A stretch of DNA of 64,000 nt from Blautia luti. Lineage in GTDB: Bacteria; Bacillota; Clostridia; Lachnospirales; Lachnospiraceae. A program made the position numbers and the translations under genes. Positions within the stretch are counted from its first letter, which is position 1; each line of letters starts with the position of its first letter. A model generated the notes under the pieces. The model saw only the letters and a list, made by a program, of their open reading frames with translations, was not told where the DNA came from and made no database searches. The DNA is taken from assembly GCF_033096465.1 (NCBI RefSeq), contig NZ_AP028156.1:35001-99000 (forward strand), read 5' to 3'. Below are positions 1 to 64,000 of this stretch, in pieces.

Positions 1-797
<797 letters not shown>

Positions 798-870
798 AGA
801 ATCGCAGGAAGTAATGAATCTCAAGGAAATGTCAACATGTATGTAGTTTTGAAGGTGCAAAACCTTTAAT

Positions 871-944
871 GGCCCAGTGGCTCAGTTGGTTAGAGCGTCG
901 CCCTGTCACGGCGAAGGTCGAGAGTTCGAGTCTCTTCTGGGTCG
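871..944 (+). tRNA. tRNA-Asp (GTC)
   Basis: Full cloverleaf: acceptor GGCCCAG pairs with CTGGGTC, discriminator G, and anticodon GTC sits in the loop after GCCCT. CCA is not encoded. First of seven tRNA genes following the rRNA genes, probably one transcript. Confidence 0.97.
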
Positions 945-983
945 TTAGCAATTCGCTGATGAAGTAAATTGCATAAGGAATAT

Positions 984-1056
984 GGAATCTTAGCTCAGCT
1001 GGGAGAGCATCTGCCTTACAAGCAGAGGGTCATAGGTTCGAGCCCTATAGGTTCCA
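984..1056 (+). tRNA. tRNA-Val (TAC)
   Basis: Acceptor GGAATCT pairs with AGGTTCC. Anticodon stem TCTGC/GCAGA encloses loop CTTACAA, giving anticodon TAC. Confidence 0.96.
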
Positions 1057-1063
1057 TATATTT

Positions 1064-1145
1064 GGATGGATTCCCGAGTGGCCAAAGGGGGCAGACTGTA
1101 AATCTGTTAGCAACGCTTTCGAAGGTTCGAATCCTTCTCCATCCA
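1064..1145 (+). tRNA. tRNA-Tyr (GTA)
   Basis: 82-base class II tRNA with a long variable arm. Acceptor GGATGGA pairs with TCCATCC. Anticodon GTA lies in the loop of the CAGACTGTAAATCTG arm. Confidence 0.96.
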
Positions 1146-1162
1146 CTTAGCTGTTAAGCTAA

Positions 1163-1235
1163 GCCGATGTGGCTCAATTGGCAGAGCAGCTGATTTGTAA
1201 TCAGCAGGTTATCGGTTCGAGTCCGATCATCGGCT
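1163..1235 (+). tRNA. tRNA-Thr (TGT)
   Basis: Acceptor GCCGATG pairs with CATCGGC, discriminator T. Anticodon TGT lies within CTGATTTGTAATCAG. Confidence 0.96.
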
Positions 1236-1255
1236 TTTAAATCAATAATGATTAT

Positions 1256-1329
1256 CGCGGGGTGGAGCAGTCTGGAAGCTCGTCGGGCTCATAACCCGAA
1301 GGTCATAGGTTCAAATCCTGTCCCCGCTA
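1256..1329 (+). tRNA. initiator tRNA-fMet (CAT)
   Basis: The anticodon arm carries the three G-C pairs of initiator tRNA (CGGGCTCATAACCCG). Position 1 is C and position 72 reads T, so the first pair is unformed, as expected for an initiator, although C1-A72 is the common bacterial form. The remaining six acceptor pairs are intact. Confidence 0.94.
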
Positions 1330-1333
1330 TTTT

Positions 1334-1406
<73 letters not shown>

Positions 1407-1435
1407 TTTGTGCTGAGATATGTACAAATGAATAT

Positions 1436-1508
1436 GGAGCATTAGCTCAGTCGGTAGAGCACTTGACTTTTAATCAAGTTGTCCGGGGTTCGAATCCCCG
1501 ATGCTTCA
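1436..1508 (+). tRNA. tRNA-Lys (TTT)
   Basis: Acceptor GGAGCAT pairs with ATGCTTC (one G-T pair). The anticodon arm TTGACTTTTAATCAA gives TTT. Last tRNA of the cluster, just before a terminator. Confidence 0.96.
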
Positions 1509-1512
1509 CTTT

Positions 1513-1549
1513 AAGACTTCTGTAGATTCTACAGAGGTCTTTTTGTTTT
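1513..1549 (+). terminator. Terminator of the rRNA/tRNA transcript
   Basis: AAGACTTCTGTAG pairs with CTACAGAGGTCTT across a short loop and runs into TTTTTGTTTT. It starts five bases after tRNA-Lys. Confidence 0.9.
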
Positions 1550-1836
1550 AGATAAAGGATTTTCATAACAATTTATAAGGTCAGAAAATCCATGTTTAAG
1601 TTTTAGATGAACTGCAGTTTCTTATTTTTAACTTCTTAAAGTATAGCTTCCTGATAAATATATTTAGAAAGTAGCTTTCAGTTTATTTGGTTGCATCGTT
1701 TCTAAAAAAATTAAATTTTCAGTTCTAAAACAGAATGTGATCTGCATAGAGTTATATTACCTGATAGCCATAGGAAGTGCGCAGTCCGAATGGGACAGGC
1801 ATAATGAAATATGAAATGCAGAACAGGAGGGAAAAT
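1550..1836. other. AT-rich gene-free stretch
   Basis: No convincing reading frame, RNA gene or strong promoter was found between the tRNA terminator and the small gene at 1837. Confidence 0.5.
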
Positions 1837-2154
1837 ATGAAGAATCTGAAAGATTATTTAAAAATGATAGTAACTGCTGTTACCTGCTTTTTAATGGGAT
1901 TTGTAAAAAGAGAAAAAGAATATGACTGGAAACTGGGAAATGTATGGAGAAATACAGGAAACTATGTTGTATGGGACAACCCGAAAGCCAAAATGATTTC
2001 AGCATATATTGTAAAAGATAATGAATCGAAAAAGAAAGAATTTGGGGCGTTCCGTGAGAGAAGAAAGACTTCACGGAAAAATAAGATCATATATTGGAAT
2101 GAACCGAGAATACAAAATAAACTAAGTAGATATGTGTATTTCAATACGGGGTAA
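1837..2154 (+). CDS. Hypothetical small protein with one hydrophobic segment
   Basis: The reading frame is open from 1777, but the ATG at 1837 is preceded by ACAGGAGGG at ideal spacing, so the protein is 105 residues. Residues about 10-22 (IVTAVTCFLMGFV) form one hydrophobic segment near the N-terminus, followed by a basic, Lys/Arg-rich tail of about 80 residues. I recognise no family. It lies alone between the tRNA cluster and the sporulation genes, with no clear terminator directly behind it. It may be a real membrane-anchored small protein or a young reading frame; the strong ribosome site favours a real gene. Confidence 0.5.
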   Translation: MKNLKDYLKMIVTAVTCFLMGFVKREKEYDWKLGNVWRNTGNYVVWDNPKAKMISAYIVKDNESKKKEFGAFRERRKTSRKNKIIYWNEPRIQNKLSRYVYFNTG

Positions 2155-2233
2155 CTGTTGCAAAAAGCTATATGTTTGATTGCTGTAAAATTATAAAAGC
2201 AGATGAAAGATTTCTGCGCTCATAATTAATCTG

Positions 2234-2268
2234 CTCTGGTCAGGATCTGATAATGGACCTGGCCGGAG
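2234..2268 (+). other. Hairpin between the small gene and spoIID
   Basis: CTCTGGTCAGG pairs with CCTGGCCGGAG (two G-T pairs) over a 13-base loop. No U-run follows, so it is at best a weak terminator for the small gene upstream. Confidence 0.35.
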
Positions 2269-2294
2269 TGGATTGTCTAAAAATCATCAAAATT

Positions 2295-2322
2295 AATATA
2301 AATCTGTCTCTGTCCATATATT
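2295..2322 (+). promoter_or_regulatory. Probable sigma-E promoter of spoIID
   Basis: AATATA at 2295-2300, then 14 bases, then CATATATT at 2315-2322, which fits the known sigma-E -10 consensus (CATAYAHT) and -35 ATA core. spoIID is a mother-cell sigma-E gene in Bacillus, so site and gene agree. Confidence 0.55.
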
Positions 2323-2351
2323 AGAAAGAAAGAATCTGGAAAGGCAGATTT

Positions 2352-3176
2352 ATGCATCGTCTTTTTTTTCTGTGTTTTATTCCCTATCTTATGGTTATAC
2401 TTATGAATGGTGCAGATACTGCATTATTAATCCGTAAATTTAATATGGAAATGATCCTGCCTGTTATTACAGCGGCACAGATTCCGGATGATTATGAGCT
2501 GGAAACAATAAAAGCCCAGACAATCATAGCAAGGTCAAATCTCATCAGACAGATTCAGGAAAGCGGGGTGAGGGCTCAGTTAAAGGAATTACAGAAAACA
2601 GGAAACAAGGATATTTTTTTGAAAAAACTGTTGAATGAAAAATATGAAACTGCTGCAAACCAGACAGAAGGGCTGATCCTTACTGCAGGGCAGCAACTGA
2701 AAACAGTACCTTATCATGAAATAAGTGCAGGGAAGACCAGAGAGGGTGCAGAATGTTTACATGACTCAGAATATGATTATCTTAAATCTGTAGAGAGTAC
2801 TGCGGACAAAGAAGCTGACGGGTATTTGACGGGAATTTATGTCAGCGCGAACCGCCTGCCCGATAAATTGGTGATAAAAACCAGAGACAGTGCCGGATAT
2901 GTAACAGAACTGCTTGCTGACGGAAAAGTTCTGGAAGGAGAATCTTTTCGAATGGGAATGGGACTGCCGTCTTCGAATTTCACGGTACAGAGAATTGGCA
3001 AAAGCATCCGGTTTATGTGCAGGGGAAAGGGACATGGGCTGGGATTTTCACAGTATGGAGGAAATGCGCTGGCAAAGGAGCAACAAAAAGCAGAAGAAAT
3101 CCTGGCTGTATATTTTCCGAAAATGAAACTTACAGATGTGGAAGAACTGCAGATGCAGGGAAAAATAAAAGAGTAA
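2352..3176 (+). CDS. spoIID: Stage II sporulation protein D (SpoIID), lytic transglycosylase
   Basis: SpoIID is a peptidoglycan-degrading enzyme of the engulfment machinery in the mother-cell membrane, working with SpoIIP and SpoIIM. The 274-residue product has an N-terminal hydrophobic anchor (residues 4-20) and family motifs: ETIKAQTIIARSN (about residues 51-63), matching the catalytic EALKAQAVAAR region, with its Glu present, and GHGLGFSQYGGNALA near the C-terminus. The start is supported by GGAAAGG upstream. A sigma-E-type promoter lies about 30 bases before it. The next gene is spoIIQ, the same gene order as in Bacillus subtilis. It is shorter than B. subtilis SpoIID (about 340 residues). 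Identification is from motifs and neighbourhood. Confidence 0.88.
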   Translation: MHRLFFLCFIPYLMVILMNGADTALLIRKFNMEMILPVITAAQIPDDYELETIKAQTIIARSNLIRQIQESGVRAQLKELQKTGNKDIFLKKLLNEKYETAANQTEGLILTAGQQLKTVPYHEISAGKTREGAECLHDSEYDYLKSVESTADKEADGYLTGIYVSANRLPDKLVIKTRDSAGYVTELLADGKVLEGESFRMGMGLPSSNFTVQRIGKSIRFMCRGKGHGLGFSQYGGNALAKEQQKAEEILAVYFPKMKLTDVEELQMQGKIKE

Positions 3177-3208
3177 CAGGAAACAGTAAGAAATATTTCT
3201 GAAAAACT

Positions 3209-3237
3209 GTATAGCCTGAAATATTCTGGACACCCTA
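3209..3237 (+). promoter_or_regulatory. Possible sigma-F promoter of spoIIQ
   Basis: GTATA at 3209-3213, 14 bases, then GGACACCCTA at 3228-3237. It resembles the sigma-F pattern (GYATA ... GGNNANANTW) with two mismatches in the -10 box. spoIIQ is a forespore sigma-F gene in Bacillus. Confidence 0.4.
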
Positions 3238-3271
3238 TAGGTATGAAGATGAAAAAAGAGGTGAAAGGAAT

Positions 3272-4117
3272 ATGATGAATAACAAAATCACGCGAATCAT
3301 CGCCAATACGGTTGGGCTGGCGGCAGTGGCAGCATTGGGAATTACAGTATATCAGCTGGGAACAGCTCCTGTAAAAGAAAACGCACCTAAGGAGCAGACA
3401 GAAAGTACAGGTCAGGAAGAAGATTCTATGGTGGATGTGGGAAACAGCCAGGTAGAATCAGAAAATCAGCCACTTATCCAGGAAGAGGGCGAAGAAAACC
3501 AGGATTATACACAAGACACAGAAAACACTGTGGAAAACTCACTCGAAGACAGTGAAGCAGATGAGGATAACAGTGGGGAAGATGCGAATAGCGATGAAGA
3601 AGATGTTTCATCGGGAGAAGAAACGTTACAGACAACCGAAAACGAGGATGCAGGCGAAGCAACAGATGTATCTGCTTCAGCAGTAAATCTTCCGGCAGTG
3701 AATTTCTCTGAAGATACTTTAATGGAGTGGCCGGTGAACGGAAATATTCTGCTTGATTACAGTATGGATCAGACCACATATTTTCCTACATTAGATCAGT
3801 ATAAATTAAGCCCGGGGATTTCAGTCGGAGCAGTTGAAGGGGCACCTGTAACAGCAGCTGTAAATGGAACGGTATATTCAATAGAGCAGGATGCACAGAC
3901 GGGAACTACTTTAACTATGGAACTGGGAAATGGTTACCAGGCAGTGTATGGACAGCTGGAAGACCTGACAGTATCTGAAGGGGATACAGTGAAGAAGGGA
4001 ACTACCATCGGATATATTGCGCAGCCTACAAAATATTACAGTACAGAAGGAACAAACCTGTATTTCGCCATGAAGAGAAATGGCGAACCCGTTGATCCAA
4101 TCCAATACCTTCCATAA
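3272..4117 (+). CDS. spoIIQ: SpoIIQ-like forespore protein with degenerate M23 domain
   Basis: SpoIIQ sits in the forespore membrane and binds SpoIIIAH across the intermembrane space to form the engulfment channel. The 281-residue product has a short cytoplasmic tail, one membrane segment (about residues 10-29), a long acidic low-complexity linker (about 35-145, rich in Glu/Asp/Ser/Asn) and a C-terminal LytM/M23 fold (about 150-281). The zinc ligands of active M23 enzymes are missing: the usual YGHL reads YGQL and the usual HLHF reads NLYF. It should therefore be non-catalytic, like B. subtilis SpoIIQ and unlike the Clostridioides difficile protein, which keeps its site. GAGGTGAAAGG precedes the two adjacent ATGs. 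The name rests on position after spoIID and domain layout; another M23-like protein is possible. Confidence 0.8.
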   Translation: MMNNKITRIIANTVGLAAVAALGITVYQLGTAPVKENAPKEQTESTGQEEDSMVDVGNSQVESENQPLIQEEGEENQDYTQDTENTVENSLEDSEADEDNSGEDANSDEEDVSSGEETLQTTENEDAGEATDVSASAVNLPAVNFSEDTLMEWPVNGNILLDYSMDQTTYFPTLDQYKLSPGISVGAVEGAPVTAAVNGTVYSIEQDAQTGTTLTMELGNGYQAVYGQLEDLTVSEGDTVKKGTTIGYIAQPTKYYSTEGTNLYFAMKRNGEPVDPIQYLP

Positions 4118-4161
4118 CTTTTCTATAATTTTTTGATAACCTTTCTATAACCTGAGACAGT

Positions 4162-4205
4162 AATCAGAGCTGAACCTGAAAAATGGTTTGGCTCTGATTT
4201 CGTTT
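4162..4205 (+). terminator. Terminator after spoIIQ
   Basis: AATCAGAGCTGAACC pairs with GGTTTGGCTCTGATT across the loop TGAAAAAT and is followed by TCGTTT. A strong stem with a short U-tract. Confidence 0.7.
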
Positions 4206-4301
4206 GCAATAGAAAGTGGAACTGTTGTATAATAAGACATACAATCCGGATAAGTTATTGTGAAAATACATTAGAAGAATGCAACGAAAAAGGAGTTTTA
4301 A

Positions 4302-5303
4302 ATGAACATAAATGAAATTGCCAGGCTGGCAGGTGTTTCGAGGGCAACTGTGTCCAGATATCTGAATAATGGTTATGTCAGTGAGGAAAAGAAAGCAGTT
4401 ATCCACCGGGTGATAGAAGAAACCGGATATCAGCCATCTTCACAGGCGCAGATGCTCAGGACCAAGAAGACCAGACTGGTAGGAGTGATCCTGCCGAAGA
4501 TCAATTCCAATACCATCAGCAGGGAAGCCGCAGGAATCAGTGATATTCTTACGAAAAAAGGATATCAGATCATTCTTGCAAATACGAATAATGATATAGA
4601 AGAAGAACTTAAATATATTTCGCTTTTCAAAGATAACCAGGTGGACGGCGTGATCTTTATTGCAACAATACTGACCCGCCGACATAAAAAGCTCTTGAAG
4701 GAATGCAAGGTACCGGTAGTGATCCTGGGACAGCTTCTGGAAGGGTATCCGTGTATTTTTCAGGATGATTATAAGGCGGCAGGCAGGATTACAGAACAGC
4801 TGGTTCAGACGGGAAATAAATTCGGATATATCACAGTTACGGATAAAGATGAAGCAGTAGGACAGCAAAGAAAAGCAGGAGTGGTGGACACCCTCGCCAG
4901 ATATGGCAGAGAGCTGCAGCCGAAATGTGTGAAAACAGGAGATTTCACTCTGGAATCTGGTTATGAAGCTGCCAGGGAATTATTTCAGGAGCAGGGGGAT
5001 GTGGATACGCTGATCTGTGCCACAGATACCATGGCTGCCGGTGCAATGACCTGGCTGAAGGAAAATGGATACAGGATTCCACAGGATGTGCAGGTAGCCG
5101 GGATCGGTGACAGTCCACTGGGAAAGATCCTGGAACCCAAGCTTACCACCATCCATTTCTATTATAAGACCAGCGGAATGGAAGCTGCCGAGATGCTTAC
5201 CAGCCTGATGGAATCCGGGAATGGCGGTGTCTGTAAGGAAATAAAAATGGGATGTGAACTGGTACTGAGAGGTTCACACAGAGATCCTGTGAAAAGTAAA
5301 TAA
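4302..5303 (+). CDS. LacI-family regulator of the sucrose operon (ScrR-like)
   Basis: A 333-residue LacI/GalR-type repressor. The helix-turn-helix is at residues 3-23 (INEIARLAGVSRATVSRYL), followed by the hinge helix and a periplasmic-binding-like effector domain (about 58-333). It sits directly upstream of a sucrose PTS gene and a sucrose-6-phosphate hydrolase, so it probably senses a sucrose-derived sugar phosphate and represses the operon; this is inference from context. AAAGGAG precedes the ATG. Two matching operator-like repeats (GAACGATNNCAT) lie between this gene and scrA and are the likely binding sites. A hairpin terminator follows, so regulator and operon are separate transcripts. 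Confidence 0.88.
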   Translation: MNINEIARLAGVSRATVSRYLNNGYVSEEKKAVIHRVIEETGYQPSSQAQMLRTKKTRLVGVILPKINSNTISREAAGISDILTKKGYQIILANTNNDIEEELKYISLFKDNQVDGVIFIATILTRRHKKLLKECKVPVVILGQLLEGYPCIFQDDYKAAGRITEQLVQTGNKFGYITVTDKDEAVGQQRKAGVVDTLARYGRELQPKCVKTGDFTLESGYEAARELFQEQGDVDTLICATDTMAAGAMTWLKENGYRIPQDVQVAGIGDSPLGKILEPKLTTIHFYYKTSGMEAAEMLTSLMESGNGGVCKEIKMGCELVLRGSHRDPVKSK

Positions 5304-5310
5304 GAAATCA

Positions 5311-5345
5311 TGAGGGCAGTTCTGGGTAACTGCTCTTTTTTGTCG
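5311..5345 (+). terminator. Terminator of the LacI regulator gene
   Basis: GAGGGCAGTT pairs with AACTGCTCTT over the loop CTGGGT and runs into TTTTTTG. Confidence 0.75.
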
Positions 5346-5472
5346 CATAAAATTGATCAGTAATACTTCTGTGATGTGAGAAAGCCTTTTGGGCAGGATG
5401 TCACCGCAGTGTAGTACTTTTTTTGTGAAAATTCGACAAATTCTGAAAAGAATATTTGTGATAAGTTACATC

Positions 5473-5501
5473 TTTACAAATGGAAATGTCGTGGATATAA
5501 T
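5473..5501 (+). promoter_or_regulatory. Main promoter of the sucrose operon
   Basis: TTTACA at 5473-5478 and TATAAT at 5496-5501 with a 17-base spacer: a near-consensus vegetative promoter. The first operator-like site begins about ten bases after the expected start point. Confidence 0.8.
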
Positions 5502-5516
5502 GAAAACAATATATGA

Positions 5517-5528
5517 GAACGATTCCAT
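5517..5528 (+). promoter_or_regulatory. LacI-type operator, site 1 (sucrose operon)
   Basis: GAACGATTCCAT shares GAACGATNNCAT with the site at 5587. The outer bases ATG...CAT are symmetric around a central CG, as in LacI-family operators. Confidence 0.5.
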
Positions 5529-5586
5529 GCAGAAATGCTGTATAAATAAAATGAATATATAAAATAAACAAAAATATTTATATGGG

Positions 5587-5598
5587 GAACGATAACAT
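5587..5598 (+). promoter_or_regulatory. LacI-type operator, site 2 (sucrose operon)
   Basis: GAACGATAACAT, second copy of the motif, 70 bases after the first and just before the scrA ribosome site. The spacing is close to seven helical turns, which would permit looping. Confidence 0.5.
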
Positions 5599-5615
5599 AA
5601 AAGAGGGAGGATATT

Positions 5616-7544
5616 ATGGATTACAGAAAGACAGCTCAGGAAATCTATGACCATATCGGAAAAAAAGAGAACATTATTTCCGCTGCTCACTGCGCCACAC
5701 GTCTTCGCCTGGTTATTGCAGATAATGCGAAGGCAGACAAAGAATATGTGGAGAATATCGAAGGAGTAAAGGGCGTTTTCTTTGCACAGGGACAGATGCA
5801 GATCATTCTGGGAACCGGTGTGGTAAATAAAGTTTATGACGAATTTATCCAGATCGCAGGCGTCAGCGAGAGCAGTAAGGAAGAACTGAAGAAAGTAGCA
5901 GCTTCCAGAGCGAATCCTGTTCAGAGACTGATCAAGACACTTGGAGATATTTTCGTACCTATCATTCCGGCGATCGTAGCCAGCGGATTCCTGATGGGCA
6001 TCATGGAGGCACTGAACTTCATGGTAAACAATGGATTCCTGAACATTGATACAAGCGGTTCTATTTATACATTTGCACAGCTTTTCAGTAATACGGCGTA
6101 TACATTCCTGCCGATCTTGATCGCTTACAGCGGTGCGAAGGTATTTGGCGCAAATCCGTATCTGGGTGCAGTAATTGGTATGATTATGATCCACCCCAAT
6201 CTGCAGAATGCCTGGACTGTAGCTACAGAAGGTGTTCATGCAACACAGAAAGTCTGGTTCGGGCTGTATTCCATTGATATGGTTGGTTATCAGGGACATG
6301 TAATTCCGGTTATCATTGCAGTCTGGGTACTGGCACAGATCGAGAAACGACTGCATAAAGTTGTACCGGCGATGTTCGACCTGTTTGTAACTCCTCTGGT
6401 CAGTGTATTTGTAACAGGTTATCTGACATTATCTATCATCGGACCGATCTTCGTAGCTTTAGAGAATGGACTTCTGAATGGAATCCAGTGGCTTATCGCA
6501 CTGCCGTTCGGTGTGGGAAGCTGTATTATGGGTGCTTTTTATGCACTGACTGTTGTAGCTGGTGTTCATCACATGTACACCATTATTGATCTGGGGCAGA
6601 TTTCCAAGTTCGGAATGACATACTGGCTGCCGCTGGCATCTGCTGCAAATATTGCCCAGGGTGGTGCAGCACTTGCAGTAGCCATGAAATCAAAAGACCA
6701 GAAGATCAAGTCAATGGCTGTACCATCTGCGTTAAGTGCATGTATGGGTATTACAGAACCGGCGATCTTCGGTGTAAACCTTCGTTTCGGAAAACCGTTT
6801 GTAATGGGATGTATCGGTGGAGCAGCAGGTGCATTGTTTGCTTCTGTTGCAGGTCTGGGAGCTACAGGAACCGGTGTCACAGGAATCTTCGGAATTCTGC
6901 TTTGTCTGAATAATCCGGTTGCTTATATTATCATGTTTGTGATCGCATTTGGCGTAGCTTTTGTTCTGACATGGTTATTCGGATATAAAGATGCTGTACC
7001 GGAGAATGAAGCCCCGGCAGCAGGAAAGAACGTAGAACAGGCAGCAGATAGCTCAGAAGAAAATAATTCAGAAAGTGATCCGGAAGATGAAAACATCCTC
7101 TACAGCCCGTTAGAGGGAACTGCAATTCCACTTTCACAGGTAAATGATGCTACTTTTGCATCAGAAGTACTGGGTAAAGGTATGGCTGTAATCCCGGATA
7201 AAGGTGAGGTTGTGGCACCATGTGATGCTACAGTTGAGACTGTTTTTGACACGAAACATGCAGTTGGTTTAAGTACAGAAAGCGGAATGGAACTTCTGAT
7301 CCACATTGGTGTAAATACCGTGGAACTGGGCGGAAAATATTATACAGCTCATGTAAAGGATGGTGATCATGTAAAGAAAGGCCAGCTTCTGGTTTCTTTT
7401 GACATGGATAAGATCAAAGAATCAGGATATGATGTGACCACACCGCTGATCGTAACCAATTCAGACGATTACAAGGATGTGAAACTTCTTAAGGAAGGGG
7501 TTACAGCGTCCGGAGATAAAGTATTGGAGATTGTGAAAGAATGA
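5616..7544 (+). CDS. scrA: Sucrose-type PTS transporter EIIBCA in one chain
   Basis: Phosphotransferase permease that imports and phosphorylates sucrose (probable substrate, from the sucrase next door). The 642 residues hold, in order: EIIB (about 1-85) with phosphocysteine C26 in AAHCATRLRL; EIIC (about 105-455) with multiple membrane spans and the conserved GITEPAIFGV motif; an acidic Ala/Glu/Ser linker (about 458-490); and EIIA (about 492-642) with phosphohistidine H563 in LLIHIGVNTV. GGGAGG precedes the ATG. The stop overlaps the scrB start (ATGA), so translation is coupled. A fused EIIA means no separate EIIA-Glc partner is needed. Related beta-glucoside or trehalose PTS proteins share this layout; sucrose is favoured by the neighbouring GH32 enzyme. 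Confidence 0.92.
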   Translation: MDYRKTAQEIYDHIGKKENIISAAHCATRLRLVIADNAKADKEYVENIEGVKGVFFAQGQMQIILGTGVVNKVYDEFIQIAGVSESSKEELKKVAASRANPVQRLIKTLGDIFVPIIPAIVASGFLMGIMEALNFMVNNGFLNIDTSGSIYTFAQLFSNTAYTFLPILIAYSGAKVFGANPYLGAVIGMIMIHPNLQNAWTVATEGVHATQKVWFGLYSIDMVGYQGHVIPVIIAVWVLAQIEKRLHKVVPAMFDLFVTPLVSVFVTGYLTLSIIGPIFVALENGLLNGIQWLIALPFGVGSCIMGAFYALTVVAGVHHMYTIIDLGQISKFGMTYWLPLASAANIAQGGAALAVAMKSKDQKIKSMAVPSALSACMGITEPAIFGVNLRFGKPFVMGCIGGAAGALFASVAGLGATGTGVTGIFGILLCLNNPVAYIIMFVIAFGVAFVLTWLFGYKDAVPENEAPAAGKNVEQAADSSEENNSESDPEDENILYSPLEGTAIPLSQVNDATFASEVLGKGMAVIPDKGEVVAPCDATVETVFDTKHAVGLSTESGMELLIHIGVNTVELGGKYYTAHVKDGDHVKKGQLLVSFDMDKIKESGYDVTTPLIVTNSDDYKDVKLLKEGVTASGDKVLEIVKE

Positions 7545-8980
7545 GTACTTTAACGAAGGTTCTGGAGAGAAATGTAGCAGAAGTGGAAAAAAGAGCAGAC
7601 CTGACCGAAGGCAGATACAGGCTGGGGCATCACCTGATGCCTCCGGTGGGCTGGCTGAATGATCCCAATGGGCTGTGCTGGTTTAAGGGAAAATATCATG
7701 TATTTTTCCAGTATGCACCTTTCGAAGTAAAGGGCGGACTGAAGTTCTGGGGACATTATACAAGTGAGAATCTGGTGAACTGGAAATATGAGGGTGTTGC
7801 GCTTTATCCGGATTCTCCTTATGACTGTCATGGAGTTTATTCCGGTTCTGCGCTGGTGGATGAAGATAAACTGCATCTTTTCTACACTGGAAATGTTAAG
7901 ATCGATGGTGACTATGATTATATCAACACAGGAAGAGAGACAAGTACACTTCATGTGGTAAGTGAGGACGGAATCCATTTCAGCAATAAAGAAGTGGCAG
8001 TTTCTTTTGAACAGTATCCGGAAGAATATACCTGCCATATCCGTGATCCGAAAGTATGGAAGAATAACGGAACATATCGCATGGTTCTGGGAGGACGCTT
8101 AAAAGGGGATCACGGTTCTGTTTTGTTTTATGAATCAGAAGATATGGAGAACTGGAAGCTTACAGGAACTCTTACTACATCGGAAGCCTTCGGATATATG
8201 TGGGAATGCCCGGATTATTTTGAACTGGACGGACAGAAAATCCTGTCTGTTTCCCCACAGGGACTCAGGCGTGAGGAATACAGATTCCAGAATATCTATC
8301 AGTCGGGATATTTTCCAATGAAAGAAGATGGTTCTGTAGATGTGCAGGACTTCCGGGAATGGGATATGGGATTCGACTTTTATGCCCCCCAGACTTTCAC
8401 TGATGGAAAGGGAAGACGGATTCTGATCGGCTGGATGGGAATGCCGGATGCAGATGAGGAATATACCAATCGTACGATCAAAGAAGGATGGCAGCACTGC
8501 CTGACTGTTCCCAGGGAACTGAAATACAAAGATGGAAAGATCCTGCAGTATCCTGTGGAGGAAATGAATGTACTGCGAAGAGACAGGACTTCTTTGAAGG
8601 ACGAAAAGGGAGTTATGGAACTCTGTATGGGAACAGATGAAGGTTTTGATCTGGTTCTGGATGAAATCGAACTTAAAGATGGACGCTTTCAGGTAAAGCT
8701 GGGAGGGATGATGATCTTCCAGTATCTGGAGAAAACAGCCCAGATCGAATTTCACGGGGCGGCAGGTGCAGGCAGGACTGTCCGTAAAGCGAAGACAGAT
8801 TCCCTGAAATCCCTTCGAATTCTGGCAGATACTTCGGCAGTGGAAATTTATCTGAATGATGGAGAAACTGTATTCTCCACCAGATATTATCCGGATCAGG
8901 AGAAGATACGTCTGAAGATCAGCGGCGGAAAATTTAAGGGAAATATATGGAATCTTAACAGGATGTTATTCACAAAATAA
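7541..8980 (+). CDS. scrB: Sucrose-6-phosphate hydrolase (GH32)
   Basis: Cytoplasmic invertase that splits sucrose-6-phosphate into glucose-6-phosphate and fructose. The 479-residue protein has the GH32 five-bladed propeller (about 25-335) with the nucleophile D41 in WLNDPNG, the transition-state motif RDP in CHIRDPKVW, and the acid/base E222 in WECPDYF, followed by a C-terminal beta-sandwich. No signal peptide, which fits an intracellular enzyme fed by a PTS. It overlaps scrA by four bases and ends in a strong terminator. No fructokinase gene follows, so fructose phosphorylation must be supplied elsewhere. Confidence 0.95.
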   Translation: MSTLTKVLERNVAEVEKRADLTEGRYRLGHHLMPPVGWLNDPNGLCWFKGKYHVFFQYAPFEVKGGLKFWGHYTSENLVNWKYEGVALYPDSPYDCHGVYSGSALVDEDKLHLFYTGNVKIDGDYDYINTGRETSTLHVVSEDGIHFSNKEVAVSFEQYPEEYTCHIRDPKVWKNNGTYRMVLGGRLKGDHGSVLFYESEDMENWKLTGTLTTSEAFGYMWECPDYFELDGQKILSVSPQGLRREEYRFQNIYQSGYFPMKEDGSVDVQDFREWDMGFDFYAPQTFTDGKGRRILIGWMGMPDADEEYTNRTIKEGWQHCLTVPRELKYKDGKILQYPVEEMNVLRRDRTSLKDEKGVMELCMGTDEGFDLVLDEIELKDGRFQVKLGGMMIFQYLEKTAQIEFHGAAGAGRTVRKAKTDSLKSLRILADTSAVEIYLNDGETVFSTRYYPDQEKIRLKISGGKFKGNIWNLNRMLFTK

Positions 8981-8997
8981 AAAAATTCACGTATAAT

Positions 8998-9047
8998 AAA
9001 GCAGGTGGGAAAGCAAATCCGCAGTCGGTTTCCCTTCCTGCTTTTTC
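8998..9047 (+). terminator. Terminator of the sucrose operon
   Basis: AAAGCAGGTGGGAAA pairs with TTTCCCTTCCTGCTTT, with a long loop, and ends in CTTTTT. Confidence 0.85.
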
Positions 9048-9174
9048 GCATATAAGCATAAAGGCTTATATGTCCGGGTGAAATACAAGTTTTACACCGA
9101 CTGTTCATTATAGAGATCAGTGATGGGATGATCGTATATAGAATATACGGTTATCCACTACATATTATTTCAGG

Positions 9175-9438
9175 ATGAATGGAGACGGTGTTGGATTGAA
9201 TTACACTTATATGGTCAAATGTGCAGACGGAACTCTTTATACAGGATGGACAAACTGTCTGCAGAAACGTTTGAAAGCGCACAATGAGGGGAAAAACGGA
9301 GCCAAATATACGAAGGCCAAAAGACCTGTAAGTCTTGTATATTATGAAGGTTTTCGTACAAAGGAAGAGGCCATGAGGCGGGAATATCAGATCAAGCAGC
9401 TCACCAGAGAAAAGAAGCTGGGTCTGATGGAGTTTTAA
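9175..9438 (+). CDS. GIY-YIG domain protein (UPF0213/YazA type)
   Basis: Small single-domain GIY-YIG protein of up to 87 residues. The domain starts with YTYMVKCADGTLYTGWT (first Tyr pair and the Tyr-Thr-Gly motif), then conserved R and H in KRLKAHNEG and the catalytic Glu of the EEAMRREYQIKQL segment. Family members (YhbQ, YazA) are thought to act on DNA, but the cellular role is unsettled. The ATG at 9175 has a poor ribosome site; a TTG at 9196, eleven bases after GGAG, would give the usual family start NYTY, so the true start may be 9196. Confidence 0.85.
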   Translation: MNGDGVGLNYTYMVKCADGTLYTGWTNCLQKRLKAHNEGKNGAKYTKAKRPVSLVYYEGFRTKEEAMRREYQIKQLTREKKLGLMEF

Positions 9439-9521
9439 CCGGATCAATCGGATCGGTAAGCCGCAAATGTGGATTGCAGACAGATGATGGATAAATGTTT
9501 TAGATGAGGAGGAAAAAGAAG

Positions 9522-10481
9522 ATGAAAAAGTTTACAAAATGGCTTGCTGTCTGTGCAGCTTGTCTTGCGTTGGGAGCAGTTCCGGCAGCAGGAGCAACTA
9601 CATCTGTGCAGCCAACTGTTGCCCAGGCTTCAGTGAAAACAACGAAACCTGCACCGAAACCAAGACGCGGATGGTACGGAACCATGCCGAAGAAATGTTA
9701 TTATGGTAAAGATGGACAGACTCTTAAGGGACTGCATAAGATCAAAGGAGAATATTACTATTTCGGTCAGATCAAAGGCTACATGAAAACTGGCTGGAAA
9801 AACATTGTGAGAAATGGAAAAATGCGCCGTCACTATTTTTCACCGAAAACCGGAAAAGCCTGTATTGGATTACATAAGATTGATGGAAAATATTATTTCT
9901 TTAATAAATATGGAATTATGAAAATTGTCAATACTGTAGACGGAAAGACTACTTACTATATTGGCTCCGATGGTGTTATCCAGGCACGAAAAAAGGGAAA
10001 TACCATGTATTATGCAAATGGTAAGAAAAAGATGAATCAGACAGCATATGAGTATGAAACTCTGCTGAGAGCGAAAGCAGTCGTAGCAGCCATTACCACT
10101 CCGGGAATGTCTCAGAGTGAGAAATTCCAGACCTGCTATAATTGGGTGATCAAACATTATTACAATACACGAAGAATTTTCCAGAATCAGACTTCCTGGC
10201 CTGCATTGTATGCCAATGATTATTTCCTGACAGGCAGCCAGGGCGGTGACTGTTTCTCTGACTCATGCACTTTCGCATATCTGGCCAGAGCACTGGGATA
10301 CAAGAATGTTTACGTATGTGTGGATACAGATCTTTTTGATGACAGCGGACATTGCTGGGCAGAGATCAATGGGCTGGTATATGACCCGTTATTCTCAGAG
10401 GCGAAAAATTATTATAAATATTTCGGAGCTACCTATGCATCTTATGGATTATCTCCGATCAGACGTGTACGTGTGAACTAA
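9522..10481 (+). CDS. Secreted transglutaminase-like protein with wall-binding-type repeats
   Basis: Start chosen at 9522 because AGGAGG at 9508-9513 precedes it; the ATG at 9504 overlaps that ribosome site. The 319 residues begin with a signal peptide ending near AGA. Next come Tyr/Gly-rich repeats (about 45-150; for example GLHKIKGEYYYF, GLHKIDGKYYFF), resembling the choline/cell-wall-binding repeats that tether proteins to Gram-positive walls. A C-terminal transglutaminase/cysteine-protease fold carries the triad C244 (GGDCFSDS), H277 (GHCWAEI) and D288 (VYDPLF). Probably an exported wall-associated enzyme acting on peptides or peptidoglycan; substrate unknown. Monocistronic, with its own terminator. 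Confidence 0.8.
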   Translation: MKKFTKWLAVCAACLALGAVPAAGATTSVQPTVAQASVKTTKPAPKPRRGWYGTMPKKCYYGKDGQTLKGLHKIKGEYYYFGQIKGYMKTGWKNIVRNGKMRRHYFSPKTGKACIGLHKIDGKYYFFNKYGIMKIVNTVDGKTTYYIGSDGVIQARKKGNTMYYANGKKKMNQTAYEYETLLRAKAVVAAITTPGMSQSEKFQTCYNWVIKHYYNTRRIFQNQTSWPALYANDYFLTGSQGGDCFSDSCTFAYLARALGYKNVYVCVDTDLFDDSGHCWAEINGLVYDPLFSEAKNYYKYFGATYASYGLSPIRRVRVN

Positions 10482-10496
10482 ATAAAAAGATGATAA

Positions 10497-10551
10497 AAAA
10501 AAGACCTTTGCCAGCTGCATAGTCAATGCAGCCGGGCAAGGGTCTTTTTTG
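10497..10551 (+). terminator. Terminator after the transglutaminase-like gene
   Basis: AAAGACCTTTGCCAGCTGCAT pairs with ATGCAGCCGGGCAAGGGTCTTT through a 5-base loop and ends in a T-run. Confidence 0.92.
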
Positions 10552-10571
10552 CAACAGTGAAATATGTTGTT

Positions 10572-10607
10572 AAAAAAAGCGCTGCAGGCGGAGAATCCCG
10601 CCTGCAG
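10572..10607 (-). terminator. Terminator of the hemolysin III gene
   Basis: On the minus strand CTGCAGGCGG pairs with CCGCCTGCAG and is followed by CGCTTTTTTT. Confidence 0.85.
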
Positions 10608-10615
10608 AACACCTT

Positions 10616-11278
10616 TTATACAGGAAGCGGAGCTACGAAGAAGTACATGACGATAAAGTGGCAGGCACTTCCAAGCATAACGAAAATATGGAAAATTTCG
10701 TGTGATCCGAAATTCTTGTGTTTGGCGTCAAAAAGCGGAACTTTCAGCGCATAGATCACACCGCCGATGGTATAGATGATCCCACCTGCCAGAAGCCAGT
10801 CGAAGCCAGCCCTGGGAAGTGCATGGAAGATGGGGACAAAGGCAAGAACACAAAGCCAGCCCATTCCAATATAAAGCACAGAGGATAGCCATTTCGGGCA
10901 GGTGATCCAGCAGCCTTTCAGGATCATACCAAGAATAGCAATGCCCCATACCAGTGAGCACAGAATATAGCCAATATGGTTATGAAGCACGATGAGGCAC
11001 ACGGGAGTATAACTGCCGGCAATCATAATGAAGATCATCATATGGTCCATTTTCCGCAGCCTGCGGTTTACTTTATCTGTGGAATCTACAGAATGATAAA
11101 TAGTGCTGGCTGCATAAAGAAGGATCATAGTGAGGATAAAAACACTAAGGGCAAAAATATGGATCACATCGTAGGATCTGGCTGCTTTTATAATAAGAGG
11201 AACAGCTCCTGCCAGTGCGAGAAGTAATGCGATGCCGTGGGTGATGGCACTTCCTGGATCTTTTAACTTAAATTTCAT
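10616..11278 (-). CDS. Hemolysin III family membrane protein (TrhA/PAQR-like)
   Basis: A 220-residue integral membrane protein with seven predicted hydrophobic segments. Family motifs: DPGSAITHGIALLLALAG at the start, YHSVDS, DHMMIFIMIAGSYTPV, and SHEIFHIFVMLGSACHF at the end, which supply the Ser/Asp/His residues typical of the zinc site in the PAQR fold. Bacterial members are linked to membrane homeostasis; true haemolysin activity is doubtful. Although the frame is open further upstream, the ATG at 11278 is preceded by AGGAGG on the minus strand and matches the family start. Convergent with the gene at 9522, each with its own terminator. Confidence 0.88.
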   Translation of the reverse strand: MKFKLKDPGSAITHGIALLLALAGAVPLIIKAARSYDVIHIFALSVFILTMILLYAASTIYHSVDSTDKVNRRLRKMDHMMIFIMIAGSYTPVCLIVLHNHIGYILCSLVWGIAILGMILKGCWITCPKWLSSVLYIGMGWLCVLAFVPIFHALPRAGFDWLLAGGIIYTIGGVIYALKVPLFDAKHKNFGSHEIFHIFVMLGSACHFIVMYFFVAPLPV

Positions 11279-11492
11279 GATAATCGCCTCCTGATACAGA
11301 TGAGTCCATGGATTCTTTTTATAACTTTTTATAATAAAACAGAATGCATGGAAAATGAAAAAACTTATCAAAAACTTTGTAATGTAGTAATTAAAACTAT
11401 ATATTAAGTATATGAATACTATAACACAAATATTCAAAAATGCAAGTATTTATTTTGGAAATCAAATAAAACTCAGGAAGTGTGGGAAATTG

Positions 11493-11521
11493 TTGAAAAC
11501 AGACGAAAAAGCTCATATAAT
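11493..11521 (+). promoter_or_regulatory. Promoter of the parA-like operon
   Basis: TTGAAA at 11493-11498 and TATAAT at 11516-11521 with a 17-base spacer. It leaves a leader of about 30 bases before the ATG at 11558. Confidence 0.75.
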
Positions 11522-11557
11522 GAGTATATATAAAGCAAAAACGAGGGAGGTATTTCC

Positions 11558-12349
11558 ATGGGAAAGACCATAACCATGTGTTTTACGAACAATAAGGGAG
11601 GAAGCGGGAAGTCTACAACCTGCTCCAACCTGGGGGCAGCAATGGCGAAGGCGGGAAAGAAAGTACTGTTGATAGACGGAGATATGCAGCTGAATCTGTC
11701 GCTGGCATTTTTCCCGGAAGACTGGGTGCTGGAGCATGCGGCGGGAGAACTGAATCTGTACCGGGCCATTGGGAAACAGGCGGATCTGACAGAGTATGTG
11801 GTGCATACACCGTATGAGAATCTGGATCTGATTCCGTCATCCACATTGATGAGCTCTATTGAGTATGAACTTTTTACCAAGTGGCAGAGAGAGTTTATAT
11901 TGCGGAAATGTCTGCAGAAGATCAGGGAGTCAGAAGCATACGATTATATTCTGATCGATGCTCCACCTACATTGGGAGGATGGGTCATGAATATCCTGTG
12001 TGCTTCCGATCAGGTGATCATTCCGGTAGAAGCCAGCCCGTGGGGGATGTTTGGACTGGCGAATATGTTTGAATTCCTGAATGAGGTGAAACAGATCTCA
12101 CCTGAACTGGAAGTTGCGGGAATTGCGGTCACGAAAGTGGATACCCGCAAGAGCTATTATAAGCAGACCATGGATACCCTGCATGAACTGGAGAATATTC
12201 ATGTATTTGAGCAGGTGATCAGGGTAGACAGTGCAATAGAATGGTCACAGGATAACAGTATTCCGGTAGTAGAATACAAAAAGTCCAGCAGAAGCGCAAA
12301 GGAATACACACAATTAGCAGAGGAGGTAATGGAACATGTCAGTAGGTAA
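11558..12349 (+). CDS. ParA/Soj-family ATPase
   Basis: A 263-residue deviant Walker-A ATPase. The P-loop KGGSGKST is at residues 13-20, with the signature lysine K13 and catalytic K18; Walker A' DGDMQ is near residue 47, and Walker B is ILIDAPP near 135. Such proteins form dynamic dimers on DNA or membrane and position chromosomes, plasmids or protein cargoes. There is no adjacent ParB and no replication gene; instead a 67-residue basic protein overlaps the end by 14 bases, so the two are translated together. That arrangement suggests a cargo-positioning pair rather than plasmid partition, which is inference. GGGAGG precedes the start. Confidence 0.9.
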   Translation: MGKTITMCFTNNKGGSGKSTTCSNLGAAMAKAGKKVLLIDGDMQLNLSLAFFPEDWVLEHAAGELNLYRAIGKQADLTEYVVHTPYENLDLIPSSTLMSSIEYELFTKWQREFILRKCLQKIRESEAYDYILIDAPPTLGGWVMNILCASDQVIIPVEASPWGMFGLANMFEFLNEVKQISPELEVAGIAVTKVDTRKSYYKQTMDTLHELENIHVFEQVIRVDSAIEWSQDNSIPVVEYKKSSRSAKEYTQLAEEVMEHVSR

Positions 12350-12539
12350 AGGAAGCATTCAGCGTGCAGCAAGTGCAGAAGCAAAGAAAACCACAACCAG
12401 AAAGAAAGCGGTGAAGACTACAGTCCTCACTCCACAGAATTCAGAAGAACTGGAAAAAGCCTTTGTTACAAAGAAGCAGGAAGAGCCTGTAAAAGGCCCT
12501 GTGCATATCAATGAAGAGCTGCCGGTATATCTCCTGTAA
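12336..12539 (+). CDS. Small basic partner of the ParA-like ATPase
   Basis: A 67-residue protein whose ATG overlaps the parA-like gene by 14 bases and follows AGGAGG. The N-terminal half is rich in Lys, Thr and Ala (residues 15-30) and looks disordered and able to bind nucleic acid; the C-terminal end is mixed acidic and hydrophobic (VHINEELPVYLL). ParA-family ATPases are usually stimulated by a basic N-terminal stretch of their partner (ParB, McdB and similar), and this protein has such a stretch. I do not recognise a named family; the partner role is inferred from overlap and composition. Confidence 0.65.
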   Translation: MSVGKGSIQRAASAEAKKTTTRKKAVKTTVLTPQNSEELEKAFVTKKQEEPVKGPVHINEELPVYLL

Positions 12540-12572
12540 CCATTTATCCGGCTGTGAACCGTAAAATAGGTC

Positions 12573-12601
12573 TTGTCAGAGCCCCATTAATTTGCTATGC
12601 T
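12573..12601 (+). promoter_or_regulatory. Promoter of the LacI-type regulator gene
   Basis: TTGTCA at 12573-12578 and TATGCT at 12596-12601 with a 17-base spacer. The expected start point falls just before the operator at 12614. Confidence 0.65.
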
Positions 12602-12613
12602 ATTTAATAAATG

Positions 12614-12632
12614 AACAAACGGTTGCGTAAAT
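12614..12632 (+). promoter_or_regulatory. LacI-type operator in the regulator's own leader
   Basis: ACAAACGGTTGCGTAAATG matches the sites at 13787 and 13914. It lies directly after the promoter, so the regulator probably represses itself. An ATG at 12611 that would be an earlier start reads through the operator and has no ribosome site. Confidence 0.7.
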
Positions 12633-12643
12633 GGGGTGTTTTT

Positions 12644-13672
12644 ATGGAATCAGAGGAAAAGAACATATATACAGAAGAGAAGAAAGTATATACCATAGAG
12701 GATATTGCCAGGGAACTGGGAGTCAGTAAGACTACGGTTTCCAGGGCAATTTCCGGCAAGGGACGTATCGGACAGGCAACCAGGGCGAGAGTGCTTCAGT
12801 TTATTGAAGAGCATGATTACCGTCCCAATGTGATGGCGAGAGGGCTTGCCCAGAAGAAAACTTATAATCTGGCATTGCTTTTGCCCAAGGATTATGCTGC
12901 TACGGAGTTTCCGTTTTTCAAAGACTGTATGAATGGAATCTGTGAGGTAGCGTCCAGTTACGATTATGATATTCTTATTTCTATGATAGACGGGGAAGAT
13001 CTGTCACAGATACAGCGTCTGGAGGCGAACCGGAAGGTGGACGGAATGATCGTCAGCCGTGCGGTGGAGAGTTCGAAAGCGCAGAAATATCTGAAAAGCT
13101 GCAAGGAGCCTTTTGTGGTGATCGGTCCTTCAGGGGATGAGGAAATCCCATTTGTGGATAATAGGAATCAGGAAGCAAGTGAAGAACTGACCAGTATCAT
13201 GCTTATGAAAGGAACCCGCAGACTGGCACTGCTGGGAGGAAACCGTTCCTACAGTGTGACAGGAAGCAGATATTAGGGGTATAAGGATGCACATGAGAAA
13301 ATGGGTGTTCCGCTGGATACAGGACTGGTCTTTATGGACTGTGACAATCAGCTGAAGGTGACTGAAGCGGTGAAAAAGGCACTGGATCAGAAGGCAGACG
13401 GGATATTGTGTATGGATGATGTGATCTGCAACATGTGTCTGAGCAGCCTGAGAGAGAAAAAAGTGAAGGTTCCTTCCGGAGTACGGGTAGCCAGCATGTA
13501 TGACAGTAAAAATCTGGAATATAACAATCCGCCGGTTACCAGTGTGAAGTTCGATACAGTAAGACTTGGTAAAATGGCATGTGTGAAATTGTTGAAGATT
13601 CTGGGGGAAACTCCTGAAGAAGATACACTGCCGTTGAATTACCAGGTAGTTCTGAGGGAATCTACACAGTAA
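12644..13672 (+). pseudogene. LacI-family regulator split by an in-frame TAG
   Basis: Start set at ATG 12644, preceded by GGGGTG. The helix-turn-helix (about residues 15-35, YTIEDIARELGVSKTTVSRAI) and the first part of the sugar-binding domain are intact. Codon 211 (13274-13276) is TAG inside SRY-stop-GYKDA, where related proteins read on (SRYxGYxDA). The rest continues in the same frame to 13672 with normal family sequence, including the conserved stretch ending in LRESTQ. One base change (for example CAG or AGG to TAG) explains the break. The N-terminal piece keeps the DNA-binding domain but lacks half of the effector domain and would probably not dimerise normally. It is the likely regulator of the adjacent oligosaccharide operon, since three matching operators surround it. 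A sequence error is possible. Confidence 0.85.
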
Positions 13673-13728
13673 TTATAAATGAATATCAGTATCCATTGAG
13701 AGAGATATAAAACAGGATTATATGGGAA

Positions 13729-13769
13729 GTCTCGAAACAGTTGACAAGGTCAGCTTTTCGAGATTTTTT
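13729..13769 (+). terminator. Terminator of the split LacI-type gene
   Basis: TCTCGAAA and AGTTGAC pair with GTCAGCT and TTTCGAGA, followed by TTTTTTG. Confidence 0.8.
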
Positions 13770-13786
13770 GTTGTCATTCACAGGAT

Positions 13787-13802
13787 AAACGTTTGCGCAA
13801 AT
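13787..13802 (+). promoter_or_regulatory. LacI-type operator upstream of the oligosaccharide operon
   Basis: AAACGTTTGCGCAAAT, an almost symmetric version of the motif also seen at 12614 and 13914. It lies 88 bases upstream of the promoter -35 box. Confidence 0.65.
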
Positions 13803-13874
13803 TGCTATATTACATACAACTGCATTGTGCAATATGCTAAAAAGTTACATGCTAAATTAGAGAATAATATCTAA

Positions 13875-13903
13875 TTGACATTAAGAACCAGATAGAATAT
13901 ACT
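13875..13903 (+). promoter_or_regulatory. Promoter of the oligosaccharide ABC operon
   Basis: TTGACA at 13875-13880 (perfect -35) and TATACT at 13898-13903 with a 17-base spacer. Confidence 0.85.
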
Positions 13904-13913
13904 AAAAACATGA

Positions 13914-13931
13914 ACAAACGGTTGCGCAACG
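13914..13931 (+). promoter_or_regulatory. LacI-type operator at the operon start point
   Basis: ACAAACGGTTGCGCAACG starts about ten bases after the -10 box and so overlaps the transcription start; binding here would block initiation. Confidence 0.75.
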
Positions 13932-14004
13932 AAAGCGAACAGGAATCTGAATACATCAGAATGAAGGTGGAGCGCAGCGTCTCAGAATATCAGGAGGTAG
14001 AGAG

Positions 14005-15270
14005 ATGAACAAAACAGTGAAAAAGGTAATGGTACCGGCATTAGCAGCAGTTATGGCTGTTTCTTCCGCAGTATGCGTAAGTGCAGCAGAAGACGAAACA
14101 ATTAAATTAACTGTATGGGGAGCTGAGGAAGATCAGACTTTATTAAAAAATCTGACAGATAAATTCCAGGAAGCTTACCCGGATCAGAAATTCGACATTC
14201 AGATCGGTGTAGAATCTGAGTCTACTGCAAAAGATACTATTCTGACAGACGTAGAAGCTGGTGCAGATGTATATGCATTCGCAGATGATCAGCTCACAGA
14301 TCTTGTAAAAGCCGGAGCACTTCTGAAACTTGATGATTATGCAGAAGCACTTCAGCTTGCAGATACAACACTTGATGATGTAAAAGCAGCAAACGTTGAA
14401 GGTGCTATTGATGCAGCAACAATTGATGGCAGCCTGTATGCATTTCCAAGAGCTGCTGACAACGGATATTTTCTTTACTATGATTCATCTGTAATTTCCG
14501 AGGAAGATGCAGCAAGCTGGGACAGCCTTCTTGAAGCAGCTGATAAGGCCGGAAAGAAAGTCGGTATGACACTTGCATCCGGATGGTACAATGCTTCCTT
14601 CTTCTACGGTGCAGGATTTACAACAGGACTTAACGATGACGGAACAACAACTATGGACTGGAACGGAACAAGTGCTGACGGATATACAGGTGTTGATGTA
14701 GTGAAAGGAATGCTTGATATCACATCCAATTCATCATTTATGGCAGTTGCTGATGGGGATATGTCTAACCAGCTTGCATCCGGTAATCTGGCAGCATGCG
14801 TCTCCGGTACATGGGATGCGATCACTGCACAGGATGTATTTGGTGACGGATATGCAGCAGCAAAGCTTCCTACATTTACAGTTGGTGACAAACAGGTTCA
14901 GCAGGGATCTGTTGCCGGTTATAAATATGTTGGTGTAAACGGCTATTCTGAGAATTCCGGATGGGCAGTTCTTCTTGCAGAGTACCTTACAAACGAAGAA
15001 TCCCAGCAGATGTTCTTTGATCAGAGAGAAAGCGGTCCTTCAAACAAGAATGTAGCAGCATCTGATTCTGTTCAGGAAAATGTAGCACTTGCAGCACTTG
15101 CAGCTCAGTCTGAATATGCACAGGCTCAGAAGGTTGGCGGAAAATATTGGGATCCTGCAAAGACATTCGGAGAACTGATTGCACAGGGAACATTATCTGC
15201 AGACGATGATAACGCAATCCAGGAAGCACTTGATAATCTGGTAGAAGGTGCTACTGCTTCTGTAGAATAA
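14005..15270 (+). CDS. Sugar ABC transporter substrate-binding protein (family 1, MalE/GanS-like)
   Basis: A 421-residue extracellular binding protein: signal peptide (residues 1-28, ending CVSA-AE), then the two-lobed family 1 fold beginning IKLTVWGAEED. It delivers oligosaccharides to the two permeases encoded downstream. The GH42 enzyme at the operon end points to galactosides or galacto-oligosaccharides; that is inference. The signal peptide reads as type I, with no good lipobox: the only Cys is preceded by AV, not by G or A. This is unusual for a Gram-positive binding protein. The ATG follows CAGGAGG. An intercistronic hairpin separates it from the permeases, and no ATPase gene is in the operon, so a shared MsmK-type ATPase is probably used. 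Confidence 0.88.
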   Translation: MNKTVKKVMVPALAAVMAVSSAVCVSAAEDETIKLTVWGAEEDQTLLKNLTDKFQEAYPDQKFDIQIGVESESTAKDTILTDVEAGADVYAFADDQLTDLVKAGALLKLDDYAEALQLADTTLDDVKAANVEGAIDAATIDGSLYAFPRAADNGYFLYYDSSVISEEDAASWDSLLEAADKAGKKVGMTLASGWYNASFFYGAGFTTGLNDDGTTTMDWNGTSADGYTGVDVVKGMLDITSNSSFMAVADGDMSNQLASGNLAACVSGTWDAITAQDVFGDGYAAAKLPTFTVGDKQVQQGSVAGYKYVGVNGYSENSGWAVLLAEYLTNEESQQMFFDQRESGPSNKNVAASDSVQENVALAALAAQSEYAQAQKVGGKYWDPAKTFGELIAQGTLSADDDNAIQEALDNLVEGATASVE

Positions 15271-15309
15271 TTGTAAAATAAAAAAATTATATAACAGATT
15301 TTAAAAATG

Positions 15310-15341
15310 GCCCATATGCATAACGACATGTGGGCTGTTTT
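15310..15341 (+). terminator. Intercistronic hairpin between binding protein and permease
   Basis: GCCCATATG pairs with CATGTGGGC over an 8-base loop, followed by TGTTTT. A weak terminator or RNA-stabilising hairpin here would keep the binding protein more abundant than the permeases. Confidence 0.55.
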
Positions 15342-15406
15342 AAGGAAACGGCAGATGCTGTCTGAGAAAAGACAGTAACAAAAATGAAATGACGAGGAGG
15401 AGAGAT

Positions 15407-16867
15407 ATGGCAGCACAGGACAATAATTCTGCTGCAGCGGCAGTGAGTGGATTCTTTAAATCCATCGGTGGATTTTTCGCTGACTTTGGTACTGCTGTAG
15501 TGAAAGGTGATGCTTTTGTAAAGCTGTCCCTGATCTGGATGGGCGCAGGCTATGCAAAGCGTAAACAGTATGTGAAAGCAGTACTGATGACATTGCTGGA
15601 GATCGCAGTGATCGTTTTTTCAGTGAAATTTGCAATGCAGTATGTATCAAAATTCAGTACCCTTGGTACTGTAAAGATGGAAAAAGTCTTTAACATGAAA
15701 ACAATGAAAAGTGAATTTAATGATTATGATAATTCCTTTACGATCCTGTTGTTTTCATTGTTCAGCTTTGTTGTATGGTTTGCGGCAGCTGTTGTGTGGT
15801 TTAAGAACGTGATCAATGCTTATACACTTCAGAAAATGGAAGAAGCGGGAAAGCATATCAATACTTTTAAAGAAGATCTCAGATCACTGACAGAAGAGAA
15901 GTTTCATATTACATTACTGACACTTCCGGTACTTGGAGTTGTGATTTTCACATTAATCCCAATCTTACTTCTGATCTTTGTAGCATTTACAAATTATGAT
16001 CAGCAGCATATGCCTCCTACTGAGTTGTTCTCATGGGTAGGTTTCAGTAACTTTATCAGTTTGTTTGGCGGCGGCGGTCTTACATCTACGTTCGGATATG
16101 CATTTGTGCGGGTTCTGGGATGGACACTTGTATGGGCTTTCTTCGCAACATTTACAACTTATATCGGAGGTATCCTGCTTTCACTGCTTCTTAACAGCAA
16201 GAAGACAAGACTGCCGAAGATGTGGCGTACTTTATTTATCGTAACGATTGCAGTACCGCAGTTTGTATCACTTCTGCTGGTGCGTAATTTCTTCTCAAAT
16301 GGTGGTATCGTCAATACAATCTGTCACAGCATTGGACTGACCGGATTCTTAAGAAGCATAGGACTTGTGTCCACAAGCTATATTCCGTTTCTTTCTGCTC
16401 CGGGCTGGGCACATGTAATGATCATTCTCATTAATATCTGGATCGGTGTTCCGTATCAGATGCTGATCGCAACAGGTGTCCTGATGAACCTTCCTTCTGA
16501 CCAGCTTGAGAGTGCAAGAGTAGACGGCGCAACAAACTTCCAGATATTCAGAAAGATCACAATGCCATATCTGCTCTTTGTAACAGGACCTGCTCTGATC
16601 ACAGATTTTGTAAAAAATATTAATAACTTTAATGTTATTTATCTGCTCACACAGGATGTTTATACAACAACGAATCAGGCAATGGCAAGCTCACAGGCAA
16701 AAGAGGTTGACCTTCTGGTTACCTGGCTGTTCCGTCTGACTCAGGATTACTACAACTATAAGATGGCATCAGCAATCGGTATTATCGTGTTTATTATCTG
16801 TGCAGTATTCACCCTGGTTGCATTTAACAGGATGATCAAGGGAGATAAGGAGGGAACATATCAATAA
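15407..16867 (+). CDS. Sugar ABC transporter permease (MalF/GanP-like)
   Basis: Start set at ATG 15407 after GAGGAGGAG; an upstream in-frame ATG at 15389 lies before that ribosome site. The 486-residue protein has a long N-terminal extension with its own membrane segments, as in MalF, then a core of six or more spans with the EAA-type loop SARVDGATNFQIFRKITMP near residue 370, which contacts the ATPase. Pairs with the permease starting at 16867. The length and N-terminal extension resemble maltodextrin and galactan-oligosaccharide permeases. Confidence 0.88.
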   Translation: MAAQDNNSAAAAVSGFFKSIGGFFADFGTAVVKGDAFVKLSLIWMGAGYAKRKQYVKAVLMTLLEIAVIVFSVKFAMQYVSKFSTLGTVKMEKVFNMKTMKSEFNDYDNSFTILLFSLFSFVVWFAAAVVWFKNVINAYTLQKMEEAGKHINTFKEDLRSLTEEKFHITLLTLPVLGVVIFTLIPILLLIFVAFTNYDQQHMPPTELFSWVGFSNFISLFGGGGLTSTFGYAFVRVLGWTLVWAFFATFTTYIGGILLSLLLNSKKTRLPKMWRTLFIVTIAVPQFVSLLLVRNFFSNGGIVNTICHSIGLTGFLRSIGLVSTSYIPFLSAPGWAHVMIILINIWIGVPYQMLIATGVLMNLPSDQLESARVDGATNFQIFRKITMPYLLFVTGPALITDFVKNINNFNVIYLLTQDVYTTTNQAMASSQAKEVDLLVTWLFRLTQDYYNYKMASAIGIIVFIICAVFTLVAFNRMIKGDKEGTYQ

Positions 16868-17721
16868 TGAAAAAGATGAAAGATAGTCGTACTTCTTCTA
16901 TAGTATTACATAATTTATTGATCGCAGTGCTGGCATTTATCTGGCTGATCCCGATCATCTGGCTGGTATGTACCTCCTTCAGTGCATATTCAGGAATGAA
17001 TACCAGTACATTTTTTCCGAAGGAATGGAGCATCAGCAATTACATGAAGCTGTTTCATTCAGATTCTGTATCTCAGTTTCCGCAGTGGTTTCTGAATACA
17101 TTTATCATTGCATGCTTTACATGTGTAATTTCCACTATGTTCGTACTGATGGTTGCATATGCCACATCTGTTATGAGATTCAAGATGAGAAAACCGCTGA
17201 TGAACATGGCAGTTATCCTGAATCTGTTTCCTGGTATGCTGGCAATGATAGCAGTTTATTTCACACTGAAATCCTTTAACCTGACAAACAGCTATGCCGG
17301 TCTTATCATGGTTTATTCCGCTTCTTCAGGTCTTGGTTATCTGATCGCGAAAGGATTCTTTGATACAGTTCCGAGAGCGCTCTGTGAGGCTGCCAGAATT
17401 GACGGATGCAGTGAGGCAAGAATCTTCTTCCAGATGGTTCTGCCCATGAGCCGCCCGATCGTTGTTTATACAGTTATCAGCAGTTTCCTGGTACCGTGGA
17501 TGGATTTCGTGTATGCGAAGATGATTCTGAATGCAGGTATTTCTTCTAAATATACAGTTGCAATTGGTCTGTACAAGATGCTGGATAAGAGTCTTATCAA
17601 TTCTTATTTCACTCAATTCTGCGCAGGTGGCGTACTGGTATCCATACCGATTTCTATCTTGTTTATGATCATGCAGAAATTCTATGTGGAAGGAATTACA
17701 GGCGGTGCTGTAAAAGGTTGA
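16867..17721 (+). CDS. Sugar ABC transporter permease (MalG/GanQ-like)
   Basis: A 284-residue inner-membrane permease with six predicted spans and the EAA motif EAARIDGCSEARIFFQMVLP (about residues 176-195). The ATG overlaps the previous stop by one base (TAATG) and follows AAGGAGGG inside the upstream gene, so the two permeases are translated together. Partner of the MalF-like subunit. The next gene (TraX-like) starts four bases after its stop. Confidence 0.9.
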   Translation: MKKMKDSRTSSIVLHNLLIAVLAFIWLIPIIWLVCTSFSAYSGMNTSTFFPKEWSISNYMKLFHSDSVSQFPQWFLNTFIIACFTCVISTMFVLMVAYATSVMRFKMRKPLMNMAVILNLFPGMLAMIAVYFTLKSFNLTNSYAGLIMVYSASSGLGYLIAKGFFDTVPRALCEAARIDGCSEARIFFQMVLPMSRPIVVYTVISSFLVPWMDFVYAKMILNAGISSKYTVAIGLYKMLDKSLINSYFTQFCAGGVLVSIPISILFMIMQKFYVEGITGGAVKG

Positions 17722-17725
17722 TGTT

Positions 17726-18502
17726 ATGAATATGACAACGGGAAGAAGAGGAATCGTCTGGAAAACTCCGGATATCACAGCTGATGGGCTGAAGATGTTT
17801 GCATGTATTGCCATGCTGATCCAGACAATCGGAATTGCTGTTATTGAAAAAGGACTGATCCATCTGGATCAATATACACAGGACAGTCTGAATCAGGCGA
17901 TGGCCCAGGATTCCCGTTTGATGACACTTGCGGGAATCGGTTCTATCATGCAGCTTATCGGCGGGATGGCGATTCCCGTATTTACATTTCTGCTGGTAGA
18001 AGGCTTTCGGAATACTTCTGATTATAAGAAGTATCTGCTTCTGATGGTATTGACTGCGGTGATCAGTGAGATTCCTTATGACCTGGCAGTGGGCGGGAAA
18101 ATTATGGACTGGTCAAGCCAGAATGCGATGGTTACCATGAGTATCTGTCTGATCATGCTGAAATGTCTGGACATCTTCAAGGATGGTTCCGGATTTACAG
18201 GAGGGCTGGTCAGAATGCTGATTGTGCTGGCTGCTGTGGTCTGGGTAAGTCTGTTCAGAGCGGAATATGGATTATGTATGGTGCTTTTGACAGCAGTATT
18301 TTATGTGTTTTATACACAGAATATTTTGAAAACAGTACTTGGCTGTATCATCAGCCTCATGTATATAACAGGTCCCCTGTCTTTCTATGGGATCTGGTGT
18401 TACAACGGTGAACGAAAAGACCGCATTAATAAATATGTTTATTATGCTTTTTATCCAGTGCATCTGCTGGTGCTTGGAGTAATTGCGAAATATGTTCTGT
18501 AA
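17726..18502 (+). CDS. TraX-family membrane protein
   Basis: A 258-residue polytopic membrane protein with about seven hydrophobic segments. TraX-family features are ITADGLKMFACIAMLIQTIG near the start, the central PVFTFLLVEGFRNT motif and the closing KYVYYAFYPVHLLVL. The founding TraX acetylates F-pilin, but chromosomal family members are acyltransferase-like proteins of unknown job. It begins four bases after the permease gene and precedes the GH42 gene by 40 bases, so it belongs to the oligosaccharide operon. A role in modifying a sugar or a surface polymer is possible; none is shown by the sequence. Confidence 0.8.
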   Translation: MNMTTGRRGIVWKTPDITADGLKMFACIAMLIQTIGIAVIEKGLIHLDQYTQDSLNQAMAQDSRLMTLAGIGSIMQLIGGMAIPVFTFLLVEGFRNTSDYKKYLLLMVLTAVISEIPYDLAVGGKIMDWSSQNAMVTMSICLIMLKCLDIFKDGSGFTGGLVRMLIVLAAVVWVSLFRAEYGLCMVLLTAVFYVFYTQNILKTVLGCIISLMYITGPLSFYGIWCYNGERKDRINKYVYYAFYPVHLLVLGVIAKYVL

Positions 18503-18541
18503 AGACTAAAACGAAGATAGCGAATTAAGAGGAGAACAAGT

Positions 18542-20566
18542 ATGGACTTTAGAACGGACAAGCTGCTCCACGGCGGCGACTACAATCCTGAACAGTGGTT
18601 AAAAAGACCGGATATTCTGGAAAAGGATATTGATATGCTGGAGGAATCCGGATGTAATGTGGTAAGCCTGGGTATTTTTTCCTGGTCTACACTGGAACCG
18701 GAAGAGGGAGTTTTTAACTTCGGATGGCTGCAGGAGATCATTGATAAACTTTATAAGAGAGGAATCTCTACGATCCTGGCTACACCTTCAGGTGCCAGAC
18801 CGAAATGGATGGCAGACAAATATCCGGAAGTGCTCCGTGTAGATGAGACACGTCACAGAGCGCTGTTCGGATTCAGACATAATCATTGTTATACTTCTCC
18901 TGTTTACAGAGAGAAGGTACATATCATCAACAAGAAACTGGCTCAGGAAGTTGCCACACATCCAGGTGTGATCCTGTGGCACATTTCCAATGAGTACGGC
19001 GGAGAATGTCACTGTCCCCTTTGTCAGGAAGCATTCAGGGGCTGGCTGAAGGTGAAATACCAGACCATCGAGAACCTGAATGACAAGTGGTGCACAACGT
19101 TCTGGAGTCACACTTATAACAGTTTCGACCAGATTGAGAGTCCATCTAAGATTGGTGAGACACAGCTTCATGCACTGAATCTGGACTGGAAACGATTTGT
19201 TACTCATCAGACAGCAGATTTCATTCATCATGAGATTGCTGCACTGAGAGAGGGTGGCAGTACACTTCCAACAACTGCAAACCTGATGCATTATTTCGGA
19301 GGTCTGGATTACTTTAAGATCGCGAAAGAGATCGATGTAGTTTCCTGGGATACTTATCCTACATGGCATAAAGAGGCTGTGATCGATACTGCCTATGATA
19401 ATGGTATGTGCCACGACCTGATGCGTTCCCTGAAGGGCAAACCATTCTTCCAGATGGAATCCTGTCCGACTTCTACCAACTGGCAGAGTGTCAGCAAGCT
19501 GAAGAAACCTGGAATGCTTTTCGCACAGTCCATGCAGGCGATTGCACATGGCGGAGAAGGTTCTCTGTATTTCCAGATCCGCCAGAGCAGAGGTGCTTCT
19601 GAGAAATTTCATGGAGCAGTGATCGACCATTATGGCGGGAATGACACCAGAGTATTTAAAGAGGTTTCCAAGGTTGGAGCAACCCTGAAAGAGTTACAGG
19701 AACTGGCTGGAACAACTATGAGCAGCCAGGTGGCCATGATCTACGACTGGGACAGCCAGTGGGCAATGGAAGACAGCCAGGGACCAAGGAACAAAGGACT
19801 TCATTACCTGGAAGCAATGCTGAAATTCTACAGAGGCTTCCGTAAGCAGGGCGTGAATGTGGATCTCATCGATATGACCTGTGAACTGGACAAATATAAA
19901 GTGCTGGCGCTGCCGATGGTTTATATGTTCAAGGAAGGTTTCGCAGAAAAAGTTTGTGCATTTGTGGAGAATGGCGGCGTGCTGATCACCAGCTACTGGT
20001 CAGGAATTGCGGATGATACAGACAGATGCTATCTGGAAGGAACTCCACATGGTCTGATGGATGTACTGGGAATCAGAAGTGCTGAGATCGATGGTCTTTA
20101 TGACTGGGAAGAGAATTCTTTCGTACCTGTAGAGGGTAATGAACTTGGTTTGGATAAGACTTATACATGTAAGTATCTGTGTGATCTTGTAGAGCTTAGG
20201 GGAGCACGTACTTTAATGACTTATGGAAGTGATTTCTATGAAGGCTATTCCTGCCTGACTGTCAATGAATATGGCAAAGGCAAGGCATGGTATGTGGCAG
20301 CAGATGCGGACAAAGAATTCTACGGAGACTTCCTGGAGAAAGTACTGAAAGACAGCGGCGTTTCCTGTGGAATCAAAGAAGAGATCCCGGATGCGCTGGA
20401 GATCACAGTGAGAGAGAACAGAAACGTGAAATACTATATTTACCAGAACTTCGGAACAGAGGCTGTAAAACTTCCTGTACCGGAGGGAGAGGTAAACTGG
20501 ATCTATGGCAATGGAAGCGATAAACTTAATGTTTATGGTCTTGCAGTTGCGAAAGTTATCGTGTAA
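18542..20566 (+). CDS. Beta-galactosidase, GH42
   Basis: A 674-residue cytoplasmic glycosidase releasing terminal beta-galactose. GH42 features: N-terminal GGDYNPEQWL, TIM barrel to about 390, acid/base E151 in HISNEYGG, nucleophile E306 in FQMESCPTS, metal-type cysteines in GGECHCPLC, and C-terminal trimerisation and beta domains. No signal peptide, so it acts on imported oligosaccharides. It ends the operon of the binding protein and two permeases; the arrangement resembles the ganSPQA galactan-oligosaccharide system of Bacillus. Milk galacto-oligosaccharides are another possible substrate. GAGGAGAAC precedes the ATG. Confidence 0.93.
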   Translation: MDFRTDKLLHGGDYNPEQWLKRPDILEKDIDMLEESGCNVVSLGIFSWSTLEPEEGVFNFGWLQEIIDKLYKRGISTILATPSGARPKWMADKYPEVLRVDETRHRALFGFRHNHCYTSPVYREKVHIINKKLAQEVATHPGVILWHISNEYGGECHCPLCQEAFRGWLKVKYQTIENLNDKWCTTFWSHTYNSFDQIESPSKIGETQLHALNLDWKRFVTHQTADFIHHEIAALREGGSTLPTTANLMHYFGGLDYFKIAKEIDVVSWDTYPTWHKEAVIDTAYDNGMCHDLMRSLKGKPFFQMESCPTSTNWQSVSKLKKPGMLFAQSMQAIAHGGEGSLYFQIRQSRGASEKFHGAVIDHYGGNDTRVFKEVSKVGATLKELQELAGTTMSSQVAMIYDWDSQWAMEDSQGPRNKGLHYLEAMLKFYRGFRKQGVNVDLIDMTCELDKYKVLALPMVYMFKEGFAEKVCAFVENGGVLITSYWSGIADDTDRCYLEGTPHGLMDVLGIRSAEIDGLYDWEENSFVPVEGNELGLDKTYTCKYLCDLVELRGARTLMTYGSDFYEGYSCLTVNEYGKGKAWYVAADADKEFYGDFLEKVLKDSGVSCGIKEEIPDALEITVRENRNVKYYIYQNFGTEAVKLPVPEGEVNWIYGNGSDKLNVYGLAVAKVIV

Positions 20567-20586
20567 AATAAATAGCGATGGATGAG

Positions 20587-20644
20587 GAAATCCCTTCACT
20601 TTAAGCAGAGATTGATACTGCCTGGTGGAGGGGTTCTTTTTTGC
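20587..20644 (+). terminator. Terminator of the GH42 operon
   Basis: AATCCCTTCAC pairs with GTGGAGGGGTT, with an inner CAG/CTG stem, and ends in CTTTTTT. Confidence 0.75.
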
Positions 20645-20662
20645 TCAGGAGATGTAAATGAT

Positions 20663-23600
20663 ATGATTTCGAAAACACAGATAAAATATATGTCAGGTGC
20701 TGCATCCTATGCCAGGGGTCTGGATATTTACCTGGATGGTAAAGTGCTGGATATGGATGTGCAGGATTTCGGGAGCTATGATGAGGTTGTAGCTTCTGTA
20801 AAGGGAAGCGGAAGAAATATCTATGAGGTAGATGTTTCTGTAGATAAAGAAGATAATCAGATAGACAATATTTATTGTGAGTGTCCTGCATATGGAGAGT
20901 ATGATGGAATCTGTAAGCACTGTGTAGCTGTTCTTCTGGAATATAACGAATATGCTGCAAGGCAGCAGGTGGATCCCCAAAAACTGAATCAGTTAAAAGG
21001 TGTAAAAAAGGGCATCACCATGCACACTACACCTGAACTTGCACAGCTTCTGCAGAAGCAGGCAGTTGCGAAATCTCTTCCGCTTATCCAGGGAAGCACC
21101 TATGGAAAGGTAAGACTGGAGCCGTATTTTGATTTCGATGGAAGGACATTTACAGTAGAGTTTAAAATCGGAACCAACAAGATGTATGTGTTGAAAGATG
21201 CATTTTCTTTTGATAATAATATGTCCGATCAGACCGATTACAAATATGGGAAAAATCTTCAGTTTGTTCATACCATAGAATCTTTTGATGAAGAATCCAA
21301 ACCCCTGGCGAAATTTATCTGCAAATGGGCAGATAATAACAGGCAGTTTCACAGATCATCTTCTTATTATGGATACTATATGGGAAGTCTGGAAAAAGTA
21401 CGGCATCTGGATCTGGCAGGGAATGAACTGGCAGAATTTCTCCTTCTTATGGAAGGCAGAATATTGCAGGGAGAGTCTGTAGGAACCAGAAATAAAACAT
21501 GGGAAGTAACCAGAGAACATTTGCCAAGAAAAATAACCATAACAGGTGTGAAGCAAGGCATTGAACTGAAGGTAAGCAAATTTATCTGTGCAGCACGAAC
21601 CAATCAATATAGAATCTGTTTTTTTGATAAAAAGATTTATATTGAAAATATGGAAGAACTTCTGCCGGTTAAGGATTTCCTGGACATTTTATCTCTCATA
21701 TCAGGGGAAACAGCTTTTATAGAAAATAAAGATGTACCGGCGTTTTGCCAGGAACTTTTACCGGTAATCCAGAAGTTCTTTAAATGCAGGATGGTTGAAT
21801 TTGATCCGGAGAATTATGGAATGATAAAACCTGAATTCCAGTTTTATCTGGATGCACCGCAGGAAAATATGATTACATGTGGTGCCACAGTCAGGTATGG
21901 GGATAGAGAGTTTTCATTGTATACTACAGACGATATTGCCATTCGAGATATGAATAAAGAGACAGTGGTCAGAAATGTGATCCATAAATATTCCAATGCA
22001 TTTCATCCATTTGAACAGTGTGCAGTAATTGCTGATGATGAAGAAGCGGAATATGAGTTTCTGACAGAAGGAATTCCAGCGCTGCAGGCAGTAGGTGAGG
22101 TATTTATTTCCGATGCATTGAAGCGAATTGAGGTAAGAAATTCACCGAAAATTACAGTTGGGGTTTCTTTAAGTGGAAATCTGCTGGAGCTGAGTATGAC
22201 AGCAGGGGATATGTCAAGGGAAGACCTGATCGACATTCTTTCCAGATATAATAAGAAGAAAAAGTTTTATCGTCTGAAAAATGGGGCTTTTGTAAATGCT
22301 GCAGATTCAGGTCTGGATACGGTTGAAGAACTCAGAACAGGACTTCAGCTGACTGATAAGCAGATGAAACAGGACAGGATCGAAGTACAGAAATACCGTG
22401 CGTTGTATCTGGATGCACAGTTAAAAGAGAATCCGGTTGTTTCGGCGGTGAAGGATAAATCTTTCAAGTCCCTGGTAAGAAATATGAAAACCGTTGAGGA
22501 TAATGACTTTGAAGTGCCGGAGAGTCTGGATAAGGTTTTGCGGGAGTACCAGAAGAGGGGATTTCTGTGGATCAAGACGTTGAGGCATAATGGATTTGGC
22601 GGAATACTTGCGGATGATATGGGACTGGGAAAAACGCTGCAGGTGATTGCGTTTCTGCTGTCAGAATTTCTGGAAAGAAAGAATACTGATATTGAAAACA
22701 TAACATTAAAAGAAGCTACAGTGTTAAATGTACAGAGTGAAACTAAATCTGAGACAGCAGAGGTGCAGGAAGCTGATATCGATGAGGCGATGAATGGACA
22801 AACTGGAAAACTGCAAAGAAATACATTAATTATAGCTCCTGCATCGTTGGTTTATAATTGGAGCAGTGAAATTCAACGCTTTGCACCAGAACTGACAGTG
22901 AGGATGGTAACGGGAACTGCGGCAGAGAGGAGAATGGTGCTGACTGAAGCTGGGACGGAGGATATTCTTCTGACTTCGTATGATCTGCTGAAGAGAGACA
23001 TCAGTGAATATGAAAAGTATCAGTTCCAGTGTGAAATTATAGATGAAGCTCAGTATATCAAGAATGCCAATACCCAGGCTGCGAAAGCCGTAAAAGAGGT
23101 TCAGGCAGAATTTAAACTGGCGCTTACGGGAACTCCGGTGGAGAATCGTCTGAGTGAGTTATGGAGCATATTTGATTATCTGATGCCAGGTTTTCTTTAC
23201 AGTTATAAGAAGTTCCGTGAGGAGGTAGAAATTCCGGCAGTTCAGAATTCTGATGAAGATGCCATGAAACGTCTGCAGAAGATGATTCGGCCGTTTGTGC
23301 TTCGAAGACTGAAAAAAGAAGTGCTTACGGATCTGCCTGATAAGCTGGAAGAGAATATGTTTGTACAGCTTACAGGAGAACAGCAGAAGCTTTATGATGC
23401 ACATGTAAAGCGTATGATGCTGATGTTGGATAAACAGTCGGAAGAAGAATTTAAGACTTCAAAGATTACAATTCTGGCAGAGCTGACCAAACTGCGCCAG
23501 ATTTGTTGTGATCCATCACTGGTTTTCGCAGATTATAAAGCTGATTCTGCGAAGACAGAGATGTGTCTGAATATGATCTGCAATGCAGTGGCGAGCGGAC

Positions 23601-24061
23601 ATAAGATTCTGCTGTTTTCCCAGTTTACAACGATGCTTGACCACCTTGCGAATCGTCTTGAAGAAGAGAAAATCAGCTATTATATGCTGACCGGCGCTAC
23701 AAGCAAAGAGAAGCGTGCACAGATGGTGGAAAGTTTTAATAATGATGATACCCAGGTATTCTGTATTTCCCTGAAAGCAGGAGGAACCGGGCTGAATCTG
23801 ACTGCGGCGGATATTGTGATCCATTTTGATCCGTGGTGGAATCTGGCAGTACAAAATCAGGCTACAGACAGAGCACACAGGATCGGGCAGAAGAATGTAG
23901 TGAATGTGTATAAGCTGATTGTGAAAGATACCATCGAGGAAAATATCATGAAGCTGCAGGAAAAGAAGCGTGAGCTGGCGGATCAGATTCTGGAAGGAGA
24001 AGGACTCAATGGCAGCAGTCTTACCAGAGAGGAACTGATGGAATTGCTTTCCGGCAAATAG
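20663..24061 (+). CDS. SWIM zinc-finger SNF2 helicase
   Basis: Start set at ATG 20663 after AGGAGA; the frame is open from 20582 but that part covers the terminator. The 1132-residue protein has an N-terminal SWIM zinc finger (C72, C74, C84, H86), a long middle region of the bacterial SNF2-associated type (about 100-600), then the SNF2 motor: Walker A DDMGLGKT (about 651-658), DEAQ box at 794-797, and helicase C with GTGLNLTAADIVIHFDPWWN and the arginine-finger motif QATDRAHRIGQ. A low-complexity insertion follows Walker A (about 675-710). Such proteins move along duplex DNA or remodel DNA-bound proteins (RapA-like); the exact bacterial role is unknown. Single-gene unit. Confidence 0.93.
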   Translation: MISKTQIKYMSGAASYARGLDIYLDGKVLDMDVQDFGSYDEVVASVKGSGRNIYEVDVSVDKEDNQIDNIYCECPAYGEYDGICKHCVAVLLEYNEYAARQQVDPQKLNQLKGVKKGITMHTTPELAQLLQKQAVAKSLPLIQGSTYGKVRLEPYFDFDGRTFTVEFKIGTNKMYVLKDAFSFDNNMSDQTDYKYGKNLQFVHTIESFDEESKPLAKFICKWADNNRQFHRSSSYYGYYMGSLEKVRHLDLAGNELAEFLLLMEGRILQGESVGTRNKTWEVTREHLPRKITITGVKQGIELKVSKFICAARTNQYRICFFDKKIYIENMEELLPVKDFLDILSLISGETAFIENKDVPAFCQELLPVIQKFFKCRMVEFDPENYGMIKPEFQFYLDAPQENMITCGATVRYGDREFSLYTTDDIAIRDMNKETVVRNVIHKYSNAFHPFEQCAVIADDEEAEYEFLTEGIPALQAVGEVFISDALKRIEVRNSPKITVGVSLSGNLLELSMTAGDMSREDLIDILSRYNKKKKFYRLKNGAFVNAADSGLDTVEELRTGLQLTDKQMKQDRIEVQKYRALYLDAQLKENPVVSAVKDKSFKSLVRNMKTVEDNDFEVPESLDKVLREYQKRGFLWIKTLRHNGFGGILADDMGLGKTLQVIAFLLSEFLERKNTDIENITLKEATVLNVQSETKSETAEVQEADIDEAMNGQTGKLQRNTLIIAPASLVYNWSSEIQRFAPELTVRMVTGTAAERRMVLTEAGTEDILLTSYDLLKRDISEYEKYQFQCEIIDEAQYIKNANTQAAKAVKEVQAEFKLALTGTPVENRLSELWSIFDYLMPGFLYSYKKFREEVEIPAVQNSDEDAMKRLQKMIRPFVLRRLKKEVLTDLPDKLEENMFVQLTGEQQKLYDAHVKRMMLMLDKQSEEEFKTSKITILAELTKLRQICCDPSLVFADYKADSAKTEMCLNMICNAVASGHKILLFSQFTTMLDHLANRLEEEKISYYMLTGATSKEKRAQMVESFNNDDTQVFCISLKAGGTGLNLTAADIVIHFDPWWNLAVQNQATDRAHRIGQKNVVNVYKLIVKDTIEENIMKLQEKKRELADQILEGEGLNGSSLTREELMELLSGK

Positions 24062-24135
24062 CATTTATTTGGCGTAAAACCGCGTAGCGAAGTGCGAAGA
24101 TCCGCAGGATTGACATTTTTTGTAAATATAAAGAT

Positions 24136-24164
24136 GTATATTCTCCCTGTTTTTCCACATAATA
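24136..24164 (+). promoter_or_regulatory. Sigma-G (or sigma-F) promoter of spoVT
   Basis: GTATA at 24136-24140 and CATAATA at 24158-24164 with a 17-base spacer, a full match to the sigma-G pattern GHATR ... CATNHTA. spoVT is a sigma-G gene in Bacillus. Confidence 0.75.
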
Positions 24165-24247
24165 ACCATACAACACATGATATGGAAACTAAAAGGTACA
24201 AAGACAGTAAACTTCGATAAAAAGAAAAACAGGAGGAAGAAAAGTGT

Positions 24248-24796
24248 ATGAAAGCTACAGGGATCGTTCGGCGTATTGATGACCTGGGACGTGTGGTCAT
24301 TCCTAAGGAAATCAGAAGAACATTACGGATAAAAGAAGGAACTCCGCTGGAAATTTTTACAGACCGGGAGGGAGAGATCATTCTGAAAAAATACTCACCT
24401 ATCGGAGAACTGAATATTTTTGCCAAAGAATATGCAGAAGCTCTGGCGCAGTCCAGCGGGATGGTGGCATGTATCACAGATCATGATCAGGTAGTGGCGG
24501 CTGCTGGCCAGGGAAGCCGGGAATATATGGGAAAACCCATCAGCAAGGCATTAGAAGAAACGATTTCCGAGAGAGGTTCTGTATTTGCCAATGGAAATGA
24601 CAGAAACAGGATCCCGGTGACGCAGGAGCAGAGGGAACCGCTGTATTCACAGATCATGCAGCCGATCATCAGTGCAGGGGATGCGGTTGGTTCGGTGCTT
24701 CTGCTGGGAAAAAATGAGAGAGATGTGATGGGTGAATCGGAGAAAATGCTCATCAGGACGGCCAGCGGCTTTCTGGGACGGCAGATGGAGCAGTAG
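24248..24796 (+). CDS. spoVT: Stage V sporulation protein T, transcription regulator
   Basis: Forespore transcription factor that tunes sigma-G genes late in sporulation. The 182 residues begin with an AbrB swapped-hairpin DNA-binding domain (about 1-52; ATGIVRRIDDLGRVVIPKEI) and continue with a GAF-like domain (about 60-180). Length matches B. subtilis SpoVT (178). AGGAGGAAG precedes the ATG. The perfect sigma-G-type promoter upstream supports the identification. Confidence 0.95.
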   Translation: MKATGIVRRIDDLGRVVIPKEIRRTLRIKEGTPLEIFTDREGEIILKKYSPIGELNIFAKEYAEALAQSSGMVACITDHDQVVAAAGQGSREYMGKPISKALEETISERGSVFANGNDRNRIPVTQEQREPLYSQIMQPIISAGDAVGSVLLLGKNERDVMGESEKMLIRTASGFLGRQMEQ

Positions 24797-24830
24797 AAGG
24801 CTGGCAAGTAAATTTTTATAATAAATTAAG

Positions 24831-24873
24831 AGAATCTTCAGGAGCAAATGGTGGCAACTGGGGATTCTTTTTT
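24831..24873 (+). terminator. Terminator of spoVT
   Basis: AGAATCTTCAG pairs with CTGGGGATTCT (G-T pairs inside) over a 14-base loop and runs into TTTTTTG. Confidence 0.75.
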
Positions 24874-24954
24874 GTATAATGGAAGTTAAGTTATGAACAG
24901 GTTGTGGATATCTGCCTGATTTTATAAGGGATATTAATAAGGAGAAAGTATTAT

Positions 24955-26157
24955 ATGGTAGCAATATATCTGGCACCGGTTTATCTGCTGGTGTGTGTTT
25001 ATATTCTTTTGAGAGGTTTGCACTGGATACAGGTGCTGCATGCTGTTTTTCAGAATGTGTGGGTGTGCAGAGGGATCGGACTTATCTATCTGTTTGTTGT
25101 CTTCAGTATTCTGATCGCGTTTATGGCACCGGCTTCGGGATTTCGGAGATTTATGAAGCTTCTGAGTAATTACTGGCTTGGAGTGCTGATGTATACAATC
25201 ATGACTGTGGGAATCGCAGATGTGCTGAGACTGTTGTTGAAATATCCGCTGAAGAACCTAAATTTTCCGGGAAGAACGCTGCTTTTCGGAAATGTGGGGA
25301 CTGCTGTTGTGGGTATAATCTGTGCGGTAATCATTACGATGGTCAGTATTTATGGAGTGATCAATGCGGGAAATATACAGACGACAAAGTATGATATTTC
25401 TATTGATAAGAAAGCCGGGAAACTGGATTCGCTGAATGTGGTGCTGATTGCAGATCTTCATCTGGGATATAACATTGGCTGCCGGCAGATGGAGCAGATG
25501 GTGGAGAAGATCAATGCACAGGATCCTGATCTGGTCGTGGTTGCCGGAGATATTTTTGACAACGAATATGAGGCACTGGAAGATCCGGACAGGTTGGCGG
25601 AGATTCTGAGAGGGATTCAGTCTAAATATGGTGTGTATGCATGTTATGGAAATCATGATATTCAGGAGAAGATCCTGGCGGGATTCACCTTTGGCGGAAA
25701 GGAGAAGAAAGAGAGTTCCGTGAAAATGGATGAGTTTCTGGAAAAGGCAGGAATTACACTTCTGAGAGATGAGTATGTATTGATCGATGATTCTTTCTAC
25801 TTATATGGAAGACCAGATTATGAGAGACCGGGACGCGGGATTGATGAGAGAAAGAGTGCGCAGGAGATTACAGCAGATATGGATCTGTCACTGCCAGTGC
25901 TGGTGATCGATCATGAACCTGGAGAATTGCAGGAGCTGGCAGATGCAGGGGTAGATGCGGACTTGTGTGGACATACCCATGACGGGCAGTTGTTTCTGGG
26001 AAATCTTACGATTAAGCTGATGTGGGAGAATGCGTGTGGATATCTGAAAAAGGGTGATATGCACAGCATTGTTACCTCCGGTGTAGGGCTTTTCGGACCA
26101 AACATGCGTGTTGGCACGAAAAGCGAAATTTGTGATATTATGATGCATTTTAAGTAA
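24955..26157 (+). CDS. Membrane-anchored metallophosphoesterase
   Basis: A 400-residue protein with four N-terminal membrane spans (about 5-135) and an extracytoplasmic or cytoplasmic calcineurin-like phosphoesterase domain. All metal-binding motifs are present: ADLHLG (about 166), GDIFDN (about 197), GNHD (about 232) and GHTHDGQ (about 341). Related proteins include YkuE-type enzymes, which act on lipids or cell-wall intermediates; substrate unknown here. AAGGAG precedes the ATG. It converges on the VanY-like gene and their 3' ends overlap by eight bases, so no terminator separates them. Confidence 0.9.
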   Translation: MVAIYLAPVYLLVCVYILLRGLHWIQVLHAVFQNVWVCRGIGLIYLFVVFSILIAFMAPASGFRRFMKLLSNYWLGVLMYTIMTVGIADVLRLLLKYPLKNLNFPGRTLLFGNVGTAVVGIICAVIITMVSIYGVINAGNIQTTKYDISIDKKAGKLDSLNVVLIADLHLGYNIGCRQMEQMVEKINAQDPDLVVVAGDIFDNEYEALEDPDRLAEILRGIQSKYGVYACYGNHDIQEKILAGFTFGGKEKKESSVKMDEFLEKAGITLLRDEYVLIDDSFYLYGRPDYERPGRGIDERKSAQEITADMDLSLPVLVIDHEPGELQELADAGVDADLCGHTHDGQLFLGNLTIKLMWENACGYLKKGDMHSIVTSGVGLFGPNMRVGTKSEICDIMMHFK

Positions 26158-26722
26158 TTTCTGGTTCCGGATTTTGCAAAGGAGCGCCAAAGGTAGAGTA
26201 GTATTCTTCGAGAGTAAGTCCTGTCAGTGCGAGGCATCCGGCAAGTGGACGGGTTACATAACGGATATGCCAGGGTTCCCAGGGGATGCCGGTGATGGGT
26301 TCTTTGTTTGCAGGATAGCGGATAATAAAACCGTAGAGAGAAGCGTTTCGTTTGAGCCATTTTCCCTCTGGTGTTTCGGCAAATTCCGGGATGAGCTGAT
26401 ATTGGATCGACGGACATGAGACATCCAGTGCAAGGCCACTCTGGTGCTCGCTGGTGCCTGGAGATGCAACATAAGGATTTCCGGTGGAAAGCTGCTGCTG
26501 GCGTTTGTAGGAGCGGTAGCCGGAGATTCCGGTAATGATCAGAGATTCTTTCTGCGCTGCCTGTATCAGCGTGAGTGCTGCATGAGCAGTGCGGATTTCC
26601 AGAAGCCGTTTGGGATCTCCGCAGGGTGCATCAAATGGAATTCCGATGTCAGTCAGATTTTCAGGAACATAGTCTGGCGGCAGAGGATGGTCTTTGTTGA
26701 TCAGACGGGTATACAGATTCAT
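26150..26722 (-). CDS. VanY-type D-Ala-D-Ala carboxypeptidase
   Basis: Zinc peptidase that trims the terminal D-Ala of peptidoglycan stem peptides. The 190-residue protein keeps the full VanY/DacA motif set: SGYRSY, SEHQSGLALDV with zinc ligands H93 and D100, then YGFIIRYPANK and EPWHIRYV with catalytic E149 and zinc ligand H152. There is no signal peptide or membrane segment: the protein starts MNLYTRLINKDHPLP, so it may act inside the cell or be exported in another way. Its ribosome site (GGGAAAGGGGG) lies in the 3' arm of a strong hairpin between it and pncB, suggesting low or controlled expression. Confidence 0.9.
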   Translation of the reverse strand: MNLYTRLINKDHPLPPDYVPENLTDIGIPFDAPCGDPKRLLEIRTAHAALTLIQAAQKESLIITGISGYRSYKRQQQLSTGNPYVASPGTSEHQSGLALDVSCPSIQYQLIPEFAETPEGKWLKRNASLYGFIIRYPANKEPITGIPWEPWHIRYVTRPLAGCLALTGLTLEEYYSTFGAPLQNPEPEIT

Positions 26723-26724
26723 AA

Positions 26725-26772
26725 GAAAAGCCCCCTTTCCCTTTTATGTTTATGAGGGATTGGAGGCTTTTA
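26725..26772 (-). terminator. pncB terminator hairpin that also covers the vanY-like ribosome site
   Basis: On the minus strand AAAGCCTCC-AA-TCCCT pairs with AGGGA-AA-GGGGGCTTT: 14 pairs with one AA/AA internal loop and a 12-base loop. TTTTCTT follows and then the vanY-like ATG. It should both end pncB transcription and hide the GGGGG ribosome site of the next gene. Confidence 0.75.
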
Positions 26773-26786
26773 TGTGGATTATTTTA

Positions 26787-28250
26787 TCAATCGAGAGATT
26801 TCTCGCTCATTTCTTCAAGCAGGTCTTTCTTCAGTTCCCAGAGTTTCTGAGACAGGTCTACATAGACTTTCTGCGGATTTACGAAACGTCTGGATTCATC
26901 CCAGAGAGTATTCTGTTCTTTCAGGCAGTAGTCGCGAAGTTCCATAACAGATGGAGATTCGTAGACACGTTTACCCTTTTTGATAACTGGAACGAGAAGC
27001 TCACGTACTTCATAAGTTCCGCCAAGGAACTTGGTCTTTTTCCATGTGTCGATGGGGTCAAAGAGAACCATGTTCTCATCTGCATCTAATTTCTCATCAG
27101 CGAGGCAGATAAGGTCTGCTTTGATCTTGCCTGTTTTCTTGCTGTAGAGACGATATACGGTTTTATTTCCTGGATTGGTAACTTTCTCGGTGTTTTCGGA
27201 AAGTTTGATCTTAGGTGTGAATTCTGTGCTGTCGGCATCTTTAACAGCAGCAAGTTTGTATACACCACCGAATGCAGGATTATCATTAGAGGTGATCAGT
27301 CTTGTTCCAACACCCCAGGAGTTGATCTTTGCATCCTGTGCTTTCAGGCTGTCGATCAGATATTCATCCAGGTCACTGGAAGCGGAGATGATCGCATCAT
27401 CAAATCCGGCAGCTGCAAGCATCTTGTATGCTTCTTTGGAAAGATAAGCAAGGTCACCGCTGTCAATACGGATGCCGTATTTGGTAAGTGGAATACCCTC
27501 TTCGCGCATTTCTTCGAATACACGGATCGCATTCGGAACACCGGATTTCAGGACATCGTAGGTATCTACTAATAAGGTGCATGCGTCTGGATAAAGTTTC
27601 GCATAGGTCTTGAATGCGGTATATTCATCCGGGAAGCTCATGATCCAGCTGTGGGCGTGAGTTCCAAGGACTGGTACGTCAAACATTTTGCCAGTGAGAA
27701 CACAGGAAGTACCGGCACATCCGCCGATGACTGCGGCACGGGCACCAAAGATACCGGCATCTGGACCCTGGGCACGGCGAAGACCGAATTCCATGATCGC
27801 GTCACCTTTTGCTGCGTAGCAGACACGGGCTGCCTTAGTGGCAATAAGACTCTGGTGGTTGATGATGTTCAGGATAGCAGTTTCTACAAGCTGTGCTTCC
27901 ATGATCGGTGCAACAACTTTTACAAGTGGTTCTCTTGGGAATACAACAGTTCCCTCAGGAATTGCATAGATATCACCTGTGAATTCGAAGTTTCTTAAAT
28001 ATTCCAGGAAATCATCTTCGAAAATATTCAGACTTCCCAGATATTCGATATCTTCGTCTGTAAAATGAAGATTTTCGATATATTCAATCATCTGTTCCAG
28101 ACCTGCAGTGATAGCAAATGCGCCGCCACATGGATTGGTACGGTAGAACATATCAAAAATAACAGTCTGGTTGGTGGGGTTCTTAAAATAGCCCTGCATC
28201 ATAGTAAGCTCATAAAGGTCTGTGAGCAGAGTAAGATTATTCGCTCTCAT
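26787..28250 (-). CDS. pncB: Nicotinate phosphoribosyltransferase
   Basis: Makes nicotinate mononucleotide from nicotinate and PRPP with ATP, the entry step of NAD salvage. The 487-residue protein starts NNLTLLTDLYELTMMQGYF, the family signature, and keeps the catalytic histidine loop (GTHAHSWIMSF, about 193-203) and the phosphate-binding IRIDSGDLAYLS. AAGGAGAG precedes the ATG. A long structured leader of about 220 bases separates the promoter from the gene, which suggests control at RNA level or by a repressor. Confidence 0.95.
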   Translation of the reverse strand: MRANNLTLLTDLYELTMMQGYFKNPTNQTVIFDMFYRTNPCGGAFAITAGLEQMIEYIENLHFTDEDIEYLGSLNIFEDDFLEYLRNFEFTGDIYAIPEGTVVFPREPLVKVVAPIMEAQLVETAILNIINHQSLIATKAARVCYAAKGDAIMEFGLRRAQGPDAGIFGARAAVIGGCAGTSCVLTGKMFDVPVLGTHAHSWIMSFPDEYTAFKTYAKLYPDACTLLVDTYDVLKSGVPNAIRVFEEMREEGIPLTKYGIRIDSGDLAYLSKEAYKMLAAAGFDDAIISASSDLDEYLIDSLKAQDAKINSWGVGTRLITSNDNPAFGGVYKLAAVKDADSTEFTPKIKLSENTEKVTNPGNKTVYRLYSKKTGKIKADLICLADEKLDADENMVLFDPIDTWKKTKFLGGTYEVRELLVPVIKKGKRVYESPSVMELRDYCLKEQNTLWDESRRFVNPQKVYVDLSQKLWELKKDLLEEMSEKSLD

Positions 28251-28489
28251 AGTAGCTCTCCTTTTTTCCTTAATAATAATGTCTCATTGTAAAGAGCATA
28301 TTATTATTAAAATTTATTATTAAAATATTCCAACTGCCTTCTTGTATGCAGGTGGGAATGAGCGTCAGCACTTCAGATAATGAGGTTGAGGAAAACGGAA
28401 GTACTGATAAATTGGGGCTGCTGTTCAGTGGCCATCCCGAAAGAATGATTTGTGAAAGCCTGAGTGAACGCAGCAAGGTTTTCTTGATT
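28251..28489 (-). promoter_or_regulatory. pncB promoter and structured leader
   Basis: On the minus strand a TATAAT box lies at 28489-28484, so the leader is about 220 bases. It contains a hairpin ATTCCCACCTGC/GCAGTTGGAAT (about 28326-28358) and a perfect 11-pair stem TTAATAATAAT/ATTATTATTAA (about 28271-28311) ending next to the ribosome site. I see no T-box or other leader class I can name. Confidence 0.55.
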
Positions 28490-28593
28490 ATAGCATAATT
28501 TTACCCGGAGTACATAAAAAAGTCCCTGAAAAAGCGGTATTTTCGCGTTTTTGAAAAAAAATAAAAAAAATTAAAAAAATTTCAAAAAAGGGG
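28490..28593. other. AT-rich spacer between divergent pncB and tRNA-Gln
   Basis: Contains long A-runs and no reading frame. It holds upstream parts of the pncB promoter (minus) and the tRNA promoter (plus). Confidence 0.5.
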
Positions 28594-28622
28594 TTGCATT
28601 TTCCGGAAGACTATTATATAAT
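28594..28622 (+). promoter_or_regulatory. tRNA-Gln promoter
   Basis: TTGCAT at 28594-28599 and TATAAT at 28617-28622 with a 17-base spacer, preceded by A/T-rich up-element-like runs. Confidence 0.8.
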
Positions 28623-28661
28623 ACCAATTGTCGCGAACGAAGTAGCGAAAACAAAACATAA

Positions 28662-28733
28662 AGGGCTATCGCCAAACGGTAAGGCAACGGACTCTGACTC
28701 CGTCAGTTCAAGGTTCGAATCCTTGTAGCCCTG
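28662..28733 (+). tRNA. tRNA-Gln (CTG)
   Basis: Anticodon arm ACGGA-CTCTGAC-TCCGT gives CTG. Acceptor AGGGCTA pairs with TAGCCCT, discriminator G. The first pair is A1-U72 instead of the usual U1-A72 of bacterial tRNA-Gln. A terminator follows directly. Confidence 0.93.
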
Positions 28734-28738
28734 CTACA

Positions 28739-28768
28739 TGAGGCACCTCGGTATGAGGTGTCTTTTTT
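28739..28768 (+). terminator. tRNA-Gln terminator
   Basis: AGGCACCTC pairs with GAGGTGTCT over loop GGTAT and runs into TTTTTT. Confidence 0.85.
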
Positions 28769-28861
28769 ATTACTACAATACCGGAAGAGAAGAAGAAACT
28801 TAAAGAGATTGTAGCACAGATGAAAACACCTTTATCAGTGTAAAAAATGCGACAGGAATAA

Positions 28862-28908
28862 GAAATGAGAGGATTCACTTAGAAATAAGTGTTCCTCTCA
28901 TTTTTTCA
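28862..28908 (-). terminator. Terminator of the XRE regulator gene
   Basis: AATGAGAGGA-CACTTA pairs with TAAGTG-CCTCTCATT around GAAA; T-rich on both sides, so it may work for both strands. Confidence 0.75.
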
Positions 28909-29247
28909 TAAAGAATGTTTTTTCTCCAGGCATGCCAGATAACCTTCCATATATGCCTGGGTACGCTCTTTTCCTGTAATATCCATATTTTTGTAAAGGG
29001 ACATAGTGTAGATTTCATCCTGATTCAGATCTGTACTCTGAATACAATCACATCTGGTATCAGAAAGTCCCAGAATATAATCAATAGGAACACCAAATAT
29101 CTGGCGAAGCTTGATAAGTGATTTTATACTGGGAAAATATTTTTCCATTTCATAAGCACTGATTGTTTCCTGAGACACTTCTAGTTCAATACTGAGACGA
29201 ATTTGAGTAATCTTTTTCTCTTCTCTTAATTCTCTTATACGGTTCAT
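28906..29247 (-). CDS. XRE-family transcription regulator
   Basis: A 113-residue regulator with an N-terminal Cro/CI-type helix-turn-helix (residues 4-60; RLSIELEVSQETISAYE is the recognition segment) and a short C-terminal region with a Tyr/Met-rich helix, probably for dimerisation. AAAGGAG precedes the ATG on the minus strand. A perfect 15-base palindrome (ACAAGTTAAACTTGT) and half-site-like TTGTAT repeats lie in the upstream region and are probable operators. The gene that once stood divergently appears to have been interrupted by the IS605-type element. Short C-terminal coding remnants also lie between the tRNA-Gln and this gene. Confidence 0.85.
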   Translation of the reverse strand: MNRIRELREEKKITQIRLSIELEVSQETISAYEMEKYFPSIKSLIKLRQIFGVPIDYILGLSDTRCDCIQSTDLNQDEIYTMSLYKNMDITGKERTQAYMEGYLACLEKKHSL

Positions 29248-29319
29248 AGTTTTGTACTCCTTTTGTAAATATTGTATAAGTTGTAGTTGTATAAAACAGA
29301 AGCCAGTAGCATAATTTCT

Positions 29320-29334
29320 ACAAGTTAAACTTGT
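29320..29334. promoter_or_regulatory. Palindromic operator candidate upstream of the XRE gene
   Basis: ACAAGTTAAACTTGT is a perfect palindrome around a central A. It lies 73 bases from the regulator start, in the divergent promoter area. Confidence 0.5.
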
Positions 29335-29558
29335 AAATACAACAGGGAGGATGAAAGATGAATTTTTTTAACAACCGTAGCAAGAATTCCCTCACCTCTA
29401 TAGGTGATGGGATGAATTGCACATTCGAGCATGTCTGCTCAAATTTATAAAAAATAACAAAACACTTGTTCTGACACAATAAATATATTATAATAGAAAA
29501 AGAACAATATGCTCTTGGAAATTGGACGGTCGAAATATGCAAGAAGTGAGTGTACATA

Positions 29559-29762
29559 ATGAGTTTAGATAATAATTTTCATTCAGTGTTTTGGTTTGAT
29601 TCTGGTTATGAAATATGGCAGAAAGATGCTGGACGATAAGATGTCAGAGAGAACAAAAGAAATCTTTGAAATATAGCACCTGTTGAAACAATCCATCAGT
29701 ATATAGAGAGTCAGGGTGAGAAAGATAAACCGGGCAGTAAAAATAAGGATCTATCCAAATAA
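29559..29762 (+). pseudogene. tnpA: IS200/IS605 tnpA remnant (HUH transposase)
   Basis: Three frames together give recognisable TnpA pieces: the start MSLDNNFHSVF, then in a shifted frame LVMKYGRKMLDDKMSERTKEIF, then the C-terminal APVETIHQYIESQGEK. A short loss after HSVF breaks the frame, and a larger central deletion removes the HUH motif and neighbouring catalytic region. A normal TnpA is about 150 residues; here roughly 65 codons remain. The tail overlaps the tnpB start, as in intact IS605 copies. The transposase is certainly inactive. Confidence 0.85.
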
Positions 29763-30822
29763 AGAACAGATAACCCAGATAGAGAAGACAATCGGCTGCA
29801 GTCGTTTCCTCTATAACAGGATGCTTGCGGATAAGATCCGCTATTATCAGGAAGAAAAAAAGATGCTGAAAAATACGCCGGCCGGATATAAAAAAGAATA
29901 TCCATGGCTGAAAGAGGTAGATTCTCTTGCGCTGGCAAATGTACAGTTAAATCTGGAAGGGGCTTTCCGGAAATTTTTCCGGGAACCGGGAGTGGGATTT
30001 CCGCATTATAAATCAAAAAAACATTCGCGGAAATCCTATACAACGAATATGGTAAATGGGAATATCTGTCTGCAGGACAGGTTCCTGAAACTGCCAAAGA
30101 TGCAGCCGGTAAAAATAAAACTCCACCGTATGATCCCGGAGGGATGGAAGCTGAAATCAGTGACTGTGAGCAGGGAACCGTCCGGAAAATATTTTGCCAG
30201 CCTGCTGTTCGACTGTGAAAACCAAACAGCGGAGAAAAGACAGGCGGAAAAATTCCTGGGGATGGATTTTGCCATGCATGGGATGTGTGTATTTTCTACC
30301 GGTGAAAGAGCCGGATATCCCATGTTTTACCGGAATGCAGAGAAAAAACTTGCCCGGGAACAGAGAAAACTTTCCAGATGTGAAAAGGGCAGCCGTAACT
30401 ATCAGAAACAGAAGAAAAAGGTTGCTTTATATCATGAAAAGATAAAGAACCAGAGGAAAGATTTCCAGCATAAGCTCAGCCACAGCCTTGCAGAAGACTA
30501 TGACGCAGTATGTGTGGAGGATCTGAACCTGAAGGGGATAGCCGGAGGCCTGCATTTCGGAAAAGGGATACAGGATAACGGATACGGTCAGTTCCTTTCC
30601 ATGCTTGGATATAAGCTGGAAGAACGCGGAAAGTATCTGATAAAAGTAGACAGATATTTTGCATCCAGTAAGATATGCAGCGAATGCGGACATAAGAAGA
30701 AAGAGCTGGCATTATCAGAACGGATATACCTATGCGAATGTGGAAACCGGATGGACCGGGATGTGAATGCGGCGGTCAATATTCTGAAAGAAGGAAAAAG
30801 AATATATAAAAAATGTGCATAA
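29716..30822 (+). CDS. tnpB: TnpB RNA-guided nuclease (IS605 type)
   Basis: A 368-residue TnpB, ancestor-type relative of Cas12, which uses an RNA from the element's right end as guide. It starts at GTG 29716 (MRKINRAVKIRIYPNKEQ). The RuvC residues are all present: D184 (GMDFAMHG), E269 (CVEDLN) and D349 (MDRDVNAA). The zinc-finger cysteines are C321, C324, C340 and C342. The reading frame is intact although tnpA in the same element is dead, so TnpB may still be active or recently stranded. The right-end RNA follows directly. Confidence 0.93.
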   Translation: MRKINRAVKIRIYPNKEQITQIEKTIGCSRFLYNRMLADKIRYYQEEKKMLKNTPAGYKKEYPWLKEVDSLALANVQLNLEGAFRKFFREPGVGFPHYKSKKHSRKSYTTNMVNGNICLQDRFLKLPKMQPVKIKLHRMIPEGWKLKSVTVSREPSGKYFASLLFDCENQTAEKRQAEKFLGMDFAMHGMCVFSTGERAGYPMFYRNAEKKLAREQRKLSRCEKGSRNYQKQKKKVALYHEKIKNQRKDFQHKLSHSLAEDYDAVCVEDLNLKGIAGGLHFGKGIQDNGYGQFLSMLGYKLEERGKYLIKVDRYFASSKICSECGHKKKELALSERIYLCECGNRMDRDVNAAVNILKEGKRIYKKCA

Positions 30823-30965
30823 TAGCACAGAAAAGATCTGTAACCGGATAAAAAAGAACCGCGGGACACGCGGGGATAGCCTGTTTTAGCTTTGCCCTGA
30901 AGGGCAATTGAGCAGGAAGCTCCCACTTCAAAATCTGTAAGATTTAAGTGGCGAGAGCATGTCAC
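30823..30965 (+). ncRNA. IS605 right end and probable omega RNA scaffold
   Basis: Directly after tnpB: GCGGGACACGCGG hairpin, GCCCTGAAGGGC hairpin, then GAAGCTCCCACTTC...AAGTGGCGAGAG and GTCAC. In this family the 3' part of tnpB and the right end give the guide RNA, whose guide is the flank. The flank here starts ATACTCCAGATGCATTTT. The RNA's 5' end probably lies inside tnpB and was not located. Confidence 0.65.
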
Positions 30966-31257
30966 ATACTCCAGATGCATTTTCCAAAAGAGTAATAGAT
31001 GTTCAGGGAGCTGAAGCGGAAATAGAATGGAAAAAGTTATCTGAAGTTGTAGTATATTAAACGAAAGTGAAATGTAAATACCGTGTGACTAAAAGGGCTG
31101 TCTCAGGACAGCTCTTTGTTTGTGTGTAAAGACTATACAAAAGAGAAAAGCGGGGTATACAAGAAATACTATTTCATCTATAATTTGAAGAATAAGAGAT
31201 ATTAATCTGGGAGTAAATCAGAATGTATAATGTGAACAAATGAGGGAGGCAGACAAA
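30966..31257. other. Flank of the IS element with a coding remnant
   Basis: The frame TPDAFSKRVIDVQGAEAEIE... runs to a stop at about 31060 and reads like the C-terminal end of a gene cut by the insertion; family not recognised. A terminator (31092-31122) and the nanE leader follow. Confidence 0.4.
31092..31122 (+). terminator. Terminator after the IS flank
   Basis: AGGGCTGTC pairs with GACAGCTCT over loop TCAG and ends in TTTGTTT. Confidence 0.6.
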
Positions 31258-31947
31258 ATGAACAAAAAAATACAGGCATTAAGAGGCGAGCTGATCGTGT
31301 CCTGCCAGGCACTTCCGGAGGAACCGCTTCATTCTTCATATATTATGAGTAAGATGGCTGCGGCTGCGTTGGAGGGAGGTGCGAAGGGGATTCGTGCTAA
31401 CACAAAGGAGGATATCAGAGCGATTCAGGAAGAGGTGGATCTTCCGATCATTGGAATTGTGAAAAGGGACTATCCGGACTGTGAAGTTTATATTACGCCG
31501 ACGATGAAAGAGGTGGATGAGCTGATGGAGGTGAAACCTGAGATCATAGCATTGGATGCGACTGGCGCGCTTCGTCCCGGTGGATTAACATTGAAAGATT
31601 TTGTGGGACAGATCAGGGAAAAATATCCGAAACAGCTGCTGATGGCAGACTGTTCTACTGTGAAAGAAGCTCAGTATGCAGATGAGATTGGATTTGATTT
31701 TATCGGGACAACGATGGTGGGGTATACGAAACAGAGTCAGGGAGACCGGATTGAAGAAGAAGACTTCAGGATCATAAGAGAAATTCTGGAAACTGTGAAA
31801 CATCCGGTGATCGCAGAAGGGAATATCAATACTCCGGAAAAAGCAAAGCGGGTAAAAGAATTGGGAGTCTTCAGCACAGTAGTAGGTTCTGTGATTACAC
31901 GGCCACAGCTGATAACCAGATCATTTGTGGATGCGCTGCATAAATAG
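31258..31947 (+). CDS. nanE: N-acetylmannosamine-6-phosphate 2-epimerase, copy 1
   Basis: Converts ManNAc-6-P to GlcNAc-6-P in sialic-acid breakdown. Start set at 31258 after GAGGGAGG. The 229-residue TIM barrel keeps the family signatures: SCQALPEEPLHS, GAKGIRANTKEDI, IIGIVKRDY with the catalytic Lys, YITPTMKEVDEL, DFIGTTMVGYT and AEGNINTPEKA. It stands alone, about 8 kb from the second copy at 39720 and from the nan operon. The two copies differ throughout and are not a recent duplication. Why a second epimerase is kept is not clear from sequence. Confidence 0.92.
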   Translation: MNKKIQALRGELIVSCQALPEEPLHSSYIMSKMAAAALEGGAKGIRANTKEDIRAIQEEVDLPIIGIVKRDYPDCEVYITPTMKEVDELMEVKPEIIALDATGALRPGGLTLKDFVGQIREKYPKQLLMADCSTVKEAQYADEIGFDFIGTTMVGYTKQSQGDRIEEEDFRIIREILETVKHPVIAEGNINTPEKAKRVKELGVFSTVVGSVITRPQLITRSFVDALHK

Positions 31948-32003
31948 AATAATCAGATTATGATAAAAAGATAATGATATATAGGATTTTTTGCCTAAAA
32001 TAG

Positions 32004-32054
32004 AAAAAGGTGTCGTTCAATCATATACTCTTGATGGCTGAACGACGCCTTTTT
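32004..32054. terminator. Two-way terminator between nanE and the PRTase-like gene
   Basis: AAAAAGGTGTCGTTCA pairs with TGAACGACGCCTTTTT around a 19-base loop; U-runs result on both strands. Confidence 0.88.
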
Positions 32055-32069
32055 ACATGTTTAATTGTT

Positions 32070-32714
32070 TTACAATGTCGAGTAACCATATCCACTGACA
32101 AGTGCATCAATCTTCTGTTTTTTCTGGCACATTGGGCAGTTGTTGGAAGGATAGGAATGATAATCAGGTACGTCTTTAGCTTTGAAAATGGCATGTACAG
32201 GGAGAGAGGCAATGCTGTCTACTCTGCTGAAAATGGCAGCAACACCGCGGATGATTCCACCGTAATAAAGAACACTTTCGATGGTTTTGGACAGAGTGGA
32301 ACCGGTAGTGATAGAACCATTCAGGATCAGAATATTTTTCCCTTTGATCATAGGCTGATAATTATCACGGAAAATAAGCTGACCGGAATTGCCAAATTCA
32401 GGTGTGATCACGTAAATAGTCTGGTGGGCATTCATGGAAAAAATGCCGGCTTTGGTCAGTTCTTCTGAAAGGTATGCGCCGATTACTTCCAGTCCATCCA
32501 TACAGATGATGGTATCAATGGGAGTAGAAACTTCATAATTGGAAGCCAGTTCATGAGCAATACGCTGGGCTTCTGCAGTTCTTGATTTCATAGTTGTGAG
32601 ATCAAGGTAATGAGTAATGTGAGACTGAGATGTTACAAAATGTCCCGGAATTACTTTGAGTTGGATCCGACTGTCATTGCGTGCATAAATTTTTGTTATG
32701 TTTGCCTGATTCAT
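32070..32714 (-). CDS. Phosphoribosyltransferase-fold protein
   Basis: A 214-residue protein with the type I PRTase fold. The PRPP-binding loop reads ILILNGSITTGSTL (about 127-140): the TTGST end is normal, but the paired acidic residues that usually precede it (VDD or EDV) are replaced by NGS. The C-terminus carries a Cys pair (NCPMCQKK) that may bind metal. It is most like orotate or purine PRTases of gut Firmicutes; the substrate cannot be told, and it may be a regulator rather than an enzyme. AGGGAGG precedes the ATG. Transcribed alone, against the flanking nanE. Confidence 0.75.
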   Translation of the reverse strand: MNQANITKIYARNDSRIQLKVIPGHFVTSQSHITHYLDLTTMKSRTAEAQRIAHELASNYEVSTPIDTIICMDGLEVIGAYLSEELTKAGIFSMNAHQTIYVITPEFGNSGQLIFRDNYQPMIKGKNILILNGSITTGSTLSKTIESVLYYGGIIRGVAAIFSRVDSIASLPVHAIFKAKDVPDYHSYPSNNCPMCQKKQKIDALVSGYGYSTL

Positions 32715-33206
32715 AATAATACCTCCCTTGTAAAGTGATATTTATTAGCTTTTTTGTATTGTACCATTATAGAGAGAAAAAATAAACAATATTGTGTAAA
32801 AATAATAAAAAAATATAATATTTATAAAAACAGTTAAAATATTACCAAAAAAGTTAGAAAATAAACAAATGAATTATCAACAAAAATAGTTAGATAAAAT
32901 ACAGCATAATCACGAAAGTAAAAAAGGAAGTAGATTAATTGCAAGGGCTGTAGTAGATAATAATATGCTAAATATTACACTTTTCGCGACAGTTATTCAG
33001 ATCAATTGAATAGAAATAAGAAAAATAGTAAACTGAATTCATAAAAATTTTTTATTTATGGAAAGTCTGCTAATAAAAGGTTAGGTGTTTTGGGAGAAAA
33101 TTATTTGCTTCAACTGGCCTGTAGACCTTTTTCAAGATAAATACAAATCGCTAAAGCCAGTAAAATTAACAGATTTAGGATTGACAGAAACGGGAGGGAG
33201 CATGGT
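32715..33206. other. Very AT-rich intergenic stretch
   Basis: On the minus strand a TATAAT box (about 32775-32770) is the likely promoter of the PRTase-like gene. The rest is AT-rich like the broken surface-protein gene that follows. A short open frame (33085-33234) ends inside that gene; I do not call it. Confidence 0.45.
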
Positions 33207-35347
33207 ATGGAGGAAAAAAATATTAAATATTTAACTAATTTTAAAAGCAAATTTCTAATAGTAGCCTTAGTGGTAATATTAAGCTTATTTTGGAAAATTG
33301 ATGTAGTAAATGCAACATGCTCGAGTGGAATTAAGGGAAATGGAATTTCTATTAATATTAATGCTGCACCTTATACGACATTTGCGTCGTATCCTTGGGG
33401 ACAATATGCATATGGAAAAGAGGGATGTGCATGGTTTGCTTCTGCGAGAGTAAAAGAATTAACTGGAAAAGGGAGTGCTATTTATTCAGGATGGGCATGA
33501 TATAATACACAGTATGGAAATTATGGATTTTCCATAGGAAGTGAACCTAGAGCTAGATCATTAGCTTGTTACGGAAATCATGTGGCAGTAGTTGAAGCTG
33601 TAAATGGAGATACGATAACTGTTAGTCAGGGAGGAATGAGTGGATTGTCAGATATAGCACATGGTTATTGTGTTATATCAACAATGTCAAGAGCGCAACT
33701 AGAGTCACAGGGTGGATGTGGAACTTTTTATGGATATGTGTATATGGATGGCTCAGAACCACAACCAACAGAAAAGCCAACAAATGTAGTAATTGAACTT
33801 GAAAAAACTACTTTTTTCTCAAATGAACATGTGACATATTACTGTGCAGGGAATGGAGTGAGCTATTATGTGATTTCTGTTTATAATGCTCAAGGAAACG
33901 TGATTGAAACTGTAAAAATAAATCCAGGAGAATATTGTACAAGGTATTATGAACCGGGAAATTATATAGTGTATTGTGAAGGATATAATTCTTATGAAAA
34001 TACATTTAGTAATACAATAAGCTTTGCAGTTAAATCCTCTACAGAAATTAGTAAACCGCATCAACACGATTATATTTTCAGCATTAAGAAACCAGCAACC
34101 TGTATAGAACCTGGAATTATGCTTTATACTTGCAAAGATAACGATGACAGTTATGAAGAAGAAATCCCAGCAACAGGTCATCAACACACAGAATTACGAA
34201 ATGTGAAAACAGCAACCTGTGCGCAGCAAGGATATACAGGTGACACTTATTGTAAGGACTGTAATACAAAACTTACATCCGGAAATTCAATAGCAAAGAA
34301 AAACCATACCTGGGATGCAGGAAAGATTACAACAGCAGCTACTTGTAGTGGAAAAGGAATCAAGACATACACCTGTACTGCTTGTAATATAACGAAGACG
34401 GAACATACATGGGATACAGGAAAAATAACACAGAATGCAACCTGCACCACTAAAGGAATCAAAACCTTTACTTGTACTATTTGCGAATCTACAAGAATAC
34501 AGGAAATTCCGGAAACTGGCCATATAAATAAGATTACCAAGTTTGTCAAGGAAACATCCTGCACATCCGAAGGTTATACGGGAGATATTTACTGTCAGGA
34601 ATGCGGTAAACTTCTGGAAGAGGGAACAGTAATTCCGAAAACGGAACATACATGGAATGGTGGTGAAGTTACAAAACAGCCGACAACAGAAGAAACAGGA
34701 ATTAAGACCTATACTTGTAGCAGCTGTGGTGCAACAAGAACAGAAGAACTTGAAAAACTTAAACCACAGACGATAACACCTGGAAAAATAATAAAAGATA
34801 AAGTAACAAATGGTGTTTATAAAGTTCAAAAGGACGGATTAAGTGTTGAGTTTACAAAGTCAGTTTCTAAAAATGCATCTGTAAAAATTCCAGATACAAT
34901 TAAAGTAAATGGAATTACCTGCAAGGTAACTGGAATATCAGCAAATGCTTTTAAAATAATGTGTCACTTAGGACTGTTACGATTGGAAAGAATGTGACAA
35001 TAATAGGGACGAATGCATTTTATGGATGTAAGAAGTTGAGTAAGGTAAATGGTGCAAATAATGTTGTGAAAATTGGTAACAGTTCATTCACAAATTGTGG
35101 AAGCCTAAGTAGTATTACAGTTTCAGAAACTGTTAGAATTATTGGCAAACAGGCATTTTATAATTGTAAAAATTTCAAAACTATTACAATTAAGACAAGT
35201 GCGTTGTCTACTAAGACTATTGGTTCAAATGCTTTTACGGGAACCTATAAAAAGCCAACTATTAAAGTTCCGGCAAAGCAAATGAAGACATATAAAAAAC
35301 TGTTTGGATTAAAAGGAATGAGTTCCAAAGCAATTTATAAGAAATAA
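33207..35347 (+). pseudogene. Broken secreted CHAP-domain / leucine-rich-repeat surface protein
   Basis: GGGAGG precedes the ATG. The N-terminus is a signal peptide (about residues 14-36), followed by a CHAP amidase domain with Cys in GCAWFASARV. A TGA at 33498-33500 interrupts the domain; the frame goes on and includes the catalytic His in GNHVAVVEAVNGD. Next come Cys-rich tandem repeats (about 34060-34760; ATC...GIKTYTC..C pattern) and then BspA-like leucine-rich repeats. Near 34951-34957 one A seems lost from an A-run, shifting the frame; adding it back gives ANAFKNNVSLRTVTIG and joins the repeats to the end at 35347. The gene is clearly richer in A and T than its neighbours. As written, no full protein can be made. 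Confidence 0.85.
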
Positions 35348-35353
35348 AGAAAA

Positions 35354-35387
35354 TGCAGACAGCTAGCTGATAAATTAGCTGTCTGCA
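35354..35387 (+). terminator. Hairpin after the broken surface-protein gene
   Basis: TGCAGACAGCTA pairs perfectly with TAGCTGTCTGCA; no U-run follows, so termination is uncertain. Confidence 0.5.
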
Positions 35388-35533
35388 ATAGGGAGAAAAA
35401 GATTATGACATATTAACTTCATCATGTAGATTCAGTTCTTCAATTTCCAATAGAAGTTATATATACAGAGTGATATAATAAAGTCAGGGTCGAATGATCC
35501 GGATTTTTTGAATATTTGGGAGGAAATATACAT

Positions 35534-36370
35534 ATGGCATTATTAGAGGTGAACTTTTTTTCTAAGGCACTGATGCGGCCGGTAACGATGAACGTGATCC
35601 TTCCGGCAGATAAAGTCTTTTTTGAAGAGGAGACAGAAGAAGATGAAAAACCTTTCAAAACACTTTATCTTCTGCACGGTGTAATGGGAAATTATACAGA
35701 CTGGGTGACAGGAACCTGTATTAAGCGTTGGGCAGAGGAGAAGAATCTGGCAGTAGTGATGCCCTCCGGTGCAAATATGTTTTATATGGATCATCCTGAA
35801 GTTAATGAAAATTACAGTGAATTTATAGGAAAAGAACTTGTAAAGATCACACGAAGGATGTTCCCGTTATCTCATAAAAAAGAAGATACATTTATCGCTG
35901 GTTTATCCATGGGAGGATACGGTGCAATCCGAAATGGCCTGAAATACCATGATACATTCGGATATATAGCAGGCCTTTCTTCTGCTATGATTCTGGAAAA
36001 AATGGATACAGATGATGACAGTTCTCCTATGTTTTTCGAGAAGAAAACGTTCCTGGAAGGTGTTTTTGGAGATCTGTCCCAAATTCATGACTGTGAAATT
36101 AATCCGGAGTGGATTGCAAAGAAACTGAAAGAGGAAAAAACTGAGTTTCCGAAAATGTATCTTGCCTGCGGACTGGATGATCCGCTGCTTCCTCCGAACC
36201 GCAAATTCAGGGACGCTATGAGTGAACTGGGTGTGAATGTCACTTATGAAGAAGGACCGGGAGCCCATGAATGGGATTTCTGGAACCGTTATATTAAGAA
36301 AGTCCTGGACTGGCTGCCACTGGATAAGGACAGCAAAGAAGGGATGAACAGTGGTAATGTAGGATTATAA
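35534..36370 (+). CDS. Esterase of the EstA / S-formylglutathione hydrolase-like family
   Basis: Cytoplasmic alpha/beta hydrolase of 278 residues. Start set at ATG 35534 after GGGAGGAAA. Catalytic serine S125 in the GLSMGGYG elbow, Asp in GLDDPLLP (about 215) and His at 245 in GAHEWDFW; the oxyanion region is LLHGVMGNYTDW. The family includes tributyrin esterase EstA and acetyl- or feruloyl-esterases, so it probably removes short acyl groups from sugars or small molecules. No partner gene is in the same unit. It converges on an RpiR regulator with a shared terminator. Confidence 0.88.
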   Translation: MALLEVNFFSKALMRPVTMNVILPADKVFFEEETEEDEKPFKTLYLLHGVMGNYTDWVTGTCIKRWAEEKNLAVVMPSGANMFYMDHPEVNENYSEFIGKELVKITRRMFPLSHKKEDTFIAGLSMGGYGAIRNGLKYHDTFGYIAGLSSAMILEKMDTDDDSSPMFFEKKTFLEGVFGDLSQIHDCEINPEWIAKKLKEEKTEFPKMYLACGLDDPLLPPNRKFRDAMSELGVNVTYEEGPGAHEWDFWNRYIKKVLDWLPLDKDSKEGMNSGNVGL

Positions 36371-36375
36371 GTAAT

Positions 36376-36425
36376 AAAAAGAAACTGTAACAGATCAGAA
36401 AAAGATCTGCTACAGTTTCTTTTCA
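36376..36425. terminator. Two-way terminator between esterase and RpiR genes
   Basis: AAAAGAAACTGTA-CAGATC pairs with GATCTG-TACAGTTTCTTTT; U-runs on both strands. Confidence 0.88.
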
Positions 36426-36468
36426 TTTGCTGCAGATATATTTCCTGTGACAGTAATAAGCTATCTGA

Positions 36469-37287
36469 TCAGATGGGCTGAAGTGTCTGTATGGTGTATT
36501 GATGCAGGGCCTCTTTTTTGCTTCTGTCAATCTTGAGATAATGGGCATAAAGAACATCCAGAACCAGCAGGATCGGAAATTGCGGAGAGATGATATTTCC
36601 ATACTCCAGATGTTCCATACTTGCGAATATGAGGGTCTCATCGCAGAATTCCTGATAGGATCTGTCCTGTCTGGCAGTCATAAGGAGAGTGTAGACTCCC
36701 TGCTGATGGGCGGATTTTAGAGAAGAGATGATATCATCTGTCTGTCCGCTGACACTGATTCCTATGACCAGACAGCTTTCGTTAAGAATAACGGAGTTTA
36801 CTTTCATAATATGGCTGTCTGTAACTGCTTCAATATTCAGACCAATGCGCATGAAACGAAGCTTCATTTCTTGAGCGGCAAGTCCTGAGCTGCCTCTACC
36901 ATAAACATAAACTCTGGGTTTTGATACCAGAAGGTTAGTGATCCGTGAAATTTGTGCTGTATCCAACAGAGCATTGGATTTATTGAGAAGTTCCTGATAA
37001 GTATTAAATTCCGATACTTCAAAATTGGGAATATTTTCTTCAGGATCAGGGGTAAGATTCTGCTTATATTCGTATATAAATTCTCTGTATCCGTGAAAAC
37101 CACATTTTTGGGCAAAACGAGAGAGAGATGCTTCTGATACATACAGGATTCCGGAAATGTTTTTTGATGAAAAATCCTGTTCGTCTGTATTATGGATAAA
37201 GAAGTCGGCAATGGTTTTTTCCAGTGGAGTAAATGTATGGTAGTAAGACTCAATCAAGGGGATGATCTTATGTTTATTTAATGACAT
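36469..37287 (-). CDS. RpiR/MurR-family regulator (amino-sugar)
   Basis: A 272-residue regulator: N-terminal RpiR helix-turn-helix (about 1-75; ILYVSEASLSRFAQKCGF) and a C-terminal SIS domain (about 105-245; VYVYGRGSSGLAAQEM, VIGISVSGQTDDI) that binds phosphosugars. Start set at 37287, where AAAGGA lies at good spacing; the frame is open to 37311. It is divergent from nagB, so control of nagBA by an amino-sugar phosphate is likely but inferred. Intact, unlike the second RpiR gene at 40527. Confidence 0.87.
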   Translation of the reverse strand: MSLNKHKIIPLIESYYHTFTPLEKTIADFFIHNTDEQDFSSKNISGILYVSEASLSRFAQKCGFHGYREFIYEYKQNLTPDPEENIPNFEVSEFNTYQELLNKSNALLDTAQISRITNLLVSKPRVYVYGRGSSGLAAQEMKLRFMRIGLNIEAVTDSHIMKVNSVILNESCLVIGISVSGQTDDIISSLKSAHQQGVYTLLMTARQDRSYQEFCDETLIFASMEHLEYGNIISPQFPILLVLDVLYAHYLKIDRSKKEALHQYTIQTLQPI

Positions 37288-37515
37288 GTCAGATCCTTTC
37301 TGTATAAGCATCCGGCTGTTTTGCAGCGGGACTAAATTTTTTAAAAGATTACATAGGTTACTATATCACTGTGAAATTTATCCTACAATAATAAATATAA
37401 ATATTTTCATTGAAAACAAATTCGGAGAAAGTAATTTCATTACATAGAATAAAAATAAACTCAGAGAAGCTGAATTTCGCAAAAACTGAAAGAAGATTCT
37501 AAAAAAAATGCATTA

Positions 37516-37544
37516 TTGAAAATAGAATCAGGGAGAATTATAAT
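37516..37544 (+). promoter_or_regulatory. nagB promoter
   Basis: TTGAAA at 37516-37521 and TATAAT at 37539-37544 with a 17-base spacer. It places the repeated structured element at 37557 inside the transcribed leader. Confidence 0.75.
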
Positions 37545-37556
37545 TGATTTGTAGTA

Positions 37557-37613
37557 AACTGCAGAGCAGTTATCTGATTATGGGTAAGCAGCAAAGCAGA
37601 TAAAATTATCTGT
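37557..37613 (+). repeat. Structured leader repeat, copy A (before nagB)
   Basis: Matches the sequence at 61946-62008: ACTGC-AGA-GCAGT hairpin, then TTATCTGATTATGGGTAAG, CAGCAAAGC and the closing hairpin CAGATA-AAAT-TATCTG. The last stem differs in sequence from copy B but keeps its pairing. Confidence 0.7.
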
Positions 37614-37649
37614 CTTGCATAACAATAAAATACAAAAAGGAGAGGGATT

Positions 37650-38393
37650 ATGATTATTTATTCAGGCAAAGACTATGAGGAAGTAAGCAGAAAGGCAGCT
37701 AATATCATGTCTGCCCAGATCATTATGAAACCTAATGCAGTTCTCGGGCTTGCTACAGGTTCTACACCGGTTGGTATGTATAAACAGCTGATTGAATGGT
37801 ACAAAAAAGGGGACTTGGATTTCTCACAGATCACTTCAGTGAATCTTGATGAGTATAAAGGACTTTCAGGAGATAATGACCAGAGCTATCGCTATTTTAT
37901 GAACACCAATCTGTTTGACCATGTAAATATTGATAAGGCAAGAACTTATGTACCTAACGGACTGGAAGAAGACAGTGACAAAGCATGTGCAGACTATAAT
38001 GAAGTGATCCGCAGCGTAGGCGGCATTGACATGCAGCTTCTGGGAATTGGCGGAAACGGACATATTGGGTTCAATGAACCCGGAGAAGCTTTTGAGAAGG
38101 AAACTCACTGCGTAGACCTTACAGAGAGCACCATCAAGGCAAATGCAAGATTCTTCGAAAGTATGGATGAAGTTCCGAAACAGGCATACACTATGGGAAT
38201 CAAGAACATTATGGCAGCAAAGAAAATTCTTCTGGTAGCAACAGGAAGTGCCAAGGCAGATGCTTTGTACAAATCCTTGTACGGACCGATTACACCAAAT
38301 GTACCGGCATCTATCCTTCAGCTTCATCAGGATGTAACTGTAGTGGCAGATGAAGATGCTTTAAGCCTGATCAGAGAAAAAGGACTTCTGTAA
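37650..38393 (+). CDS. nagB: Glucosamine-6-phosphate deaminase
   Basis: Converts GlcN-6-P to fructose-6-P and ammonia, the last step of amino-sugar use. The 247-residue protein keeps the phosphate loop GLATGSTPVGMY (about 33-44), base D67 in NLDEYKGL, ring-opening H138 in GGNGHIGFNEP and E143. Length matches the short Bacillus-type NagB. AAAGGAGAGGG precedes the ATG. nagA follows after 26 bases, so they form an operon under the promoter at 37516. The leader carries the structured repeat shared with the histidine kinase gene. Confidence 0.96.
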   Translation: MIIYSGKDYEEVSRKAANIMSAQIIMKPNAVLGLATGSTPVGMYKQLIEWYKKGDLDFSQITSVNLDEYKGLSGDNDQSYRYFMNTNLFDHVNIDKARTYVPNGLEEDSDKACADYNEVIRSVGGIDMQLLGIGGNGHIGFNEPGEAFEKETHCVDLTESTIKANARFFESMDEVPKQAYTMGIKNIMAAKKILLVATGSAKADALYKSLYGPITPNVPASILQLHQDVTVVADEDALSLIREKGLL

Positions 38394-38419
38394 AATATAC
38401 AGTAAAGGGTGTAGAAAAA

Positions 38420-39523
38420 ATGATCATTAAAAACGGTAATGTATTTCAGGAAGATGGAAGCTATAAAGTAACAGATTTATATATAGAAAAGGGCAGGCTT
38501 GTAGCTTCGGAGGAAGAAGTGACAGATAAAACAGAACTGGATGCGTCCGGTCTGAAAGTACTGCCTGGTTTGGTTGATATTCACAGCCACGGTGCAGTGA
38601 GACATGATTTTTCAGATGCAGATGTGGATGGCCTGAAAGTTATTCTTAAGTATGAGAAATCACAGGGAGTAACTTCTTACTGTCCCACATCCATGACTCT
38701 TCCCAAGGAAGAACTGCTGAAAATTTTTCAGACGGCAAAGGATGTAGATCAGGATGAGACCTGTGCCCGTATTGTTGGTATCAATATGGAAGGACCTTTC
38801 CTTGATCCTGCAAAAAAAGGTGCACATGTAGAAGGATATATCCGCAAACCGGACATTGAATTTTTCAGAGAGTGCAATAAAGCGGCAGGCGGACTGATCA
38901 AACTGGTAACTCTTGCTCCGAATATGGAAGGTGCAGAAGAATTTATCAGGGAACTGCATAATGAAACAGTTATTTCTATTGGACATACAGCGGCAGATTA
39001 TGACTGTGCTGCACAGGCTATGAAGCAGGGTGCAGTTCATGTAACCCATCTTTATAATGCCATGAATCCTATGGGACATAGAGAACCAGGAGTGATCGGT
39101 GCTGCAGCAGATAATGAAGACTGTATGGTAGAACTGATCGGTGACGGGATCCATATCCATCCGGCAACTGTAAGAAATACTTTCCGCCTTTTTGGAGACA
39201 GCAGAGTGATTCTGATCAGTGACTCTATGATGGCAACCGGTATGGAGAATGGAAAATATGAACTAGGTGGCCAGGAAGTAACTATGAAAGACAGAAAAGC
39301 TACTCTGGCAGACGGTACGATCGCAGGTTCTGCAACCTGTCTTTTTGACTGCATGAAGAGCGTTATCTCCATGGGAGTTCCGGAAAGAGAAGCGATTCTT
39401 GCTGCAACTGCAAATCCGGCAAGAAGTATCGGAATTTTTGATGAAGTGGGTTCTCTTGCACCTGGAAAACGTGCGGATATTGTTCTGGCAGATGAAGAAC
39501 TGAATATTGTAAAAGTACTGTAG
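38420..39523 (+). CDS. nagA: N-acetylglucosamine-6-phosphate deacetylase
   Basis: Removes acetate from GlcNAc-6-P, giving GlcN-6-P for NagB. The 367-residue amidohydrolase has PGLVDIHSHGAVRHDF (first metal histidines of the family region), the metal ligand Glu in NMEGPFLDP, His in SIGHTAADYDCA and VTHLYNAMNPMGHR, and the catalytic Asp in LISDSMMATG. Second gene of the nagBA unit, with a weak GGGTG ribosome site. Together with the nanE at 39720 it links sialic acid to central metabolism. Confidence 0.95.
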   Translation: MIIKNGNVFQEDGSYKVTDLYIEKGRLVASEEEVTDKTELDASGLKVLPGLVDIHSHGAVRHDFSDADVDGLKVILKYEKSQGVTSYCPTSMTLPKEELLKIFQTAKDVDQDETCARIVGINMEGPFLDPAKKGAHVEGYIRKPDIEFFRECNKAAGGLIKLVTLAPNMEGAEEFIRELHNETVISIGHTAADYDCAAQAMKQGAVHVTHLYNAMNPMGHREPGVIGAAADNEDCMVELIGDGIHIHPATVRNTFRLFGDSRVILISDSMMATGMENGKYELGGQEVTMKDRKATLADGTIAGSATCLFDCMKSVISMGVPEREAILAATANPARSIGIFDEVGSLAPGKRADIVLADEELNIVKVL

Positions 39524-39618
39524 AGGTTACAGAAACTTATTATACAAACTAGGTAAAAGTCTGGAAGATACAACGATAGATTGGTAAAAATAATAATTAT
39601 TTTTAAATATGATTAATC

Positions 39619-39646
39619 TTGAAAATTATTTTTTTCGCGTTATAAT
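39619..39646 (+). promoter_or_regulatory. Promoter of nanE copy 2
   Basis: TTGAAA at 39619-39624 and TATAAT at 39641-39646 with a 16-base spacer; nanE copy 2 starts 74 bases later. Confidence 0.7.
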
Positions 39647-39719
39647 GAGCCCATAGATGAGGACAGTATTAAAAGTTACGAAATCGATAATAGTGATATA
39701 AAGAAAAGAGGTAGAAGAC

Positions 39720-40421
39720 ATGACAAAAAAAGAGCTTCTGGATGCAATTCACGGACAGATGATCATTTCCTGTCAGGCTGTAAAAGGCGAACCATTATAT
39801 GTAGAAGAGAAATCTGTTATGTACTTAATGGCGCGTGCTGCGAAACAGGCAGGTACACCTGCAATTCGTACTAGCAGCATCCGTGATATCATCGCGATCA
39901 AAGAAGAAACAGGACTTCCTGTCATTGGTCTGGTGAAAATTCAGTATCCTGGATATGAAGGATACATCACACCTACTATGAAAGAAGTTGACGACCTGGT
40001 AGCAGCAGGTTCTGATGTTGTGGCACTGGACTGTACACTTCGTAAACGTGGAGATGGCACAACTGTCAATGAGTTTATCGCCCAGATTAAAGAGAAATAT
40101 TCTGACATTATCCTGATGGCTGATATTTCCAATTATGAAGAAGGTATCAATGCATGGAAATGTGGCGTAGATATTGTAGGAACAACTATGAGCGGATATA
40201 CTGATTACACATCCCAAAAGGATGAACCAGATTACGAACTGATGGAAAGGCTTGCAAAAGATATAGATATTCCGGTCATTGGAGAAGGAAAGATTCACTA
40301 CCCGGATCAGGCTGTAAAAGCACTTCAGACAGGCGTATGGGCGATCGTGGTAGGAGGAGCAATTACCCGTCCACTGGAAATTGCGCAGCGGTTCCAGAAA
40401 GCGATTAAAAATAGCAAATAG
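39720..40421 (+). CDS. nanE: N-acetylmannosamine-6-phosphate 2-epimerase, copy 2
   Basis: A 233-residue NanE with the same signatures as copy 1: SCQAVKGEPLY, GTPAIRTSSIRDI, VIGLVKIQYPGYEGYITPT with the catalytic Lys, DIVGTTMSGYT and VIGEGKIHYPDQA. It has its own promoter and AGAGGTAG ribosome site and ends in a terminator. It lies next to nagBA and the nan operon and so is probably the main epimerase of the sialic-acid route; copy 1 lies apart. Confidence 0.93.
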   Translation: MTKKELLDAIHGQMIISCQAVKGEPLYVEEKSVMYLMARAAKQAGTPAIRTSSIRDIIAIKEETGLPVIGLVKIQYPGYEGYITPTMKEVDDLVAAGSDVVALDCTLRKRGDGTTVNEFIAQIKEKYSDIILMADISNYEEGINAWKCGVDIVGTTMSGYTDYTSQKDEPDYELMERLAKDIDIPVIGEGKIHYPDQAVKALQTGVWAIVVGGAITRPLEIAQRFQKAIKNSK

Positions 40422-40459
40422 GTAAAAGTATATATTTAAAGTTAATATTAATAAATACC

Positions 40460-40512
40460 AAAGGGGATATAACAGTTAAACTCTAAAGTTATCGGTTATG
40501 TCCCCTTATTTT
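40460..40512. terminator. Terminator between nanE copy 2 and the broken RpiR gene
   Basis: AAGGGGATATAAC pairs with GTTATGTCCCCTT around a long loop and is followed by ATTTTC. Probably serves both converging genes. Confidence 0.65.
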
Positions 40513-40526
40513 CATGTTATAAAGAG

Positions 40527-41426
40527 TTATCCTACAACATTCTGGTAACGTAAAATGCCTTCAAATAGACTATAGCAATTATTTGCAATTGCATGTGCTG
40601 TTGCGGAACGGGTAGCAGAACATATATTTGGATTCTTACTACAGTATCCATAGAATAAACAGTCTATCAAAAACAGTTGCCCGACTTTAGCTGCAACTGA
40701 ACCGGACTGAAGAGGACTTTCATTATAACCACATTGTAATACTACTGAAGCAAATTCAGCTCCTGCAGATTTTGGAAAATGTGTAATAAGGATTACAGGA
40801 ACATGGCGGTTGGAAGCAATCTGTAAGGTGTCACACATGTCTTTGGTAGAACCTGAATAAGAGAAGAAAAGGATGGTATCTTCTGAATCAGCCATTGCAA
40901 TCGCACTGGCTTGCATGTGAGAATCACAGATATGTATAAAATTAGGGGCAGCCGTTGAAAAACGGGATCATGCTTCCATTGCCATAATCATACTTCCCTC
41001 CTGACCGAAGCAATATACACGGCGGGAACGCGAAAGAATTGATATTGCTTTAGACATTGATTCTTCATCATAAAGTGCATAGCTTTCGTTTAAAGAAAGA
41101 AGATTTGCTGCGTGAACTTTAGCACATATAGTGGAAATAGAATCTTCTGAAGATATGGGTTCAGCGGAATTATTTGAATCGCCAAGATCAGTTGTACGGT
41201 CTGCCTGGGCTAATGCCAGTTTAAAAGCGTTATATCCGGAGAGACCTAATCCCCGGCAAAAACGGGTTATGGTAGCTTCGGATACATCGCAGTTTTCAGC
41301 TAAAGAAGTAATAGAAAGATATTGAGTTTCTGCGGTATGAGAAAATACATAATCTGCCAGCTTTTTTCCAGATTTGGTAAGGGAGTGATATTGTTCTGTA
41401 ATGGAATCAAGAATATTGTCTGCCAT
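40527..41426 (-). pseudogene. RpiR-family regulator split by an in-frame TGA
   Basis: GGAGG precedes the ATG at 41426. The N-terminal 152 residues hold the RpiR helix-turn-helix (ITSLAENCDVSEATITRFC) and the start of the SIS domain (VYCFGQEGS). The stop at 40970-40968 (TGA on the minus strand) falls in EA-stop-SRFSTAAPNF; the same frame then continues through SIS sequence (FFSYSGSTKDM) to a normal end at 40527. A CGA-to-TGA change would explain it. The protein made would have a DNA-binding domain but only half a sugar-binding domain. Its place next to nanE and the nan operon suggests it once sensed an amino-sugar phosphate. Confidence 0.87.
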
Positions 41427-41906
41427 ATAAAACCTCCATCAAGATGTAAAATAATGCCATAAATTGCTCTTTTATTTGCTGAATTGTAAAAAATATTATA
41501 GAGTAAGATTTAATTGTGCACAAGAAAATATTATCTTTATATTTACAAATGAAAATAGGCAACAAATTTATAACAAAAAGTATAATTAAACCAGACAAAA
41601 ATCAATAAAATTGTGTATGTTCTACTAAAATATTTTCATATACAAGCATCATTAAAAATAATTTTATTTAATGTTATTATAACTTAAAATAAATGAAAAA
41701 CATGAAAGTTTTATAAAAATTGTAAGAAAAAAGCTATATATGGATGACATTCAGTAGAATGTAAAACACTGTAAAAACTTTTGAAAATTGGCCATTATAC
41801 TGCAAACGATACATAAGACCATAAATATCATGTAATCAACAGAGCTATCCTGGCGAAAATAGAATATATGTAAGAAGAGAAAAAGCTGCCTGTATTATTT
41901 GGAAAG
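41427..41906. other. AT-rich gene-free stretch before the nan operon
   Basis: No convincing reading frame. It contains the promoter area of the RpiR-type gene (minus strand) and long A/T runs. Confidence 0.5.
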
Positions 41907-41956
41907 CTGCCCGTTTTTGACGGATATTATTGACAAAAACGGGCAGATACTATAAT
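41907..41956 (+). promoter_or_regulatory. Inverted-repeat operator over the nan-operon promoter
   Basis: CTGCCCGTTTTTG at 41907-41919 is a perfect inverted repeat of CAAAAACGGGCAG at 41934-41946. TTGACA (41930-41935) and TATAAT (41951-41956) form a promoter with a short 15-base spacer, so the right arm covers the spacer. A bound regulator would block polymerase. Confidence 0.65.
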
Positions 41957-42031
41957 ATATAGTCAACATATACAAAAAAAACAAAATAATAGCTAAAAAA
42001 TATATAAAATACACAAAAAATAGCGGAAAAT

Positions 42032-43108
42032 ATGAGAAGATATTTAGAAATCAAAGAAGAATTAATAAAAATAGTTGCAGAAATGGAACCGGGAAAACCG
42101 CTTCCCTCCCGACCTCATTTATGTGATAAATTAGAGACTACGAGAACAACTCTTGATCGTGCTATTCAGGAGTTAGAGAAAGAGGGAGTGGTTTATTCTA
42201 AGGCTGGAAGTGGTACTTATGCTATTGGTATTCTCCAAGGAAAGGTGGATACAGTAGAAAATTGGGGAGTAATTGTCCCGAGCATCAGTGAGGAAATTTA
42301 TTCATTACTTACACGTGGGATTGAAAATATAGCTTGCCGTAGAGGTGCAAATATTATTCTATGTAATTCTGATAACGATCCAGAAAAACAGAAATATTAT
42401 ATAAAAAGACTTCTTTTAGCGGGTGTAAGCGGATTTATTATTGTTCCCATTATTTCTTATAATGTGGAGGTTAGCAATATTTTATATGGAACATTACTCA
42501 AGTCCAATATTCCATTTGTATTATGCAATCGTTCAGTGGAGGGAATACATGCGCCTACAGTACGCTCCAATGATTTTTATGGAGGTTACATTGCTACTAA
42601 GCATTTGATTTCCAAAGGATATTGTTCCATAGCCTATATCGCACAGACTATATACAGTGTAAGCATAGAACGTTGTCAGGGTTATATAAGTGCTTTAATG
42701 GAGAACGGCTATGAAATAGATAGGAGTATGATTATTATCCCTTATGAAGAAAGAAAAAATGGAGTATATGAAAATATGAAACAGCTTCTTTCGCAGGAAA
42801 AAAAACCTGATGCGGTATTTTGCTTTAATGATAAGGTAGCTGTAAATGTCTGTCGTGCTGTGCAGGATATGGGGCGAAAGGTTTCGGAAGAAGTGGGTAT
42901 CATTGGCTATGATAATAATATTTATGCATCTGTCAATCATCCACCTATTACCACGATTTCCTTTAAAAGTATGGAAATTGGGGAAAAGGCAGCAGAAATA
43001 TTGGTAAAACTGATCCGAGGAGAAAAGCTAAATTCTAATTTTAATGAATACCTGTATCAACCCAGTATTGTGGAGAGGGAAAGTTGTCTTGGAAAAGGAA
43101 AAAAATAA
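42032..43108 (+). CDS. GntR/LacI-hybrid regulator of the nan operon (AraR type)
   Basis: A 358-residue regulator with an N-terminal GntR winged helix (about 1-68; PLPSRPHLCDKLETTRTTLDRAIQELEKEG) joined to a LacI-type periplasmic-binding effector domain (about 75-350), the layout of AraR. It is the first gene before nanA and the importer and probably controls them in response to a sialic-acid-related sugar; the effector is inferred. The ribosome site is weak. The 13-base inverted repeat about 85-125 bases upstream is a likely operator and would also give autoregulation. nanA starts 20 bases after its stop. Confidence 0.88.
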   Translation: MRRYLEIKEELIKIVAEMEPGKPLPSRPHLCDKLETTRTTLDRAIQELEKEGVVYSKAGSGTYAIGILQGKVDTVENWGVIVPSISEEIYSLLTRGIENIACRRGANIILCNSDNDPEKQKYYIKRLLLAGVSGFIIVPIISYNVEVSNILYGTLLKSNIPFVLCNRSVEGIHAPTVRSNDFYGGYIATKHLISKGYCSIAYIAQTIYSVSIERCQGYISALMENGYEIDRSMIIIPYEERKNGVYENMKQLLSQEKKPDAVFCFNDKVAVNVCRAVQDMGRKVSEEVGIIGYDNNIYASVNHPPITTISFKSMEIGEKAAEILVKLIRGEKLNSNFNEYLYQPSIVERESCLGKGKK

Positions 43109-43127
43109 ATTTTAGGGAGGAATATAA

Positions 43128-44015
43128 ATGAAATCAGAGTATCATGGCATTTATGCCGCATTGGTAACACCCTATACATCTGAAGGAAAAGTGGACTATA
43201 GGGAATTACAGAAGTTGGTGGATTATTTGATCTGTCAAGGTTTGGAAGGCTTCTATGTAAATGGAAGCACTGCAGAAGCGTTTCTTTTGTCAGAGGAAGA
43301 AAGAAATAGTACGATTAGAGCAGTGGTAGAAGCAAATTCTGGGCGAGCAAAGGTGATTTGTCATGTAGGAGCTATTTCTACAGAACAGGCAATAAGTTTT
43401 GCTAAAAATGCAGAAAAGTGTGGAGCAGATGCAGTTTCTGCAATTAGTCCATTTTATTATAAGTTTAGTGAAGCAGAGATTGTGCAGTATTATCAGGATA
43501 TTATGAGTTCTACAGAACTTCCTATGTTTGTATATAATTTTCCGAATTTTTCCGGATTTTCTCTTACAGCAGAGGTTTTGGAAAAATTGAATCGCAATAA
43601 AAATTTGGTGGGAGTAAAATTCACAAGTTCAGATATGTTTTTGTTGGAACAGATTAAGACTCTTCATCCGGAATTAGTAGTATGGAATGGATTTGATGAA
43701 ATGCTGTCAGCCGGATTGGTTATGGGCGCAGATGGTGGAATTGGTAGTACCTATAATTGCATGCCGAAACTGGCACATAAGGTATATGATGCTTTTGAAG
43801 CTGGGAATTTGAAAGAAATGCACCTATATCAGGCAAGAATGAATAAAGTAATTAAAACAATCTGTAAATATGGGGTTTTTGCATCAGTAAAAGAAATATT
43901 GGAAATGGATGGTTTTGCTTTTCATGGGGTACGCAAACCTTTTACTCCAATGACAGAAGAAGGAAGAAAAGAGCTTCGTAGGGTATATGAAGAAATAATT
44001 ATTCCAAATAGGTAG
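43128..44015 (+). CDS. nanA: N-acetylneuraminate lyase, copy 1
   Basis: Splits N-acetylneuraminate into ManNAc and pyruvate. The 295-residue TIM barrel of the DHDPS/NAL superfamily has Schiff-base lysine K164 (GVKFTSSD) and tyrosine Y136 (VYNFPNFSG). The pyruvate-carboxylate motif reads GSTAEAFLLS, where the usual form is GSTGEAF; the Gly-to-Ala change is notable. TAGGGAGG precedes the ATG. The importer genes follow, so the enzyme probably acts on what they bring in. A different DHDPS-family aldolase specificity cannot be excluded. Confidence 0.88.
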   Translation: MKSEYHGIYAALVTPYTSEGKVDYRELQKLVDYLICQGLEGFYVNGSTAEAFLLSEEERNSTIRAVVEANSGRAKVICHVGAISTEQAISFAKNAEKCGADAVSAISPFYYKFSEAEIVQYYQDIMSSTELPMFVYNFPNFSGFSLTAEVLEKLNRNKNLVGVKFTSSDMFLLEQIKTLHPELVVWNGFDEMLSAGLVMGADGGIGSTYNCMPKLAHKVYDAFEAGNLKEMHLYQARMNKVIKTICKYGVFASVKEILEMDGFAFHGVRKPFTPMTEEGRKELRRVYEEIIIPNR

Positions 44016-44080
44016 AGCGAAGTAAAACACAATAGAAAACAGTAAAAACTAATAATGTGTATATAAAAGGAGGTCTTTTT

Positions 44081-45637
44081 ATGAAGAAAAAAATTTTAGC
44101 TGCAACTCTTGCATTATCAATGGCAATTGCAACAATGGGGACTGCAATGTCAGTATATGCGGCAGATGCGACAGAGAGCGGTACATTAAAATTAGTGCTT
44201 TCTACAAATGATGGATCTACAACTGATGACCGTGTGCCGACACCATGGATGAATCATAATCTGGCTACATCCCTGATGTTCAGAAATCTTTTGATTGCTG
44301 ACAGCTCTTTACAGGAAACAAGTCCGGATTTGGCAGAAAGTGTAGAAGTAAGTGATGATGGATTAACATATACCATTACTATGAAAGATGGAGTGAAATG
44401 GTCTGATGGTGAAGATATTACTGTGGATGATGTAATCTGGTCTATAAACATGGTTCAGGAAGCAGCCAGAAAAAATAGTATTTATTCCGCTGCTTTTGGT
44501 AATATTACAGATCTTACCGCAGATGGAAACGTAATTACAATGAAACTTGGTACACCGTATGCACAGATGAAAGATATTTTGGCTCAATTTTCTATTTTAC
44601 CAAAACATTGTCTTGAAAAAGAAGATGGAGAATCTATAGATTCCTGTTCTTATTGGACTGCTCCTGTGACTTCTGGATATTATACGGTAGGTGAATTTAA
44701 TACAGGGAATTATTTTACATTAGTTCCGAATACTTATTATGAGGGAACTGCACCGAAAATACAAAATGTAACAGTTTCTTTTGTATCGGATTTCTTGACA
44801 GCTGCACAGTCTGGATCGGCAGATTTCCTTTATGGAAATGCTTCTGATTTGGTAGATGGAATGGCGCAGTTGGATAATTACACTTCAATTCCAGTTGATG
44901 TATTGTTTTATAAATATTTTATTTTTAATATGAAGGGAATTGATGGTAAAGAAAATGAAGCAATGCAGTCTGTAGATGTTAGAAAGGCACTCATTGAATG
45001 TATTGACCGCGCTACTTTGGCAACACTTTATCCAAATGCTACAGTTATTAACAGTGGTGTGCCAAATAGTGATGAAGCATATAACGGATATGAATATGCC
45101 TTTGATGCGGAGAAAGGAAAGGCAGATTTGGAGGCTTCTGGATATGACATGAGCCGTCCTTTGAAAATTTGCTATTATAATAATGATCAGACCAGTATTG
45201 ATTTGATTAATACTGTAGTTTATTATCTTGAGCAGGCAGGACTTACTGTTGAAGCAACTTTATCAAATGATGGAACTACAGATTTGTTTACAACTAGGGA
45301 TTATGATATAGGCTTTAAAGGTTTAAGTAGCTTCTCTATGAATGAGTGGTATGCAGAGTATATGAGCAATAGTGCAACCTTTGCCAATATTTTCGGCGGA
45401 GATACACAATTTGACGAGGCTGTTTCTGCATTGAGTGCAGCAAATACTCAGGAAGATAGAGATGCGGCACTTGATACGCTTCAAACTTTAGAACAGGAAA
45501 ATCTTTATAAGGTTCCTCTTTTTACAGTAGGTAATTATGTATATCTTAGTGACAGTGTAGAGCTTCCTGATGGTGTGGAGTTTTGTAATCCACTTTACAC
45601 TTGTGATATTGATTATGTAGACTGGAATGTAAAATAA
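44081..45637 (+). CDS. ABC substrate-binding protein, peptide family 5 (Sat-like)
   Basis: Start set at 44081 after AAAGGAGG. The 518-residue protein has a signal peptide (1-31, ending VYA-AD) and a family 5 binding fold (peptide/nickel type), with the signature YTITMKDGVKWSDGEDITVDD cut here to its core KDGVKWSDGE. In Haemophilus ducreyi such a peptide-type importer (SatABCD) takes up sialic acid; here it lies between nanA genes, so sialic acid is the likely ligand. There is no cysteine at the signal-peptide end and so no lipoprotein anchor, which is odd for a Gram-positive binding protein. Confidence 0.85.
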   Translation: MKKKILAATLALSMAIATMGTAMSVYAADATESGTLKLVLSTNDGSTTDDRVPTPWMNHNLATSLMFRNLLIADSSLQETSPDLAESVEVSDDGLTYTITMKDGVKWSDGEDITVDDVIWSINMVQEAARKNSIYSAAFGNITDLTADGNVITMKLGTPYAQMKDILAQFSILPKHCLEKEDGESIDSCSYWTAPVTSGYYTVGEFNTGNYFTLVPNTYYEGTAPKIQNVTVSFVSDFLTAAQSGSADFLYGNASDLVDGMAQLDNYTSIPVDVLFYKYFIFNMKGIDGKENEAMQSVDVRKALIECIDRATLATLYPNATVINSGVPNSDEAYNGYEYAFDAEKGKADLEASGYDMSRPLKICYYNNDQTSIDLINTVVYYLEQAGLTVEATLSNDGTTDLFTTRDYDIGFKGLSSFSMNEWYAEYMSNSATFANIFGGDTQFDEAVSALSAANTQEDRDAALDTLQTLEQENLYKVPLFTVGNYVYLSDSVELPDGVEFCNPLYTCDIDYVDWNVK

Positions 45638-45745
45638 TAAAAAAGATAAAGAGAAGTTAGGGCAAATGGATAACTGGAGAGGGGAATCTGCAGAATATTG
45701 CGGTTCCCTTCTTTCGATATAGTTTGCAGGATTGGAGCAAAACTT

Positions 45746-46705
45746 ATGATTAAATATATTTTAAAAAAATTACTACAGATGATTCCGATGCTCCTAGTGA
45801 TTAGCTTAATCGTTTTTCTGGGATTACGTGCCACGGGTATTGATCCTATTACCTATATGGTAAGTATGGAAGTGCAGGCGCAGTCTCCGGAAATTGTGGA
45901 ACAGCTTCGGGAAAATTTAGGGTTAAATGATCCTCTGATCGTTCAGTATTTCAATTGGCTAAAACAAATTGTCACCGGTGATTTGGGCTATTCTTTTGGT
46001 GGACAGAGTATAGCTTCAATTGTAGCAGTGCGATTGCCATATACACTGGAATTGTCTGGATATGCGTTGGTTTTCAGTACAATTATTGGTGTGGCCATTG
46101 GAATTTTCAGTGCAGCAAGACAAAATGGAGTGGTGGATTATGTGGGAAGAGTTTTTGCAGTTCTCGGTCAGGCAGTGCCACAGTTTTTAGTTGGAATTAT
46201 TTTGATACAGATTTTTTCTATCAAGTTAGGTTGGTTCCCTTCCGCAAACCGAGTCAGTCCAGATGCAACTAATAAAATATATGATGCGTTTATTCACTTA
46301 TTTTTACCAGTACTGACGCTTACCATCGGTATGGTAGCGGTGTTGATGCGATACGCTCGAAATACTATGTTGGATGTGATGAATAGTGATTACATCCGTA
46401 CAGCCAGATCAAAGGGAATTCCAGAGTGGAAGGTTTATATGAAACATGGCTTTCGGAATGCCATGAAACCGGTATTGATTATTGTTATGTTTAGAATTCC
46501 AGTGTTGATAGGTGGATCAGTGGTTATTGAGTCAGTATTTTCTTATCCTGGAATTGGATTGACAATGACTAATGCCATTGTATCTAATGATTATCCAACT
46601 GTTATGGTTATTACATTGATTATTGCAGCAGTAATGTTGATTTGTTCTTTTATGGTGGATGTCTTAAACGCGCTGCTAGATCCGCGTGTACGATTAAGTG
46701 AATAA
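45746..46705 (+). CDS. ABC permease, DppB type (Sat-like importer)
   Basis: Start set at ATG 45746 after TTGGAGC. The 319-residue permease has six predicted spans, the N-terminal MIKYILKKLLQMIPMLL typical of DppB/OppB, and the C-terminal EAA-type loop YIRTARSKGIPEWKVYMKH that docks on the ATPase. Second gene of the importer; about 110 bases after the binding-protein gene. Confidence 0.9.
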   Translation: MIKYILKKLLQMIPMLLVISLIVFLGLRATGIDPITYMVSMEVQAQSPEIVEQLRENLGLNDPLIVQYFNWLKQIVTGDLGYSFGGQSIASIVAVRLPYTLELSGYALVFSTIIGVAIGIFSAARQNGVVDYVGRVFAVLGQAVPQFLVGIILIQIFSIKLGWFPSANRVSPDATNKIYDAFIHLFLPVLTLTIGMVAVLMRYARNTMLDVMNSDYIRTARSKGIPEWKVYMKHGFRNAMKPVLIIVMFRIPVLIGGSVVIESVFSYPGIGLTMTNAIVSNDYPTVMVITLIIAAVMLICSFMVDVLNALLDPRVRLSE

Positions 46706-46721
46706 AGGGAAGAGGGGTTAT

Positions 46722-47618
46722 ATGGAAAATACAAAGACAGTAAGTATTAAAAAACAGAATAAAAGTGCGGCCTCTTCTCTAATGAAGAAAAACATTCGTA
46801 AATTTATGAGAAACAAGCTGGCGGTTCTGGGACTGGTTATTGTAGTAGCCATGACTGTTGCTAGTATTATGAGCATGGTATTGAAAGTGGATTATTCTAC
46901 ACCAGATTTGCAAAATATGAAAGTAGGGCCTGGTACGAATGGGCATATTTTAGGCACAGATACTATTGGAAGGGACTTATTTGCCAGAGTGTTGTTTGGG
47001 GGATGCTACTCTATTTTTATTGGCGTATTTTCATCAATAATGTCTGGCATTATTGGAGCAGTATTAGGGGCAGTTGCGGGATATTTTGGAGGTCGAGCAG
47101 ATAAATTTTTGGTTAGGGTATCTGAATTGTTTCAAACTTTTCCCCAACTGGTACTTGTGATGATGCTGGTGGCTATTTCTGGCACAAGGGGAATGGCAAA
47201 TATCATTATGATTTTTACTTTTACGGGTTGGATGACCACTTTCCGTATGGTAAGAAACGAGTTTATGAGTATCAAGTCGGAAACCTATGTCAAAGTTTGT
47301 GAGGCTTTTGGGATGGGAAGAATTAATATTATGTTTAAGCAGATTCTTCCAAATGTAATGACTCCAATCATTGTATCTACTACAACTAATGTGGCAGTAT
47401 ATATTCTTCAGGAAGCTACATTAAGCTTCATTGGACTTGGAATCTCTGACCAGACACCTACATGGGGAAATATTCTAAATGCTGCTAAAAGCGTAGCTGT
47501 AGTGACAAATCAGTGGTGGATATGGGTATTTCCGGGATTAGCAATTACGTTATTTGTACTTGCAATCAATTTTCTGGGGGATGGTATCCGAGATGTCATG
47601 GATGCAAAACAGCAGTAA
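46722..47618 (+). CDS. ABC permease, DppC type (Sat-like importer)
   Basis: Start set at ATG 46722 after GAGGGG; the frame is open from a GTG at 46698 that overlaps the previous gene. The 298-residue protein has the OppC N-terminal domain (KKNIRKFMRNKLAVLGLVI), LGTDTIGRDLFARVL motif and the ATPase-contacting loop YVKVCEAFGMGRINIMFKQ. Pairs with the DppB-type subunit. Confidence 0.9.
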   Translation: MENTKTVSIKKQNKSAASSLMKKNIRKFMRNKLAVLGLVIVVAMTVASIMSMVLKVDYSTPDLQNMKVGPGTNGHILGTDTIGRDLFARVLFGGCYSIFIGVFSSIMSGIIGAVLGAVAGYFGGRADKFLVRVSELFQTFPQLVLVMMLVAISGTRGMANIIMIFTFTGWMTTFRMVRNEFMSIKSETYVKVCEAFGMGRINIMFKQILPNVMTPIIVSTTTNVAVYILQEATLSFIGLGISDQTPTWGNILNAAKSVAVVTNQWWIWVFPGLAITLFVLAINFLGDGIRDVMDAKQQ

Positions 47619-47629
47619 GGAGGAACTTC

Positions 47630-48658
47630 ATGGATAATCAGAAAATTATATTAAATGTTGAAAATCTTAATACAACGTTTATATCTGATAAAAAAGAAAT
47701 TAAAATTGTAAAAAATGTTTCCTTTCAGGTAAAAAGGGGAAAGGCACTTGCTGTTGTAGGAGAATCTGGCTGTGGAAAAAGTGTGACCATGAATTCTATC
47801 ATGCGTTTTCTGGGGAAAAATGCGATTGTGAAAGCAGACAACATTCAGTATAATGCATTGCATGATGGAAAAGTGACAGAGTATCATCTTGAAAGTATTA
47901 CCAAACCAAATGGATCAGAAATGCGTTCATTAAGGGGACCGGATTTAGCCATGGTCTTTCAGGACCCTATGTCAAGTCTGAATCCTGTCTATAAGGTAGG
48001 AGATCAGGTAGCAGAGGGACTTTTACAGCATAATAAAGGAATGAAAAAAGCAGAGGCAAGGGAAAAAGTTTTGGAAATGTTCCGTAAATTGGGAATTCCA
48101 GATCCAGAAGAACGTATTGACTGCTATCCGCATCAATTTTCAGGCGGTATGAAACAGCGAGTGGTAATTGCGATTGCCATGATTTGTAATCCAGAACTAA
48201 TTATTTGCGATGAACCGACTACGGCACTGGATGTAACTATTCAGGCCCAGATTATGGAGCTTCTTAAATCTCTTCAGGTAAACGAAGGAAAATCTATTAT
48301 TCTGATTACACATAATATGGGTCTTGTAGCAGAAATGGCAGATGAAGTCTGCGTTATGTATATGGGACGTGTGGTAGAATTTGGAAGTCTTGAAGATATT
48401 TTTGATCATACCAGTCACCCTTATACAAAAGCTCTTTTACGCAGTGTGCCGGTGCTTGGTTTGGGTGATAATCAGAAGTTGGAGACGATTCCTGGAGTTA
48501 CGCCAAACCCAGTTGACTTGAAAGAGGGATGCGAATTTGCTGATCGTTGTTCTGAATGTATGGAAAAATGTCGTAGAGGAAAAATTCCAATGTTTGAAGT
48601 CAGTATCGGGCATAAAGTTCGTTGTCTGAAATATGATTCTTATCCGGAGGTGAAATAA
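47630..48658 (+). CDS. ABC ATPase, DppD type (Sat-like importer)
   Basis: Start set at ATG 47630 after AAGGAGG, eleven bases past the permease stop. The 342-residue ATPase has Walker A GESGCGKS (about 43-50), Q-loop [11 protein letters not shown], signature FSGGMKQR, Walker [14 protein letters not shown]-loop THNMG, and a C-terminal oligopeptide-transporter extension with a four-Cys cluster ([14 protein letters not shown]) as in peptide importers that hold an iron-sulfur cluster. One of two ATPases of the importer. Confidence 0.92.
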
Positions 48659-48659
48659 A

Positions 48660-49673
48660 ATGGAAACGGAAAAGAAGGAGGTAATTTTTAAAATCAAAAA
48701 TCTGAAAACCTGGTTTCCTATTAAAAAGGGGCTTATGAAAAAAATAGTAGGGAATGTAAAGGCTGTGGATGATGTCAGCATTGAGGTGTATAAAGGAGAA
48801 ACACTGGGAATAGTAGGAGAATCTGGCTGTGGAAAATCAACCTTTGGAAAGACTGTTATGATGCTTGAGAAACCTACAGACGGAGAGGTTTTATTTAATT
48901 ATAACGGTGAGTATAAAGATGTTACAAAATTTACTAAGAATGAAATGTTTGAGTTCAGAAAAAAAGTACAGATGGTTTTCCAAGATCCATACTCTGCATT
49001 GAATCCGCAGAAAAAGATTTATACTTCTTTTGAAGAACCCTTAAAAACGCATGGGGTGAGTTCTGTGGAAGAACGGGAAAAAATTATGAATCGTGTATTG
49101 AAAATGGTTAATATTCAGCCGGATTATCTGATGCGTTTTCCACATGAATTTTCTGGAGGACAGCGCCAGCGTCTGTGTATTGCAAGAGCACTGGAAGTAA
49201 CACCGGAAGTTCTTATTTGTGATGAACCGGTATCTGCACTAGATGTCTCAATTCAGGCACAGGTACTGAACTTGATGAAAGAAATTCAGAAAGAGATGAA
49301 TCTTACCTATCTGTTTATTGCTCATGATCTTTCTGTTGTTCAGTATATGTCGGATCGTATCATGGTTATGTATCTTGGAAAAATTGTGGAAGTAGCAGAT
49401 TCCAAAGCTTTATATGATGAGCCATTACATCCTTATACAAAGGCTCTGATTTCCGCAATTCCTGTAGCAGATATACATTACAAAAAGAAACGCCAGGTAC
49501 TGGAAGGAGAAGTACCTAGCCCAATTCACAAACCAAGTGGTTGTGCATTTCACAATAGGTGTCCTTACTGCATGGATATCTGCAAAAAAGAAGATCCTGC
49601 TCTTCGTTATCATGGAGCAGACGGACACATGACTGCGTGTCATTTATATGATGGAAGTGAGGTAAATGCATGA
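48660..49673 (+). CDS. ABC ATPase, DppF type (Sat-like importer)
   Basis: A 337-residue ATPase. Walker [11 protein letters not shown]-loop [12 protein letters not shown], signature FSGGQRQR, Walker [12 protein letters not shown] and H-loop AHDLS are intact. The C-terminal extension has [21 protein letters not shown] lies before the ATG, which starts two bases after the previous gene. Its stop overlaps the next gene start (ATGA), tying the YhcH-type gene to the importer operon. Confidence 0.92.
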
Positions 49674-50125
49674 TTTATACAGATTTGAATAATCTTGAAC
49701 GTTATCTTGGAATGAGAAAACATCTGGATACAGCGATTCATTATATTAAAGAACATTCTCTAAATGATCTGAAAAAGGGATGCAATGAAGTTGATGGTGA
49801 TTTTGCATTTATCAATTGTTTTGAATACGAAACATTACCGGAAGAAAAAACATTCTTTGAAGCTCATGAGAAATATGCCGATATCCATATGGTGATTTCC
49901 GGAGAAGAAAAGATGGGTGTTAGTGATATGTCTCTGATGACAGTGACAGCAAAAGATGAAGAAACGGATTCCATTGAATGCCATGGTCCGGTTGAACATT
50001 ACATGGATTTGACACCTGGAAAAGTGTTGATCGTATTTCCTGAAGATGCTCATAAAGTGAAAATTATGAAAGATCAAGTTACACAGGTAAGAAAAGCAGT
50101 TGGAAAAGTACTGGTTACAGAGTAA
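49670..50125 (+). CDS. YhcH/YjgK/YiaL-family protein, probable sialic-acid anomerase
   Basis: A 151-residue cupin-like protein (DUF386). E. coli YhcH (NanQ) in the nan operon speeds conversion of sialic-acid anomers so that NanA gets the right form. Family features: FFEAHEKYADIHMVISGEEKMG, with the His and Glu/Asp that form the metal site, and VLIVFPEDAHKVKI near the end. It overlaps the ATPase gene by four bases and precedes nanA copy 2, so context fits the anomerase role. Confidence 0.87.
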   Translation: MIYTDLNNLERYLGMRKHLDTAIHYIKEHSLNDLKKGCNEVDGDFAFINCFEYETLPEEKTFFEAHEKYADIHMVISGEEKMGVSDMSLMTVTAKDEETDSIECHGPVEHYMDLTPGKVLIVFPEDAHKVKIMKDQVTQVRKAVGKVLVTE

Positions 50126-50165
50126 ATAGAAAAGGGATATAGGAAAGAATAGGAGGACTAAGAAG

Positions 50166-51083
50166 ATGAAGGACATTACAAAATATCAGGGAATTATTCC
50201 GGCTTTTTATGCATGCTATGATGACAATGGAGAAATCAGCCCGGAGAGAGTAGAAGCTCTTATCAGACATCTGATTGCAAAAGGCGTGAAAGGTGTTTAT
50301 GTAGGCGGTTCTTCAGGAGAGTGTATTTATCAGAGCGTTGCAGACAGAAAGCTGGTTTTGGAACATGTAATGAAGGCGGCAGAAGGAAAATTGACAGTGA
50401 TTGCACATGTGGCATGCAACAATACTGCTGACAGTAAAGAACTGGCAGCACATGCAGAGTCACTGGGTGTTGACGCAATTGCTGCAATTCCTCCGATTTA
50501 TTTCCATCTGCCAGAGTATGCGATTGCAGAATACTGGAATGATATTTCCAGTGCGGCACCGAATACAGACTTTGTAATTTATAATATTCCTCAGCTTGCA
50601 GGAGTAGCCCTGACTATGCCTCTCTTCCGCGAAATGAGAAAGAATCCGAGAGTAGCAGCAGTGAAAAACAGTTCAATGCCTGTACAGGATATCCAGATGT
50701 TTAAAATGGAAGGCGGAGAAGGCTTCGTTGTATTTAACGGTCCGGATGAGCAGTTAGTATCAGGACTTGCTATGGGAGCTGATGGAGGTATCGGAGGTAC
50801 TTATGCAGTAATGCCGGAACTTTATTTAAAAATCAAAGAGCTGACAGATGCTGGAAAAGTAAAAGAAGCCAGAGAAATCCAGTATGCAGCAGATGCGATT
50901 ATTTATGCAATGTGCGAGTGTCATGGAAATTTATATGCGGTTATGAAAGAAATCCTTCGTATCCGTGAAAACCTGAACATTGGTGGCGTAAGAAAACCAT
51001 TACCGGAAATCATCCCGGAAGATATGGAACAGATTAAAAAATGTGCCGGAATGATTGACGAAGCGATTAAAAAATACTGCTAA
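50166..51083 (+). CDS. nanA: N-acetylneuraminate lyase, copy 2
   Basis: A 305-residue DHDPS/NAL-family aldolase. Schiff-base lysine K167 (AAVKNSS), tyrosine Y139 (IYNIPQLAGV) and the canonical carboxylate motif GGSSGECIYQS are all present, and IYNIPxLxGV is close to E. coli NanA. AGGAGGAC precedes the ATG. By motif it is the more typical lyase of the two; copy 1 may have a different sialic-acid form as substrate. It is followed by the unassigned propeller protein. Confidence 0.9.
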   Translation: MKDITKYQGIIPAFYACYDDNGEISPERVEALIRHLIAKGVKGVYVGGSSGECIYQSVADRKLVLEHVMKAAEGKLTVIAHVACNNTADSKELAAHAESLGVDAIAAIPPIYFHLPEYAIAEYWNDISSAAPNTDFVIYNIPQLAGVALTMPLFREMRKNPRVAAVKNSSMPVQDIQMFKMEGGEGFVVFNGPDEQLVSGLAMGADGGIGGTYAVMPELYLKIKELTDAGKVKEAREIQYAADAIIYAMCECHGNLYAVMKEILRIRENLNIGGVRKPLPEIIPEDMEQIKKCAGMIDEAIKKYC

Positions 51084-51148
51084 CGAAGAATCGTAACTGT
51101 TCAATATTTTCGCAGCTACCCCAAATTATAAAAAGGATGGACTGATTT

Positions 51149-52591
51149 ATGAAGACATTTCTGAGTGTTGACAGGAGGCTTTTGAATCCCCAGGCAATAG
51201 AAAATGTGGAACTGAAAGTAGCAGTTCCGACAAAAGATACAAAAAATAATCCGCTATTCATTCAGGACATGCCTTGGGAAATCAGGATTGATAATGGATA
51301 TCCCAATGTGATTTATGATAGCAGAGAACAGATTTTTCACTGCTATTATACATTATTTATAGAAGATAAAGATACAGAAGGTACTACTTTGCAGGAGCGT
51401 ACACAGAGAAATTACAGACCAAGAATGGATCGAGTGACTTCTCTGGCGTATGCCCACAGTAAGGATGGAATCCACTGGGAAAAACCTTCGCTTGGTCTTG
51501 TAGACTGGCGTGGAAGCAAAAAAAATAATCTTTTGTTCCGATATGCGCATGGAACAGGGGTTATGCTTGATGAGCAGGATAAGGATGCCGGACGCAGATT
51601 TAAAATGGTGACTAAAGTTGATGTTCCGGGACATGGAGCGCATATGGCGGTTGGTTTTTCTAAGGATGGAATTCACTGGGGAGAATTGATTCCCTGGCCG
51701 GAATATAATCCACAGGCAGACAGCCATAATTTTCCATTCTGGAATGAAGAAGAACAATGTTATATGTTAATTTCCCGTATATGGAAAGACGGAATCCGTG
51801 TGACGACCATTAGTCATAGCCAGGATTTTATCCACTGGAGTGAACCTATAGAAATGCTTCGTGGAAGAGGATATGAAAACCAGATTTATTCTATGCCCGT
51901 ATTTAAAGCACAGGATCTGTATCTGGGTCTGGCATCTATAATTCACGAAGGGGACAGAACAAAAGAAAACTTTGACTGTGTGGATTGCGAACTGGCCTGG
52001 TCTGCGGATGGTAAGAAATTTGACTTTGAAGCAATGGATCAGCCGGTAATTCCAAGAGGCACCGGACACTATCCGGATGGAGAATTTGATAATTCCTGTA
52101 TCTATGCGTCATCACCTGTGATAGATGGACAGAAAGTATGGGTCTACTATATGGGTGGAAATGGACAGCATACAAATTTCCGGGAATCTTCACTGGGAAG
52201 AGCATACTGGGAAGTGGATAAATTTGCCTGTTGGACAGGAAGAAAAGAAGGCATTGAAAGCATTCTGACTACAACTACGTTGACTTTAAGCGGAGATTAT
52301 GTAGAAGTGTTGGCAGATGTAGTTGATACAGAAAAAGACTGGGAGCTTGCAGCTTCTGTTCATCCGGTCTGGACAGAAAATGCTTATGAAGGATTGAGAA
52401 TAGAAGATGCTGTGGCAGAAAAATCCGGCCGATGGATTCGTATTTCATGGAAAGGGGAAAAACTTCCGGACAAAAGCGGATGCATCCGATTTAAATTTCA
52501 AAATTTGAAAATCTGGGCTGTCCGTGGAGAGATGGAATATAAAGGTCATCGCCTCTGGGAAGGCGCAGATATGGAAAACGAAGGAATGTAA
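51149..52591 (+). CDS. Unassigned beta-propeller protein, possible glycosidase of the nan operon
   Basis: A 480-residue protein without signal peptide. Four spaced Asp-box-like motifs are visible: HSKDGIHWEKP (about residue 107), FSKDGIHWGE (about 171), HSQDFIHWSE (about 224) and WSADGKKFDFE (about 282), which suggests a five-bladed propeller as in GH32/43-type enzymes or in sialidase-like folds. A C-terminal beta-sandwich-like part (about 370-480) follows. Candidate acids include DVPGHGAHMA, EGDRTKENFD and YPDGEFDNSC, but I cannot assign a catalytic set. It ends the sialic-acid operon, 65 bases after nanA, and a terminator follows. A cytoplasmic enzyme acting on an imported sialoside or derivative is a reasonable inference; the function is unknown. 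Confidence 0.7.
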   Translation: MKTFLSVDRRLLNPQAIENVELKVAVPTKDTKNNPLFIQDMPWEIRIDNGYPNVIYDSREQIFHCYYTLFIEDKDTEGTTLQERTQRNYRPRMDRVTSLAYAHSKDGIHWEKPSLGLVDWRGSKKNNLLFRYAHGTGVMLDEQDKDAGRRFKMVTKVDVPGHGAHMAVGFSKDGIHWGELIPWPEYNPQADSHNFPFWNEEEQCYMLISRIWKDGIRVTTISHSQDFIHWSEPIEMLRGRGYENQIYSMPVFKAQDLYLGLASIIHEGDRTKENFDCVDCELAWSADGKKFDFEAMDQPVIPRGTGHYPDGEFDNSCIYASSPVIDGQKVWVYYMGGNGQHTNFRESSLGRAYWEVDKFACWTGRKEGIESILTTTTLTLSGDYVEVLADVVDTEKDWELAASVHPVWTENAYEGLRIEDAVAEKSGRWIRISWKGEKLPDKSGCIRFKFQNLKIWAVRGEMEYKGHRLWEGADMENEGM

Positions 52592-52608
52592 ATAAAAAAG
52601 ATATATTA

Positions 52609-52662
52609 ATATCCTGGCAAATAAGAGACATTTAAGTTTCATACCTGTCAGGATATTTTTAG
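52609..52662. terminator. Terminator at the end of the nan operon
   Basis: AATATCCTGGCA pairs with TGTCAGGATATT around a long loop and runs into TTTTAG; it probably serves both converging genes. Confidence 0.7.
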
Positions 52663-52721
52663 TTTATTCTACTCATATTTAAACTCTCCGCAATGGAGAA
52701 ATCATATACAGACGGATTTTT

Positions 52722-53600
52722 CTACAGTTTCTGAGAAGCGAGATAATAAGCCCCCAGAAGTCCGGCAGAATTTCCAAGTTTTGCGCTTGAAATCTGTACA
52801 TGTGCAAAGCTGGACATAACCATCTGTGGGATTCGTGCGTGAATTTGTTCCAGAATGTAAGGCTGAACCATAATACCACCACCGAGAACTATGCTGGAAG
52901 GATTAAAAATATGAATCAGAGTTGCAAGACCAAGTACGATTTCATCAATCCATTTGCTTACAACTTCTTTGATTTCTGGGTGTTCTAAATTAGCAAAAAT
53001 TTGACGGCCGTTGGTAAGAGACGGGTCTACAGCGGAAACCATTTTTACCAGAGCAGTGGCGGAAGCGTAACGTTCATAACATCCGTCAAATGGGTCTGTG
53101 CCGGCGAGTTTTTCTTCTGCGTGGGTAATGATGGCACCAAATTCTCCTGCTGAGAAAGAAGAACCATGGTAAACATGTCTGTTTTCAATGATCGCTCCGC
53201 CGATACCAGTTCCGTAGGTAAGGCAGAGAAAAGAATCTTTTCCTTTTCCGGCACCGAAGATGGCTTCTCCGAGTGCTGCGCTGTTGACATCGTTTTCTAC
53301 TGCGACAGGAACATGGAAGCGTTCCTGAAGGACTTTCTGAAACTGTGTGTCCGTATAATCCGGGATATTGCTGTTGGCATAAATAATATACCCATCTTCA
53401 GGATTTACCTGTCCTGCGGTACTGATGCCAATCGCATCGAAAGGAAGATATTGTTCCGCAAGACTGCAGACAGTATTTAGAATATGTGGACCGCCTTTGA
53501 AAGCTTCTGTCGGGCATTCTTTAGTTTTTTCGAGATGTCCGTCCTGGCAGATTCCGTATTTGATCGCGGTTCCGCCAATATCAAAGACCAGAATTTTCAT
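52722..53600 (-). CDS. nanK: ROK-family sugar kinase, probable N-acetylmannosamine kinase
   Basis: Phosphorylates a free sugar, here probably ManNAc to ManNAc-6-P, the step between NanA and NanE. Start set at 53600 after AAAGGAG; the frame is open to 53678. The 292-residue protein has the phosphate loop FDIGGTAIKYG (D7-T11), the catalytic Asp in VENDVNSAALGEA, and the adenosine motif SIVLGGGI. The ROK zinc cluster (CxCGxxGCxE) is reduced to a single Cys in FDGCYERYAS, so zinc binding is lost. It converges on the nan operon. The kinase family also includes glucokinases; the NanK call comes from context. Confidence 0.8.
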   Translation of the reverse strand: MKILVFDIGGTAIKYGICQDGHLEKTKECPTEAFKGGPHILNTVCSLAEQYLPFDAIGISTAGQVNPEDGYIIYANSNIPDYTDTQFQKVLQERFHVPVAVENDVNSAALGEAIFGAGKGKDSFLCLTYGTGIGGAIIENRHVYHGSSFSAGEFGAIITHAEEKLAGTDPFDGCYERYASATALVKMVSAVDPSLTNGRQIFANLEHPEIKEVVSKWIDEIVLGLATLIHIFNPSSIVLGGGIMVQPYILEQIHARIPQMVMSSFAHVQISSAKLGNSAGLLGAYYLASQKL

Positions 53601-53767
53601 AAGAGACTCCTTTCGTTTTTGAGTTTGGTTTTGTGGTATGTTTTTGTTTTTCATAATATCTTTCTTTGAGTATAGCATATGGAAAATGGAAAGTCATTAC
53701 AAAATGAAAAAAATAGTTTCATAAAAAATAATGATATAAAATAATTTTCAATAACAGGATAAATATA
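53601..53767. other. Promoter region of the ROK kinase gene
   Basis: AT-rich, no reading frame. A TATACT-like box on the minus strand near 53676-53671 (TATACTCAAAG) may be the kinase promoter. Confidence 0.4.
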
Positions 53768-53974
53768 CACCATTCTGCCGCAAGAGGAAGCCGTGCATGG
53801 AACACCGCATGTGCAGTGAGATTGATGTTTTCCAGTAAATTCGTTTTTGAGTCATTTGACTTTAGAACAGACGAAATTGTACCGGGTAACACCGCTTCTG
53901 AGTTTGGATGCTATTATCTGGATGCAAATGAAGCAGTGAAAGCAGAATCCAATAATAGTGAAAACACGTTCTAA
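53768..53974 (+). pseudogene. Remnant of an unidentified gene
   Basis: An open frame of about 68 codons without start, reading SARGSRAWNTACAVRL ... FDFRTDEIVPGN ... EFGCYYLDANEAV and ending in TAA. The composition looks coding, but the family was not recognised. It is probably the C-terminal part of a gene lost in the decaying stretch 53.7-56.6 kb. Confidence 0.4.
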
Positions 53975-54007
53975 TATATGCTTGATACGTAACAATAGAT
54001 GTGTAAG

Positions 54008-54083
54008 ACTCTTATTATAATTGCAAGTAATATCAGAAGAGGACAGGAAGCTGTTTTCGGATATTGTGGATTATAATAAGAGT
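54008..54083 (+). repeat. Long fold-back with 14-base perfect inverted ends
   Basis: ACTCTTATTATAAT at 54008-54021 and ATTATAATAAGAGT at 54070-54083, with an inner AATATC/GATATT pair. TTTT follows. It may be a terminator of the lost gene or a tiny inverted-repeat element. Confidence 0.55.
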
Positions 54084-54121
54084 TTTTATGTATTTTGAAA
54101 CAGGAAAGGAAAGAAATATAA

Positions 54122-54394
54122 ATGAAATTATTGATAGTACGTCACGGAGACCCTGATTATACCATAGATTCTCTTACAGAGAAGGGATGGAGAGAGGTTG
54201 AGTTTCTCTCAGAGAGATTAACAAAACTGGAGATCAGAGACTTTTATGTTTCACCGTTGGGAAGGGCAAAGGATACTGCTTCCCCTACCCTGAAAAAGAT
54301 GAACCGAACAGCCACAGAATGCGACTGGCTGCGGGAGAATGGCACAGGCTACTGCCCATATTGTGGTATCAGTGGAATACAGGCTGGCGCCTGA
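54122..54394 (+). pseudogene. Histidine phosphatase, N-terminal fragment
   Basis: Starts like a phosphoglycerate-mutase-type phosphatase: LLIVRHGDPDYTI with the catalytic RHG (R7-H8-G9), then FYVSPLGRAKDTASPTL, another family signature. Family sequence stops at about 54335 (CDWLREN); the following 20 codons are another gene read in the wrong frame. The C-terminal half with the second catalytic His is missing. GGAAAGG precedes the ATG. The break coincides with the start of the hydrolase fragment. Confidence 0.8.
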
Positions 54395-55019
54395 ACACAG
54401 ATTTCCGGTACCGTTGGAGGATTGTTATGCTGCAACCAGGGAATTATATACTAATCAGCTGATCATAAATACAGATCCTGAGGAAATTACAATTGTAGGT
54501 GATAGTGCAGGGGGAAATCTGGCAGCAGCAGTATGTCTCTTGGCAAGAGACCGGGGCGAATTTATGCCCAGACGCCAGATTCTGATTTATCCGGCACTGG
54601 GAAACTGTTATACAGAGAAATCTCCCTTTAGATCTGTGCAGGAAAATGGCAGTGATTATCTTTTGACTGCTGTAAAAATGGAGGATTATCTTAATTTGTA
54701 TCAAAGTTCACCGTCAGATAGAAATAATCCATATTTTGCTCCGATTGTTGAAGAAAATCTTAAAAATCTTCCGGAAACCCTTATCCTTACAGCTGAATAT
54801 GATCCTCTCCGTGATGAGGGAGAGGCATATGGAAAGAAGCTGCGGGAAGCCGGAAATCAGGTGGAAATCCGTAGAATAAGCGGTGCATTTCATGGATTTT
54901 TTGCGTTGGGATTTAAGTTTTTGCATGTGCAGGAAAGCTTTGGATATATTAATCAATTTCTGAATGCAAGCTATGAAAAAATTCTGCATCTGAGTATAAA
55001 TGATGAAAAGATAAAGTGA
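54339..55019 (+). pseudogene. HSL-type alpha/beta hydrolase, C-terminal fragment
   Basis: From about 54340 the sequence reads VVSVEYRLAPEHRFPVPLEDC, the classic hormone-sensitive-lipase block, then the nucleophile in GDSAGGN, Asp in YDPLRDEG and His in GAFHGFF. The N-terminal part with the HGGG oxyanion hole is absent. A deletion has joined this gene to the phosphatase fragment. An internal ATG at 54339 could start translation, but without the oxyanion hole the product should be inactive. The acyltransferase-like gene follows after 16 bases. Confidence 0.8.
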
Positions 55020-55035
55020 CCGGAAGGCGAAAAAT

Positions 55036-56625
55036 ATGAGAACAGAATATTCTAATTGGAGAAAACTGGATAATGCAGCTCTGGCATTTCCGCTTGTAAC
55101 AGGGGAAAATGATACAAGAGTTTTTCGTTTTTACTGTCAGCTGAAGGAGGAAGTGGACAGTGATATTCTTCAGCAGGCTTTGGACAGAACTATGGAGAAA
55201 TATCCATTGTTTCAGGCAGTATTGCGAAAGGGTCTTTTCTGGTTTTATCTGGAGCACAGCCATATCAGGGCATTGGTAAAACCGGAGACAGAGCCGCCTT
55301 GCAGCCGTCTGTATATTCCAGACAAAAAATCCCTGCTGTTTCAGGTGAGCTATTATAAAGAACGAATTAATTTTGAAGTGTTTCATGCGTTGACAGATGG
55401 CACCGGAGCCATGCATTTTCTCCAGGAGCTTGTACAGAATTATCTCATTCTGGCCCATCCAAAGGAGAATTTTCCGGAGATAAGAAGGGAGAAGAAAACA
55501 GGTCGCGGAAACATAGAGGAAGATAGCTTTTCCCAGTATTATTCTTCAGATATTCCCAAGAACAGGGAGAAGAAAAAAGCAGCTGTAAAGCTGAAGGGAG
55601 AGAAGCTGGTCCATTCAGATATGCATATCTCGGAAGTAGTTCTTTCTGTAAAAGAGGTTCATCAGAAGGCCCGTTCCTACGGTGTGTCCATAACAGTGCT
55701 ACTTACAGCTGTGATGCTCTGTTCTATCCGTGAGGAGATACCAAAGAACCAGCAGAAGCGTCCGGTGACATTGATGATACCTGTAAACCTGAGAAATTAT
55801 TTTCCGTCTCAGTCCATGACAAATTTCTTTGGATGGATTGAGGTTGGTTATACTTTTTCTGATACAACAACCTTTGAAGAAGTATTGGCGGATGTAAAGC
55901 TGCAGTTTGAACAGGAACTGGAAAAAGATAAAATAGCCATGCATATGAATGACTATGTAAGGATTGAGAAAAATATATTTGTCCGTGCCGTTCCTCTGGA
56001 AATTAAGAAATATTTTCTGATGATCGGAGCGAATCTGGGAAGCAGAAGTATTACTGCTGTTTACTCTAATATTGGTATTATACGTCTTCCTGAGGAGTAT
56101 AGAGAATATATCCGGCATTTTGGGATTTTTGCCAGTACGAATTCCCTGCAGATGTGTTCCTGCTCTTATGGAGATGAGATGGTGCTGGGATTTACTTCCC
56201 AAATACCGGATGACAGTATTCAGAGAAACTTCCGGAGAATGTTAAGTGAGGAGGAAATTCCCCATAGAGAGTTAAAGAACGATTTTCCCGGCTGCGGCGA
56301 ACAGCAGAGACTGGAAAGAAAAGAAAATCAGAGGATTGTGCAGACCTTTAGTTTTCTGTGTCTGGCAGTTGCTGCTCATATCTGTGATTGCCATTTTGTA
56401 GGATCGGTTTACCGGATGGAGAGGCTGGTCTGTGGATTTTATTCTTCCTTTTGGAGTTTTGTCGGTTCAGTTTTCTGTTCCGGTGATTGCAAGAGTAAAC
56501 CGTCTGAAACGAGAAGAATATCTGTTTTATCTTGTGCAGGCATTAGCATTCTGACACTGGCAGCATTGTTTATTTTCTGCAAGAAGGATACCTTACGGGA
56601 ATTTCATAAAAAGCTTAGGATGTAA
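55036..56625 (+). pseudogene. Condensation-type acyltransferase with scrambled C-terminus
   Basis: The first 430 or so residues resemble alcohol acetyltransferase/condensation-type proteins, with the catalytic HxxxDG motif as HALTDG (H117-G122) and DFPGCGEQQRLERKENQRIVQTFSFL before a membrane part. From about 56361 the +1 frame carries the plausible membrane-protein sequence (GWSVDFILPFGVLSVQF, then IARVNRLKREEYLFYLVQ), broken by TAG at 56399-56401 and TGA at 56552-56554, while the open frame reads unlikely Cys/Ser-rich sequence. So the C-terminal domain has probably been shifted out of frame. The acyltransferase part may still be made. It was possibly an operon partner of the hydrolase fragment. 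Confidence 0.65.
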
Positions 56626-56748
56626 GAAAAATACAGGGAAGAAAATAGAGGTTATTAGCAGTTAAATATAAATTATAGAATTATATAAGCACATGTTGTT
56701 GAGTTTTATAAGACATTAGAGTAGTATATTATACTAGGGGTTGATACT

Positions 56749-57408
56749 TTGTGTAAATATTATTCTATACATGAATTTTCAAAAATTATAGGCGTATCTG
56801 CCCAGACATTACGAAATTGGGATGCCAATGGAAAACTTCATCCGCATCATACTACAGTAAGTAGCTATAGATATTATTCTGATGAGCAACTCAACCAGGT
56901 AATAAATGTAAAGCCTAAAAAACGCATTACAATTGGATATTGTCGCGTTTCCAGCCATAAACAGAAAGATGATCTGGAACGACAGATTGATAATGTTAAG
57001 ACATATCTTTTGGCAAAAGGACAGCCGTTTGAGATAATAAGTGATATCGGTTCCGGGATTAATTATAAGAAAAAAGGACTTCAGGAATTGATCAGGCGAA
57101 TATCTCAAAATCAGGTTGAAAAGGTTGTTGTTTTATATAAAGATCGGCTATTACGATTTGGTTTTGAGCTGATAGAATATATCGCTTCACTTTATAATTG
57201 TGAGATTGAGATTATTGATAATACTGAAAAATCCGAACAGCAGGAACTTGTTGAAGATCTGGTTCAGATAATCACAGTATTCAGTTGTAAATTACAAGGA
57301 AAACGAGCGAATAAAGCTAAGAAACTTATCCAGGAACTGATACAGGAGGAAACAGATGGTAAAAGCCATAAAAGTAATGCTGATACCAAACAATGTACAG
57401 AAAACTAA
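56749..57408 (+). CDS. tnpA: IS607 transposase TnpA (serine recombinase)
   Basis: A 219-residue IS607 TnpA: N-terminal MerR-like helix-turn-helix (about 4-50; YYSIHEFSKIIGVSAQTLRNW) and serine-resolvase domain with the catalytic serine (S68) in GYCRVSSHKQKDDLERQ and family motif YKDRLLRFGFELIEYI. It starts at TTG 56749, eight bases after AGGGG. The C-terminal end overlaps tnpB in another frame. Confidence 0.9.
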   Translation: MCKYYSIHEFSKIIGVSAQTLRNWDANGKLHPHHTTVSSYRYYSDEQLNQVINVKPKKRITIGYCRVSSHKQKDDLERQIDNVKTYLLAKGQPFEIISDIGSGINYKKKGLQELIRRISQNQVEKVVVLYKDRLLRFGFELIEYIASLYNCEIEIIDNTEKSEQQELVEDLVQIITVFSCKLQGKRANKAKKLIQELIQEETDGKSHKSNADTKQCTEN

Positions 57409-58519
57409 GATGTTTCAGTACGCAGGTGCTTCAAGATTTGCTTATAACTGGGCTTTGGCCAGGGAAATAGAGAACTATGAAAAAGGCGGCGGATTCATTT
57501 CAGATGCAGAACTCAGAAAAGAATTTACGAAGCTTAGACATTCTGATGAATATGTATGGTTACTGAATATCTCAAATAATGTGACCAAACAGGCAGTTAA
57601 AGATGCCTGTACTGCTTATAAGAACTTTTTCAGGGGGTTGCAAAAGTTCCCAAGATTCAAGTCAAAAAAGAGATCTATGCCGAAGTTCTATCAGGACAAC
57701 GTTAAGATACGCTTCAGTAATACACATGTTAAATTTGAAGGCTTTTCTTCCAGCAGGAAAGCAAATAAACAAAAAATGAATTGGGTAAGACTTGCAGAAC
57801 CTGGACGTATTCCGACAAATGTTAAATATATGAACCCGAGAATATCCTTTGACGGATTGAACTGGTGGATCAGCGTATGTGTAGAATTTCCTGACTGCAG
57901 GGAAACACTTAATGATGACGGAGTCGGCATAGACCTGGGAATCAAAGATCTGGCTGTCTGCTCTGATGGGACTAAGTATAAGAACATCAATAAGAGTCAG
58001 AAAGTAAAGAAATTAGAAAAACAGAAACGCAGATTACAGCGTAGTATCTCTCGTTCTTACGAGAAAAATAAGAAAGGGGAAAGTTACTGTAAAACAAATA
58101 ATGTAATCAAAAAGGAAAAACTTTTATTAAAACGAAATCACAGATTAACAAACATCCGTAAAAATTATTTAAATCAGACCATATCGGAGATCGTAAATCG
58201 AAAACCAAGATTTATATGTATTGAAGATCTGAATGTTAGCGGAATGATGAAAAACAGACATTTATTCAAAGCAGTTCAGGCACAGGGATTTTTTTGGTTT
58301 AGGAAACAGCTTGAATATAGGTGCAGCGATAAAGGAATTCAGCTTATTGTAGCTGATCGGTTTTATCCATCATCAAAGCTTTGCAGCTGTTGTGGAAACA
58401 TCAAAAAAGATTTGAAGTTATCTGACAGAGTTTATAGATGTGAGTGTGGGAATATGATTGACAGAGATTTCCAGGCATCTATAAATCTCAAGACTTATGG
58501 AGAAAAATTTGCAAGTTGA
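57356..58519 (+). CDS. tnpB: TnpB RNA-guided nuclease (IS607 type)
   Basis: A 387-residue TnpB with complete RuvC residues D193 (GIDLGIKD), E290 (CIEDLN) and D371 (DRDFQASIN), and zinc-finger cysteines C343, C346, C362 and C364. AGGAGG inside tnpA precedes the ATG. It is unlike the IS605 TnpB at 29716 in most positions, so the two elements arrived separately. Its guide RNA probably comes from the right end. Confidence 0.93.
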   Translation: MVKAIKVMLIPNNVQKTKMFQYAGASRFAYNWALAREIENYEKGGGFISDAELRKEFTKLRHSDEYVWLLNISNNVTKQAVKDACTAYKNFFRGLQKFPRFKSKKRSMPKFYQDNVKIRFSNTHVKFEGFSSSRKANKQKMNWVRLAEPGRIPTNVKYMNPRISFDGLNWWISVCVEFPDCRETLNDDGVGIDLGIKDLAVCSDGTKYKNINKSQKVKKLEKQKRRLQRSISRSYEKNKKGESYCKTNNVIKKEKLLLKRNHRLTNIRKNYLNQTISEIVNRKPRFICIEDLNVSGMMKNRHLFKAVQAQGFFWFRKQLEYRCSDKGIQLIVADRFYPSSKLCSCCGNIKKDLKLSDRVYRCECGNMIDRDFQASINLKTYGEKFAS

Positions 58520-58655
58520 CACTGAAATGTTAATACAAATATGTACGGATACGTTAGTCCGAAATTTACGCCTATGGAGAGTACAAGAACTTGTGAGTAG
58601 ATTGATATTTATAGCATCAAAAGCATACTCGTTGAAGTAGGAATGGAACATAGAA
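58520..58655 (+). ncRNA. IS607 right end, probable omega RNA scaffold
   Basis: Directly after tnpB: hairpin CGGA-TACGTTAG-TCCG, then ACAAG-AA-CTTGT, and the closing GCATACTCGTTGAAGTAGG segment. By analogy with other TnpB elements this region should give the guide RNA scaffold, with the flank toward 58701 as guide. Exact ends are uncertain. Confidence 0.5.
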
Positions 58656-58700
58656 ATTTATAACTTTTTATAAGTTTTCAGTAACGGTTTTACAAAGGAC

Positions 58701-59915
58701 ATGAAATACGATTTTACATCAATCATAGACAGACACAATATGGATGCCATTGCAGTAGATGGATTGGGGAATGGACAAATGAGTCCTGGGAAACCGAAGG
58801 AGGGATTTGACATCATTCCAATGTGGGTAGCAGATATGAATTTTCCTACAGTGCCGACCATTCCGGAAGCAATCATCGAGCGTGCGAAGCATCCGGCGTA
58901 TGGATATTTTGCGCCAAGAGAAGAATATTTTCAGTCGATCATTGACTGGCAGACGAAGAGAAATGGTGTGACAGGACTGACCAAGGAACATATTGGTTAT
59001 GAAAACGGTGTGCTGGGATGCGTCGTTTCTGCACTGACAGCTTTCGCAGCACCGGGGGATGCGGTACTGCTTCACAGTCCGACTTATATAGGTTTTACCG
59101 GGTGTATTGGAAACAATGGATTTAAGATGATCCACAGTCCATTAAGGAAAGATGAAAATGGAATCTGGCGAATGGATTTCGAAGATATGGATGCGAAGAT
59201 TAAAGCTAATAGCATTCATGTGGCAGTATTTTGCAGCCCTCATAATCCTTGCGGACGAGTATGGGAGAAGTGGGAAATCGAGAAAGCAATGGAAGTTTAT
59301 AAGGCAAATGACTGCGTTGTAATTTCTGATGAGATCTGGTCAGATCTGATCTTGGATGGCTATAAACATATACCGACTCAGTCTGTAAGTGAGGATGCCA
59401 GAAACAGGACAATTGCCGTTTATGCTCCGAGCAAGACATTTAATCTGGCAGGCCTGGTTGGTAGTTACCATATCATTTATAACAAATATCTCCGTGACAG
59501 AGTTGTAGCAAAGAGCAGCAAGCCGCATTACAATGAAATGAACGTTTTGTCCATGCATGCGTTGATCGGAGCGTATAAACCAGAGGGCTATGAGTGGGTA
59601 GATGAGCTTCGCCAGGCACTGACTGGAAATGTGTATTATGCCTGCAATTATATCAAAGAGCATTTCAAAGGCGTAGAAGTCAGCAGACCGCAGGGAACGT
59701 ATATGCTGTTTCTGGACTGCACGAAATGGTGTGAAGAACACGGAAAGAGTATTGATGAAGTGGAGAAAGCAGGTTGGGATGTTGGTGTTGCATGGCAGGA
59801 CGGAAGAATGTTCCTGCATCCGTGTGCAATTCGTATGAATCTGGCACTGCCGCTCAGCAGAGTGCAGGAAGCATTTGACAGACTGGATAAATATGTGTTC
59901 AATGCAGAAAAATAG
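58701..59915 (+). CDS. MalY/PatB-type PLP-dependent C-S lyase
   Basis: A 404-residue fold-type I aminotransferase of the PatB/MalY group, cleaving cystathionine or other cysteine S-conjugates. Features: IPMWVADMNFPTVPTI near the start, PLP-contacting SPHNPCGRVW, Asp and Tyr in VISDEIWSDL, and the PLP lysine in YAPSKTFNLAGL. AAAGGAC precedes the ATG. The IS607 right end lies only about 45 bases upstream, so the original promoter region has probably been replaced or separated. Confidence 0.92.
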   Translation: MKYDFTSIIDRHNMDAIAVDGLGNGQMSPGKPKEGFDIIPMWVADMNFPTVPTIPEAIIERAKHPAYGYFAPREEYFQSIIDWQTKRNGVTGLTKEHIGYENGVLGCVVSALTAFAAPGDAVLLHSPTYIGFTGCIGNNGFKMIHSPLRKDENGIWRMDFEDMDAKIKANSIHVAVFCSPHNPCGRVWEKWEIEKAMEVYKANDCVVISDEIWSDLILDGYKHIPTQSVSEDARNRTIAVYAPSKTFNLAGLVGSYHIIYNKYLRDRVVAKSSKPHYNEMNVLSMHALIGAYKPEGYEWVDELRQALTGNVYYACNYIKEHFKGVEVSRPQGTYMLFLDCTKWCEEHGKSIDEVEKAGWDVGVAWQDGRMFLHPCAIRMNLALPLSRVQEAFDRLDKYVFNAEK

Positions 59916-59970
59916 CAGGATTGGACAAATGGCTGATTTAAGTGAAAACATGATGAACAGAATAATGTTT

Positions 59971-60000
59971 TTGACATTAATAGAAAGTCTAAATTGTATA
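59971..60000 (+). promoter_or_regulatory. Promoter of the small conserved gene
   Basis: TTGACA at 59971-59976 and TGTATA at 59995-60000 with an 18-base spacer. The expected start point is within the ribosome site of the gene at 60019, leaving almost no leader. Confidence 0.5.
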
Positions 60001-60018
60001 GTATAAGGCGGTATGAGA

Positions 60019-60231
60019 ATGTACACAGTAGAACGAATAGAAGAACTGGATTTTGGCTGTGAGGGCAGACCGGAAGGAATGAAAGATATGGTCAGGGTAT
60101 TTCTGAAAGGAGAAAATGGTGAGGAAGAATCCCTGAAGGTTGAGGATGCCTGGCTGTATGCGCATGGAATTGACGAAGGTAGTAAAGTGGAGCTGACAGA
60201 AGACAAAAAACGGTTCCTGTTGATGAATTAA
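60019..60231 (+). CDS. Small conserved protein, function unknown
   Basis: Start set at the second ATG (60019), seven bases after AAGGCGG; the first ATG at 60013 is too close to that site. The 70-residue acidic protein reads YTVERIEELDFGCEGRP, DMVRVFLKGENGEEE and SLKVEDAWLYAHGIDEGSKVEL, compatible with a small beta-barrel. I do not know a named family. It lies between malY-type and HAD genes with its own promoter. Confidence 0.65.
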   Translation: MYTVERIEELDFGCEGRPEGMKDMVRVFLKGENGEEESLKVEDAWLYAHGIDEGSKVELTEDKKRFLLMN

Positions 60232-60295
60232 ATAATAAAGCCGCATTTGTAAAATAAAAAGGTATATGAGTGTGGTTTTATAAAGGGAGAATAAA

Positions 60296-60988
60296 ATGAT
60301 AAAAGCTGTAATTTTTGATATTGATAATACGTTGTATGACTATGATAAAAACCATGTTTATGGAATGAAAGCTCTGGCAGATTATTGTGAGAGTGCCTTT
60401 GGAAAATCAGAAGAAGAAATGAGGAAATGCTATAAGGAAGCACAAAAAGTTATGCTGGGCAGAATCCGAACAGATACAGCTGCAATTCACAGTCGCCTGC
60501 TTCGAACTCAGATTATGTTGGAACTCTGGGAAAAGCCATTATTTCCACATGCCATAAATATGTATCATGCATACTGGGATACGCTGATTCGCCAGGCGCA
60601 ACCGTCACTGGGAGTGAAAAAGTTTATGCAGGATTTAAAACGCAGAAATATTCGGATTGGAGTTGGAACGGATATGACTGCCTATATTCAATATAAAAAA
60701 TTAACTGCATTAGGACTGGCACCATATGTTGATTTTATTGTGACCAGTGAGGAAGCAGGGGTAGAGAAACCAGATCCACATCTGTTTGAAATCTGCGTAG
60801 AAAAAGCCGGAGTTTCTGCAGATGAATGTGCATTTATCGGCGACAGCCTGAAAAAAGACGTAGAAGGTTCTGCGAAATGTGGATTAAAAGGTATCTGGTA
60901 TACACAGGGAAAAGAGCCGGAAACAGAAGTGGAGTATCCAGTGATTCAGTCATTTGAGACATTGGACGTTGAGGAACTGATTCGATAA
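60296..60988 (+). CDS. HAD-family hydrolase (YjjG-like)
   Basis: A 230-residue haloacid-dehalogenase phosphatase with all four motifs: nucleophile in VIFDIDNTLYD (D8), Thr/Ser motif in IGVGTDMTAY, Lys in EEAGVEKPDPHLF and Asp pair in AFIGDSLKKDVEGS. The C1 cap helical insertion follows motif I. Relatives act on nucleotides or sugar phosphates; the substrate is not evident. AGGGAGA precedes the ATG. Confidence 0.9.
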   Translation: MIKAVIFDIDNTLYDYDKNHVYGMKALADYCESAFGKSEEEMRKCYKEAQKVMLGRIRTDTAAIHSRLLRTQIMLELWEKPLFPHAINMYHAYWDTLIRQAQPSLGVKKFMQDLKRRNIRIGVGTDMTAYIQYKKLTALGLAPYVDFIVTSEEAGVEKPDPHLFEICVEKAGVSADECAFIGDSLKKDVEGSAKCGLKGIWYTQGKEPETEVEYPVIQSFETLDVEELIR

Positions 60989-61154
60989 TCTGGAATAATC
61001 CTAAGAAAATCTTAAGAATTTGTCCCTTTCATATTAAGATGCAAAGATTATTCTAATATCAGTAAAACAAATAAACAGTCAGAAGAACCTGAAAAAGATT
61101 TATAAAGTTATAGAAATGGTAACAGGTGTTCTGACAAAGAGGGAGGTGCAGAAA

Positions 61155-61850
61155 GTGGCGAATATTCTGGTCTGCGATGACGATAAGGACATCGTAGAAG
61201 CAATCAGTATTTATCTGGAGCAGGAAGGATATACGATTTTTAAAGCATATGACGGTCTGGACGCAATCAATATATTGCACAGTCAGCCGGTGGATCTGCT
61301 GATCATAGATATTATGATGCCGAAGCTGGATGGCATTCGGGCTACTTTGAAGATAAGGGAAGAGAATCCTCTTCCGATCATTATTCTTTCTGCGAAATCA
61401 GAGGATGCAGATAAGATCCTTGGATTAAATGTAGGTGCAGACGATTATGTGACAAAACCTTTTAATCCGCTGGAACTGGTGGCAAGGGTGAAATCACAGC
61501 TTCGAAGATATACAAGACTGGGAGCAGCAATACCTGTGGAGAATGCTCATATCTACGAGACAGGAGGTCTGAGCATAAACGATGACCTGAAGGAAGTCAG
61601 GGTAGACGGTGATGTAGTGAAGCTGACACCTATTGAGTACAATATCCTTCTTCTACTGATGAAGAATCAGGGAAGGGTATTTTCCATTAATCAGATTTAC
61701 GAAAACATCTGGAATGAGGAAGCAGTTGCTGCAGATAATACAGTGGCAGTGCATATCCGGCATATCAGAGAAAAAATTGAGATTAATCCAAGAGAACCAA
61801 GATACCTGAAAGTTGTGTGGGGACTTGGATATAAGGTGGAAAAAATTTAA
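61155..61850 (+). CDS. OmpR-family response regulator
   Basis: Start set at GTG 61155 after GAGGGAGG; the frame is open from 61116. The 231-residue protein has a receiver domain (about 1-120) with acidic pocket CDDD, phosphorylated D52 in LIIDIMMPKLDG, and signalling Lys in VTKPFNPLELV, then an OmpR-type winged helix (about 130-230; TPIEYNILLLLM, VHIRHIREKIEINP). Its partner is the histidine kinase 200 bases downstream. The layout resembles VanR/VanS-like pairs of Clostridia; the signal is unknown. Confidence 0.93.
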   Translation: MANILVCDDDKDIVEAISIYLEQEGYTIFKAYDGLDAINILHSQPVDLLIIDIMMPKLDGIRATLKIREENPLPIIILSAKSEDADKILGLNVGADDYVTKPFNPLELVARVKSQLRRYTRLGAAIPVENAHIYETGGLSINDDLKEVRVDGDVVKLTPIEYNILLLLMKNQGRVFSINQIYENIWNEEAVAADNTVAVHIRHIREKIEINPREPRYLKVVWGLGYKVEKI

Positions 61851-61861
61851 CCAAATCAAGT

Positions 61862-61910
61862 AAGTCCCCTGCTTCAATTGCGAAAAGCAATAAGCAGTGG
61901 GTGGGGACTT
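61862..61910 (+). other. Long hairpin after the response regulator gene
   Basis: AAGTCCCC pairs with GGGGACTT, with inner TGCTT/AAGCA and ATTGC/GCAAT stems. No U-run follows. It may weaken read-through into the kinase gene or stabilise the upstream mRNA. Confidence 0.55.
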
Positions 61911-61945
61911 GCTTGTATCAGGAGGCGTGCAAGCGCATTCTGATA

Positions 61946-62008
61946 AACTGCGAAGCAGTTATTTGGTTATGAGCAAGTAGCAAAGCGGATTGCGAATATC
62001 CGCTTGAC
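61946..62008 (+). repeat. Structured leader repeat, copy B (before the histidine kinase)
   Basis: Near-copy of 37557-37613: ACTGC-GAA-GCAGT hairpin, TTATTTGGTTATGAGCAAG, TAGCAAAGC, then GCGGAT...ATCCGC. It ends about 40 bases before the kinase ATG. Confidence 0.7.
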
Positions 62009-62049
62009 AAAGCAATAAATTAAATAAAAAAGGAAAGGGACAAACATTA

Positions 62050-64000
62050 TGAAGGGAAAAGGATACAGAAGCAGTTCTGTCAAGGCAATCTGGATCGTGA
62101 TCGCGCATCTGGCAGCAGTTGTAGCAGCAGTCTGTGCAGCTATGTTTGTGATGATCTATCAGACTGGAATCCGCCTGGATGACAGAGGCAAAAGTTACAC
62201 AGAATCAGAAGCATTTGAGAAACAGGTCAGCAACAGAGGATCAGATATTCTGGTCAGTCTGGCAGCGCAGGATGACATTAACTATCTGAAAAATGCTGGT
62301 TCATCGGCAGTAATCGATCTGGCAGAATTTGAGGAAAAAGGAAACACCCGTGATTCCATCAGAGATCTTTCTCTGAAAAATACTTCCGGGCTTGCGTACT
62401 CTGTAAGTGATCTTCTGGAGTGGGGAAAAGACTGGGAGGCAAACTATTATGAAGGTGTTTATGACGAAGATTCACAGGTCATAAGATGTGAATCTTCTGA
62501 CGGAACCAGCCACTATTTTTATCGGACTGACTTTAAAAAGATGGTGGCAGATGGAACACTGAAAATTAATTACAATACAGATTTTCTTGAAGAAGATGAT
62601 TTCGAATCAAAGACCGAGTCCGAGAAACTGGATACCGTAGCAGATGAACTTTATTACAGATATACCTCACAATCAGAGAATATCGGCAACGTTACGGATA
62701 CCAGAACAAACACAGAATATCCGGGATGTTTTTTCGTAGAACTGAGTCAGCTGGACGAGAAATTTGCACCACAGGGAGCTGAGAATATCCTGGATGCGGT
62801 AAACAAAAGCACGGAATGGAATGGGAGACTGGAGGATGCATATAAGGAGTTATTCACACTTCTGGACTGCATCCGTGCCATACAGTCAGATGAACAGTTC
62901 AATGATTATGAAACATCACTGGCATCCGTCTTTCACAGCGTGGGAGACTATACCGAAGGGAGTACCAACCTCACATATCTTTTCGCAGATAAAGAAACAC
63001 AGACAATCTATACAAATAAAAAAGCGTACAGCAGTTACGCACAGCTGGAGCAGAACCTTGAGACAATATTTAAAGAAAAAGCATATGCAGTTGTTTACCC
63101 GGAATTAAGTAAGTGTGTGACAAATATTCCGGATGCAGATCTGCAGGTGTGGAATCATACCATTGACCAGAGCTTTGACACAAAGGATTTTGTGTTTGCA
63201 GTTTCGGTTGATACGGAATTTTCTGTGGCAGATTCCATGGCTGATGAGGCAGAGAGCTATGAGACATATTCAAAGCTTATGTTTCCGATGCTGGCAGGAG
63301 CAATCTTCGGAAGTGTGCTCTGGCTGATCGGTATGGTGTGGCTGACTGTGACAGCAGGAAGGAAACCGAAGGATGAAGAAATCCATCTGAATGGATTTGA
63401 CAGATGGTATACAGAAATTGCAGCAGGAGCAGTGATCGGTATATGGCTGGCAGGAACGATCATATCAGGAACTTTGATAGCCAACTCATCATTGGGTTAC
63501 AGTCATGCGGTAGTGACAGTGATTGTTACCTGTCTCATATGTGGAACTTATACAATGGCATGGTTTCTGATCGGATATCTCAGCCTGGTAAGAAGAATAA
63601 AAGCAGGAACCTTATGGAAAAACAGTCTGATTAGAAAAGTTCTGAAATGGATTGGAAAATGCAGTGGGAAGCTTGCCGGTTTTGCCAGAGCTTTTTCCAG
63701 AAATACAGCAGAAAAAATAAAAGTTCTGCTTGTGGGAAGTGCGTTTTTATTCTTGCAGTTTCTGATCATCGGCTGCGTATTCAGTGGTGCAGGAGTATTC
63801 TTGCTGGCATTGCTGGCTGTAGATGTGGCTGCTATGATTTTTGCCATCCGAAAAGCGGACGGGCAGGATCTTATTATGGATGGCCTGAAGAAAATCAGCG
63901 ATGGAGAACTGCAATATAAGATCAAAACAGATACACTTACCGGAAAACAGAAGGTGATGGCAGAATATATCAACAATATTGGCGGTGGTCTGGATGCTGC
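62050..64000 (+). CDS. Membrane sensor histidine kinase, N-terminal part
   Basis: ATG 62050 follows GGAAAGGG and the frame stays open for 650 codons to the window end. Residues about 12-38 form a first membrane span (VIAHLAAVVAAVCAAMFVM), followed by a large extracytoplasmic sensor region (about 40-415) and a cluster of further spans (about 415-600; FPMLAGAIFGSVLWLIGMVW and others). A HAMP-like stretch (LIMDGLKKISDGELQYKI, about 618-635) leads toward the dimerisation helix, which with the kinase core lies beyond the window. The response regulator upstream is its partner. The multi-span second half before HAMP is typical of some Clostridia kinases. Confidence 0.85.

Follow-up and report, generated by a model that had tools for sequence, protein, structure and literature searches.

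The window analysed here is a stretch of 64,000 nucleotides of the Blautia luti genome (contig NZ_AP028156.1, positions 35,001 to 99,000 of the forward strand), in which a structured repeat occurs in the leader of nagB (copy A) and at the site between a response-regulator gene and a histidine kinase gene (copy B). At both places the repeat is one and the same dispersed, intergenic element. Two models of the repeat are referred to below, namely R1, which contains copies A and B and not a third, weaker place, and R2, which was built from 42 full copies, with copy B included and copy A left out. The main features, all on the forward strand, are the following.

24052..24109, + strand: a probable third copy, in degenerate form, that overlaps the end of the open reading frame (ORF) at 20582-24061; 25.6 bits with R1.
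37516..37544, + strand: promoter-like sequence of nagB, TTGAAA-17-TATAAT, the -10 box of which is also found in relatives without the element.
37552..37618, + strand: copy A, a short and diverged form without arms P2 and P3, in the nagB leader; 67.9 bits with R1, a model that contains it.
61846..62007 (62008 if the final C is counted), + strand: copy B, a full-length element; 187.3 bits and E 1e-47 with R2, a model that contains it.

A sequence-only reading of the window had drawn attention to about 60 bases that align strongly between the two places. This likeness is above chance, as R2 recovers copy A in the window with an E-value of 2.3e-4; the 12-base core alone, at two or fewer mismatches, is not enriched in the window (13 occurrences against a shuffle mean of 10.7). 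The ACTGC/GCAGT hairpins and the AAGYAGCAAAGC core lie where they had been placed, and the stretch at 61946 is present, but the real unit is larger: the element measures 162 nt and begins at 61846, and these bases form its 3' end. Likewise, the pairing of the last hairpin, which had been offered as covarying between copies A and B, had been shifted by one base: aligned as in A2, the hairpin contains a G-C pair replaced by A-U, with both sides changed, a G-C pair that becomes G-U and an A-C mismatch, whereas strong covariation is found in the arms upstream. As to the weaker relative suggested near 24086-24115, it is detected by R1, in which this place had no part, at E=7.4e-5, but by R2 only at E=1.2; positions 24052-24109 are probably a third copy. 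None of the three places has a match in Rfam at the gathering scores, and the weak Rfam matches below these scores failed to hold up, with the exception of RF01699. The window also harbours a RAGATH-18 RNA at 58571-58643 (73.4 bits; gathering score 44.9), just 5' of the ORF at 58701.

Copy A does lie inside the nagB leader, downstream of the TTGAAA-17-TATAAT promoter, and its position between this promoter and the start codon speaks for a dedicated, riboswitch-like cis-regulatory leader of nagB and the kinase gene. We nevertheless consider such a leader barely credible, since none of 29 other nagB loci has an R1 match at E<=1 in its leader, the -10 box is retained without the element in the close relatives G030, G045, G024 and G066, copy B is intercistronic, and dozens of copies lie elsewhere. 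The four weak R1 matches at the 29 other loci (E 0.14 to 0.53) are located downstream of nagB or at its 3' end. Hence, of the two options left by the sequence-only reading, a leader-specific regulatory element is not supported, its conservation with the gene in relatives being absent, and a dispersed intergenic repeat is, with copies throughout the B. luti genome and its relatives. What appears to be a leader element in a common gut genus is explained in this way as a dispersed repeat. A second NagB-like gene, 92% identical, is encoded in the same genome (G000:C1:229324-230061).

Copy B is 162 nt long; it opens with TTTAACC, where the response-regulator gene has its stop codon, and closes with CTTGA(C). 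The kinase site was compared among 30 orthologous loci, four of which were unreadable. Among the 26 readable ones, the long form is present in B. luti and a short form of about 45 nt in G030, G045 and G066; the element is not visible in the remaining 22.

The repeat is abundant in its own genome and is found well beyond it. A BLAST search of the 3.74-Mb genome with copy B returned at least 41 matches at E<=10, of which 29 reach E<=1e-3; the matches listed, the best 40 of 47 candidates, do not include copy A. The full model gave at least 39 matches at E<=0.05 among the best 150 of 934 candidates, eight of them above 129 bits and one of them, at 2689912 (L075), a short form resembling RF01699. 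The 162-nt form occurs in 28 of 60 genomes of the same genus, own genome included, where copy numbers per genome are lower bounds, no more than about 14 candidates having been scored in each; the best matches are 97-99% identical in six others (G066, G049, G045, G059, G004 and G030). In a same-family set with one genome per genus and stricter filters, 35 of 150 genomes, again with the own one, contain model matches. A scan of named genomes for the exact core pattern yielded at least 80 loci, those listed belonging to Blautia luti, B. wexlerae, B. schinkii and B. massiliensis as well as to Eubacterium ramulus, Lacrimispora celerecrescens, Catenibacillus scindens, Faecalicatena contorta and Hespellia stercorisuis. 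Several copies are located at contig ends, as is typical of repeats, and the neighbouring ORFs vary between sites. Polymorphic copies of this kind could be of use as markers for distinguishing species and strains.

Copies of the left part also occur in tandem, at L122 5134-5493 (with a spacing of 98 bases) and at L118 5157-5669, with few ORFs around them; an array of this type is located in G059 upstream of a gene that we take to be ParA-like, and related copies are found at the matching place in G003. Furthermore, the repeat is matched in ten unannotated 'Bacteriophage sp.' records from human faeces (MT838429, MT835578 and eight others), which may reflect carriage by prophages or bacterial contamination.

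The fold of the full element is best described on copy B, the parts of which are listed below.

61848..61856, + strand: 5' strand of P1 (TAACCAAAT), which closes a four-way junction; from the fold, helix 1 (biased).
61857..61915, + strand: arm P2 (CAAGTAAGTCCCCTGC...GGGGACTTGCTTG); from the fold, helices 2-3.
61916..61945, + strand: arm P3 (TATCAG...CTGATA); from the fold, helix 4.
61946..61960, + strand: arm P4 (AACTGC-GAA-GCAGTT), the ACTGC/GCAGT hairpin of the sequence-only reading; from the fold, helices 5-6.
61961..61969, + strand: 3' strand of P1 (ATTTGGTTA); from the fold and covariation.
61970..61999, + strand: core arm common to RF01699, GA-GCAA-GTA-GC-AAA-GC-GGA-TTGC-GA-AT; from the comparison with RF01699 and RNAalifold.
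61983..62005, + strand: alternative 3' hairpin P5, AAGCGGAT/ATCCGCTT, 2 nt 3' of GTAG; from the fold.

Two full copies are predicted to form a tight four-way junction of P1 to P4 with zero unpaired bases between the helices (-70.1 and -77.7 kcal/mol), followed on the 3' side by the core arm and the alternative hairpin P5, which are mutually exclusive. Because the structure that RNAalifold derived from a short alignment was poor, R2 was built from the full copies with the stated structure; applied to the full copies, RNAalifold independently gives P1-P4 and the core arm. The underlying alignment, A3, consists of 35 copies kept from 80 loci, which had to be long enough, to have a TTAA left end and to pair in P1 at six or more of eight positions, together with seven of the eight full copies of the own genome (L011 was left out). 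In these 42 full copies from several genera, 41 of them distinct, 95.5% of 2399 pair cells pair, while slid controls pair at 37-43%. Changes on both sides are seen in 21 of 59 pairs and amount to 198 cells against 52.7 in shuffles, a number reached by 0 of 500 shuffles. Arms P2-P4, where pairing was not a selection criterion, contribute 19 of 42 pairs with such changes; the figure for P1 (two of nine) is biased, as copies were required to pair there, and helix 7 (P5) has no pair changed on both sides. The P1 variants recognised by eye are AACCGAAT/ATTCGGTT, AACCTCAT/ATGAGGTT, AACCAAAT/ATTTGGTT and AACACTA/TAGTGTT. The covariation for which the sequence-only reading had proposed a test is thus strong (198 against 52.7 cells), yet it is a property of a dispersed family and not of a nagB regulator. 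A mobile repeat can covary strongly, and a covarying leader need not be a riboswitch. On the given strand, G-U cells outnumber A-C cells (92 to 25, 53 to 24 without two columns, and 26 to 15 when counted by columns), an excess that gives modest support to this strand as the one that folds.

Pairing that is asymmetric between the strands, with G-U above A-C, and covariation across genera are also what would be expected if the repeat were a structured RNA acting where it is inserted, co-transcribed with the adjoining gene and under selection at the RNA level, with the junction and the core arm binding a protein or protecting the mRNA. Two further points agree with this explanation: the core arm, with its GA/GA and GUA/GGA internal loops, is common to the candidate RNA RF01699, and 10 of 40 left ends fall exactly on the stop codon that terminates an ORF at least 190 codons long, though 4 of these 10 represent one orthologous response-regulator site in four genomes. 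It is opposed by the presence or absence of copies between sister species, by copies oriented against both flanking genes (in G003, G037 and G045) and by the shorter forms at orthologous sites, and we regard it as unlikely.

The ends and insertion sites of the element bear on its mobility. The full element has the fixed ends TTTAAC ... CTTGAC over its 162 nt. At the right end TTGA is found in 39 of the 42 full copies and is followed by C in 32 of the 39, after which no base is fixed; the left flanks are A/T-rich before TTTAA, the left ends having been picked by a TTAA motif. The flanks of nine own copies were searched for in six relatives, and ten comparisons, at five sites, were aligned. A clean empty allele was found at one of the five; the others hold shorter forms or are ambiguous. 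The filled site in the own genome reads CCAGTT[TAACCG...GCTTGAC]TAATTAAATATG, and the empty site in sister species reads CCGGTTTAATTAAATATG (G030) and CCTGTATAATTAAATATG (G066), with 11 extra bases at the same site in G045; judged from the aligned alleles, this is a precise insertion, save for a 3-nt TAA ambiguity.

Because of the dispersal, the sharp ends, the one clean empty allele and the differences in presence and length between species, we favour mobility as the explanation. In Blautia and related genera the repeat is probably a mobile, non-autonomous element of the intergenic regions, with a putative HUH-type movement in trans as folded single-stranded DNA (ssDNA). Such a repeat would spread by precise insertion, and the insertions would then decay in place through the loss of whole arms, which, if the change runs from long to short, would leave short forms such as copy A. 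The moving form would be folded ssDNA with hairpins recognised in trans, the likeliest enzyme being a Y1 (HUH) transposase of the IS200/IS605 or REP type, and any effects on neighbouring genes would be incidental.

The distribution of Y1 hits (E<1e-30) is in keeping with such a transposase: genomes in which the element has 12 matches or more nearly all have one (14 of 15), against 4 of 13 of those with one to three matches and 3 of 32 of those with none. The difference between genomes with at least 12 matches and those with none is significant by Fisher's test (p=2.7e-8), with kinship uncorrected and the counts per genome being lower bounds. However, none of the 21 Y1 loci compared carries the ends of the element, so that ends common to an autonomous IS200/IS605 relative are not seen, and visual inspection of the Y1 loci in the own genome showed no flanking repeats. 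Six RAYT-like loci lack a recognisable adjoining copy, the sole matches being one of 15 nt in L364 and one of 25 nt (84% identity) in L366, the latter about 345 nt 5' of the Y1 gene. Nor was an autonomous version, with a gene between the left and right halves, recognised from the listed ORFs among clustered copies. In G059, a 39-nt copy of the left part (L186 3211-3249, 92%) lies outside an IS200/IS605-type locus, at about 75 nt from its right end. In L363 and L364, on two contigs of G009, the RAYT-like Y1 genes directly adjoin genes that are presumably ComM-like and DprA-like.

A leading-strand bias, at first counted as HUH evidence (30 of 30, p ~2e-4), was rejected, as it relied on a terminus placed by the elements themselves. 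With the terminus taken from GC skew (about 1.69 to 1.87 Mb), 37 of 39 matches lie on the leading strand, compared with 97 of 105 ORFs of at least 180 aa (p=0.73) and with 123 of 143 ORFs of at least 120 aa (p=0.17); L046 and L047, copies from the pattern search only, are on the lagging side. Since the bias is no stronger than that of genes, the argument was dropped, and the lagging-template bias beyond that of genes that would mark an IS200/IS605 member is not observed.

The fixed CTTGAC 3' end with variable sequence after it, together with IS200/IS605-type loci in the same genomes, would also suit an orphan guide-RNA scaffold of a TnpB/IscB-type nuclease, that is, a fixed structured scaffold followed by a variable 3' sequence. 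The right ends of the IS loci examined are unlike those of the element, however, and we hold this origin to be very improbable.

The core arm was tested against RF01699 (Clostridiales-1) because the A3 copies from other genomes had been obtained with the exact core pattern. Copy B scores 17.6 bits and L003 21.8 bits with RF01699, both below its gathering score of 48 bits, and the stretch over which L003 aligns with RF01699 includes the core arm. Alignment A4 was drawn from 22 loci, of which L072 and L073 (a repeated segment) and L084 (misfit to the pattern) were dropped, and comprises two copies of the repeat and 19 hits of the RF01699 model, with L075 below the gathering score. In A4, 93.8% of the cells pair and 6 of 10 pairs are changed on both sides, a count biased towards the core arm, as the 19 hits were found by a model that contains it; one pair displays four Watson-Crick types over 21 of 21 sequences. 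In this alignment the arm is a covarying helix with conserved GA/GA and GNA/GGA loops, as in RF01699.

Of 21 genomes searched, nine contain RF01699 above its threshold, every one of them from the same genus; G012 has 25 matches over the gathering score, and at E<=10 a single genome has as many as 40. It is a candidate RNA, entered in a listing of Weinberg 2010 (PMC2864571) for 'Clostridiales, human gut' with the codes y/n/n. Our analysis presents it as a multicopy family, dispersed in Blautia, that has a recognition-like core in common with a second family, and the core arm ties an unexplained candidate RNA to a mobile-repeat family. In four RF01699 copies (L056, L057, L059 and L060), a TTTTGACCCC-type sequence follows that is complementary to the start and resembles terminal inverted repeats. 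We tentatively raise the possibility, less likely than the mobility of the repeat itself, that the repeat and RF01699 belong, as two branches, to a single mobile superfamily, the core arm of which would be recognised in trans as RNA or ssDNA. If so, this kind of element would be distinct from REPs, MITEs and IS200/IS605 derivatives.

Among the systems already known, RF01699 resembles the repeat in being multicopy in Blautia, in its multi-arm fold and in having the same core arm with GA/GA and GNA/GGA loops; it differs in its remaining arms and its ends, and the repeat scores below the RF01699 gathering score. Similar to REP/REPIN/BIME elements, the repeat is intergenic, multicopy and mosaic, with a hairpin preceded by GTAG; it is much longer (162 nt for the full element, against about 21-65 nt for REPs), and has a four-way junction, and among the loci compared no RAYT gene flanked by copies was seen. 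Four-way junctions and G-A-rich loops are unusual for REPs. In copy B the REP tag, GTAG or GTGG at 0-2 nt 5' of a hairpin, is present as GTAG-CA-AAGCGGAT/ATCCGCTT; copy A reads GCAG. The definition of REPs by GTAG/GTGG before a hairpin is that of PMC6006769, and the main text of a survey of GTAG repeats (PMC3733652) contains none of the terms Clostridi-, Firmicutes, Lachnospir-, Blautia, Eubacterium and Ruminococcus. In the open literature of PubMed Central, interspersed repeats of Lachnospiraceae and four-way-junction repeats yielded no paper, and the titles and opening lines of abstracts listed for Clostridiales-1 and RF01699, REP and RAYT, Blautia repeats and MITEs with Lachnospiraceae do not describe the repeat either.

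Like non-autonomous elements derived from IS200/IS605, the repeat has fixed ends with hairpins close to them, shares its genomes with Y1 genes and shows no constant target duplication, but its ends differ from those of the IS copies examined; as to an IS200/IS605-like target, there are the one clean empty site with its 3-nt TAA ambiguity and the TTTAA left boundary, at ends picked by TTAA. Classical MITEs are likewise small, non-coding, dispersed and polymorphic. Compared with them, the repeat has terminal inverted repeats of only about TCAAG/CTTGA and right flanks without a constant duplication of the left target, so that the MITE combination of terminal inverted repeats and a target-site duplication of constant length is absent. 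The repeat is a new family of a broad kind already known; its fold is unusual, and its core arm links it to RF01699.
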